From Candidatus Bathyarchaeota archaeon (lineage in GTDB: Archaea; Thermoproteota; Bathyarchaeia; TCS64; B23): DNA of 42,519 nucleotides. Numbering within the stretch: the first letter of the stretch is position 1; every line of letters starts with the position of its first letter. The notes below the pieces were generated by a model. That model had not been told where the DNA came from. It made no database searches and saw only the letters and a program-made list of their open reading frames with translations. Both the position numbers and the translations under genes were made by a program. The DNA lies in the NCBI GenBank assembly GCA_937898665.1, contig CALEIY010000006.1:1-42519 (forward strand). Direction: 5' to 3'. Shown in pieces: positions 1 through 42,519 of this stretch.

Positions 1-59
1 GAGGAGTTGAGACTTGAAGCCGAGAAGACTGGAATATGAACATTAAAAAGGGAGAGCTG

Positions 60-272
60 CTACCTACGCGACCTATCTTTCTTCGAGAGCCACCAATCGA
101 GGTATTCCCTGTATCTACGACTCCTCTCATCCTCGTCCCTCATGGAATGCAGCCTTTCCAAAGCCTCGGATAGCTCAGCCTCGGTGTAGGAGAGGCCGCA
201 GCTCTGACAGAAATACATCTTCAAACGTCTATCCCAGGTGAGCTTTCCGCCGCACTCAACACAGTAGGGCAT
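60..272 (-). CDS. small zinc-ribbon protein
   Basis: 70 aa ORF with CVECG...CQSCG zinc-ribbon motif and a charged C-terminal helix. Confidence 0.6.
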   Translation of the reverse strand: MPYCVECGGKLTWDRRLKMYFCQSCGLSYTEAELSEALERLHSMRDEDERSRRYREYLDWWLSKKDRSRR

Positions 273-311
273 CTCGGATTTAAAGAGGTGAGGGAGATAA
301 AAAGGATGTCT

Positions 312-1655
312 CTAGGCGGGTGAAGGCGGTGGGGGTGCTATATATCCCTTCTCCATCAGCAGCTTCACTATCTCCTGTGTTCGCCTTATGATGCTGGAGG
401 CCCTCTCATATAGCTCGTCTCTGCTCAGTTTCCTCCTGGCGACGCCCTGCTCTATGGCCTTTAGGGCGACGGCCACTGCCTCACGTGGGAAGACCTCCCA
501 CTCCTCCATCGTCGGTATGATATAGTTCTCGTCGATGCCCTTTTCCTCCGCGAACTTCGCCAGCTCCATCGCCCCTGCGATGCACATCTCATCGGTGATG
601 GTTCTAGCCCTAACGTCGAGGGCGCCCCTGAAGACGGCTGGGAATCCTAGGCTGTTGTTTATCTGATTGGGGAAGTCCGACCGCCCTGTGGCGACTATCC
701 TGGCTCCAGCCTCCTTAGCCTCCCATGGCCATATCTCTGGGATGGGGTTGGCGCAGGAGAAGACTATGGCGTCATCAGCCATCACGGCTATGTCCTCCTT
801 CGTTAGGACTCCTGGCCCAGGTTTCGACATGGCGATTAGGACATCGCTCCCCTTCAATGCCTCCCTGATTCCTCCCGTCCTCCCCTCGGCGTTGGTCTGC
901 TCCGCCAGCTCCCATTTGTAGGTTCCCTTGATGTCCTCCCTACCCGTATGTATGATTCCCCTACTATCCGTCATGATGATGTGGCCTGGATTTACGCCTG
1001 CGGCCTTCAGGACGTAGAAGGTTCTTGTGCAGGCGGCTCCAGCTCCGATGAATGTTACCTTAATCTCACCCATCTTCTTTCCAACTATCTTGAGGGCGTT
1101 TATCAGGCCTGCGAGGACGACGAGGGCGGTTCCCTGCTGGTCGTCATGCCATATCGGTATTTCAAGCTCCTTCCTCAGCCGTTCGAGAATATAGAAGCAT
1201 TTAGGCTTCTCGATATCCTCAAGGTTTATCCCCCCGAAGGTTGGCTCGATCCACTTGCAGAACTGTATTATCTCCTCGGCGTCCTTCGTCGCTATGCTGA
1301 GGGGAAATGCATCGACGCCTCCTAGATACTTGAAGAGGAGAGCCTTCCCCTCCATTACGGGTAGGCCGGCGAGGCCTCCAATGTTCCCGAGGCCAAGAAC
1401 CCTCGTTCCGTCGGATACAACGGCGACGTAGTTCCACTTACTCGTCTCCTCGAAGGCGACATCAGGGTTCTCAACTATCCTGCGGCAGACGGCTGCCACT
1501 CCAGGCGTATACCATATCGAGAAGTCATTGAGGGTTCGTATGGCGCATTTAGGCATCACCTCAACCTTCCCCTGGTAGAAGGCGTGGTATGGCGGCGCGA
1601 TCTTACCCCACCTGGAAGCCTTCTCCAAGAGCTCCTCCTTGGTTACCTTCTTCAT
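312..1655 (-). CDS. malic enzyme (malate dehydrogenase, oxaloacetate-decarboxylating)
   Basis: 447 aa; WYTPGVAAVCR, WHDDQQGTALVVLAGL, FIGAGAACTRT and FSCANPIPEIWP motifs typical of malic enzymes. Confidence 0.93.
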   Translation of the reverse strand: MKKVTKEELLEKASRWGKIAPPYHAFYQGKVEVMPKCAIRTLNDFSIWYTPGVAAVCRRIVENPDVAFEETSKWNYVAVVSDGTRVLGLGNIGGLAGLPVMEGKALLFKYLGGVDAFPLSIATKDAEEIIQFCKWIEPTFGGINLEDIEKPKCFYILERLRKELEIPIWHDDQQGTALVVLAGLINALKIVGKKMGEIKVTFIGAGAACTRTFYVLKAAGVNPGHIIMTDSRGIIHTGREDIKGTYKWELAEQTNAEGRTGGIREALKGSDVLIAMSKPGPGVLTKEDIAVMADDAIVFSCANPIPEIWPWEAKEAGARIVATGRSDFPNQINNSLGFPAVFRGALDVRARTITDEMCIAGAMELAKFAEEKGIDENYIIPTMEEWEVFPREAVAVALKAIEQGVARRKLSRDELYERASSIIRRTQEIVKLLMEKGYIAPPPPSPA

Positions 1656-1694
1656 CTAAACCACCATTTACCTCCGATATAGGTGAGCAGACCC

Positions 1695-1703
1695 TTTATA
1701 TAA
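1695..1703 (-). promoter_or_regulatory. putative TATA box for malic enzyme gene
   Basis: TTATATAAA on the minus strand in the 55-nt hdrA-malic enzyme gap, about 40 nt upstream of the ATG. Confidence 0.4.
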
Positions 1704-1710
1704 CTGGGGG

Positions 1711-4071
1711 TTAGTCCAACTCCTCCCTCAGCTGGATGCGGATCTCCTCGTCGAGGGGGCCCTCATCGGCGATCATATCGTGGAACGTGGTGAAGACCTT
1801 CTTCAGCTTCCTCCAATCTGGGACGTAGACCCTGCTATACCACAGCCTGAAGCTGTCGACGCCGTGATCCTCCAGCTCCCATCGATAGTCGTCGGCCCTC
1901 TCCTCAGAGATGACATGGGCCTTCCCATAGGGGCCCTCATGTTCAGGGGCCTCCAGCAGCATAACGCCGTCGGCTCCATGGGCGAAGGCGTAGAGGATGT
2001 GCTCCAGCTTCAACCTACTCATCGATGGCAGCGGTATGATGCGTATGCTGCTAGGATACTCCAACCTGGCCAGGCCCGCGAGGTCGACGGCCGTGTAGGC
2101 CACCTCCATCTCCACGAAGGCAAGTATCTTAACCTCAGCCTCAGAGCGTTCGAGGATCCCCCTGATCTGGGCCTTCAACTGCTCCTCGCTGAGGCCCTGC
2201 TGATCCAGGGCGCCCCTTGGACATGCGGGTATACAGGCTCCGCAGCCGCTGCAGAGCATCTCGTTTATAACGGCCTTCCCATCGGCGATGCTGATGGCTG
2301 CCTCTGGGCAGGCTTCGACGCATTCTCCACAGCCGTCGCAGAGATCTGGGTTGATGAGATAAGCCTTATTGGGTTCTATCAGCCTCTCGGCTGAGAGGAA
2401 GTTAACGGCCTTCATGGCTGCTGCCTCGGCCTCAGCCGTCGTCGTCTGGATATCCTTCGGCCCAAGAACCATTCCGCAGGCGAAGACGCCATCCCTCTTC
2501 GTCGCCACGGGGTCGAGCTTCGGATGCCTCTCAAGGATGAAGCCATCCTCGTCGACGGGTATGCGGAGCATCTCCGCCAGTTTATGCGTCTCATCGGTGA
2601 CGATGACGGGTGGACAGAGGACAACGAGGTCTACGGGATTCTCAACCATCCGGTTGAGCATCATATCCTCGCCCCTCACTACGATCCTGTCGCCCTCTGG
2701 GATGAGCTCCACAACCTTCCCCTTCACGAAGAGGGCTCCCTTCCTCTGCGTCTCGAGGTAGAACTCCTCATAGCGTCGTCCTGGAGTCCTTATGTCTATG
2801 TAGTGGATCCAGACCTCCACGCCTCTGTCGAGGAGGAGTTGAGCCTGCTTCAACGCGTAGAGGCAGCAGACCCTGCTGCAGTAGGGTTTACCATTCTCCG
2901 TGTCCCTGGAGCCTGCGCAGAGGATGTAGGCCACCCTCCTAAACTCCTTTCCGGTTCTTGGGTTGATGAGCTGCCCACCCGTCGGGCCGTTTACGTCGAG
3001 GATCCTCTCCATCTCGAGGCTTGTGACGACCTGTGGATACCGGCCATAGCCATATCTTGGGAGATCGTTGGCGTCGTATAGCTCGAAGCCCGTCGCCAGG
3101 ATGATGGCCCCCACATCCAGCTCTAGGATGCGCTCCTCATCATCTAGGTTTATCGCATCCCTCGGACAGGCCTCGACGCATTTACCACACCTTGTGCAGG
3201 CTTCGAAGTCGATGGTGTAGACCGAGGGGACAGCCTGGGGGAAGGGTATGTAGGCCGCCTTCCTGGGGCCGAGGCCCATGTTATACTCACTCGGCACCTC
3301 AACGGGGCAGACCCTACTACAGGTTCCACAGCCGATGCACTTCTCGGGGTCTACGCCTCGTGGCTTAAGCCTCACCTTAACATGGAACTCACCTGGAACT
3401 CCTGAGACCTCCACGACCTCAGCGTAGGTGATGAGATGTATGTTTGGGTTGTTTGAGACGCTCGCCATCTTAGGCGTCAATATACACTGGCTGCAGTCGA
3501 GCGTTGGGAAGACCTTCGGATACTGGATCATGTGGCCTCCTATGCTCGGCCTCTTCTCGACGAGGTGAACTCGGAGGCCATACTCGGCCAGTCGGAGGCT
3601 GGCCGTTATGCCCGCGACTCCTCCACCTATGATGAGAACCTCGGGTATGGACTTCGCCCTCTTAGCCTCCAGGGGCCTTGAGACTCTCGCCCGTTCGATG
3701 CCTCCTCGGATGAGGTCTAAGGCCTTCCGGGTAGCCCCCTCGGGGTCATCCTTATGAACCCAGCTGCACTGCTCTCTGATGTTGACCATCTCCAGCAGCG
3801 CCCTGTTTAGGCCTACTTCCTCGAGGTTTGAGGCGAAGGTCTCCCTATGCATCTTCGGGGTGCAGCAGGCCAGCACAACCCTATTTAGGCCGAGGCGTTG
3901 AACCGTCCGCTTGATATTCTCTATGGAGGGCTTTGAACAGAGATATCGTTCACGCCTGGCGTAGGCCACCTCGGGTCTGATTGCCTCAACAACCCTTTGG
4001 ACGTCGACGTAGTCCCCTATGTTTCCCCCACATTCGCATACCCAGACCCCGATCTTGGGCTCCCCGCTCAT
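1711..4071 (-). CDS. hdrA: HdrA-like flavin/iron-sulfur protein (CoB-CoM heterodisulfide reductase subunit A family) with C-terminal degenerate FlpD/MvhD-like domain
   Basis: 786 aa; GGGVAGITASLRLAEYG FAD fold, LDCSQCILTPKM, four CxxCxxCxxxCP ferredoxin motifs; C-terminus resembles FlpD (AYTAVDLAGLARLEYPSSIRII...GADGVMLL) without cysteines. Confidence 0.92.
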   Translation of the reverse strand: MSGEPKIGVWVCECGGNIGDYVDVQRVVEAIRPEVAYARRERYLCSKPSIENIKRTVQRLGLNRVVLACCTPKMHRETFASNLEEVGLNRALLEMVNIREQCSWVHKDDPEGATRKALDLIRGGIERARVSRPLEAKRAKSIPEVLIIGGGVAGITASLRLAEYGLRVHLVEKRPSIGGHMIQYPKVFPTLDCSQCILTPKMASVSNNPNIHLITYAEVVEVSGVPGEFHVKVRLKPRGVDPEKCIGCGTCSRVCPVEVPSEYNMGLGPRKAAYIPFPQAVPSVYTIDFEACTRCGKCVEACPRDAINLDDEERILELDVGAIILATGFELYDANDLPRYGYGRYPQVVTSLEMERILDVNGPTGGQLINPRTGKEFRRVAYILCAGSRDTENGKPYCSRVCCLYALKQAQLLLDRGVEVWIHYIDIRTPGRRYEEFYLETQRKGALFVKGKVVELIPEGDRIVVRGEDMMLNRMVENPVDLVVLCPPVIVTDETHKLAEMLRIPVDEDGFILERHPKLDPVATKRDGVFACGMVLGPKDIQTTTAEAEAAAMKAVNFLSAERLIEPNKAYLINPDLCDGCGECVEACPEAAISIADGKAVINEMLCSGCGACIPACPRGALDQQGLSEEQLKAQIRGILERSEAEVKILAFVEMEVAYTAVDLAGLARLEYPSSIRIIPLPSMSRLKLEHILYAFAHGADGVMLLEAPEHEGPYGKAHVISEERADDYRWELEDHGVDSFRLWYSRVYVPDWRKLKKVFTTFHDMIADEGPLDEEIRIQLREELD

Positions 4072-4082
4072 AGGCTCACCGC

Positions 4083-5738
4083 TTAGAGCAGCCTTATATG
4101 ATGCTCTAGGGTCTTCTTCCCCCTATACTCTGGAAGCAGTATGGGCGCCCTCCTATCGGTCTCGATGCCTGCCTCCCTCAGCCAGCGCTCATATCGCTCC
4201 ACATGCTTCAGAGTCGGCTTCCCGACGTTGACCCTCTTAGCCCTCTCAGCTGCGAATCTGCCGGCTCTCCTCCCGAAGACGTAGAGCTCCAGCTGTGAGT
4301 TTCCCATCAGCCTATTCTTGCCGTGGACTCCCCCCGAGACCTCCCCCGCTGCATACAGGCCTGGAACGGTGGTCTCACATCTGGCGTTGATGACGACGCC
4401 TCCGTTCTGGTAGTGGAGCGTCGGGAAGACCAGTATGGGCTCCTTGCGTATGTCTATGTCGAAGCGTTTGAAGGTTCTATACATCGCCGCGAACTCCCGT
4501 TCGATGGTTCCCTCACCGTTGATGATGTCGATCAGCGGCGTATCCAGCCAGACGCCCCTCATACCCGTCGGCGTCGTGACGCCCAGTTCTCTGCCATAGC
4601 ACTCCCTTATGATGGCGGCTGCCTCCACATCCCTCGGCTCGAGGGGATTGACGAAAAGTTCTCCGAGGCGGTTGACGGGCTGGGCGCCTCTACCCCTCAG
4701 CTTCTCGGTGCAGAGCTGTCCGACGATCTGCTCGGGCCATGCGGCCCCAGTTGGGTGATACTGGGTTGCATCGAGGTCTCGGAGCTCTGCGCCGACGTGA
4801 TATGCCAACACTATGCCGTCGCCGGTCGCCCCGTAGTGGTTTGTGGTCTCGAATCCCTGGATGTGTAGTCGGCCGTATCCTCCGGTTGCGAGGATCGTCG
4901 ACTTGGCCCTTGCGATTAGATACTCATCCGAGTCGAGGTCATAGAGAACTGAGCCGACCACTTGGCCTGATTCATCGGTGAGGAGTTCGACGGCGCAGGT
5001 GAATTCGAGGTAGGGTATCTCCCTGTTTAGGAATTCATCGAGTAGAACCCTGGTGATCTCCAGGCCAGTATAGTCTTTGCAGCTTAGCATCCTCCTCCGG
5101 CAGGTTCCTCCTCCTGGGGAGAGCTTTATGCTTCCATCTGGGTTTCTGTCGTAGAGGACGCCGAGGGATTGATGCCACTTGATGACGTCTGGAGCCTCCT
5201 TGACGAGTATCTCAACCAGCTCAGGGTTGTTGGCGAAGTGGCCTCCACCCATTATGTCGAGGAAGTGTAGAACCGGGCTGTCGTCGGGGCCGAGGGCGGC
5301 CTGGATTCCGCCTTGGCTCATCTTGGAGTTCGAGTCTCCAAGCCTCAGCTTCTGAACGAGGAGTATGCCCTCCTTGTCGATGTGCTCAGATGCTATGAGG
5401 GCTGCGCTCAGCCCGGCGCCTCCGGCCCCTATGATGAGGATGTCGACGTCGTAGTCGATCTCTGAGAGGTCTATCATATCTGGGGTGATGAGGGGGTGAG
5501 CCTCAAGGATGTCGGCCACCTCATGGGGAACCATCATCCCCTTGCTGGGGCCTATCCTCAGGGGGCGCTTAGCTCCCTCCTTATAGTCTGGATGCCACTC
5601 CCTGAGGATGCGCTCCCTCTCCTCCTCGGACATTCGGGGATAGGTCTTCCCTATCCTCTCATCTCGGGTCTCCTCAACCATCCTTAGGGAATCCCACATC
5701 TCCTCTGGATATCCTGGATACTCCTCCATAGGCATCAC
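4083..5738 (-). CDS. fumarate reductase/succinate dehydrogenase-type flavoprotein subunit
   Basis: 551 aa; GAGGAGLSAAL, SQGGIQAAL, QYHPTG, LRGRGAQPVNRLGELF, HYQNGGV and HGKNRLMGNSQLEL active-site motifs; N-terminal extension of about 95 aa. Confidence 0.9.
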   Translation of the reverse strand: MMPMEEYPGYPEEMWDSLRMVEETRDERIGKTYPRMSEEERERILREWHPDYKEGAKRPLRIGPSKGMMVPHEVADILEAHPLITPDMIDLSEIDYDVDILIIGAGGAGLSAALIASEHIDKEGILLVQKLRLGDSNSKMSQGGIQAALGPDDSPVLHFLDIMGGGHFANNPELVEILVKEAPDVIKWHQSLGVLYDRNPDGSIKLSPGGGTCRRRMLSCKDYTGLEITRVLLDEFLNREIPYLEFTCAVELLTDESGQVVGSVLYDLDSDEYLIARAKSTILATGGYGRLHIQGFETTNHYGATGDGIVLAYHVGAELRDLDATQYHPTGAAWPEQIVGQLCTEKLRGRGAQPVNRLGELFVNPLEPRDVEAAAIIRECYGRELGVTTPTGMRGVWLDTPLIDIINGEGTIEREFAAMYRTFKRFDIDIRKEPILVFPTLHYQNGGVVINARCETTVPGLYAAGEVSGGVHGKNRLMGNSQLELYVFGRRAGRFAAERAKRVNVGKPTLKHVERYERWLREAGIETDRRAPILLPEYRGKKTLEHHIRLL

Positions 5739-6433
5739 ACCCTTATCTCCCTACTCTCATAACGCTTCCTCAGCTCCTCGGGTGGCAGCCTCTTCAGCTG
5801 CTCAAGCTCCTCGTCGAACTTCCCCTCCTCGACCTCGGCGACTCGCTTCTCCACCTCCTCTGAGAGGCCGAGGATATACTTCGAGTATAGCCTCCTCGCC
5901 AGCTGAGCCACCTGATAGGGGACGATCTCAGCTGGACATCTGATGGCGCAGAGGCCGCAGGCGATGCAGTCGAAGGAGAGCTCAACAACCTTCTCTATAT
6001 CACCCCGTAGGGCAGCCTGAACATAGTCCATCACCATCAAGTCCTGGGGACACGCCTTAGTGCAGGTGTTGCAGCTTAGGCATCGGGTGATCTCTGGGAA
6101 ATGCTCGACGAAGACGTTGGGCGTCGGCCTAATCTTCTCTATGTCATAGAGCTTCTTCTCAGCCGGTGTGAAGGGTATCTGGACGATGTACATGCCGTCC
6201 TCTACGACCTTCTGGCAGGCGAGGGCCGCCTGCAGCTTGTAGCTCCCCTTCACCCTATACAGCGTGGCGCAGGCTCCACAGAATCCCCCCCTGCAGCCGA
6301 CGCCTCTGCGAAGCTGGTATCCGGCGTACTCCATCGCCTTCATGATGGTTAGCCCAGCTGGCACTCGGTGTTTCTTGCCCATCACATATATGGTGACCAT
6401 CTTCCCCTCCTTCTCCATCGGCTTCACCTCCAT
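5735..6433 (-). CDS. iron-sulfur protein: 2Fe-2S plus two 4Fe-4S motifs (fumarate reductase/Tfr-like electron-transfer subunit)
   Basis: CRGGFCGAC...C plant-type 2Fe-2S motif, then CLSCNTCTKACP and CIACGLCAIRCP; 4-nt overlap with flavoprotein gene. Confidence 0.85.
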   Translation of the reverse strand: MEVKPMEKEGKMVTIYVMGKKHRVPAGLTIMKAMEYAGYQLRRGVGCRGGFCGACATLYRVKGSYKLQAALACQKVVEDGMYIVQIPFTPAEKKLYDIEKIRPTPNVFVEHFPEITRCLSCNTCTKACPQDLMVMDYVQAALRGDIEKVVELSFDCIACGLCAIRCPAEIVPYQVAQLARRLYSKYILGLSEEVEKRVAEVEEGKFDEELEQLKRLPPEELRKRYESREIRV

Positions 6434-7317
6434 AGACCCCTCTCCCTCAGGAGGGGCCTGGGATCGGGGTTGTTCTCCTCCAGGTGGGCCTCCTCCTCTA
6501 GGCCGAAGGCTAGGGCCATAAGCTGCGTGAAGTATAGGACGGGAATCCCCTTAAAGTCTCTGAAGAGTCTTCCGATGAGGCCCTGCCTATCGGCCATGTT
6601 GAACATGCAGAGGGGGCAGGAGAGCGCTATGAGGTCAGCCCCCATCTCGGAGGCCTGCCTCAAAATCTTATATGACAACTCGGCGGCCTCCTCCTTCATG
6701 AAGACGGTGTGATAGGCTCCACAACACCTGGATTTGAAGGGTATATCCACCACCTCAGCCCCCAAGGCCTCTAGGAGATTCTCCATGATCCTCGGCTCCT
6801 CTGGGTCGTCGACGCCAAAGCCCCTCGGCCTCAACAGTAGACACCCATAATATGGTGCAACTCTCAACTCCTCCAAGGGTCTCTCAACCCGTTCGGAGAT
6901 CTTCCCCCATCCCAGCTCGCTTAGGAGCTCCAGTAGATGTATGACCTCAGCCTTCCCCCCGTAGGGTCTGTTCTCCTTCTCCATGATGGATTCGATGACC
7001 CTCCGCTTGTCGCTGTCATTCCTGTAGAGGTGGTTAGCCCGTTTGAGGGTGTTGTAGCACATGGCGCAGAGGGTGACAACCCTAGGCTCGTCGACGAGTC
7101 CAGCCTCAACGGCCTCCTCAACCCTCAATAGAACCCTAACGGGGGCGAGGTGATGCATCACATCATCCTTAGCGAGGGCGTGAACCGTCCCACAGCAGTT
7201 CCACCTGGGGAGCTCCACCAGCTCTATGCCGAGGGCCTTGGAGACGGCGAGGGCCGACTTCTCGAAGCTCTGGGCCGTCGTCTTCAGGGTGCATCCAGGG
7301 TAGTATGGAAGCCTCAG
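6424..7317 (-). CDS. hdrB: HdrB/SdhE-like CCG-domain protein; ORF-track start (7218) is too short, frame extends to an in-frame TGA at 7324-7326 with candidate CTG start at 7315-7317
   Basis: Two CCG modules: YYPGC...NCCGTV...LCAMC and YYGCLLLRP...SRCCGAY...LSCPLC; the YYPGC codons lie upstream of the predicted GTG start. Confidence 0.85.
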   Translation of the reverse strand: MRLPYYPGCTLKTTAQSFEKSALAVSKALGIELVELPRWNCCGTVHALAKDDVMHHLAPVRVLLRVEEAVEAGLVDEPRVVTLCAMCYNTLKRANHLYRNDSDKRRVIESIMEKENRPYGGKAEVIHLLELLSELGWGKISERVERPLEELRVAPYYGCLLLRPRGFGVDDPEEPRIMENLLEALGAEVVDIPFKSRCCGAYHTVFMKEEAAELSYKILRQASEMGADLIALSCPLCMFNMADRQGLIGRLFRDFKGIPVLYFTQLMALAFGLEEEAHLEENNPDPRPLLRERGLWR

Positions 7318-7323
7318 AGCCTC

Positions 7324-7740
7324 TCACCCCGTCAACTTCCTCTGGCAGCTCACCAGGGCGATCTGGGGGAGCTCCCTCAACTCCTCCGGTGGGAGAAGGT
7401 CGATGGAGACTCTATCATATTTACGCCTCAAGACCAGCTGTCTCAAGGCCTCCATCACGTTGGCGACATCGATACCCCTCGGACAGCGAACCTGACAGGT
7501 GAAGCAGGAGCTGCATATCCAGATCGTCTTTGAGTCCAGCACCTCCTCGACGCCGAGTTGAACCATCCTCATAACGGTGGAGGGGAGCAGATCCATCTCA
7601 TCGGTTAGGGGGCATCCGGAGCTGCAGGCTCCACATTGGTAGCAGAGTCCTACATCCTCCCCGCTTAGCTCCTTAACCCGTTCACGGAAGGGTTTAAGCT
7701 TCTCGCCCAGCCGTAGGGTCTCCCCCGATCCCAGCGGCAT
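7324..7740 (-). CDS. hdrC: HdrC-like 4Fe-4S protein
   Basis: CYQCGACSSGCP and CSSCFTCQVRCP motifs; 138 aa; same frame as downstream hdrB. Confidence 0.88.
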   Translation of the reverse strand: MPLGSGETLRLGEKLKPFRERVKELSGEDVGLCYQCGACSSGCPLTDEMDLLPSTVMRMVQLGVEEVLDSKTIWICSSCFTCQVRCPRGIDVANVMEALRQLVLRRKYDRVSIDLLPPEELRELPQIALVSCQRKLTG

Positions 7741-7881
7741 TTTCTATATCACTCACTACGAGGCCAATATACGTCTTTCCCTAGAGTTTACCTCTTCTCT
7801 TCTCACCAATCGACTAGATATTTAACTCATGATGGGAGAACTCTAATAGTTGTTGCCGAGTTATTTAAGGAGGTGCCATCG
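7741..7881. promoter_or_regulatory. divergent promoter region between hdrC and fumarase genes
   Basis: AT-rich GATATTTAAC near 7813 could serve either strand; GGAGGTG at 7869-7875 fits a Shine-Dalgarno for ATG 7882. Confidence 0.45.
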
Positions 7882-8478
7882 ATGAGATATCATCTATCGA
7901 CGCCGATCCCAGAGGAGGAGATTAGAAGGCTGAGGGTTGGAGATATCCTATACATCGATGGGATGATGGTTACAGCGCGGGATGAGGCCCATAAGAAGGC
8001 CCTGGAACTCCATGAGCGGGGTGAGAAGCCCCCAATAGATTTCAGGGGACTAGCCATCTTCCACTGCGGCCCAATAGTGAAGAGGAAGGGCGACAGGTGG
8101 AGGGTGGTCGCCGCTGGTCCTACGACCTCGATGAGGATGGAGATATTCGAAGATCGCTTCATAGAGGTCTATAGACCGGCGGTCATCATCGGAAAGGGAG
8201 GTATGGGGGAGAGAACCTCCAAAGCCTGTCAGAGATATGGATGCGTCTACGCAGCCTTCACGGGGGGAGCAGCCCTATTGGCTGCTGAGAGGATCAAGGC
8301 CGTTAGAGATGTCTATTGGCTGGAGGAGCTGGGCATGCCTGAATGCCTCTGGGTCTTCGAGGTTGAGGGCTTCGGCCCCCTCATCGTCACCATCGACACT
8401 CACGGGGGAAACCTCACCGAGGAGGTGAAGCAGAAGGTGTGGGAACGCTTCGAGAGTCTAAAGGCGTCACTGAGGTGA
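7882..8478 (+). CDS. class I fumarate hydratase, beta (C-terminal) subunit
   Basis: LRVGDILYIDGMMVTARDEAHKK, HCGPIV, GPTTSMRM, GKGGM; ATG at 7882 after GGAGGTG preferred to the GTG at 7873. Confidence 0.9.
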   Translation: MRYHLSTPIPEEEIRRLRVGDILYIDGMMVTARDEAHKKALELHERGEKPPIDFRGLAIFHCGPIVKRKGDRWRVVAAGPTTSMRMEIFEDRFIEVYRPAVIIGKGGMGERTSKACQRYGCVYAAFTGGAALLAAERIKAVRDVYWLEELGMPECLWVFEVEGFGPLIVTIDTHGGNLTEEVKQKVWERFESLKASLR

Positions 8479-8483
8479 GATCC

Positions 8484-9362
8484 ATGGAGCTGGAGAGGGT
8501 TGTTCTGGAGACCGCAGTCGAGCTCCTCCGTAGGGCCTCGACGCAGCTCCCAAAGCCCTACATAGAGGCTATGAGGAAGGCCCTGGAGGAGATGGAGGGG
8601 GAGATCGGGAAGGCTCAGCTCGGCAACATACTGGAGGATGCCAGGCTGGCCGCTGAGGGTTCGCTTCCAATCTGCCAGGACACGGGCATCGTCGCCTTCC
8701 TCATCGAGTTGGGCGACGATTTCCCGATAAGGTCGAGGCTTAAAGACATCCTCATTGAGGCGACGAGGAGGGCCACCGAGGAGATTCCCCTTAGGCCGAA
8801 CGCCGTCGACCTCTTCGAGGGGAACACCGGAGACAACGTCGGCCTCCAGGGGCATGTCCCCATCCTATACATAGACCTCGTGGAGGGCGATGAGCTAAGG
8901 TTGACGGCCATGCCTAAGGGTGGGGGGAGCAGCAACGTCGCCGCGCATAGGATGCTGAAGCCAGGCGTAGGCCTAAGAGGCGTGAAGGAGTTCGTCCTCG
9001 AAGCCGTGGCCACAGCCGGATCGCTGGGCTGCCCACCCTACTTCGTAGGTGTAGGCATAGGAGGGGGAGAAGACCTATGCATGCTACTGGCGAAGAAGGC
9101 TCTACTTAGACCCTTCGGTGAGAGGCATCCAGACCCGAGGATCGCCGAGATGGAGAGAGAGCTGCTGGAGAAGATCAATCAGCTCGGCATAGGGGTCATG
9201 GGCCTCGGCGAGGGCCCCACAGCCTTAGACGTCCACATCGAGATCGCGGCAAGGCATCCGGCGTCGCTGCCAGTCGGCGTAGTCCTAAGCTGCTGGGCGC
9301 TGAGGCATGCGACAGCTGTGATAAGGGCTGATGGAACCGTCGTCTGGGAGCCTCAGCGGTGA
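8484..9362 (+). CDS. class I fumarate hydratase, alpha (N-terminal) subunit
   Basis: ICQDTGIVAFLIELG, GNTGDNVGLQGH, MPKGGGSSN, GIGGGEDLCMLLAKKALLRP; likely start ATG 8484. Confidence 0.92.
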   Translation: MELERVVLETAVELLRRASTQLPKPYIEAMRKALEEMEGEIGKAQLGNILEDARLAAEGSLPICQDTGIVAFLIELGDDFPIRSRLKDILIEATRRATEEIPLRPNAVDLFEGNTGDNVGLQGHVPILYIDLVEGDELRLTAMPKGGGSSNVAAHRMLKPGVGLRGVKEFVLEAVATAGSLGCPPYFVGVGIGGGEDLCMLLAKKALLRPFGERHPDPRIAEMERELLEKINQLGIGVMGLGEGPTALDVHIEIAARHPASLPVGVVLSCWALRHATAVIRADGTVVWEPQR

Positions 9363-9366
9363 TCCG

Positions 9367-9663
9367 ATGCCCATAAGGGTGAGGGTTCTCCTCCTCGGAA
9401 CCTTCAGGGAGGCCTCAGGGAGGGGGGAGGTAGAGCTTAGGCTGTCAACTCCAAAGGCGACCGTCGCGGATGTGGTGGGGGAGCTCGTCAGGGCGATGGG
9501 TGAGAGGCTTAGGAGGGAGCTTATAGACCCCCTATCTGGGACGCCTCTACCTACAGCCCTCATACTCCTAAATGGGGTGGAGATCAACAACCTCGAAGGC
9601 CTCGAAACCGAGATACTCGACGGAGACACCCTCACCCTACTACCCGTCGTCCACGGAGGATAG
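9367..9663 (+). CDS. MoaD/ThiS/SAMP-type ubiquitin-like sulfur carrier protein
   Basis: About 98 aa beta-grasp-like protein ending in ...LLPVVHGG (C-terminal Gly-Gly). Confidence 0.8.
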   Translation: MPIRVRVLLLGTFREASGRGEVELRLSTPKATVADVVGELVRAMGERLRRELIDPLSGTPLPTALILLNGVEINNLEGLETEILDGDTLTLLPVVHGG

Positions 9664-9821
9664 AGGGAGGGGGCCTCACCAGGGGAGGCTTAGAGGAGCT
9701 CCGAATCCATGGGGGAGCCTCCGAAACCGCCAAAATCCCCAAAATTTCACCTCCTTGTTCACGCCATGCATAGGCAGGGGTGAGGCTGATTTATATCTAA
9801 GCGGAGAGATACCAGAGCGGG

Positions 9822-10754
9822 TTGGATAGGAAGCCTCCCCTCTGCACCCTCTGCGGGTCGAGACCCTCCATCTACCATAGACGCTACTCCGGTGAGCGGC
9901 TCTGCGCCAGATGCTTCATCAAGACGATTAGAGAGCGGGTTGAGCGGACGATAGCGAGATTCAAGATGTTCGAATACAACAGCCGGATAGCCGTAGCAGT
10001 CTCAGGGGGGAAGGACAGCCTAAACCTGCTCCACCTCCTACATGAGATCGAGGAGAAGTTCCCAAAGGCCGAGCTGATAGCCATCTCCATCGATGAGGGC
10101 ATAGAGGGCTATAGGGATGAAGCCTTAAGATTCGCATCGGAGGCCTGCCGGAGGCTGGGCGTAGAGCATCACATAACATCCTTCAAAGAACTCTACGGCT
10201 TCACCCTCGATGAGATAGCTGAGAGACATATCGGAGAGGTCACCACCTGCACCTACTGCGGCGTCCTACGGCGTAGAGCATTAAACACCGCTGCCCGAGA
10301 GGTAGAGGCGGATCGATTGGCGACGGCTCACAACCTCGACGACATGGCTCAGACGGCTCTACTAAACCTCCTACGGGGAGACTTGAGGAGGATGAGGTTG
10401 ATGCATCCAGCCGGCTTCAGCCTTGAGGGGTTTGTGAGGAGGGTTAAGCCCTATTGCGAGGTTCCCGAGCGGGAGTCGACGCTGTTGGCATATATCAGGG
10501 GCCTAGGCTTCCAGACAAAGCCCTGCCCCTACGCGGAGGAGGCGATGAGAAGTGACATAAGGAGATTCCTCAACTATATGGAGGCTCGTAGGCCTGGAAC
10601 CAAGTTCATAGTCTACCGGACGGCCCTTCGGATCATAGAATCCCTCGGAGCCGTGGAAGAGTCTGTGGGAGGAGTCTGTAAGCTCTGCGGCGAGCCTACG
10701 ACGGGTGAGATCTGCCGAGTCTGTCAGCTTCTCGGGGAGTTGGAGAAACGTTAG
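9822..10754 (+). CDS. ttuA: tRNA 2-thiolation protein, TtuA/NcsA (Ncs6) family
   Basis: N- and C-terminal CxxC zinc fingers, VAVSGGKDSLNLLHLL PP-loop, TTCTYCGVLRRRALN; TTG start about 31 nt after a TTTATATC element. Confidence 0.9.
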   Translation: MDRKPPLCTLCGSRPSIYHRRYSGERLCARCFIKTIRERVERTIARFKMFEYNSRIAVAVSGGKDSLNLLHLLHEIEEKFPKAELIAISIDEGIEGYRDEALRFASEACRRLGVEHHITSFKELYGFTLDEIAERHIGEVTTCTYCGVLRRRALNTAAREVEADRLATAHNLDDMAQTALLNLLRGDLRRMRLMHPAGFSLEGFVRRVKPYCEVPERESTLLAYIRGLGFQTKPCPYAEEAMRSDIRRFLNYMEARRPGTKFIVYRTALRIIESLGAVEESVGGVCKLCGEPTTGEICRVCQLLGELEKR

Positions 10755-10832
10755 GTTTTAATTTAAGGAGTAATGATATAAACCTACCTTATTTGTCTCC
10801 TCAAGGTTGAAGGTTAAAGGGGGTTTTGCGAT

Positions 10833-11903
10833 ATGGGGAAGATTAGGGTAGCTATAGCTGGTCTGGGAAACTGCGCCTCAGCCCTAATACAGGGGGTGGA
10901 GTTCTACAAGGATTGGGAAGGCGACTCAATACCAGGGTTGATGCACATAAACTTCGGAGGCTACAGGGTCGGCGACATCGAGTTCGTGGCGGCCTTCGAC
11001 GTCAATAGCCTCAAGATCGGGAAGGACATCGCCGAGGCCATCTTCGTTGAGCCGAACTGCTGCGCCAAGATATGCGATGTACCCCCGATGGGTGTGAAGG
11101 TGCTTCCAGGCCCCATCTCCGACGGCGTCGCCCCCCACATGTTCGAGGCCTTCCACGTAGATAGGAATCTGAAGCCCGTCGACGTCGCGGAGGTTTTGAG
11201 GGAGAGTAGGGCTGACATGTTGATCAACTATCTCCCCGTCGGAAGCTATGAGGGGACACGGCTCTACGCTGAGGCAGCCCTAGAAGCCGGATGCGCCTTC
11301 ATAAACTGCATACCCGAGTTTATCGCCTCTGATGAGGCTTGGGCTAAGAGATTCGAGGAGGCTGGGCTGCCGATCGCCGGCGACGACATAAAGAGTCAGG
11401 TTGGCGCCACTATCCTCCACAGGGTGCTGGCGGAGCTATTCCATGATAGGGGCGTCCACATCGATGCGATGTATCAGCTCAACATCGGTGGGAACACCGA
11501 CTTCCTCAACATGACCGTGGAGGAGCGACTTAAGACGAAGAGGGTGAGTAAGACTGAGGCTGTGAAGTGCCTACTGCCCTACGATGTTCCAACCCGTATA
11601 GGGCCATCGGACTACGTCCCCTTCCTGGAGGATAAGAAGATATGCTTCATACGCATCGACGGCCACGGCTTCGGGAACCTCCCCATAAGGCTGGATGCGA
11701 AGCTGGTGGTGAACGACTCGCCTAACAGCGCTGGAGTCGTCATCGACGTCATAAGGGCCGTGAAGATCGCCCTGGATCGAGGTATTGCGGGGCCTCTCAT
11801 CAGTATATCAGCCTACGCCTTCAAGCATCCTCCAGTTCAGGTGAGCGACAAGATCGCTAGGATGTGGGTTGAGGAATTCATAGAGGGAAAAAGGGAGCGA
11901 TAA
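10833..11903 (+). CDS. ino1: myo-inositol-1-phosphate synthase
   Basis: IRVAIAGLGNCASALIQGVEFYKD, NYLPVGS, AGDDIKSQVGATILHRVLA, NIGGNTDFLNM. Confidence 0.93.
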   Translation: MGKIRVAIAGLGNCASALIQGVEFYKDWEGDSIPGLMHINFGGYRVGDIEFVAAFDVNSLKIGKDIAEAIFVEPNCCAKICDVPPMGVKVLPGPISDGVAPHMFEAFHVDRNLKPVDVAEVLRESRADMLINYLPVGSYEGTRLYAEAALEAGCAFINCIPEFIASDEAWAKRFEEAGLPIAGDDIKSQVGATILHRVLAELFHDRGVHIDAMYQLNIGGNTDFLNMTVEERLKTKRVSKTEAVKCLLPYDVPTRIGPSDYVPFLEDKKICFIRIDGHGFGNLPIRLDAKLVVNDSPNSAGVVIDVIRAVKIALDRGIAGPLISISAYAFKHPPVQVSDKIARMWVEEFIEGKRER

Positions 11904-11905
11904 CC

Positions 11906-12835
11906 TTAGAGCTCCACCCTTATGTTGAGCCTCTGAATCAGCTCTTTATACCTATTCCTTATGGTGACCTCGGTGACGTGCGCTCCCTTAGCTATCTCGC
12001 CCTGGGTTCTACGCTCATCGGTTAGGAGGCTCGCTATATAGGTGGCTGCGGCGGCTATCCCCGCGGGGCCTCTACCGCAGGTTAGCCTAAGCTCTATGGC
12101 TCGTTTCAGGATTCTCATCGCTATCTCCTCGGCGTCGCCTGAGAGGGAGAGCTGGCTGATGAACTTCGACACATAGCTCTTCGGGTCGACGGGTGGAACC
12201 TTGACGCTTAGCTTCCGGAGTAGGAACCTGTAGTTTCGACCCCCCTCCTTCTTCGATATGTGGGCTGCCCTCGCCACCTCCTCCAAGGTGCGGACGACGT
12301 TGCACTGTCGGCAGGCCATGTAGATGGAGGCGGCGGCCACCCCCTGGATCGATCTCCCCCTTATGAGGCGCTGCTTCACTATACGTCGATACAGCACCGA
12401 GGCGGTCTCCAGGACGTTCTTTGGGAGATTCAGCTTATATGCGACCTTCGTCAGCTCTGAGAGGGCGTAGGCGAGGTTCCTCTCCGTCGCCCCCGAGACC
12501 TTCGACCTTCGATGCCACTTCCTCAACCGATAAACCTTCGCCTTCTCAACGGGCTTCAGCTTCCGTCCATAGATGTCCCTGTCATGCCAGTCGATGATAG
12601 TTGAGAGACCCTTATCATGGATTGTCCACGTCAATGGAGCTCCAACTCGGGTTCTCCGCTCCCTCTGCTCCTCGTCGAAGGCTCTCCACTCAGGCCCCTG
12701 ATCGAATAGTGAGGTGGAGATGACGTATCCACAGTTGGCGCAGACGATCTCCCCAACCTCATAATCTCTGATCAGCTCGGTGCTCCCGCACTCGGAGCAG
12801 ACTAGGATTCGCTCCCTCTCCTCCCTCCTGGTCAA
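11906..12835 (-). CDS. tfb: transcription initiation factor B (TFB), copy 1
   Basis: N-terminal zinc ribbon CSECGS..CANCG, GPEWRAF, two cyclin-like repeats, C-terminal EVTIRNRYKELIQRL. Confidence 0.95.
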   Translation of the reverse strand: MTRREERERILVCSECGSTELIRDYEVGEIVCANCGYVISTSLFDQGPEWRAFDEEQRERRTRVGAPLTWTIHDKGLSTIIDWHDRDIYGRKLKPVEKAKVYRLRKWHRRSKVSGATERNLAYALSELTKVAYKLNLPKNVLETASVLYRRIVKQRLIRGRSIQGVAAASIYMACRQCNVVRTLEEVARAAHISKKEGGRNYRFLLRKLSVKVPPVDPKSYVSKFISQLSLSGDAEEIAMRILKRAIELRLTCGRGPAGIAAAATYIASLLTDERRTQGEIAKGAHVTEVTIRNRYKELIQRLNIRVEL

Positions 12836-12839
12836 GGAT

Positions 12840-13079
12840 TCACCTCCCTAAGATGTAGAGCGGCTCATCAACATATCTCTCGGGGTTCTCAATCGTCGGC
12901 CTCACAGCTATATAGGGGCTTGAAACCGGCCCGAAGAGGTCGTAGACGAAGCCGATCCTACGCCCCTCCCTGTCGAGGACCGGAGTCCCTATCCTGGCTT
13001 TATGCTCAGCCTTCATTATCAGGTTTCCACTGCTCCTCGATATGTGGGAGGGGACTCCGATCCTGATCTTCCTCCTCAT
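12840..13079 (-). CDS. gar1: H/ACA RNP component Gar1-like protein
   Basis: 79 aa; VLDREGRRIGFVYDLFGPVSSPYIAVRP typical of archaeal Gar1; located next to TFB. Confidence 0.85.
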   Translation of the reverse strand: MRRKIRIGVPSHISRSSGNLIMKAEHKARIGTPVLDREGRRIGFVYDLFGPVSSPYIAVRPTIENPERYVDEPLYILGR

Positions 13080-13131
13080 AGAACCCCTCTGAAACTATGA
13101 TAGCTATCATACTCTCCTTTATTAATCTTCT

Positions 13132-13428
13132 TTATATCCTCCTCTTCCTCCTTAAGCTCCTAATAGTCTCGGCCAGCTCCCTCAAAAGCCTCGTTTTAGG
13201 CCTATCCTTATCGACGAGAACCATCCCCGTCCTCCTCCATGGCATCCTCGGATAAGCTGCGTCGGCTTTTAACTCGGGGTTTAAACCTAGGGTGGAGGCC
13301 GCTAGGTAGACCTCTTCAGCCTTCACATCCCTCAGAGCCAGCCTTAAGGGGATTCTACGCCCAAGGCTTCTAGGATAGGATGCGTCGAGGTAGATAGGCC
13401 AGACGACGAGCCTCCCCCTAAGCCTCAT
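13132..13428 (-). CDS. srp19: signal recognition particle 19 kDa protein
   Basis: VVWPIYLDASYPRSLGRRIP...RRTGMVLV; S8e-SRP19-Gar1-TFB context. Confidence 0.88.
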   Translation of the reverse strand: MRLRGRLVVWPIYLDASYPRSLGRRIPLRLALRDVKAEEVYLAASTLGLNPELKADAAYPRMPWRRTGMVLVDKDRPKTRLLRELAETIRSLRRKRRI

Positions 13429-13440
13429 AGACCTCGCCGA

Positions 13441-13824
13441 CTACTCCTCGATGGGGATGGCGTTCAAAACACCGTTCTGCCCGGGTCTGGATATGATCTT
13501 GGCTAAACCCCTCTCGGTTCTCACGATGGTTCCCTTGGTGATGATGCCCCTCCTATCCCAGTCGACGTTCGCAGGGTTCTTAACGACGGAGAGTATCCTC
13601 ACCCGCTCCGTCTTCCCAGTCTTTGGATCCGAGAGATTCACCCATCGATCAGAGACGAGCTTAACCTTTAGGCCGCCGCCCTTCGTCCTCTCCAGCTTCC
13701 TCTCAGGCTCTCCAAGCTGGGTCTCAACGGGGAAACGGCCGGCCTCATATTTACGCCTCTTCCTATACGCCTTCTTCCGTCCGCCGGTTCTCTTCCTCTT
13801 CGTCAGGTCGTCATGCCACACCAA
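13441..13824 (-). CDS. rps8e: 30S ribosomal protein S8e
   Basis: TGGRKKAYRKRRKYEAGRFPVETQLG...NPANVDWDRRGIITKGTIV. Confidence 0.95.
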   Translation of the reverse strand: MVWHDDLTKRKRTGGRKKAYRKRRKYEAGRFPVETQLGEPERKLERTKGGGLKVKLVSDRWVNLSDPKTGKTERVRILSVVKNPANVDWDRRGIITKGTIVRTERGLAKIISRPGQNGVLNAIPIEE

Positions 13825-13898
13825 GTGGTGAACCCCTCTCCACTCCCATCCTCCACGCGAGATATAAAAGGCGTGCGGTCAGAGAATACTGAGCCGCG

Positions 13899-14927
13899 AT
13901 GGAGGGTGGGGAGATCATCAGGCTGAGCCATGGAGCCGGCGGAGCCTACATGGATGAACTCATCAGACGGCTCTTCCTAGAGGGGTTCAGGCTTAGGAAG
14001 GCCCTCGACGGCGTGGGCTTAGACGCCCTCGACGATGGGGCGTCTCTGAGGGTGGGCGACAGGGAAGTCGTCGTCTCCATCGACGGCCACACGGTAGACC
14101 CCATCTTCTTCCCAGGAGGCGATCTGGGTAGATTAGCCATCTCGGGGGCCGTCAACGACGTCGCCGTCATGGGTGCCAGACCCGTCGCCATACTCGACGC
14201 CATCATCGTGGAGGAGGGATACAGCATGGAGAAGTTGAGGAGGCTGGTGAGATCGATGAATGAGACCGCCCAGGAGGCTGGGGTGGCCATCATAAGCGGA
14301 GACTTCAAGGTTATGCCCCGAGGCCACCTGGATAGAGTTGTGATCACCACCTGCTCCATAGGCCTCCTAGAGGCTGGGAGACGCATCCTCGACAGCGGCG
14401 CGAGACCTGGAGATAAGGTCATCATCACAGGCCCAATAGGGGATCACGGCATCGCCTTGATGTCGGCCCGGGAGGGCCTAGAGTTCGAGACGGAGCTGAG
14501 ATCCGATGTGGCCCCCATATGGTGCGTCGTCGAGGCCGCCCTGAAGGCGGGGGAGGTGAGGGCGATGAAGGATCCAACAAGGGGAGGCCTCTCAGCGGCT
14601 TTAAACACCATAGCGGAGAAATCCGGCGTTAGCATCTGGATCGACGAGGATCGAGTTCCCATTAGAGAGGAGGTGAGAGCTGCCTCCGAGATGCTCGGCC
14701 TCGACCCCTACGAGGTGACCTGCGAGGGGAGGGCTATCATCATCGTCAGCCCCGAGACAGCTGACGACGTCGTCAGGGCCGTGCGGAGAACCAGGTATGG
14801 GGAAGGGGCTGAGATAATCGGCGAGGTTAGGGGTGAGAGACCTGGATATGTGCTGCTGAGAACGATGGTTGGAGGGACAAGGGTTTTGAGGAAACCCCTT
14901 GGAGAGCCTATACCAAGGGTCTGCTAA
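13899..14927 (+). CDS. hypE: hydrogenase expression/formation protein HypE
   Basis: LSHGAGG start, DDGASL, GDLGRLAISGAVNDVAVMGA, C-terminal PRVC. Confidence 0.93.
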   Translation: MEGGEIIRLSHGAGGAYMDELIRRLFLEGFRLRKALDGVGLDALDDGASLRVGDREVVVSIDGHTVDPIFFPGGDLGRLAISGAVNDVAVMGARPVAILDAIIVEEGYSMEKLRRLVRSMNETAQEAGVAIISGDFKVMPRGHLDRVVITTCSIGLLEAGRRILDSGARPGDKVIITGPIGDHGIALMSAREGLEFETELRSDVAPIWCVVEAALKAGEVRAMKDPTRGGLSAALNTIAEKSGVSIWIDEDRVPIREEVRAASEMLGLDPYEVTCEGRAIIIVSPETADDVVRAVRRTRYGEGAEIIGEVRGERPGYVLLRTMVGGTRVLRKPLGEPIPRVC

Positions 14928-14945
14928 ACTGGAATGACATGGCTG

Positions 14946-15524
14946 TCAGAGAGGCCTACACCCAACCCTATTAGACTTCAAGCCCTCATCTATGCGTCTA
15001 ATCCTCATCTCGTTGAAGAGCATCCTGAGTTGAAGCTTGATCTTAGCCGGATTCTGGCTGAAGCCGAAGTAGTCAGCGAAGTAGGGGGTTGTCCTAACTA
15101 TGATCCTCCCATCCTCATTCCGCTCCCTTATGATGAGACCCCTCTCCTCCAGCAGCCTGAGATGCGTGTAGGCGTGTCTACCCCTCTCGGCGATGATGGC
15201 CTTCTGCTCTATGGGTTGATGATAGGCTATGTAGGATAGCGTCTTCAGAGGCCCCTGGGTGAGCAGCGGCCTACGGGCTAGGCGTCTCACTAGGCTCTCA
15301 AACTCGCCTTTGAGCTTCATAACGGCTCTCCCATCGGGTAGAACCCTTATCTCCAGGGCGCTACCCCGATCCTCGTATCTCCTCCTCAACTCCTCTAGGA
15401 GTCTTAGGACAACCCTATCCGATGTGGTTTTGATGAGGCGTTTAAGCCTCTTAAGCTCCACGGGTCTACCAGCGGAGTAGAGAGCGGCCTCGATAAGCGA
15501 CAATCGATCGCGTCTACCCGCCAT
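14946..15524 (-). CDS. scpB: segregation and condensation protein ScpB
   Basis: Winged-helix ScpB pattern (LIEAALYSAGRPV..., PLKTLSYIAYHQPI) and linkage to scpA-smc. Confidence 0.88.
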   Translation of the reverse strand: MAGRRDRLSLIEAALYSAGRPVELKRLKRLIKTTSDRVVLRLLEELRRRYEDRGSALEIRVLPDGRAVMKLKGEFESLVRRLARRPLLTQGPLKTLSYIAYHQPIEQKAIIAERGRHAYTHLRLLEERGLIIRERNEDGRIIVRTTPYFADYFGFSQNPAKIKLQLRMLFNEMRIRRIDEGLKSNRVGCRPL

Positions 15525-16167
15525 CGCCGTCCCTCCTCAAGTAGATGTATATCTCACCCTCCTCCTCATCCTGCCTTAAGTCTAGTTTCCCCCTCTGAGC
15601 CAATAATAGGAGCATGAGGAAAACCCTCACGGCGTCTCCCCACGGCTCGTTAACGATGGAGGAGAAGGTGAGGGTCTCCACCCCCAGAGACCTCAACCAC
15701 TCCAAGAACTCCTCAGAGCGCTCCTCAATCTCGATGAGATATAATTCGATCTGTGAAGGCTCCAATGGGGGTGGGAGAAGCGGCTTTTGCGGTCTATGAA
15801 CCCTCTCCTCCAGCGCCCTCTCCAAGGCTTCCAATAGGTCTCTGATCGTCGTGGTGGTGTATTCGAATCTGAAGGGAAGCTCCAACGGCGGCGGGAGATA
15901 GAATTCCTCATCCTCACCGCTTCTCTGTGCCTTAGGCGGCTCCTCCATCTTCAGCAGGAGCTCCGCCTTCTTCAGATAGATCAGCGCTGAGGTGTTGATC
16001 GCTATGCCGGCAGCCCTGAAGTCTATTCCGACCTTGAACATCTCCTCGAGGAGGGTTGTGAGGAGGAAGGTGAGGTCTATCTCCCAGGGTGAAACCCGTT
16101 TCAGCTTGGACTCCGCGAAGAGTATCTCCCACGGCGGCCTCAGATAGAAGGGCTTCTCACTTTTCAA
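15514..16167 (-). CDS. scpA: segregation and condensation protein ScpA (kleisin)
   Basis: DLTFLLTTLLEEM..., C-terminal winged-helix FLMLLLLAQRGKLDLRQDEEEGEIYI; overlaps smc. Confidence 0.85.
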   Translation of the reverse strand: MKSEKPFYLRPPWEILFAESKLKRVSPWEIDLTFLLTTLLEEMFKVGIDFRAAGIAINTSALIYLKKAELLLKMEEPPKAQRSGEDEEFYLPPPLELPFRFEYTTTTIRDLLEALERALEERVHRPQKPLLPPPLEPSQIELYLIEIEERSEEFLEWLRSLGVETLTFSSIVNEPWGDAVRVFLMLLLLAQRGKLDLRQDEEEGEIYIYLRRDGDGG

Positions 16168-19100
16168 GCCCTCACCTCCATCCTGGGCAGAGAGAGCACC
16201 CTGCTCCTGCCGTTTTGGTTGAAGACTCCATAGACCTTGTCAGCCGCCCTCACCATCACATCCTTGAGGCTGATGACGATGAACTGGGACTCCTCGGCAT
16301 TCTCCCTCAACACCTCAGCCAATCTTATGGCGTTCGCCTCGTCGAGGTGGGCGTCGATCTCATCGAGGAGATAGAAGGGGGCTTTGAGGAAGCGCTGTAT
16401 CGCGAGGAGATATGCGATGGCGGCGACGGAGCGCTCACCTCCACTGGCTCCACGGGCAAGCCTCATGGATCTACCTGGGAACTGGATGTAGAGGTCTATG
16501 CCCCCTGAGAAGGGGTCTTCAGGCTTCTGGAGCTCTAGTCTCCCGTCGCCTCCATCGGTTAGCTTCGAGAAGATGGCGGAGAAGTTCTCGCAGAGTTCAT
16601 TGAAGGCCTCCATGAAATGGCTGAGCTTCTCCCGTTCTATCTCCTCTATGAATCTGATTATGGAGGCCTTCTCCTCCTCCAACTCGTTGATCCTGATGCT
16701 TAGCTGCTTATAGTTCTCCACCACCGCCTTATACTGCTCCTCAGCCAGCTCGTTTATGCCTTTAATGGAGGACTTCTCCTCTCTAACAAGTCTCAGGGCC
16801 TCCTCGACCTCCTCCATGTTTACGCCCTCGATGGGTAGGCCTCCTGGATAGCCGAGGCCTTCAAGCTCCTCGAATCGCCGCTCCATATGGAGAGTCAACC
16901 TCTGAATCTCCATCTCAAGCCTCATCCTCTCCTCTTTCAGCCTTGATATCCGACCCTCCAGACGTCTCCTCTCAGCATCGAGTTTCGCCATCTCTCTCCT
17001 CTGCTCCTCGATCGTCTCCCTGATCGATCTTAGGGCTTCCATGATCTCGGTCTTCTCCCCCTCCAGATGCTCGATCTCTCCGCTGAGCCTTTCGATCTCA
17101 GCCCTTATCTCCGCCCTTCGCTCCCCTATGGAGTTCAGCTCCTCCCTAAGCCTCTCCATCTCCCTCTCCAGGTCTCCGATCCTCCTCCTCAGCACCCCCT
17201 CTATGACGTTCTCCGTCGTCTTCATCTCCGCCCTGATGTCGTTCAGCCTTCCCCTCAGCTCCGATAGTTGGCTGATCACCTTGTAGAGCTCCCCCTCCCT
17301 CTTAGTCAGCTCCGACGGCGTTAGATGGGTCAACTCCTCTATCTCGCCTCGCCTCTTCTCGATCTCGCTCTCAATCCTCGCTCTACGCTCCATAAGGGTC
17401 TCTATGAGGGCCTTCTCCTTCCTCAGCTCCTCCTCCAGCCTTCCGATGTCGTCCTCCACCATCCTCAGATTTCTCTCCGCCCTGTTGTAGCCTCCTAATA
17501 CCTCCTCCCGCTCCCGCTCAACCCGCTCTATACTGCGTCTAATCTCGTCGACGGCCTCGTTAAGCCTTCTCAGCTTCCCCCCTGAGCCTTGTAGACTCTT
17601 TAGACCCCTGTCGATCCTACCCTTGAGCTTCCTCACATCTCTTGAAAGCCTCTCAATCTCCTCCCTCCTCGGTATTAGGCTCAGCATCTCCCTCCAGGGC
17701 TGATAGTGCCCCCCCTTCAGGGCGCCCTCAGCCTCAAAGACGTCTCCATCGAGGGTGACGGCCCTATAGCCCTCGCCGACAACCCTCAGGGCTGCCTCCT
17801 CGTCCTCAACCAGAACCGTGTCGCCCCATACGTAGTGGACTGCTGGTGCGTAATGTTTATCGAACTTCATTATGTCCGGCATCAACCCGATTATGCCCCT
17901 ACCCTTAGGCTCTGGAGGCCTCTCCGGAGGTGTGAGGGCGTTGAGGGGTAGGAATCTGGAGACGCCGAGCCTCGTCTTCTTCAGCCTCCTGATGCATTCG
18001 AGGGCTGTCTCTAGGTCTTCGACTACTATGGCTGTATGCCAGCCCCTTGATGAGGCCTCCACGGCCTTGGCGTATTTACGGCTGTATTTGACGAGTTTGA
18101 TTAGGGGGCCGTGATAACCCTCTATGGCTCCGGCCTCCCCCATCTCTAGGATTCTCTCCCTCGCCCTCGCATCCGTCGACAGCTTCTCCCACAGCTCCCT
18201 CTGAGCCTTCCACCTTGAGACCTCGCTCTCAGCCTTCTTCAACAAGGCCCTGGCGTTCTTAACGCCTGATTTAAGGCTTCTATGCCTCTTGAGTCCCCGC
18301 TCAAGCTCCCTGAAGACTTCGAGGAGCCTCCGCTCCTCCTTCTCCTTAATCTGCTTATACTCCTCGATTCTCCTTCTCAGCGATTCTAGGGTTGACTTAA
18401 ATCTCTCACGTCTCTCCCTCAGCCCCCTCAACCGCTCCTCCAGGCTCTCCACCCTTATGTTATGCCTCTCTATCTCGGCGTCTATCCCCCTAAGGCTATC
18501 CTCCATCTGGATTATGGAGTTTCTAAGCTCCTCCATCCTTCTCTGACCCTCTCTGAGGACCTCCCTCATCGATGAGACCTGCTCCTCCAGGCTTCTCCGT
18601 CTATCCTCAAGGCCTTCGATCTCCCCTGATAGCCTCTCCTCGGCCTCCCTAAGCCTTCGCAGCTTCTCCTCTGCCTCCGCTAGATTCCTCCTCGCCTCCT
18701 CCAGCTCTCCCCCCGCTTCTTCGAGCCGCCGCTCCAATTCGCCTCTCCTATGCTCAAGCTCCCTGAGCCTCCCCTCCAGGCTCTCTATTCTCGCCTTTCT
18801 CCCAGCCAGCTCCGACTCCAACAGTGGGAGTCGGGTTCCACCCCGCTCCTCCATCTCCCCCTTGAGGGTCTCAAGCTGGGTCTCAATTTCGCCTCGTCTC
18901 CTCTCCAGCTCCTCGACCTCAGCTCTTAAGCGTTCGATCTCCCCCTCGCCCCTCTCAACCCTCTCCCTCAGCTCTGAGAGACGCCTCTCAAGGGTTGAGA
19001 CCTCGTGGGAAAGCTTCAGGGCCTTAAGCCTCGCCTCCTCCTCGCATAGGAATTGATATCGGATGGCATCGTTCCGCTGTCTCTCCAGGTCTAGAACCCG

Positions 19101-19703
19101 CTTCCTAACCTCATCGATCCTCGCCGACGCCACCTCGATCTTCCGCTCAGCCTCCCTCAACCTCTCCTGAGCCTTCGCCTTTCTCTCATCGTATTCCCTC
19201 AGTCCTATTAGATCCTCAAGGGCGGCCATCCTCTCCGCGGCCGTGAGATCGCTCAGCCGCGTCGCAGCGCCCTGGAGGACGATGTTGTAGCCGCTGGGAT
19301 TTATTCCCGCCATATCCAGAAGGTCTAGGACGGCCCTCCTTGAGACCCTCCTCCCATCTATGAAGTAGCGGCTTCTCCCCTCTCGGTCTATCCTACGGCT
19401 GATCGTAACCGTATCCTTATCGACGGCTAAACCCCTATCGGTGTTATCCAGCGTGATGGAGACCTCTGCGACCCTAGCCTTCCCTCCCTCCACCACGCCG
19501 TCATAGATGAGCTCTGAGAGGTCTGAGACCCTCATACGCCTCGTGGCTAGCTCGCCGAAGACGAATTGAACCGCGTCGATGATATTGCTCTTCCCACCTC
19601 CATTCGGGCCGGTTATGACGTTGAGTCCCTTATGGAAGTTCAGCCTGACGGTGCCGCCGAAGGATTTGAAGTTCTTGATGACGAGTCGTTTGATATACAC
19701 CAT
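16164..19703 (-). CDS. smc: chromosome segregation protein SMC
   Basis: 1179 aa; Walker A GPNGGGKSNIIDAVQFVFG, long coiled coils with hinge, ASGGERSVAAIAYLLAIQRF signature, LLDEIDAHLDEAN Walker B. Confidence 0.96.
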   Translation of the reverse strand: MVYIKRLVIKNFKSFGGTVRLNFHKGLNVITGPNGGGKSNIIDAVQFVFGELATRRMRVSDLSELIYDGVVEGGKARVAEVSITLDNTDRGLAVDKDTVTISRRIDREGRSRYFIDGRRVSRRAVLDLLDMAGINPSGYNIVLQGAATRLSDLTAAERMAALEDLIGLREYDERKAKAQERLREAERKIEVASARIDEVRKRVLDLERQRNDAIRYQFLCEEEARLKALKLSHEVSTLERRLSELRERVERGEGEIERLRAEVEELERRRGEIETQLETLKGEMEERGGTRLPLLESELAGRKARIESLEGRLRELEHRRGELERRLEEAGGELEEARRNLAEAEEKLRRLREAEERLSGEIEGLEDRRRSLEEQVSSMREVLREGQRRMEELRNSIIQMEDSLRGIDAEIERHNIRVESLEERLRGLRERRERFKSTLESLRRRIEEYKQIKEKEERRLLEVFRELERGLKRHRSLKSGVKNARALLKKAESEVSRWKAQRELWEKLSTDARARERILEMGEAGAIEGYHGPLIKLVKYSRKYAKAVEASSRGWHTAIVVEDLETALECIRRLKKTRLGVSRFLPLNALTPPERPPEPKGRGIIGLMPDIMKFDKHYAPAVHYVWGDTVLVEDEEAALRVVGEGYRAVTLDGDVFEAEGALKGGHYQPWREMLSLIPRREEIERLSRDVRKLKGRIDRGLKSLQGSGGKLRRLNEAVDEIRRSIERVEREREEVLGGYNRAERNLRMVEDDIGRLEEELRKEKALIETLMERRARIESEIEKRRGEIEELTHLTPSELTKREGELYKVISQLSELRGRLNDIRAEMKTTENVIEGVLRRRIGDLEREMERLREELNSIGERRAEIRAEIERLSGEIEHLEGEKTEIMEALRSIRETIEEQRREMAKLDAERRRLEGRISRLKEERMRLEMEIQRLTLHMERRFEELEGLGYPGGLPIEGVNMEEVEEALRLVREEKSSIKGINELAEEQYKAVVENYKQLSIRINELEEEKASIIRFIEEIEREKLSHFMEAFNELCENFSAIFSKLTDGGDGRLELQKPEDPFSGGIDLYIQFPGRSMRLARGASGGERSVAAIAYLLAIQRFLKAPFYLLDEIDAHLDEANAIRLAEVLRENAEESQFIVISLKDVMVRAADKVYGVFNQNGRSRVLSLPRMEVRA

Positions 19704-19880
19704 ATCCGAACCCCATTCGACGACTAGTTTAACCTAGGGTCTTCTAACCCCCATCATTATAACACTTCCCTAAAGGATTCAAGCCTAAGGTTCGTCGTAA
19801 GCCGTATAACAGAAGTATTATAATGTATTATTGGGCTGGGCAAAGCCTTAGAAGATTGAAGCAGAGATTATTGATCGAAT

Positions 19881-20939
19881 ATGAGGCTTAAGAGATTTAT
19901 GGAGGCGGTTAGGGAAGAGGGTTTTGACGCCTACCTCGTCTATGGCTCAGCCGATATCTACTACCTCACCTCCTCCACGGGCGGTGGAATACTCCTCATC
20001 GCCGATGGAGAGTCGACGCTCTACACGCCGAGGCTCAACTACCCCATGGCTGAGGAGCAGGTGAAGGTCTGTGAAGTCCAACCCTATAAGGGGGAGGGGG
20101 AACTCATGGAGCTCCTCCAAAAGAGGCTGAGAGATGCGGGGAATATCGGCTATAATACCCTCCCCCTATCCACCTATCAGAAGCTGAGGGGGAGGCTTGG
20201 AGGGGCGGAGCTTAGGGAGGCCTCTGAGCTTCTATGGAGGATGAGGAGGGTGAAGGATGAGGAGGAGCTTAAGCTGATGAGGAGGGCTGGAGAGCTGGCG
20301 GACATCGGGATGGAGGCCGCGAGGGAATCTCTCAGGCCAGGTGTGAGGGAGCATGAGGTGGCAGCGGAGATAGCCCATGCGATGATGCGGGAGGGAGCTG
20401 AGGGACTCGCCTTCCAACCCATCATCGCCTCAGGCCCGAGATCGGCGTATCCCCATGGAGGGGTCACCGATAGGAGGATTCGATGGGGGGAGCTGGTCGT
20501 CGTCGACATCGGAGCCATCTACAGGGAGTATAGGTCGGATATAACGAGAACCTTCATCGTCGGCGAGGCCTCTGAGAGGCAGAGGGAGATATACAGCGTC
20601 GTCTTAGAGGCCCATCTGAAGGCGATGGAGGCCATGAGGCCAGGCATCGAGACGAGGAGGATCGACGGCGTAGCGAGGGAGATCATCTCCAACGCTGGAT
20701 ACGGCGAGTATTTCATCCACTCCCTCGGACATGGCGTAGGGCTGGAGGTTCATGAACCCCCAAGGCTGAGCGAAGAGGGAGAAGACATCCTCGAGGCTGG
20801 AAACGTAGTCACCGATGAGCCAGGCATCTACATACCGGGATACGGCGGCGTGAGAATCGAGGATACGGTTCACATAACACCTTCGGGTGTGGAGAGGTTT
20901 ACGAAATTCGAGAAGGAGCTTGATGCGGTGATCCTCTAA
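19881..20939 (+). CDS. Xaa-Pro aminopeptidase/dipeptidase (M24 family)
   Basis: VVVDIGAIYREYRSDITRTF, HSLGHGVGLEVHEPP, DEPGIYIPGYGGVRIED. Confidence 0.92.
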   Translation: MRLKRFMEAVREEGFDAYLVYGSADIYYLTSSTGGGILLIADGESTLYTPRLNYPMAEEQVKVCEVQPYKGEGELMELLQKRLRDAGNIGYNTLPLSTYQKLRGRLGGAELREASELLWRMRRVKDEEELKLMRRAGELADIGMEAARESLRPGVREHEVAAEIAHAMMREGAEGLAFQPIIASGPRSAYPHGGVTDRRIRWGELVVVDIGAIYREYRSDITRTFIVGEASERQREIYSVVLEAHLKAMEAMRPGIETRRIDGVAREIISNAGYGEYFIHSLGHGVGLEVHEPPRLSEEGEDILEAGNVVTDEPGIYIPGYGGVRIEDTVHITPSGVERFTKFEKELDAVIL

Positions 20940-20940
20940 T

Positions 20941-21747
20941 CTACCTACCGAATCTTCTTTGTCTCCTCTGATAGCTTCTAATAGCCCTATATAGGTCGAT
21001 GTCCCTGAACTCGGGCCAGTAGACATCGAGGAAGAAGAGTTCGCTGTAGGCCGACTGCCAGAGGAGGAAGCCGCTGAGCCTGGCCTCACCGGAGGTTCTG
21101 ATGATCAAATCCGGATCTGGCTGGGGTAGATGCGAGGTGTAGAGATGCTTCTCGAAGAGTTGTTCATCTATCTCCTCGGACTTCAACTCTCCACGCTCAA
21201 CCCTCTCAGCGATCTTTCTGGCGGCATCGACGATCTCAGCTCGCCCACCATAGGCGATGGCGAGGTTCAGATAGAATCGGTCATAATCCTTCGTCTCCTC
21301 CTCAACCCTATGTATGAGCTTCTGCAGCCTATCTGGAAGTAGGTCGACTCGGCCTAAGACCCTCACCCTAACCTGCTTCTCATGTATCAACTTGGATTCG
21401 AGGAGCTCCGTGAGCTTCTCCTCTAGCAGCTTCATCAACTCCTCCACCTCCTCCCTCGGCCGGTTGAAGTTCTCGGTGGAGAAGCAGTAGAGGGTGACGG
21501 TCTCTATGCCGAGGTCTAGGCACCACTCTAGGAACTCCTTAGCCTTCTCGGCTCCAACCCTATGCCCCTCCCAGGGTTGGCGGCTCTTAGATGAGGCCCA
21601 TCGACGATTCCCGTCGAGGATCACCCCTATATGTCGAGGCTTCTCCCCCGAGTTGATCTGATGTTTCAGCCAGCTCCTGTAGAGTCTATAGACTCCAAGG
21701 GTGGAGAGGAGGCCTCGGAGTAGGGGATCGATCCTCAACCTCATCAA
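20941..21747 (-). CDS. uppS: cis-prenyltransferase (undecaprenyl/polyprenyl diphosphate synthase family)
   Basis: HIGVILDGNRRWA, TLYCFSTENFNRP, DLIIRTSGEARLSGFLLWQSAYSE. Confidence 0.94.
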   Translation of the reverse strand: MMRLRIDPLLRGLLSTLGVYRLYRSWLKHQINSGEKPRHIGVILDGNRRWASSKSRQPWEGHRVGAEKAKEFLEWCLDLGIETVTLYCFSTENFNRPREEVEELMKLLEEKLTELLESKLIHEKQVRVRVLGRVDLLPDRLQKLIHRVEEETKDYDRFYLNLAIAYGGRAEIVDAARKIAERVERGELKSEEIDEQLFEKHLYTSHLPQPDPDLIIRTSGEARLSGFLLWQSAYSELFFLDVYWPEFRDIDLYRAIRSYQRRQRRFGR

Positions 21748-22892
21748 CCTTCAGAGGGATTCCTCTCAAACCCCCTTAAGGGCATCCATCTATAGAGGAA
21801 TATGACGGTGAGTATAGTCGTCACAACGCCGACGAAGGAGATGAGAACCAGGGGAGACCAGAGAGTTAAAACCTTCTCAGGGCTGAGCAGAACCTTAGCC
21901 GACTCGACGGTGATGAAGCGAAGCCAGAAGAAAACCACCATCCCAGCGAGGTAATGCCTGATCTTAGGATCCTTCTGCATGTGGCAGGAGGCTGCTCCTC
22001 CGATGAGGGAGACGATGATACCCATTATCACGAAGTCCACAGCCCGCAGCATGAAGGCTCCTAGAAGAATCGGGGAGAGTTTAAGCCAGAAGGGGAAATT
22101 AGACCAGATGGGTGGGGCGCCCTCGGGGACATGCTGCATCGCCTTCGTCACCCCGAGGAATAGGCCAACGATGGTGAGGGTTGCCCCAGCACCCATGGAG
22201 GCGGTTGTTATCTGCTTCTCCGGTGGCGGAAGCTTCAACTTGATCATCGCCAACCGCTCGTCGAGGGCGAAGCCCTTAAGCAGTAGGGCCGCTCCGACGA
22301 GGAATGTTAGAACCATCCCAGCGTTCTCCAATTGATTGAAGAGGGTGAGGATGCCGAGGGCGATGAGCATAACGCCAGGCACGCCGAGGCTCAGCCTCGA
22401 ATAACGGGGATCATTCACAAGAGTCTTAAGGTATCTGAAGAAGACGGCCCAGGTCTCCTCGAGGCGCTCACTATGCTTCACCACGACATGCTGTATGGAG
22501 GTTATCGGCACCCTAGACTGGATGAGGGGGATGATGGACTCATCTGAATAGCCGTCGGTGACTAGTATCACACTGTTAGCGGGGAAGCTTCTAAGGAGAG
22601 ACTCCAACTCCTCAACGATGCGTCTATCAGCCTCCACGCCGCCCATGGGAGAGCCAGCGATGGTGGCCACCTCATACTCAGCCTCGGGATGAGATGAGGA
22701 GAGCCTATCTAGAAGCTTTACAGCCGCAAACATAGCGTTGGCGTCAGCCTCCTCCGGATCGGCGAGTGCTAGGGCCGCCGCAGCCTCAAGATTCCGCTCC
22801 CTCCCGAGGATCGGCGTCTCTATCCCAGCCTTCTTACCTATATCGTCATCCCTGTCGATGCAGAGGATCAGCGTCCTCTCCTTCATCCTCAA
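21744..22892 (-). CDS. DUF373 family multi-TM membrane protein
   Basis: N-terminal LILCIDRDDDIGKKAGIETPILGRERNLEAAAALALADPEEADANAMFAA, followed by several TM segments; 4-nt overlap with uppS. Confidence 0.85.
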   Translation of the reverse strand: MRMKERTLILCIDRDDDIGKKAGIETPILGRERNLEAAAALALADPEEADANAMFAAVKLLDRLSSSHPEAEYEVATIAGSPMGGVEADRRIVEELESLLRSFPANSVILVTDGYSDESIIPLIQSRVPITSIQHVVVKHSERLEETWAVFFRYLKTLVNDPRYSRLSLGVPGVMLIALGILTLFNQLENAGMVLTFLVGAALLLKGFALDERLAMIKLKLPPPEKQITTASMGAGATLTIVGLFLGVTKAMQHVPEGAPPIWSNFPFWLKLSPILLGAFMLRAVDFVIMGIIVSLIGGAASCHMQKDPKIRHYLAGMVVFFWLRFITVESAKVLLSPEKVLTLWSPLVLISFVGVVTTILTVIFLYRWMPLRGFERNPSEG

Positions 22893-23065
22893 AACTATGG
22901 GGCGACGGTGATATTTATCAGTTCATAGTGATTCTCTAGCGTTATTATATCGTCTCCTGCAACCGCTGGAGAACTCATCCCTATTTCCATGGCTGGGATT
23001 GAGCTGAGGCTCTTCCCGCTCCCAAGCCTTGAAGCTGGTAGAGGCGAAACTGCGCATCATAAGGC

Positions 23066-24718
23066 CTATTCATAACCCCTCAGAGAGAGTTGAACATTGG
23101 TGTCCGACTTCATATAACTCAGTAGGATATCTTTTGACAGATTGAACATGAGTTTTGTCATCCACCTCGCGGAGTTCACGTTTACGCTGGACATGCTGAT
23201 CATGACTGCCTCCGGATCCCTGGCGAGCTTGTCGAAATATTCTTTGAGGAAGTTGAGGACGCTGTCCACAAGTCTCAACGAGAGCCTCCTGAGGAATGGG
23301 TTTCTTATCGTGCTGAACAGTCTATCAGCTATATACTCCGAGAACCTGAGGCTGTGTAGCCAGCAGACCCTATATAGCTCCCATACTTCCTCCCTCAAGT
23401 CCGCTACGGAGGGGAAGGACTCGGACTCCACCCCAGTTCCGCCCATGGGTATCATCAACAACGGGAAGAGCCAGGCCTTGGCGTCCATGCTCCTAAGCTC
23501 GTCCACAAGCTCCATCGTTTTCACTATGTCGTCTGGAGTCTCGTCGGGGAAGCCCACTATCATTGTATAGCAGGGATACCAATAGTTGTCATTCATCACC
23601 TCTGTGGCCTCCAAGATTATACGCGGCCAGTCCTCAGGCTTCCAGGGGGCGGGCTTCCCACGCATATACTTGGCGATTATCCTCGGACTCCCAGACTCAA
23701 GACCGGCATCTATGAACACCGGCCTATGCTCGCTGAATCCTGAGAGCTCCGTTACTTCCTCCACGAGCTTCTCATCTTGGAGCACCGTCGAAGGGCAGAC
23801 ATGGGGAAACGTTCCATAGACGCCATGCTCCCTGGCTATTCTGAAGAGGCTTAGAACCGCGTCCCTGTTCACGCGTATACCCCTAGCTCCGTAGAGCAGT
23901 ACGTCGTCGCTGACGAAGTCCACGCTCCCTCCCCCATACCGTAGGTTCACCTCCACCTCTCGTCTGATGAGGTCGAGGGGCATGCTCCTAAACCTCCATG
24001 TCGTCGGGGAGCAGAACTTACATCTCCTCGGGCATCCGCGTGTGACCTGGACTATCCTACCCCTTGCTGGGGCGACTATCGGAGTTATCTCATCCACGTC
24101 TGGCGATTCGCCGTGAACTCTCCTCGGAGGCTTGGAGCCTGATAGAATGTCCCTAACGAGCTCTGGGAAGGTCTTCTCGCCCTCGCCGTAGAATAGGGTG
24201 TCTATGCCAAGCCTCTCCTCAAGACCTTCTATCTGCCAGACTCCCTCTCCACCTGCGACCACCGTGAATCCATACTTAGCCTTAAGCCTCTTAACCAGCG
24301 ACATCAGGCTTAGAAACTCAACTTTAGTGTAGGAATCCCCGCCCCCGAAGAGTATCCTGAGCGTGTAGGAGACGGGGGCCAGACCCATAGGGTCGAGCAC
24401 GCTGACGCCGAGCACTTCTGTGTCCTCGGAGACGACGGATCCAAGTGCTTCAGGTGTCGTGATTATGACATCATCCTCTGAGAATTCCGAGTTGAGGAGG
24501 GCTGCCTCAAGCTTCCTCAAAGGGTATGGGGCGAAAACGGCTCTCCCCTCCTCATCTACTTCCATCGGGGGTGCTAAAAGCCTCGTGTATATAGGCCTCG
24601 GAACAAGCCTGTAGGGGACGCAGTGCCCGAAGCCGAGGGAGGGCGCATCGTTGTAGTCTGTCATCGTCGCCCTATCAGAGGTTAGAACAACCCTCCAACC
24701 CAACCTCTCATCCTCCAA
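23066..24718 (-). CDS. radical SAM protein with B12-binding-like N-terminal domain
   Basis: RGCPRRCKFCSPTTW radical SAM motif; VVAGGEGVWQ...LFYGEGEKTFPELVRD upstream. Confidence 0.85.
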   Translation of the reverse strand: MEDERLGWRVVLTSDRATMTDYNDAPSLGFGHCVPYRLVPRPIYTRLLAPPMEVDEEGRAVFAPYPLRKLEAALLNSEFSEDDVIITTPEALGSVVSEDTEVLGVSVLDPMGLAPVSYTLRILFGGGDSYTKVEFLSLMSLVKRLKAKYGFTVVAGGEGVWQIEGLEERLGIDTLFYGEGEKTFPELVRDILSGSKPPRRVHGESPDVDEITPIVAPARGRIVQVTRGCPRRCKFCSPTTWRFRSMPLDLIRREVEVNLRYGGGSVDFVSDDVLLYGARGIRVNRDAVLSLFRIAREHGVYGTFPHVCPSTVLQDEKLVEEVTELSGFSEHRPVFIDAGLESGSPRIIAKYMRGKPAPWKPEDWPRIILEATEVMNDNYWYPCYTMIVGFPDETPDDIVKTMELVDELRSMDAKAWLFPLLMIPMGGTGVESESFPSVADLREEVWELYRVCWLHSLRFSEYIADRLFSTIRNPFLRRLSLRLVDSVLNFLKEYFDKLARDPEAVMISMSSVNVNSARWMTKLMFNLSKDILLSYMKSDTNVQLSLRGYE

Positions 24719-26098
24719 TTATGAGAACTTGGCTGAGAGATACCGGATTAGCGCCCTAAACGCCTTCCCGAATAGGAAGAAGCGGCGTTTCCTAAACGTC
24801 TCAATCATATAGCTTGGATTGAGGTAGAAGCTTAGGTAGGCCCTACTTAGCAGCATCCTCAGATCCTTCGGGGAGAGGCCTGGAAGCTTCATCACGGGTG
24901 TTAGTGTGTCGAACTTCGACCAATCCCTCGTTATCAGCCACCCCTCCCTTAAGGCCATGTCGAAGGCCTCCGTGCCTGGGTAGGGTGTGAATATCGTAAA
25001 CTGGGCGAAGGTTGGCTTGAGTTTTTTTGCAAACTTTATCGTCTTCATTATGAGCTCCTTCGTCTCACCTGGTATTCCGAGTATGAATGTGGCCACGGTG
25101 TTGAGGCCCACCTCCTTCAGTATCTTGAAGGCCTTCAACACCTGGTCTATCGTTATCCCCTTCTTTATGAAGTCCAGCATCCGCTGTGTTGCTGACTCGA
25201 CGCCTATGTATATGCTGTGGCATCCAGCTCTACTCAACGCCTTTGCAAGCCTCTTATTCATCGTATTCGCCCTGGATGAGCATCCCCATCCTATATCCAG
25301 ACCACTCCGCACTATTCCTTCGGCTATGGCCTCAGCTCGCTTCATGTGGAGTGTGAAGGTATCGTCGAGGAACTCTATCTCCCTGACGCCATACTTATCG
25401 TGTAAGAGTCTCAGCTCATCCAGAACAGACTCGACGCTCCTAGCCCTCCAAATCTTGCCCATGAGCTTCGAGGATGAGCAGAATATGCATCTATATGGGC
25501 ATCCACGACTTGTGAGTATCGTGCCGAAGCTGTGGTCTCCCATCTTGTACCTATCCATCGGAAGGAGATGGTAGGCTGGGAGAGGTATCGCATCTATGTT
25601 CTTTATAAACGGCCTGTCCTCACCCTCCTTTATCACCTCCCCATCCCTATACGTTATGCCCCTCACACCTCTCAGATCCCTACCTTTCTCCAGCCTCTCA
25701 GCTAACTCACGTATAGTGAACTCCCCTTCCCCCCTCACCACTATATCTAACGACGGACACTCCTCCAAAGACTCCCTAGCCGTGAAAGATACGTGGGGTC
25801 CACCTATCACCGTCTTGACGTTGGGAAGCTCCTGCTTTATCATTTCCACCACCTTATAAGCGTCGTAGATGGTTGGCGTGGCGGCGGATACGCCGACGAG
25901 ATCTGGATCGAATGCCTTGGCCTCTCTAACCACATCTACGAAGTCGTACTCCATGGCCAGAGAGTCCACGATCTTGACTTCATGTCCATCCAGCTCGAGT
26001 GAAGAGGCGAGATATGCAAGGCCCATGGGCGGGCTCGTCGTCTCCAAGACTTCCCTTATCTTTGACGAAGAGGGTGGAAGGACTAGGAGAACCTTCAT
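24719..26098 (-). CDS. B12-binding domain radical SAM protein (class B methylase-like architecture)
   Basis: N-terminal PPMGLAYLASSLELDGHEVKIVDS...GGPHVSF...VVRGEGEFTIRELAE; SRGCPYRCIFCSS. Confidence 0.9.
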   Translation of the reverse strand: MKVLLVLPPSSSKIREVLETTSPPMGLAYLASSLELDGHEVKIVDSLAMEYDFVDVVREAKAFDPDLVGVSAATPTIYDAYKVVEMIKQELPNVKTVIGGPHVSFTARESLEECPSLDIVVRGEGEFTIRELAERLEKGRDLRGVRGITYRDGEVIKEGEDRPFIKNIDAIPLPAYHLLPMDRYKMGDHSFGTILTSRGCPYRCIFCSSSKLMGKIWRARSVESVLDELRLLHDKYGVREIEFLDDTFTLHMKRAEAIAEGIVRSGLDIGWGCSSRANTMNKRLAKALSRAGCHSIYIGVESATQRMLDFIKKGITIDQVLKAFKILKEVGLNTVATFILGIPGETKELIMKTIKFAKKLKPTFAQFTIFTPYPGTEAFDMALREGWLITRDWSKFDTLTPVMKLPGLSPKDLRMLLSRAYLSFYLNPSYMIETFRKRRFFLFGKAFRALIRYLSAKFS

Positions 26099-26202
26099 TA
26101 AGGGAGTTAAGAAATAACTTCCATATATTTTTTAAGGTTATTTTCTAAGATAGAAGCTTTCTTTTCCTTTTTCCTTGATTTGCCGTTAATTATATTCTCT
26201 TC

Positions 26203-26397
26203 TTAAAAAATGAGAGAAATAGCCTCCAATCCACTCTTAATAGCCTTAAAAATCTCCGCATACTTACAGGATTTACATCCTCCCTTATTCCATGCGTTCA
26301 GCAAGATTCCATCCGAGGGCGGATATGAGGATTCTTCGTGAAATGCTTGAAGAAGTCCCTCAACTCCGTCTTGGATTCCATCAACGTTCTTTAACTC
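26203..26397 (-). pseudogene. stop-to-stop ORF lacking a usable start; possible gene remnant or small protein
   Basis: Reading frame ELKNVDGIQDGVEGLLQAFHEESSYPPSDGILLNAWNKGGCKSCKYAEIFKAIKSGLEAISLIF between tfb copy 2 and a radical SAM gene; no ATG/GTG in frame. Confidence 0.25.
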
Positions 26398-26413
26398 TTA
26401 GAGAAGCCGATGA

Positions 26414-27334
26414 TTAGATGTCGAGGTTCAAGGCCTTCTTCAAACCCTTATACCTGTTCCTAATAGTGACCTCCGTCACCCCTGCGGCGTCGGCGATCAT
26501 CTTCTGAGTTCTCCGCTCGTTGTTGAGGACGCATGCGATGTATAGGGCTGCGGCGGCTAGGCCCATGGGATCCTTCCCCGCCGTCGTCTTCAGCTTCTCA
26601 GCTCTCCTCAATATGTCGATGGCCAGCCTCTGCGTCTTTTCACCCACGCCGACCTTCGCAGCGATCTTCGGCACCCTCAACTCGGCCTCTGGAACAGGCA
26701 TCTGAAGCCCAAGCTCGCGGAGTAGAAGCCGGTAACACCGAGCGATCTCCTTCTTATCCATCGGACTCTGAGCAGCCACCTCCCTAAGGGTTCTGGGAGT
26801 CCGAGTCAATCTACAGGCTGCGTAGAGGGATGCCGCAGCTATGGCTGAGATGGAGCGTCCACGCACTAACCCCTTCTCCAAGGCCTTACGATATATTATG
26901 GCAGCCTTCTCCTTCACCGATGAGGGGATATGCAGCTTATCCGACAGCCTATCCAGCTCAGCCATCGCCTGGGCGAGGTTTCGATCTATGGAGCTGTGTA
27001 TCCTCGACCTCATATGCCACTTCCTAAGCCTCAGCATCTGAAGCTTAGTCTTGAAGGGGATCTCCTTCCCCATGGCGTCACGGCCAACGCGGCCTATCAT
27101 GGTTGTTAGACCCTTATCATGAACCGAGTAGGTCAGCGGAACTCCAACCCGGCTTCGAGCCTCCTTCTCACTCTGGGTGAAGGCCCTCCATTCAGGCCCC
27201 TCATCGATGAGGGACTCCCTTATCACGAGGCCGCAGGCTCCGCAGATAACCTCACCAGACTCCTCATCATGAATGAGATTTCTGCTGCCGCACTCGGGGC
27301 AGACATCCTCCCGCCCGGATCTCTCTCGCCTCAT
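26414..27334 (-). CDS. tfb: transcription initiation factor B (TFB), copy 2
   Basis: CPECGSRNLIHDEESGEVICGACG zinc ribbon, GPEWRAF, two cyclin repeats, EVTIRNRYKGLKKAL. Confidence 0.95.
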   Translation of the reverse strand: MRRERSGREDVCPECGSRNLIHDEESGEVICGACGLVIRESLIDEGPEWRAFTQSEKEARSRVGVPLTYSVHDKGLTTMIGRVGRDAMGKEIPFKTKLQMLRLRKWHMRSRIHSSIDRNLAQAMAELDRLSDKLHIPSSVKEKAAIIYRKALEKGLVRGRSISAIAAASLYAACRLTRTPRTLREVAAQSPMDKKEIARCYRLLLRELGLQMPVPEAELRVPKIAAKVGVGEKTQRLAIDILRRAEKLKTTAGKDPMGLAAAALYIACVLNNERRTQKMIADAAGVTEVTIRNRYKGLKKALNLDI

Positions 27335-27430
27335 CCCCCTTCAACTACTATCCTTTGCTCCGCCGTCAAGTCTTCCTCATCTAAAATCAGAAGACCAATC
27401 ACCCGGGGGCATTACACACCCCAAGTTTCT

Positions 27431-27440
27431 CATATATAAA
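27431..27440 (-). promoter_or_regulatory. putative TATA box upstream of tfb copy 2
   Basis: TTTATATATG on the minus strand about 100 nt upstream of the ATG. Confidence 0.4.
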
Positions 27441-27473
27441 CTTTATGTTACCGACTTCCATAAATCAATCGAG

Positions 27474-28049
27474 CTAGCCTCGATCGCTGAGATTGAAGGG
27501 TTTACCTCCCTCAGCTATCTCCTCCGGTATCAGGGTTCTCCACCGCTCCATCCAGGAGAGGTCTCGCTCCTTATCCCTCAACTCGTCGGGGAGGAGCTCC
27601 GGCACCGACTCGACGGAGCTGCCGATCGGATACCATCGACCACACTTGGGGCAGTATAGTAAGCCGACCTCAACCTCGGTGAGGTTGAGGAATCGATATA
27701 GGCTGTCGATCTCCCCTGGAAACTCCCTCAGCAGCTCCTCTGGAGATTTGTCCAGGGAGTTGGTGAGGCGATCTAGGGCTTTGAGGGCCTCCTCTAGGAG
27801 TTTAATTGAAGCCTCACAGCCCGTTGAATCCGTGATGGCCTTTATGGCCTCGGGGCTTATGGTTCCATCGAGGAGCTGCTTAGCCAGCTGCCTATATCCA
27901 GCCTCATACTCCTCAACGGCGACTCCAGCCTTTGAGGAAAGTCTCTCCAACTCCTCCCGTGGGGTCTCCCACTTGAAGAACCAGGCCTTCAGGGGGTGAT
28001 GCTTATCTATGGGGCAGGCGAGGAGATTTAGGAGCCAGGGCTTCATCAC
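27474..28049 (-). CDS. Trm112-like zinc-ribbon protein with large insertion
   Basis: N-terminal LLNLLACPIDKHHPL and C-terminal LLYCPKCGRWYPI...LPDELRDKERDL typical of Trm112p-like proteins. Confidence 0.75.
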   Translation of the reverse strand: MMKPWLLNLLACPIDKHHPLKAWFFKWETPREELERLSSKAGVAVEEYEAGYRQLAKQLLDGTISPEAIKAITDSTGCEASIKLLEEALKALDRLTNSLDKSPEELLREFPGEIDSLYRFLNLTEVEVGLLYCPKCGRWYPIGSSVESVPELLPDELRDKERDLSWMERWRTLIPEEIAEGGKPFNLSDRG

Positions 28050-29335
28050 TTCTCACCCTTCAGCCTTCTCACAACCTCCTTAGCCCTGTCGAAGGTGATC
28101 CTACCTCCAGATGCGACAAGCTCCTCCACCGCCCTATCTATTAGATCTCCCTCAGCTCCAGCCATGATGACAAGATTCCTCGCGTGAAGTCTCATATGGC
28201 CGTATTGAATGCCCTCCTGAACCAGCGCCCTCAGGGCTCCGAGGTTCTGAGCCAGGCCGACGGAGACCATAACCTCTGCCAGCTCTCTGGCGGTTGAGAC
28301 GCCGAGGATCTTCAGCGCCAATCGGGCCATGGGATGGGTCCTCGTGGCTCCACCGACGACGCCTACGGCGAGGGGAAGCTCCAACTCGCCTACGAGGTCT
28401 CCATCCTCGTTTTTCCACCATCTGCTCAGCGCCCTATATCTACCCGTCCTCGCGGCGTAGGCGTGAGCTCCAGCCTCTATGGCCCTGTGATCCTGAGCCG
28501 TGGCGAGGGCGACGGCGATGATCCCATTCATTATGCCCTTATTATGGGTCGCAGCCCTATAGGGGTCGGCGTCGGCGAAGGCCCAGGCCTTAACGATGTC
28601 GTCGACAACCTCCTCTCCGCCGATGAGATCCTTCCTCACCACCGCCTCAGCCCTGGCGATACGTCTATCGGCTAGATTCGAGATTATGCGGAGGAGAACT
28701 CTGCCCCCAGTCAGCTTCTCCACCAGGGGGGCGACGGCCTCACACATGGTGTTGACGGCGTTAGCCCCCATCGCATCTCGACAGTCGACGAGGAGATGGA
28801 GGATGAGCATCTCCCCCTTCTCCGTCTCCAGCCTCCTCAGCTCCAGGTCCTTAGCTCCCCCTCCCAGCTTGACCAGTATTGGATCCTGCTCATTCGCCAG
28901 CTCCAAGATGCGATCCTTCTCCCCCCTCACGGCCTCCATCGCCTCCTCCATATCTGGGATGTCGACGACCTGTATCTGCCCGATCATCACTGGGTCGGTG
29001 CAGCTTGCCTTGATGCCGTCACCCTCCCTCATCAATCTCGCCATATTGCTGGCGGCCGCCACCACTGAAGGCTCCTCCAAGACCATGGGAACCATGTAAT
29101 CCCGACCGTTGATCCTGAAGTTGACGGCGACGGCGAAGGGATAGGCCATAAGGCCCAGGACGTTCTCTATCATCCTGTCAGCGACGTCGAGGCTTAAACC
29201 ACCACCCGAGCGGAGGAGGCTGACATCTTCATCGGAGAGGCCTGCAAACTCCGAGACGAGGCGGATCCGCTCCTCCACAGGCTTCTTATAGAAGCCTGAG
29301 ATACGGCTGCTGCGATCCTCCCGGGTCAACGTCAT
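28046..29335 (-). CDS. hmgA: hydroxymethylglutaryl-CoA reductase, class II-like
   Basis: EEPSVVAAASNMARLM, DCRDAMGANAVNTMCE, ATHNKGIMNGI; overall pattern of class II (Pseudomonas mevalonii-type) enzymes. Confidence 0.9.
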   Translation of the reverse strand: MTLTREDRSSRISGFYKKPVEERIRLVSEFAGLSDEDVSLLRSGGGLSLDVADRMIENVLGLMAYPFAVAVNFRINGRDYMVPMVLEEPSVVAAASNMARLMREGDGIKASCTDPVMIGQIQVVDIPDMEEAMEAVRGEKDRILELANEQDPILVKLGGGAKDLELRRLETEKGEMLILHLLVDCRDAMGANAVNTMCEAVAPLVEKLTGGRVLLRIISNLADRRIARAEAVVRKDLIGGEEVVDDIVKAWAFADADPYRAATHNKGIMNGIIAVALATAQDHRAIEAGAHAYAARTGRYRALSRWWKNEDGDLVGELELPLAVGVVGGATRTHPMARLALKILGVSTARELAEVMVSVGLAQNLGALRALVQEGIQYGHMRLHARNLVIMAGAEGDLIDRAVEELVASGGRITFDRAKEVVRRLKGEK

Positions 29336-29375
29336 AACCCCCTAATGGAGTTCTGAGGCTTTAATGGTTATGGTG

Positions 29376-30194
29376 CTAGACATCGAAGGATGGGATGGGC
29401 TCCCTAGGCTTCAACTCGAATTCACAGTAGGGATCCCCGAGGGCTAGACATCTAGTCTCAACGGCGAGGAGATCCTGCTTAAGGATCTCCGATGCATATC
29501 CAGCGAGTATGCCCCTGATGTAATGGCTGAAGGGGTGATCTGCCTCCCCGCCCAGCTCACATTCTATACAGTGATAGACCCTAACCCGTAGATAGGGGGG
29601 ATGCTCCCTGAATTCTAATATCTCGGGGATTCCATATCCCAGGGACTTGAAGAGTAATGCGCCGATAATGATTTTATCCTCTAGCTTTGAGACTTCGATC
29701 CTCTCCGCCAATTCGTTGACATACCTCGCCCTCTCAGCCCCCACGGCTCTACCGATGTGGTATAGCATAGCCTCACCCCCGCTGCCCAGATGCTCCCTGA
29801 AGTCGATTAGGAAACCCCTTAGAGCAGGCTCGGATAGGATGATGGCCCTATGAGGGCCAAGCATTATGGGGAAGGATACCTCATCAACTATGAAGCCGTC
29901 AAACCGAGGTTTGATCACCTCAACCCTCTCAACGAATTCCAGAGACCTAAGCTCCTCAGCGAGATCCTCAGGCCCTACATCCGACCCCGTGAAATCGATG
30001 AAGAAGATGCCTCCACCCCATTCACCCCGCCTAACCGTCCCCGTCGTCGAGAAATAGGTGATGTCAAGTCCCTTATCGGCGATGAGGGAGGCGATTGCGG
30101 CGATTATCCCAGGCTTGGAGAAGCCCTCAACCCTGAATCCATAGAGCCTACGACCCTGATAAACCATGAATCTTTCAACGCTAAAAGAATCCAC
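29376..30194 (-). CDS. ACT-domain plus V4R (4-vinyl reductase-like) domain protein
   Basis: N-terminal ACT-like VEGFSKPGIIAAIASLIADKGLDI; C-terminal V4R pattern HCIECE...HPFSHYIRGILAGYASEI...VETRCLALGDPYCEFEL. Confidence 0.8.
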   Translation of the reverse strand: MDSFSVERFMVYQGRRLYGFRVEGFSKPGIIAAIASLIADKGLDITYFSTTGTVRRGEWGGGIFFIDFTGSDVGPEDLAEELRSLEFVERVEVIKPRFDGFIVDEVSFPIMLGPHRAIILSEPALRGFLIDFREHLGSGGEAMLYHIGRAVGAERARYVNELAERIEVSKLEDKIIIGALLFKSLGYGIPEILEFREHPPYLRVRVYHCIECELGGEADHPFSHYIRGILAGYASEILKQDLLAVETRCLALGDPYCEFELKPREPIPSFDV

Positions 30195-30412
30195 CTTCTC
30201 ACCAAGGGGAAGAGTAAAGACGGTTATTTAACATTATAGTACTACCTACATTGGCGATTAGAATACTCAGCTCAAATTATGAGGCTTGAGACCGTATCGG
30301 AGGCTCGCCATGCGTCCATTCGAGTTAGGTTATCGACCAGCTGTGATGGTTGGGAACCTAAAAGTTAAAATTGGGATGAGACATCGGTTATGGAGATTCA
30401 GGAGCTGTCTAG

Positions 30413-30898
30413 ATGGTTGATAGGCGGTTGAAGCTTGTAACCGTTGGCGGAACCTTCGACCTATTACATAAGGGTCATCAGACACTCTTGGAGGAGGCTT
30501 TCAAGGTAGCCGATAGGGTTCTCATAGGGTTAACTACAGATGAATTTGCCAAGAAGCTCCACGACCACTATTTCGATCCCTTTGAGAAGCGATACTCAGC
30601 CCTCAAGAGGTTCTTGGAGGAGCGGGGATACAGCGACAGGGCTGAGATCATACCCATAAATGACCCCTATGGCCCGACTGTGGAAAACGGCGCGATCGAG
30701 GGCATCATCGTAAGTGAGGAGACGGAGCCTAGGGCGGATGAGATCAACAGGCTGAGAGTTGAGAGGGGTTTGAGACCCCTCCTAGTCTTCTGCATCAAGA
30801 TGGTATTAGCGGAGGATGGGAAGCCCATCTCCAGCACCAGGATTAGGAGGGGGGAGATCGACAGATATGGCAGGGTCATCAGGCGGAGGCCTGAATAG
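30413..30898 (+). CDS. coaD: archaeal-type pantetheine-phosphate adenylyltransferase
   Basis: VGGTFDLLHKGHQTLLEEAF, ISSTRIRRGEID. Confidence 0.92.
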   Translation: MVDRRLKLVTVGGTFDLLHKGHQTLLEEAFKVADRVLIGLTTDEFAKKLHDHYFDPFEKRYSALKRFLEERGYSDRAEIIPINDPYGPTVENGAIEGIIVSEETEPRADEINRLRVERGLRPLLVFCIKMVLAEDGKPISSTRIRRGEIDRYGRVIRRRPE

Positions 30899-32045
30899 AT
30901 ACGCTGAGAGGCTTAGGGAGCTGAAACCAAGACTCCACGACTTCCTTAAACGTCTTGTAGGCACCCCAAGCCTCTCAGGCCATGAGGGAGAGGTGGCCGA
31001 GATCATAGCTGGGGAGATGGAGGAGCTCGGCTATGAGGTTGAGGTCGATGAGATGGGGAACGTCATCGGCAGGCGGGGAGTTGGAGGCCGCCTAATACTC
31101 TTCGATGGACACATGGATCACGTCGAGCCAGGCTCCCCAGACCGCTGGAGTCATCCACCCTATGGGGCAGAGGTGGTCGACGGCGTCCTCTATGGCCGTG
31201 GAGCCGTCGATATGAAGGGGGGCCTCGCAGCCCTCATCTATGGATGCTCCATCCCCGACGTCGAGGCTGAGATCATCGTCTCGTGCGTCGTCCACGAGGA
31301 GACCGTGGAAGGCGTGGCAACCAAACACATCATAGAGGGCCTGGGTAGAAAGCCCTATGCAGCCGTCATCTGTGAGCCGAGCGACCTCAAGCTCAGCCTC
31401 GGACAACGGGGGAGATGCGTCCTCAGGGCTTCGACACGGGGTGTGACAAGCCACGCCAGCATGCCCGAGCTGGGGGTGAACGCCATCTATGAGATGATAC
31501 CCCTCCTACAGAGGTTGAGGGAGCTAAGGCTTCCCAGGCATCCAATCCTCGGGGCTGGCTCAATAGCGGTTACAGATATCAGATGCAGCCCAGGCTCAGG
31601 GCCGATCATACCGGACCTATGCACCATCACCATAGATCGAAGACTCATACCAGGGGAGAAGCCTGAGGAGGTTGTGGAGGAGATTAGGGGGTTGACCCCA
31701 GGCGTTGAGGTGGAGCTCCTTGAGGAGGAGTTCACATGCTATACGGGCTATAGGATACGGGTTAGGGAATACTTCCCAGCCTGGATCACGCCTCGAGAGC
31801 ACTGGCTGACGGAGGAGAGCCTGAAGGCCCTGAATGAGGCCCTTGGATGGAGACCTGAGACGACGGTTTGGAGATTCAGCACCGACGGCGTCGCCACAGC
31901 CGGCGAGCTTGGAATACCCAGCATAGGCTTCGGCCCTGGGGACCCATCCCTCGCCCACCAGCCCGACGAGCATATATCGCTGAGAGACGTTGAAGCCGCA
32001 GCCCTCGGCTTCACAGCCCTCGCCTATAGGTTGTCGAGGCTCTAA
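30867..32045 (+). CDS. M20 family metallopeptidase (ArgE/DapE/YgeY-like)
   Basis: LFDGHMDHVEPG, GRGAVDMKGGLAAL, VHEETVEGVATKHI; start ATG 30867 or upstream, overlapping coaD. Confidence 0.88.
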   Translation: MAGSSGGGLNRYAERLRELKPRLHDFLKRLVGTPSLSGHEGEVAEIIAGEMEELGYEVEVDEMGNVIGRRGVGGRLILFDGHMDHVEPGSPDRWSHPPYGAEVVDGVLYGRGAVDMKGGLAALIYGCSIPDVEAEIIVSCVVHEETVEGVATKHIIEGLGRKPYAAVICEPSDLKLSLGQRGRCVLRASTRGVTSHASMPELGVNAIYEMIPLLQRLRELRLPRHPILGAGSIAVTDIRCSPGSGPIIPDLCTITIDRRLIPGEKPEEVVEEIRGLTPGVEVELLEEEFTCYTGYRIRVREYFPAWITPREHWLTEESLKALNEALGWRPETTVWRFSTDGVATAGELGIPSIGFGPGDPSLAHQPDEHISLRDVEAAALGFTALAYRLSRL

Positions 32046-32116
32046 CTTTCACCCATCCCTCCCCATTAGGGGTATCTGGGAAGATTTTTATCCCCTCCAT
32101 CCGAGTTGCCCTCGGA

Positions 32117-33232
32117 TTGCTCAAAGGCTATGCGGATCTCCCCCTCCACCATGGGAGGGCGCCGAGGTGGCTCTTCAACAGGATGGTTAAGTTAGCTGAG
32201 TGCATCGTCGCCATCATCGTCGACGAATACGGCGTCCACGAGCTTCTACGTAGGCTGTCAGATCCCTGGTTCTTCCAATCCCTAAGCTGTGTCCTCGGAT
32301 ACGATTGGCACTCAAGTGGGACGACGACGGTGACCTGCGCAGCCCTGAAGGAGGCCATAGACCCAGGGGAGATGGGGGTAGCCGTCGCAGGAGGCAAGGG
32401 CAGAGCATCGAGGAGAACCCCCGAGGAGATCGTGGTTCTCTCCCAGGTTTTGGGTCTCCCCAGCCATAGGGTTGAGGAGCTCCAATATGTCAGCAGGATG
32501 GCGGCTAAGGTGGATAACGCCCTAATCCAGGATGGCTACAGCCTCTACCACCACACCTTCATCTTCGATGAGCATGGACACTGGATCGTCATACAGCAGG
32601 GTATGAACGATGAGCTTGGAAACGCCAGGCGATACCACTGGCCCATGGAGCTTAGCAGCCTCATCGTCGAACCCCACAGCGCCATCCTCTGCGACACGAG
32701 GCTGAAGTCGGCGCTGGACATGACCTCTAAGAGGAGCGAGGGAAATCGAAGGGCCTGCGTCGACATCGTCAGGGAGGGGCCTAGGAGGCTGAGGAGGCTG
32801 ATAGCTGAGGCACCTGGCCCCCAGACGACGCTGGAGAGGTGGATGGGCGGCGAGGCCCCGAGGCATCTGGTGATGCCGAGGAGCATAAACTGGGAGGCAT
32901 TGAGGAGGGCCTATGAGTTTCAGCCCAGAGACTATGAGGAGCTCGTCTCCCTACGGGGTGTAGGCCCCTCTACGGTTAGGGGGCTGGCCCTGGTGGCGGA
33001 GCTGATCTACGGCGAGGAGGCGAGTTGGAGGGATCCCGTGAGGTATAGCTTCGCCTTCGGCGGGAAAGATGGCGTCCCCTTCCCCGTCGATAGGAGGGCG
33101 ATGGATGAGGCAGTCCACATCCTTAGAAGCGGCATCAAGGAGGCGAGGCTGGGAAGGGAGGAGAAGCTCCGAGCCATAGAGAGGTTGAGGCGATGCGTCC
33201 CACCCTCCATGAGGGATAGGGTTAAGCCCTGA
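32117..33232 (+). CDS. DUF763 family protein with helix-hairpin-helix motif
   Basis: ADLPLHHGRAPRWLF, LGYDWHSSGTTTVTCAALKEA, GWIVIQQGMN-like segment; LVSLRGVGPSTVRGLALVAELIYG HhH. Confidence 0.85.
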   Translation: MLKGYADLPLHHGRAPRWLFNRMVKLAECIVAIIVDEYGVHELLRRLSDPWFFQSLSCVLGYDWHSSGTTTVTCAALKEAIDPGEMGVAVAGGKGRASRRTPEEIVVLSQVLGLPSHRVEELQYVSRMAAKVDNALIQDGYSLYHHTFIFDEHGHWIVIQQGMNDELGNARRYHWPMELSSLIVEPHSAILCDTRLKSALDMTSKRSEGNRRACVDIVREGPRRLRRLIAEAPGPQTTLERWMGGEAPRHLVMPRSINWEALRRAYEFQPRDYEELVSLRGVGPSTVRGLALVAELIYGEEASWRDPVRYSFAFGGKDGVPFPVDRRAMDEAVHILRSGIKEARLGREEKLRAIERLRRCVPPSMRDRVKP

Positions 33233-33515
33233 GAGCCTTCAGGACTACCTTCACGAAGTCCCCTGGGGAGACGCCTATGAGGATGGTTCCCCGCTCCTCG
33301 AAGAATTTTATGATCGCCTCCCTCACCGCCTCCGCCTCGGCTTCGACGCCGATGAGGTGGCGCTCCAACTCCTTCAGATCGGTCTCGGGGTGGAGGAAGA
33401 AGTCCCCAGTAAATTTGATGTCCCTAATCCGATTGGCCTCAGCCTCCACCCTCACCCTTATGAGCTTACCACCAGGAACCTTATACTCAGCCCTACTCAA
33501 CCCCATCAGCCCCAT
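33222..33515 (-). CDS. stand-alone lipoate-protein ligase C-terminal-like domain (LplB-like)
   Basis: 97 aa; YKVPGGKLIRVRVEAEANRIRDIKFTGDFFLHPE...LERHLIG. Confidence 0.65.
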   Translation of the reverse strand: MGLMGLSRAEYKVPGGKLIRVRVEAEANRIRDIKFTGDFFLHPETDLKELERHLIGVEAEAEAVREAIIKFFEERGTILIGVSPGDFVKVVLKALRA

Positions 33516-34116
33516 AGCCTAGCGAGCTATAACGCCTCTTAACCTCCTCCATGCGACCACAGGTGAAGCGCCCCTCGGGGCAGTAGCCAAGTTGATAGCA
33601 GTAGGGGCCGGCCCTTCGGAAGAGTTGAGGCTCCACCCTTCGAACCTCCCTGAGCATCTCATCGGCCACCTCCCTGATCTCCCACTGAGCCCTGAGGCAG
33701 CATCGGAGGCCGAAGAAGTGGAGCAGCGATCGGCCGTCCATCGTCACCATTAGATGGGTCTCGGTGGCGTTAGGCAGCACGAATCTGGCATCCTCCCTCG
33801 GGACGCCGAGTTTGATCAGCTGTCTATACGCCTTGCTGGCCTCTTCTATTAGAGCATCGAAGATCTCACGTCTCCTCCCCTCGATGGTCTTAGGGATGAC
33901 GACATACTCCTTCAGGCGTTCAACCTCTACGTATCTCTGGCTCTGCTGGGAGTAGGAGGCAACCCTATGCCTCACGAGTTGATGGCTGCAGACCCTGCTT
34001 ATGCCCTCGACGGCGAAGATGTAGGCCAGGTGGCTTAGGAGCTCAGCGTCTGGTATCTCTCCCACCTCGTTGAGGAGATCCTTTGAGGGGATGTAGGCGA
34101 GGAGTTTCACCCTCAT
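33493..34116 (-). CDS. thyX: ThyX-family flavin-dependent thymidylate synthase, RHR-motif-containing subunit
   Basis: SHQLVRHRVASYSQQSQRYVE ThyX signature, VPREDARFVLPNATET, GRSLLHFFGLR...AQWEIREVA; Cys-rich tail. Confidence 0.9.
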   Translation of the reverse strand: MRVKLLAYIPSKDLLNEVGEIPDAELLSHLAYIFAVEGISRVCSHQLVRHRVASYSQQSQRYVEVERLKEYVVIPKTIEGRRREIFDALIEEASKAYRQLIKLGVPREDARFVLPNATETHLMVTMDGRSLLHFFGLRCCLRAQWEIREVADEMLREVRRVEPQLFRRAGPYCYQLGYCPEGRFTCGRMEEVKRRYSSLGYGADGVE

Positions 34117-34526
34117 TTAGACTCCCCCCTCAATCTCCTATAGACTGTCGGCGCCACCTCCCTGATAGACTCCAGGAGATGCTCAGCCATGGGGTCTCTA
34201 TGCCTCCTCACATATTCGATGACAGTTCTCAGGTTTGCGCTCAGAAGCCATCTCCCCTCCCCGATCCTGGATACGTGGAAGAATCGGTTTCTAAGCAGGA
34301 GTTCCAGGATGGCCTTCTCATCGGCCTCTAGGAGCCAGCATAGCCTGTTATGTTCGAAGACGCTTCCATGGTGGAATTCAAGCCTCTCAACGATCCTCCC
34401 AGCCCTCCTCGGCCCCCTCTTCAAGGCCTCATAGGCCTCTGAGGGTCTGCGGCCGGTGGTGGTGAGGATGGCCGCCGCTATTAGGGCTTCGATGTCTGGC
34501 GTTGAGGCGATGAGTCTAAGCCTCAT
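34113..34526 (-). CDS. ThyX-like paralog lacking the RHR motif (137 aa)
   Basis: LEFHHGSVFEHNRLCWLLEA matches the ThyX GHxSxxEH region; SANLRTVIEYVRR matches the NxRSLxxF region; 4-nt overlap with thyX. Confidence 0.75.
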   Translation of the reverse strand: MRLRLIASTPDIEALIAAAILTTTGRRPSEAYEALKRGPRRAGRIVERLEFHHGSVFEHNRLCWLLEADEKAILELLLRNRFFHVSRIGEGRWLLSANLRTVIEYVRRHRDPMAEHLLESIREVAPTVYRRLRGESK

Positions 34527-34569
34527 ACAGAGGCTTATCCCCCAGCCCCCTATTTAGGGTGTCCGCTCC

Positions 34570-35736
34570 CTATGATAGGCTGTATATCTCCTCAGCCACC
34601 TTCGAGCATAGCTCCGGCAGCCCCAGCTCCTCCTCCAGCTCCCTCACCACCTCCAGCTTCGCCTTGGTCGCAGGCTTGTCTGGGACGACGGTGCAGCCGT
34701 GAACGGCCTTAGCTGTGACCTCATAGGTTCCGATTCTCATGGCTATATGCTCTATCTCAACCTTATCCAAGCCTATGAGGGGTCTGAGAACCGGGAGTGA
34801 AGAGGCCTCGTCAAGGATGTAGAGGTTGTCTAGGGTCTGGGAGGCAACCTGTCCCAGGCTCTCGCCGGTGATTAGGCCCCTCGCCCCTATCGCCTCGGCG
34901 AAGGCTGAGGCCACCCTATACATCGACCTTTTACAGAGGAGGCATCTCAACCTGGGGATGGGGGACTCCACGATCCGCTTCATCACCTCGCCGAAGGGGG
35001 CTGCGTATAGCTCCGAGTCCTCTGGGATATATCGGCTCAACACCCTAAAGGCGTCCTTCACCCTCTCGACGTAATCCTCACCGACGTAGGGCCTCTGATC
35101 CATGAAGAGGGGATAGACCTCGACTCCACGCTTCATCATCATCCACATGGCGACTGGGCTGTCTATTCCGCCGCTTAGCAAGGAGACCAGCCGACCCTGA
35201 GTTCCATAGGGGAGGCCGCCGAAGCCCTCTATGACCTCGGTGTAGATGTAGGCATCCCCATCCCGAACCTCGATGTATAGGGTGACGGTGGGGTTGTCTA
35301 GATTAACGTGGACTCCCCTATGGCTTAGATGTTGTAGGACAGCATCTCCAACCTTGATGGCGACGTCGCTGGAGGTGTAGGGGTGTTCTCCCACCACCTT
35401 AGGTCTGACCGCGAAGGAGGCCCCGTCTTCAATCCTCTCCTCCGCCACCTTCACCGCGAGGTCGATTATGGATTCGAGTTCTGCGCTTGTTTTATAGGCT
35501 GGCATAGCTGAGACAACGCCGAAGACCTCGGCCACTGCCTCAGCCTCCTCCCGACCGGCATCCTCCACATATAGTCGGCCATATCCCCCATACACCCTAT
35601 GCTCTCCGAGGCCCCTCCTCCTCAGCATGGAGGCTATCTGCCTCGCTAGAATCCTCTCCAACCTCCTCCTAACGGGTGGGCTTTTCAGAGATATCTCCCC
35701 ATAGGCGACGAGCACCGTCCTCAAGATTCCCAGCAA
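34570..35736 (-). CDS. thiI: tRNA 4-thiouridine synthase ThiI (THUMP plus PP-loop, no rhodanese domain)
   Basis: LVAYGEISLKSPPVRRRLE, GGLPYGTQGRLVSLLSGGIDSPVAMWMMMKRG, CLLCKRSMYRVA. Confidence 0.93.
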   Translation of the reverse strand: MLGILRTVLVAYGEISLKSPPVRRRLERILARQIASMLRRRGLGEHRVYGGYGRLYVEDAGREEAEAVAEVFGVVSAMPAYKTSAELESIIDLAVKVAEERIEDGASFAVRPKVVGEHPYTSSDVAIKVGDAVLQHLSHRGVHVNLDNPTVTLYIEVRDGDAYIYTEVIEGFGGLPYGTQGRLVSLLSGGIDSPVAMWMMMKRGVEVYPLFMDQRPYVGEDYVERVKDAFRVLSRYIPEDSELYAAPFGEVMKRIVESPIPRLRCLLCKRSMYRVASAFAEAIGARGLITGESLGQVASQTLDNLYILDEASSLPVLRPLIGLDKVEIEHIAMRIGTYEVTAKAVHGCTVVPDKPATKAKLEVVRELEEELGLPELCSKVAEEIYSLS

Positions 35737-35802
35737 ACTCTCCTCAGCCCGATTTAAAGAAGTTGAGGTGGAAGCCTTTAAATGGAGTCAAATCACCCAT
35801 AG

Positions 35803-36402
35803 ATGTGGTGTAGCGTCTTGTCCATGTGGGATGAGTGGTTTAGGAGGTTTAGGAGACGCTTCTTCTTCCCAGACATAGAGAGGATGATAGAGGAGATGGA
35901 GCGCGAGATGGCTGAGGCCTTCAAGGAGATTGAGAGCTCCATACCCCGTGAGATGGTGAGGGAGTTCAGGCTTCCGGATGGCAGCATCAGACGTGAATAC
36001 GGCCCCTTCGTCTATGGATACTCCATACGCATAGGGCCTGATGGTAAGCCCATCATAAGGGAGTTTGGAAACTTCAAGCCAGGATTCCCAGGTCTCAAGC
36101 CCCTCCACCTCACGGAGCAGAGGGAGCCCCTAGTCGACGTCCTGGAGGATGAGGATACGGTGAAGGTCATCGCGGAGCTGCCAGGGGTCGATAAGAAGGA
36201 TATAAAGCTCTACGCCACCGAGAGAACCCTAACCATCGATGTCGACACGCCGACGAGAAAGTATTACAAGGAGCTGGAGCTACCGGCGAGGGTCGACGAA
36301 TACTCAGCTAAGTCAACCTATAAGAACGGCGTCCTCGAGGTCGTGTTGAAGAAGAAGAGGGAGGGGCGCCGACCGAAGGGGACGCCGATTAAGATAGAGT
36401 GA
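35803..36402 (+). CDS. hsp20: Hsp20/alpha-crystallin family small heat shock protein
   Basis: PLVDVLEDEDTVKVIAELPGVDKKDIKLYATERTLTIDVDT...YKNGVLEVVLKKK; start may be ATG 35824. Confidence 0.92.
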   Translation: MWCSVLSMWDEWFRRFRRRFFFPDIERMIEEMEREMAEAFKEIESSIPREMVREFRLPDGSIRREYGPFVYGYSIRIGPDGKPIIREFGNFKPGFPGLKPLHLTEQREPLVDVLEDEDTVKVIAELPGVDKKDIKLYATERTLTIDVDTPTRKYYKELELPARVDEYSAKSTYKNGVLEVVLKKKREGRRPKGTPIKIE

Positions 36403-36408
36403 AATCCG

Positions 36409-36446
36409 CTATAAGTGGCTGCCACTTATAGTTGAGAATTCTTTTT
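36409..36446 (+). terminator. perfect inverted repeat followed by T-rich tract downstream of hsp20
   Basis: CTATAAGTGGC-T-GCCACTTATAG (36409-36431) then TTCTTTTT at 36439-36446. Confidence 0.5.
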
Positions 36447-36533
36447 AGCGATCCAGTGGAAGATCATAGGGGCCGATGATGTGAAGGCATTTAGGCGAGC
36501 CATGAGCGATCAGAGTTAAACTGAGGCCCCAAG

Positions 36534-36758
36534 GTGAGAAATATAGAGATGTCGATGCGGATCCCCAGGACGCTTTATCACCTCCTCCGCTTCCTTCTAG
36601 ATGCGGTCATCATCGGCGGAGTTGCCCTAGCAGCCTCCTATGGAGCCATACTCCTCATCGACGCCTATGGGAGTCAACCATTGATCATAGGGGTCTCTAT
36701 GCTGCTGATAGGCATCCTACTCCTCTGGCTCGACGAGCAGCTTGCGAGGATGAGGTGA
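36534..36758 (+). CDS. small two-TM membrane protein
   Basis: 74 aa with two hydrophobic stretches (LLDAVIIGGVALAASYGAILLI; LIIGVSMLLIGILLLWL). Confidence 0.55.
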   Translation: MRNIEMSMRIPRTLYHLLRFLLDAVIIGGVALAASYGAILLIDAYGSQPLIIGVSMLLIGILLLWLDEQLARMR

Positions 36759-36817
36759 CGGCTTCCACAGTCGCCCTGAAATTAATCACTCATGGGTGGT
36801 AACATTTATATCCGAAG

Positions 36818-38137
36818 TTGGCCTTCTCCCCCTTGAAGGGAGGATTGGGTAGAGGGGCTATAATAGGGCTGGACGGCGTTCCCCATGGACTCGTCGAGGA
36901 CTTAGCTCATAGAGGCGTGATGCCGAACTTCAGGGAGCTCCTCGACGAGGGCGTCCTCAAACCCATGAGGTCTTCTATACCGGCGGTCTCAGCGGTCTCC
37001 TGGAGCTCCATGATGACTGGGGCCAATCCAGGTGTCCACGGCGTCTACGGCTACACGGAGTTCCTCCCAGGAACCTACGTCGTCGCGTATCACAGCTCAA
37101 GATGGCTGAAGGCTCAACCCTTCTGGAGGAGAGACCCATCGAAGAGATATGTCATCATAAACCTACCAGCCACCTATCCAGCTGGAGAGGTGAATGGGGT
37201 TCTCATCTCAGGCTTCGTCGCCCCAGACCTGGAGAGGGCCGTATATCCAAGGCAGCTCCTAGAGGAGCTCCGAGAGCTGAACTATAAGGTGGATGTGGAC
37301 TATGTTAGGGCCTCATCCTCGCCGCTTCTCCTCTTCAAGGAGCTAGCTGAAACTCTGAAGACTAGAGTCGAGGTCTGCCGCAGACTCGTGGAGCGCCTCA
37401 AATGGGATGTCCTAGTCTTCGTCATCACCGGAACAGACCGGCTGGAGCACTTCCTCTGGGACGCCTATAGGGATGAGAGGCATGAGTGGCATGGGGAGTT
37501 CCTGGAATACTTCAGACATGTCGACGAGGCCATAGGTGAGATCATAAACCTTCTCGAGGAGGATGATGCGCTGATGATCATCTCGGATCACGGCATGGAG
37601 CATATCGAGGTCAACGTCAACCTCAATAGGCTGCTGGAGGATTGGGGCTACCTAAAGCTGGAAAACGATCCAAAGAGGTCTTACAACGCCATCAGACGTG
37701 GCACCAAGGCCTTCGCCCTCGACCCCTCACGCATATACCTCAACAGGGTTGGAAGATATCCAAGAGGCTCCGTTGAGAAGAGCGACGAGGAGAAGCTTCT
37801 AGGGGAGTTGACGGAGCTCCTCCAAGACTTCAAGTGGAGGGGGAGAAGGGTGATCAAGCGGGTTTATAGGCGGGAAGAACTCTATCACGGCGACGCTGTG
37901 GATAAGGCTCCAGACCTCGTTCTGGTTCCCGAGGAGGGCTTCAACCTCAGAGCTGGACTCTTCAGGGGGGAGGTCTTCGAGAGGGAGGAGGGGCTGAGCG
38001 GAAAGCACACGGAGTGGGATGCACTCCTCTACGTCAGAGGCGTCGAGGGGGACGCTGTGCCTGACAGCCCCTCAATAGAGGATGTCCTCCCCCTATTCCA
38101 GAGGCTTATGGAGGGTGAGCCGAGTGAAGCTTCATAA
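36818..38137 (+). CDS. alkaline phosphatase superfamily protein (type I phosphodiesterase/nucleotide pyrophosphatase-like)
   Basis: IIGLDGVPHGLVEDLAHRGVMPNFREL, SAVSWSSMMTGANPGVHGVYGYTEF, ISDHGMEHIEVNVNLNRLL; start uncertain because ATTTATAT at 36804-36811 sits only 7 nt before the TTG at 36818, so TTG 36845 is possible. Confidence 0.88.
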   Translation: MAFSPLKGGLGRGAIIGLDGVPHGLVEDLAHRGVMPNFRELLDEGVLKPMRSSIPAVSAVSWSSMMTGANPGVHGVYGYTEFLPGTYVVAYHSSRWLKAQPFWRRDPSKRYVIINLPATYPAGEVNGVLISGFVAPDLERAVYPRQLLEELRELNYKVDVDYVRASSSPLLLFKELAETLKTRVEVCRRLVERLKWDVLVFVITGTDRLEHFLWDAYRDERHEWHGEFLEYFRHVDEAIGEIINLLEEDDALMIISDHGMEHIEVNVNLNRLLEDWGYLKLENDPKRSYNAIRRGTKAFALDPSRIYLNRVGRYPRGSVEKSDEEKLLGELTELLQDFKWRGRRVIKRVYRREELYHGDAVDKAPDLVLVPEEGFNLRAGLFRGEVFEREEGLSGKHTEWDALLYVRGVEGDAVPDSPSIEDVLPLFQRLMEGEPSEAS

Positions 38138-39722
38138 CGCCCATAAAACCTGCTGGAACTGTCCAGCAGCCATATTGAAGGGAAACGTCGACTTCAGGGC
38201 CTGCGGCCAATCCCTAGAGGCCATAAGACAGAGAATAGAGCGTGAAGGACTCCTCATCGAATGCGCCAGACTCCCAGATCTAGGCCACTTCGAGCCTACC
38301 ATAACCTTCGAGGAATGCCCAGAGTGGAGGCCGACGAAGTATGGATACCTCCTGGAGAACATGAGGGTGATGATCCTCGGCATCGACGGCTACCTAGGCT
38401 GGACGCTGGCCCTGAAGCTGGGAGCCCTCGGATGCGAGGTCAGCGGCGTAGACTGCTTCCTCAGACGTAAGATGGTTAGGGAGCTGGGAGCCGACAGCGT
38501 CGTGCCGATCTACCCAATGGAGGAGAGGTTGAAGGCTGCTAAGGAGGTTTTGGACATTGACATCAAATTCAGGAAGATCAACATCCTCGACAGGGAGAAG
38601 CTGGGGCAGTTCATGAGGGAGGTTCAGCCAGAGGCCATCGTCCACTACGGTGAGATTCCCAGCGCCCCCTACAGCATGATCGACTGCGACCACGCAATTC
38701 AGGTTCAGTATAATAACGTCATAGGAACCCTTGGACTGCTCTTCCTCATGAAGGAGATATGCCCAGAGGCATCGCTGATAAAGCTGGGAACCCTCGGCGA
38801 ATACGGGGCGCCGCTGACGGGTAGACCCCTCTTCGAGGGCCTCTTCCCAGCCGACGCCATTCTCAGATGGAGGGGACGTGAATGGAGCCTCGGCGGCGAG
38901 TTGACGCCCCGAGACCCCGTCAGCTTCTACCACGTCAGCAAGGTTCAGGACACCTTCAACATCTACGAGGCCTGTAAATACTGGTGGCTTAGGTCTTACG
39001 ACGTGATGCAGGGCGTCATCTATGGGGTTCACACGGATGAGGTGGCCGCAGATCCAAGGCTGAGAACACGACTCGACGTCGATGAGTGGTTTGGAACCGT
39101 TGTAAACCGCTTCGTCGCCCAGGCGATCCTCGGCATGCCCCTGACGGTCTATGGGGAGGGGGAGCAGATCAGGGGTTTCATAGCCCTCGAGGATGCGATG
39201 GAGTGTATGGTGAGGCTGATATCCTCCCCCCCAGAGCCAGGTCAGTACGATGTCGTAAACCAGGTCTCAGGGTTATATAAGGTGAGCGAGCTGGCTGAGA
39301 CCGTCGCTAGGGTGGCAGCAGAGTTCGGATATGATGTGAAGATTCAGAGGGTTGAGAATCCGAGGGTTGAAGCCGACTACCACCCCTTCGAGGTCGTCTC
39401 GACGAAGCTGCCCAACGAGCTCGGCTTCACGCCGAAGGTGCCCCTCGAGGTGGAGATCAGACGTATGTTCGAGCTACTAACCCAGCCCCACATCGTGGAG
39501 AGGATCAAGAAGGTGGCTCACCTCATAAGGCCGAGAACTTGGTGGAGCGGCGAGAAGCGCGTCGTTGAGACCCTAGAGGTCTATAGGCCTGGGACGAGGA
39601 GGCGTAGAGGCTTTAAGCCTAAATTGATCACGGATAGAGAGAGGTTCCCAACGTCGAAGATGGAGGAGGTTGAGAGGGCCGTAGAGGCCCTGGGGGAGGG
39701 CGGGGATGGAGATAAGGGATAG
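38124..39722 (+). CDS. UDP-sulfoquinovose synthase-like NAD-dependent epimerase (Sqd1/Agl3-like) with Cys-rich N-terminal extension
   Basis: MILGIDGYLGWTLALKLGALGCEVSGVD, LGTLGEYGAP, SFYHVSKVQDTFN, RGFIALEDAMEC; GTG start at 38124 preferred. Confidence 0.85.
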   Translation: MKLHNAHKTCWNCPAAILKGNVDFRACGQSLEAIRQRIEREGLLIECARLPDLGHFEPTITFEECPEWRPTKYGYLLENMRVMILGIDGYLGWTLALKLGALGCEVSGVDCFLRRKMVRELGADSVVPIYPMEERLKAAKEVLDIDIKFRKINILDREKLGQFMREVQPEAIVHYGEIPSAPYSMIDCDHAIQVQYNNVIGTLGLLFLMKEICPEASLIKLGTLGEYGAPLTGRPLFEGLFPADAILRWRGREWSLGGELTPRDPVSFYHVSKVQDTFNIYEACKYWWLRSYDVMQGVIYGVHTDEVAADPRLRTRLDVDEWFGTVVNRFVAQAILGMPLTVYGEGEQIRGFIALEDAMECMVRLISSPPEPGQYDVVNQVSGLYKVSELAETVARVAAEFGYDVKIQRVENPRVEADYHPFEVVSTKLPNELGFTPKVPLEVEIRRMFELLTQPHIVERIKKVAHLIRPRTWWSGEKRVVETLEVYRPGTRRRRGFKPKLITDRERFPTSKMEEVERAVEALGEGGDGDKG

Positions 39723-40029
39723 AGACTTCCAGAGGGAGGTCTTGGAGTCGGAGCTGCCGGTCCTCGTGGAGTTCTGGGGATCCTGGTGTCCGCCATGCCA
39801 GAAGGAGAAGTATATCCTGGAGAAGCTGAGGGAGGAGTATAAGGATAGGATTAAGATCGTCACCATAAACGTCGATAGAAATCCGAGGGTGGCTTATAGG
39901 TATAGGATAAAGTGCGTCCCAACCTACATCATATTCCACAGGGGGGAAGCCATATACAGCGACATAGCTGCGAAATCCGAGGATCAGCTGAGGGAGATGA
40001 TTGAGAAGGCCCTCGGGAAAATAGCCTAA
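39706..40029 (+). CDS. thioredoxin
   Basis: VLVEFWGSWCPPCQKEKYILEKL...VPTYIIFHRGE. Confidence 0.92.
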   Translation: MEIRDRDFQREVLESELPVLVEFWGSWCPPCQKEKYILEKLREEYKDRIKIVTINVDRNPRVAYRYRIKCVPTYIIFHRGEAIYSDIAAKSEDQLREMIEKALGKIA

Positions 40030-40059
40030 TCAGCTTTGAAAAAGCTCAAAAATTAGGGT

Positions 40060-41925
40060 TTATCTGATCTCCTCCAGCTTTCTGTCCACCGAGTCTAGCC
40101 CCAGCCTCTGGAGCTCCTCGGACTTTGGTATGCCCCGCTCATCCCAGCCGATAAGCTGATAGTATCGCTTCACCTCCTCCTCAACACGACCCTTCTCAGG
40201 CGCCATCCCCTTATACGGCCCCGTGGGGAGAGGCTCATAGAACCTCTCCGGATTCACATCGTCGAGCCAGGGTCTCCAGCGGACATCGGGCCCCCCTAGG
40301 AGTAGGGCGGCTCTCTGGATGTGGATGATGCGCCTCGCCTGCGTCGAATACCACTCCTCCGGATCCAGCTTCCAGCCCCTAACCGCGGTGAAGAAGTCCC
40401 AGAGGAGGTCGAAGACGCCTGGTGGATATATGTTGAACATGCAGTAGACCCCTGAGTCGTGGAGGATCGTCGTCAGCTCACTCCTCATGTGATCAATCGG
40501 GTTATAGGCGATGGAGGTGTGGTCTCCACCCTGAACCGAGCAGCAGTAGGAGTGGATCGCCGGATAATCCCTCTCGCTTCTAATGCCATGAGCACCTATC
40601 CCTATCCCCTTAGATACGACGGCGTATCTAAGGGCGTCTACGCCCTTCATCTCGCTGATCTTCAGTGCCGCTCTGTAGGTTCCCTCAGCCAATATGTCGC
40701 CTATACCCTCACGGCTGAGGATGAGGTTTAGGAGCTTGGCGAAGGCTTCGGCATCTCCCCACTCAAGTTTGAAGCCTAGATCCTCCTCGGTTAGGATGCC
40801 CCGCTGATAGAGCTCGGCTGTGAAGCCTAGGAGGTTGCCGGTCTGTATACCGCAGAAGCCAAGCTCGTCGACGAGGGAGGCGAGATAGACATTCGCCTCG
40901 GGGTCGAAGATCCCGAGGTTTGTCCCAAGATAGGCTTGAAGCTCATAGTCGGGGTTGTCGGTTATAGCCCCCTTATGGGGGCCAACCCTGATGGTGGCCA
41001 CCTTGAGGCAGGAGGTTGGACATCCGAAGTCGGCCCAGTAGCGCTTAACCCACAGCCTCTGCTCAAACCTATCTACGCCATACTCCTTCCTGTCATGCCA
41101 CTCATCCTGCCAGTTCCTAACCGGCTCAGAGCTTAGGGAGTAGCCGACGTCATAGCCTGCATAGCCCGTCCCCCACCTCCTGAAGAGATCGCTGGCGAAG
41201 CATAGCTGACACACCCTATCGATGAGTTCATACACCCTCTCCGGATCGGCGACCTCCGGGAGCGGCCCCGTCCCCTTCACGGCTATGGCCTTGAGATTCT
41301 TGGATCCCATGACGGCGCCGTATCCCCCATAGCCGGCGGCGTGGCTGTATTTCCCAACGACGGCGGCCACTCTGATCAGCTTCTCGCCAGCCGGCCCTAT
41401 ATGGATGACAGCTGGCTCCCGCCACTCCCTCCTCCTGGGATGCCTCCTCTCCAGCTCCTCCCTAACCTCCCTATTCAGCCTCCTCAGCAGCTCTATGGAG
41501 CCTAGGCCCCATAGATGGCTGGCATCTCTGACCTCGCAGCCATCATCGGTGATCAGCAGGTAGACCGGCTTCTCCGCCCTGCCGGTGATGATGAGGCCAT
41601 CATAGCCTGCGCATCTAAGCTCCACTCCGAACTCTCCGCCTATTGTGGAGCCGACTATTCCATTGCTCTGGGGAGACTTACCTGAGACGCAGACTCTTCC
41701 ACCTGGGAAGTATCCGGTGAGAGGGCCTGCGAAGACCGTTAGGATGTTCTCCTCCCCGAGGGGGTCAACCTCCTCCCAGTGGTCTCCAAGTCGATCCCAG
41801 AGAACCTTCGCCGCCAGCCCCCTCCCGCCGATGTAATCCCTTAGAACCTCCTCCGGATACTCCACCTCCCTCACATCGCCGGAGGAGAGGTCAACCTCCA
41901 GGAATTTACCCGCGTAACCCCTCAA
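40060..41925 (-). CDS. aor: aldehyde:ferredoxin oxidoreductase family tungstoenzyme
   Basis: MRGYAGKFLEVDLSSG, YIGGRGLAAKVLWD, FAGPLTGYFPGGRVCVSGKSP, AAGYGGYGAVMGSKNLKAIAVKG, GFCGIQTGN. Confidence 0.94.
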   Translation of the reverse strand: MRGYAGKFLEVDLSSGDVREVEYPEEVLRDYIGGRGLAAKVLWDRLGDHWEEVDPLGEENILTVFAGPLTGYFPGGRVCVSGKSPQSNGIVGSTIGGEFGVELRCAGYDGLIITGRAEKPVYLLITDDGCEVRDASHLWGLGSIELLRRLNREVREELERRHPRRREWREPAVIHIGPAGEKLIRVAAVVGKYSHAAGYGGYGAVMGSKNLKAIAVKGTGPLPEVADPERVYELIDRVCQLCFASDLFRRWGTGYAGYDVGYSLSSEPVRNWQDEWHDRKEYGVDRFEQRLWVKRYWADFGCPTSCLKVATIRVGPHKGAITDNPDYELQAYLGTNLGIFDPEANVYLASLVDELGFCGIQTGNLLGFTAELYQRGILTEEDLGFKLEWGDAEAFAKLLNLILSREGIGDILAEGTYRAALKISEMKGVDALRYAVVSKGIGIGAHGIRSERDYPAIHSYCCSVQGGDHTSIAYNPIDHMRSELTTILHDSGVYCMFNIYPPGVFDLLWDFFTAVRGWKLDPEEWYSTQARRIIHIQRAALLLGGPDVRWRPWLDDVNPERFYEPLPTGPYKGMAPEKGRVEEEVKRYYQLIGWDERGIPKSEELQRLGLDSVDRKLEEIR

Positions 41926-42426
41926 CTATATCACCTCCCTACCCTTCTCGCCGAAGAGGAGTATGGCCAGCTCCCTCGTCACCTCCTCAGGCCTCTTGGC
42001 ATAGAGATCATAGGAGGCCGATGGCTCCCTCCTAGCGATGTATAGGCAGTTCCAACGCCCCTCCTGGCAGGCCTTGACGCACTGGGGGTCTCCGTCGCAG
42101 AGGTCGCAGATTAGGGCGTAGTTCTCCGTCGGATGGATGTGGGGAACCCTCCCAGGGCAGGCATCGACACAGGCTCCACATCCAGTGCACCTCTCCTTGT
42201 CGACAACCACCCGTTTAAGCTCCTCATCCACGGAGATGGCGCCGACGGGGCAGGCCTCAACGCAGGCGGGGTTGTCGCACTGAGCGCAGAGATGAGGCAC
42301 CTCCAATCCTGGAACAAGCATGAACACCCTAATCCTGGAGGCCTCAGGCCATATACGGCCTTCATGGTGGAGGCTGCAGACGATCTCGCAGCGTCGACAT
42401 CCACTGCACTTGGCGTAGTCCCTCAT
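41926..42426 (-). CDS. 4Fe-4S ferredoxin-type electron transfer protein associated with AOR
   Basis: CSGCRRCEIVC, CAQCDNPACVEACP, CTGCGACVDACP, CDLCDGDPQCVKAC; start ATG at 42426 (MRDYAKCSGC) more likely than the ORF-track start at 42516. Confidence 0.88.
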   Translation of the reverse strand: MRDYAKCSGCRRCEIVCSLHHEGRIWPEASRIRVFMLVPGLEVPHLCAQCDNPACVEACPVGAISVDEELKRVVVDKERCTGCGACVDACPGRVPHIHPTENYALICDLCDGDPQCVKACQEGRWNCLYIARREPSASYDLYAKRPEEVTRELAILLFGEKGREVI

Positions 42427-42519
42427 GATCCAGAAGGGTTTCTCCACGCTCAACCCTGATCGAATAAAGACCTCAATATTGAAGGGTATATAAAACCTAA
42501 GTGTTGGAATCCCCATTCA

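Follow-up and report, generated by a model that had tools for sequence, protein, structure and literature searches.

Two overlapping genes in a 42,519-nucleotide stretch of Candidatus Bathyarchaeota DNA (the window) encode complementary paralogs of the flavin-dependent thymidylate synthase ThyX. We propose, with a probability of about 0.85, that the pair forms a heteromeric thymidylate synthase with shared active sites; the complex, its L2S2 stoichiometry, its activity and the inactivity of either protein alone are inferred. The proposal is built on the homology of the two proteins, the reciprocal retention of active-site residues, the co-occurrence and coupling of the genes, a natural fusion, the lack of any other thymidylate synthase in most genomes tested, and tree tests that reject one common origin of the large subunits. 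In the mechanism envisioned, duplication of thyX followed by reciprocal loss would have yielded the two paralogs. Two large subunits would provide the dUMP pockets and the RHR grip on the flavin phosphate, while the third wall of every site, on the FAD and folate side, would come from two small subunits (His53, Glu58, Asn163 and Arg165). We predict an L2S2 particle in which two sites are complete and two are dead.

Two partial ThyX proteins from one gene pair

The features of the pair are listed below in window coordinates; Tm marks T. maritima ThyX numbering.

34113..34526, minus strand: small ThyX paralog (S subunit), 137 aa (ORF, Thy1 match, AF2 model, Foldseek, alignment A1 of 23 sequences)
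33493..34116, minus strand: large ThyX paralog (L subunit), 207 aa, N-terminal helices deleted (ORF, Thy1 match, alignment A2, fold match)
34113..34116, minus strand: ATGA, the 4-bp overlap of the small stop and large start codons (sequence)
34350..34370, minus strand: small residues 53-59, HGSVFEH, the His53/Ser55/Glu58/His59 motif, found only in the small protein except for His59, which both have
34227..34241, minus strand: small residues 96-100, SANLR, equivalents of Tm Asn163 and Arg165
33931..33981, minus strand: large residues 46-62, QLVRHRVASYSQQSQRY, equivalents of Gln75, RHR and Ser88/Arg90, found only in the large protein
33736..33738, minus strand: large Asp127, at the position of Tm Asn163 (alignment A2)
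33784..33786, minus strand: large Arg111, equivalent to Tm Arg147 (alignment)
33703..33705, minus strand: large Arg138, equivalent to Tm Arg174, a dUMP residue (alignment)

Both open reading frames and their ATGA overlap, as called in the initial annotation, were borne out, and the motifs quoted there for the two proteins read as described on inspection of the sequences. The thiI gene lies upstream of the pair, and the 3' end of the large gene is overlapped by 23 bp by a downstream Lip_prot_lig_C gene. The latter encodes a stand-alone Lip_prot_lig_C protein (97 aa, 33222-33515, minus strand), and the lipoate ligase at this locus may be a two-gene enzyme as well. A DUF763 protein gene (32117-33232, plus strand, E=3.1e-129) is convergent with the thyX genes.

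The large protein matches the Pfam profile Thy1 (PF02511) at E=1.7e-55 and 188 bits (cut-off 24.8) over profile positions 41-190 of 191, and TIGR02170 gives the same picture (159.8 bits, cut-off 87.9). The small protein matches Thy1 at E=2.6e-5 over positions 1-83; its 24.5 bits fall 0.3 below the cut-off, which two of its relatives exceed (28.8 and 30.7 bits). A BLASTP comparison of the small protein with the large one was not informative (E=0.014); homology between the two rests on profiles and folds. The AF2 model of the small protein alone (pLDDT 92, pTM 0.84) has a compact ThyX fold, and all 50 of the 50 PDB matches listed by Foldseek are of the ThyX family (probability 1.00, TM by query 0.58-0.72). 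The model of the large protein is weaker (pLDDT 76), yet matches the ThyX fold at E=9e-11. Measured against what defines a ThyX, the large protein has the profile score, the RHRxxSxxxxSxR motif and the dUMP arginines at Tm 147 and 174 (49/49 sequences), and fails in its deleted N-terminal GHxSxxEH helix and in the replacement of Asn163 by Asp; the small protein has the fold, and not the profile score, the RHR motif or the dUMP-binding residues.

Alignment to T. maritima ThyX, a check proposed in the initial annotation, found complementary segments missing from the two proteins (PDB 1kq4 served to check the reference sequence). Roughly Tm 21-52 is absent from the large protein, whose N-terminal loss comes to ~35 residues with GHxSxxEH among them, and roughly Tm 91-158 from the small protein, with the small-protein alignment loose in the RHR region. 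The large protein had been said to skip GHxSxxEH; the segment is indeed deleted, except that the last His of the motif (Tm His59) is still present, in SHLAYIFA. A change that had not been pointed out before concerns Asn163, near-universal in ThyX, which is Asp in the window's large protein (TMDGRS), while Asn and Arg are kept in the small one (SANLR).

The Thy1 matches, to the N-terminal half only for the small protein and to the C-terminal part only for the large, would suit a simple gene fission, i.e. one ThyX chain cut into N- and C-terminal pieces that refold as a single protomer. We give this very little credence: the first beta strand, the core and the C-terminal part (the SANLR/TMDGR segment and helices) are present in both proteins, the small protein is modelled as a compact ThyX fold by itself, and in natural fusions the halves stand in tandem, each retaining its own N- and C-terminus. 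As both proteins are paralogs with a full core, simple fission is rejected.

Distribution of the pair and of other thymidylate synthases

Profile searches found the large and small genes in the identical 28 of 32 genomes of the window's order, with the pair conserved at 41-97% identity and hence no chance feature. Only one (G005) of the four genomes without either gene (G003, G005, G025, G027) is more than 90% complete. An assembly error or a frameshifted single gene is excluded by the occurrence of the same arrangement in 28 genomes of the order, two of them single-contig. The small gene lies directly upstream of the large one in 23/23 extracted loci of the order, with the -4 overlap in 20 of the 23 pairs. 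Homologs lacking the small paralog, which would have counted against the initial annotation, were sought; in the order no truncated large protein was found without a small one, and the homologs that have no small partner are full-length. Among 61 relatives searched, ThyX matches in families f1 and f2 (the window's order) start at profile position 40-55, and most other families of the class with a ThyX match have a full-length ThyX.

The survey of other archaea that the same annotation had called for did turn up the split pair, in further families of the class as well as in a second one. Elsewhere in the class (257 genomes) the small protein was found in families f9 and f19 (17 f19 genomes listed), and its large partner in 16 of those 17; in the remaining one (G450) there is no more than a small fragment at the end of a contig. 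The second class was entered via G384, a 100% complete genome on one contig; it has pairs in families f68 and f80, and in family f81 small and large are fused in one ORF of 397-423 aa (4 genomes, one of which is a single contig of 1.59 Mb). Whatever the type, small precedes large, and the two are close together or overlap; in type II and III pairs the likeliest starts lie within about -11 to +8 nt. The pair satisfies the criterion for a translationally coupled heteromer pair, a conserved short overlap or very short gap; genes for heteromer subunits are enriched for short overlaps (PMC10666635). A one-genome-per-species scan with the small-protein alignment found 25 loci, all labelled Candidatus Bathyarchaeota but one labelled uncultured archaeon. 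Viral contigs yielded only a full-length ThyX.

We also note some peculiar loci: (i) Large ThyX genes of family f19 carry an in-frame insert of ~356 aa that splits the active-site motif exactly between SFSQQ and SQRY (L062:2329-4125, G056; also in G443, G447 and G456). The insert has a LAGLIDADG_3 domain (E=3.9e-12) and is very likely an intein. (ii) A 445-aa ORF in family f14 (L066:1604-2938, G046) has two divergent Thy1-like stretches with no RHR motif in evidence, and is possibly another rearranged or degenerate ThyX. (iii) One f19 genome has a type III pair on a 5-kb contig (L127, G449:C33) as well as a type II pair; the type III pair could be either horizontal transfer or contamination.

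The pair appears to stand alone in most of its hosts. In the window's genome (1.83 Mb, 95% complete), profile searches found no Thy1 match besides the pair and no ThyA. No match to ThyA (PF00303) was found in 26 of 30 genomes, 29 of the 30 having the pair or the fusion; the negative genomes include G384, G675 and G585 (100, 100 and 99% complete). No other ThyX was found in the 18 genomes checked, where the Thy1 matches are the pair or fusion only. Partial ThyA-like matches (E 1e-12 to 4e-16), which count against the proposal, were seen at G007:C10, G009:C8, G014:C96 and G018:C1 (f2; the pair is also present).

Sorting of active-site residues between the subunits

In M. tuberculosis ThyX, subunit A holds FAD-A through its RHR, subunit B through Ser71 and Arg190, and subunit C through Gln103 (PMC6514825). 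In the PBCV-1 enzyme, one monomer contributes Gln75 and Arg182 and a different one Ser88/Gln89 (PMC3498832), and His53 has been located on monomer 3 of the ThyX site (PMC11940539). The conversion of M. tuberculosis and PBCV-1 residues to T. maritima numbering is our own, by motif, with Ser71 and Arg190 equated to Tm 55 and 165 and PBCV-1 Arg182 taken as Tm Arg174. These structures place the two residue sets on different subunits of one active site.

The residue counts cover 49 small/large pairs, of which 24 are of type I, 11 of type II and 10 of type III, and 4 are fusions. Gln75, Arg78, His79, Arg80, Ser88, Arg90, Glu144, Arg147 and Arg174 are each present in 49/49 large proteins and in 0-20/49 small ones. 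The reverse holds for Glu58 (49/49 small vs 1/49 large), His53 (39/49 vs 0/49), Asn163 (44/49 vs 5/49) and Arg165 (49/49 vs 27/49), while His59 is found in all 49 of both. The published chain assignments and these counts together put residues of the A and C roles on the large subunit and those of the B role on the small; the roles of Glu58 and Asn163 are inferred from neighbouring residues, not taken from a paper. Two segment deletions account for much of the sorting, and the sorted residues are therefore not independent; the Asn163 change is the most telling, since the segment around it is intact in the large protein.

Also against the proposal, the complementarity of the two sets is imperfect, with exceptions at Arg165, Asn163 and His53. 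Type III small proteins have Ser or Ala in place of His53, a loss that seems inherited, since three related full-length ThyXs have Thr there. Position 55 carries Ser or Asn in type I; the remaining types have Asp there, and so do their full-length relatives. At position 163 the fusion has Thr in the small half and Thr or Asn in the large half, which also bears Trp at 165, and in a single small protein of type I the residue at 163 is Asp.

We enumerated the 16 subunit assignments of a tetramer with 222 symmetry. Two complete sites arise only in LSLS/SLSL, and LLLL and SSSS have none. All dUMP-binding residues are present in the large protein, as they should be if it were a thymidylate synthase alone and the small protein were unrelated in role or decaying. 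Such an arrangement is hardly credible, with the GHxSxxEH part of the FAD/folate wall missing in 49/49 large proteins, and the small protein conserved at 41-91% identity in the order (alignment A1) and found in every large-bearing genome there. A degenerate paralog, co-occurrence and coupling would appear the same, too, if the small protein were a pseudo-subunit (prozyme) with a regulatory or stabilising role, activating the large one without giving active-site residues. We consider this unlikely, in that H53, E58 and R100 of the small protein are invariant and N98 nearly so (alignment A1), and these residues contact or neighbour FAD/folate and are mostly absent in the large protein. The composite active sites inferred in the initial annotation, which the heteromeric enzyme proposed here would have, are supported by the residue sorting, the co-occurrence, the absence of a full-length ThyX, the fusion and the ThyX fold of the small protein.

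Evolutionary origins and relation to known systems

In a tree of large and full-length proteins, the large proteins of type II (L2), type III (L3) and the fusion (LF) each group, at starred support, with a different set of full-length ThyXs: L3 with those of f92/f86 (99/92 and 100/97), L2 with those of f88/f90 (97/90 and 95/93) and the fusion half with those of f82 (98/81). Type I (L1) forms its own clade, with no full-length sister identified in the tree. Holding all four types together was rejected (p-AU 1.9e-121), as were the pairings L1+L2 (8.8e-5), L1+L3 (0.0017), L2+L3 (5.2e-5) and L2+LF (1.2e-4). An earlier tree without second-class full-length ThyX had not rejected a single origin (p=0.32); rejection came after 16 such sequences were added. 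The small-subunit tree has only 71 columns. It rejected one clade for all (p=0.0145) and S2+S3 (0.004), and placed S3 with the same full-length relatives as L3, while S1 joined S2, and S1+S3 and S2+SF were not rejected.

With a single origin rejected for the large subunits, the split looks convergent. Read from these trees, repeated duplication and reciprocal loss would be secure for types II and III and an independent event likely for the fusion; an independent origin of type I, that of the window, would be supported by the large tree only. On balance we favour a scenario in which, on four or more independent occasions spread over two classes of a single archaeal phylum, a homotetramer became an obligate L2S2 enzyme having two live sites and two dead ones, with one fusion following or accompanying. 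The recurrent route, in which the large protein drops the GHxSxxEH helix and usually changes Asn163 and the small protein drops the dUMP half, would be set by the geometry of the three-subunit site.

If the proposal is true, whole clades of uncultured archaea have, in the form of an obligate heteromer, an essential enzyme of DNA-precursor synthesis that had been known only as a homomer, and annotation pipelines would there tend to label the large gene a normal thyX and overlook the small one. If the independent origins hold as well, the pairs are a natural replicate experiment on the change from homomer to heteromer, with the same active-site halves lost each time. Interface-sharing ThyX catalysis and the neutral ratchet evolution of heteromers would become directly testable, with a ThyX whose subunit roles can each be mutated separately.

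Streptomyces PolB resembles the pair in being a ThyX paralog, from a second thyX gene in one genome, but is a full enzyme of nucleoside antibiotic synthesis and not a complementary half (PMC5954106). No heteromeric or split ThyX was described in the open-access literature searched, which did not cover subscription papers. The pair has the fold, the RHRxxSxxxxSxR motif, the dUMP residues and the GHxSxxEH motif of ThyX (PF02511, TIGR02170), here split over two proteins; in described ThyXs a single full-length chain forms a homotetramer that has four identical sites, whereas the pair would make two complete ones. A heteromeric ThyX with shared sites is supported by comparative evidence as a new variant of the family, its complex, stoichiometry and single-protein inactivity being predictions from sequence. 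Outside the family, the archaeal tRNA splicing endonucleases (alpha4 vs alpha2beta2) went from homotetramer to heterotetramer through duplication and subfunctionalisation in a like manner, although the enzyme is unrelated and its catalytic site is not shared in the same way. Trypanosomatid AdoMetDC and deoxyhypusine synthase likewise have an active protein that requires a degenerate paralog, but in these eukaryotic systems the partner is an allosteric activator or gives few residues.
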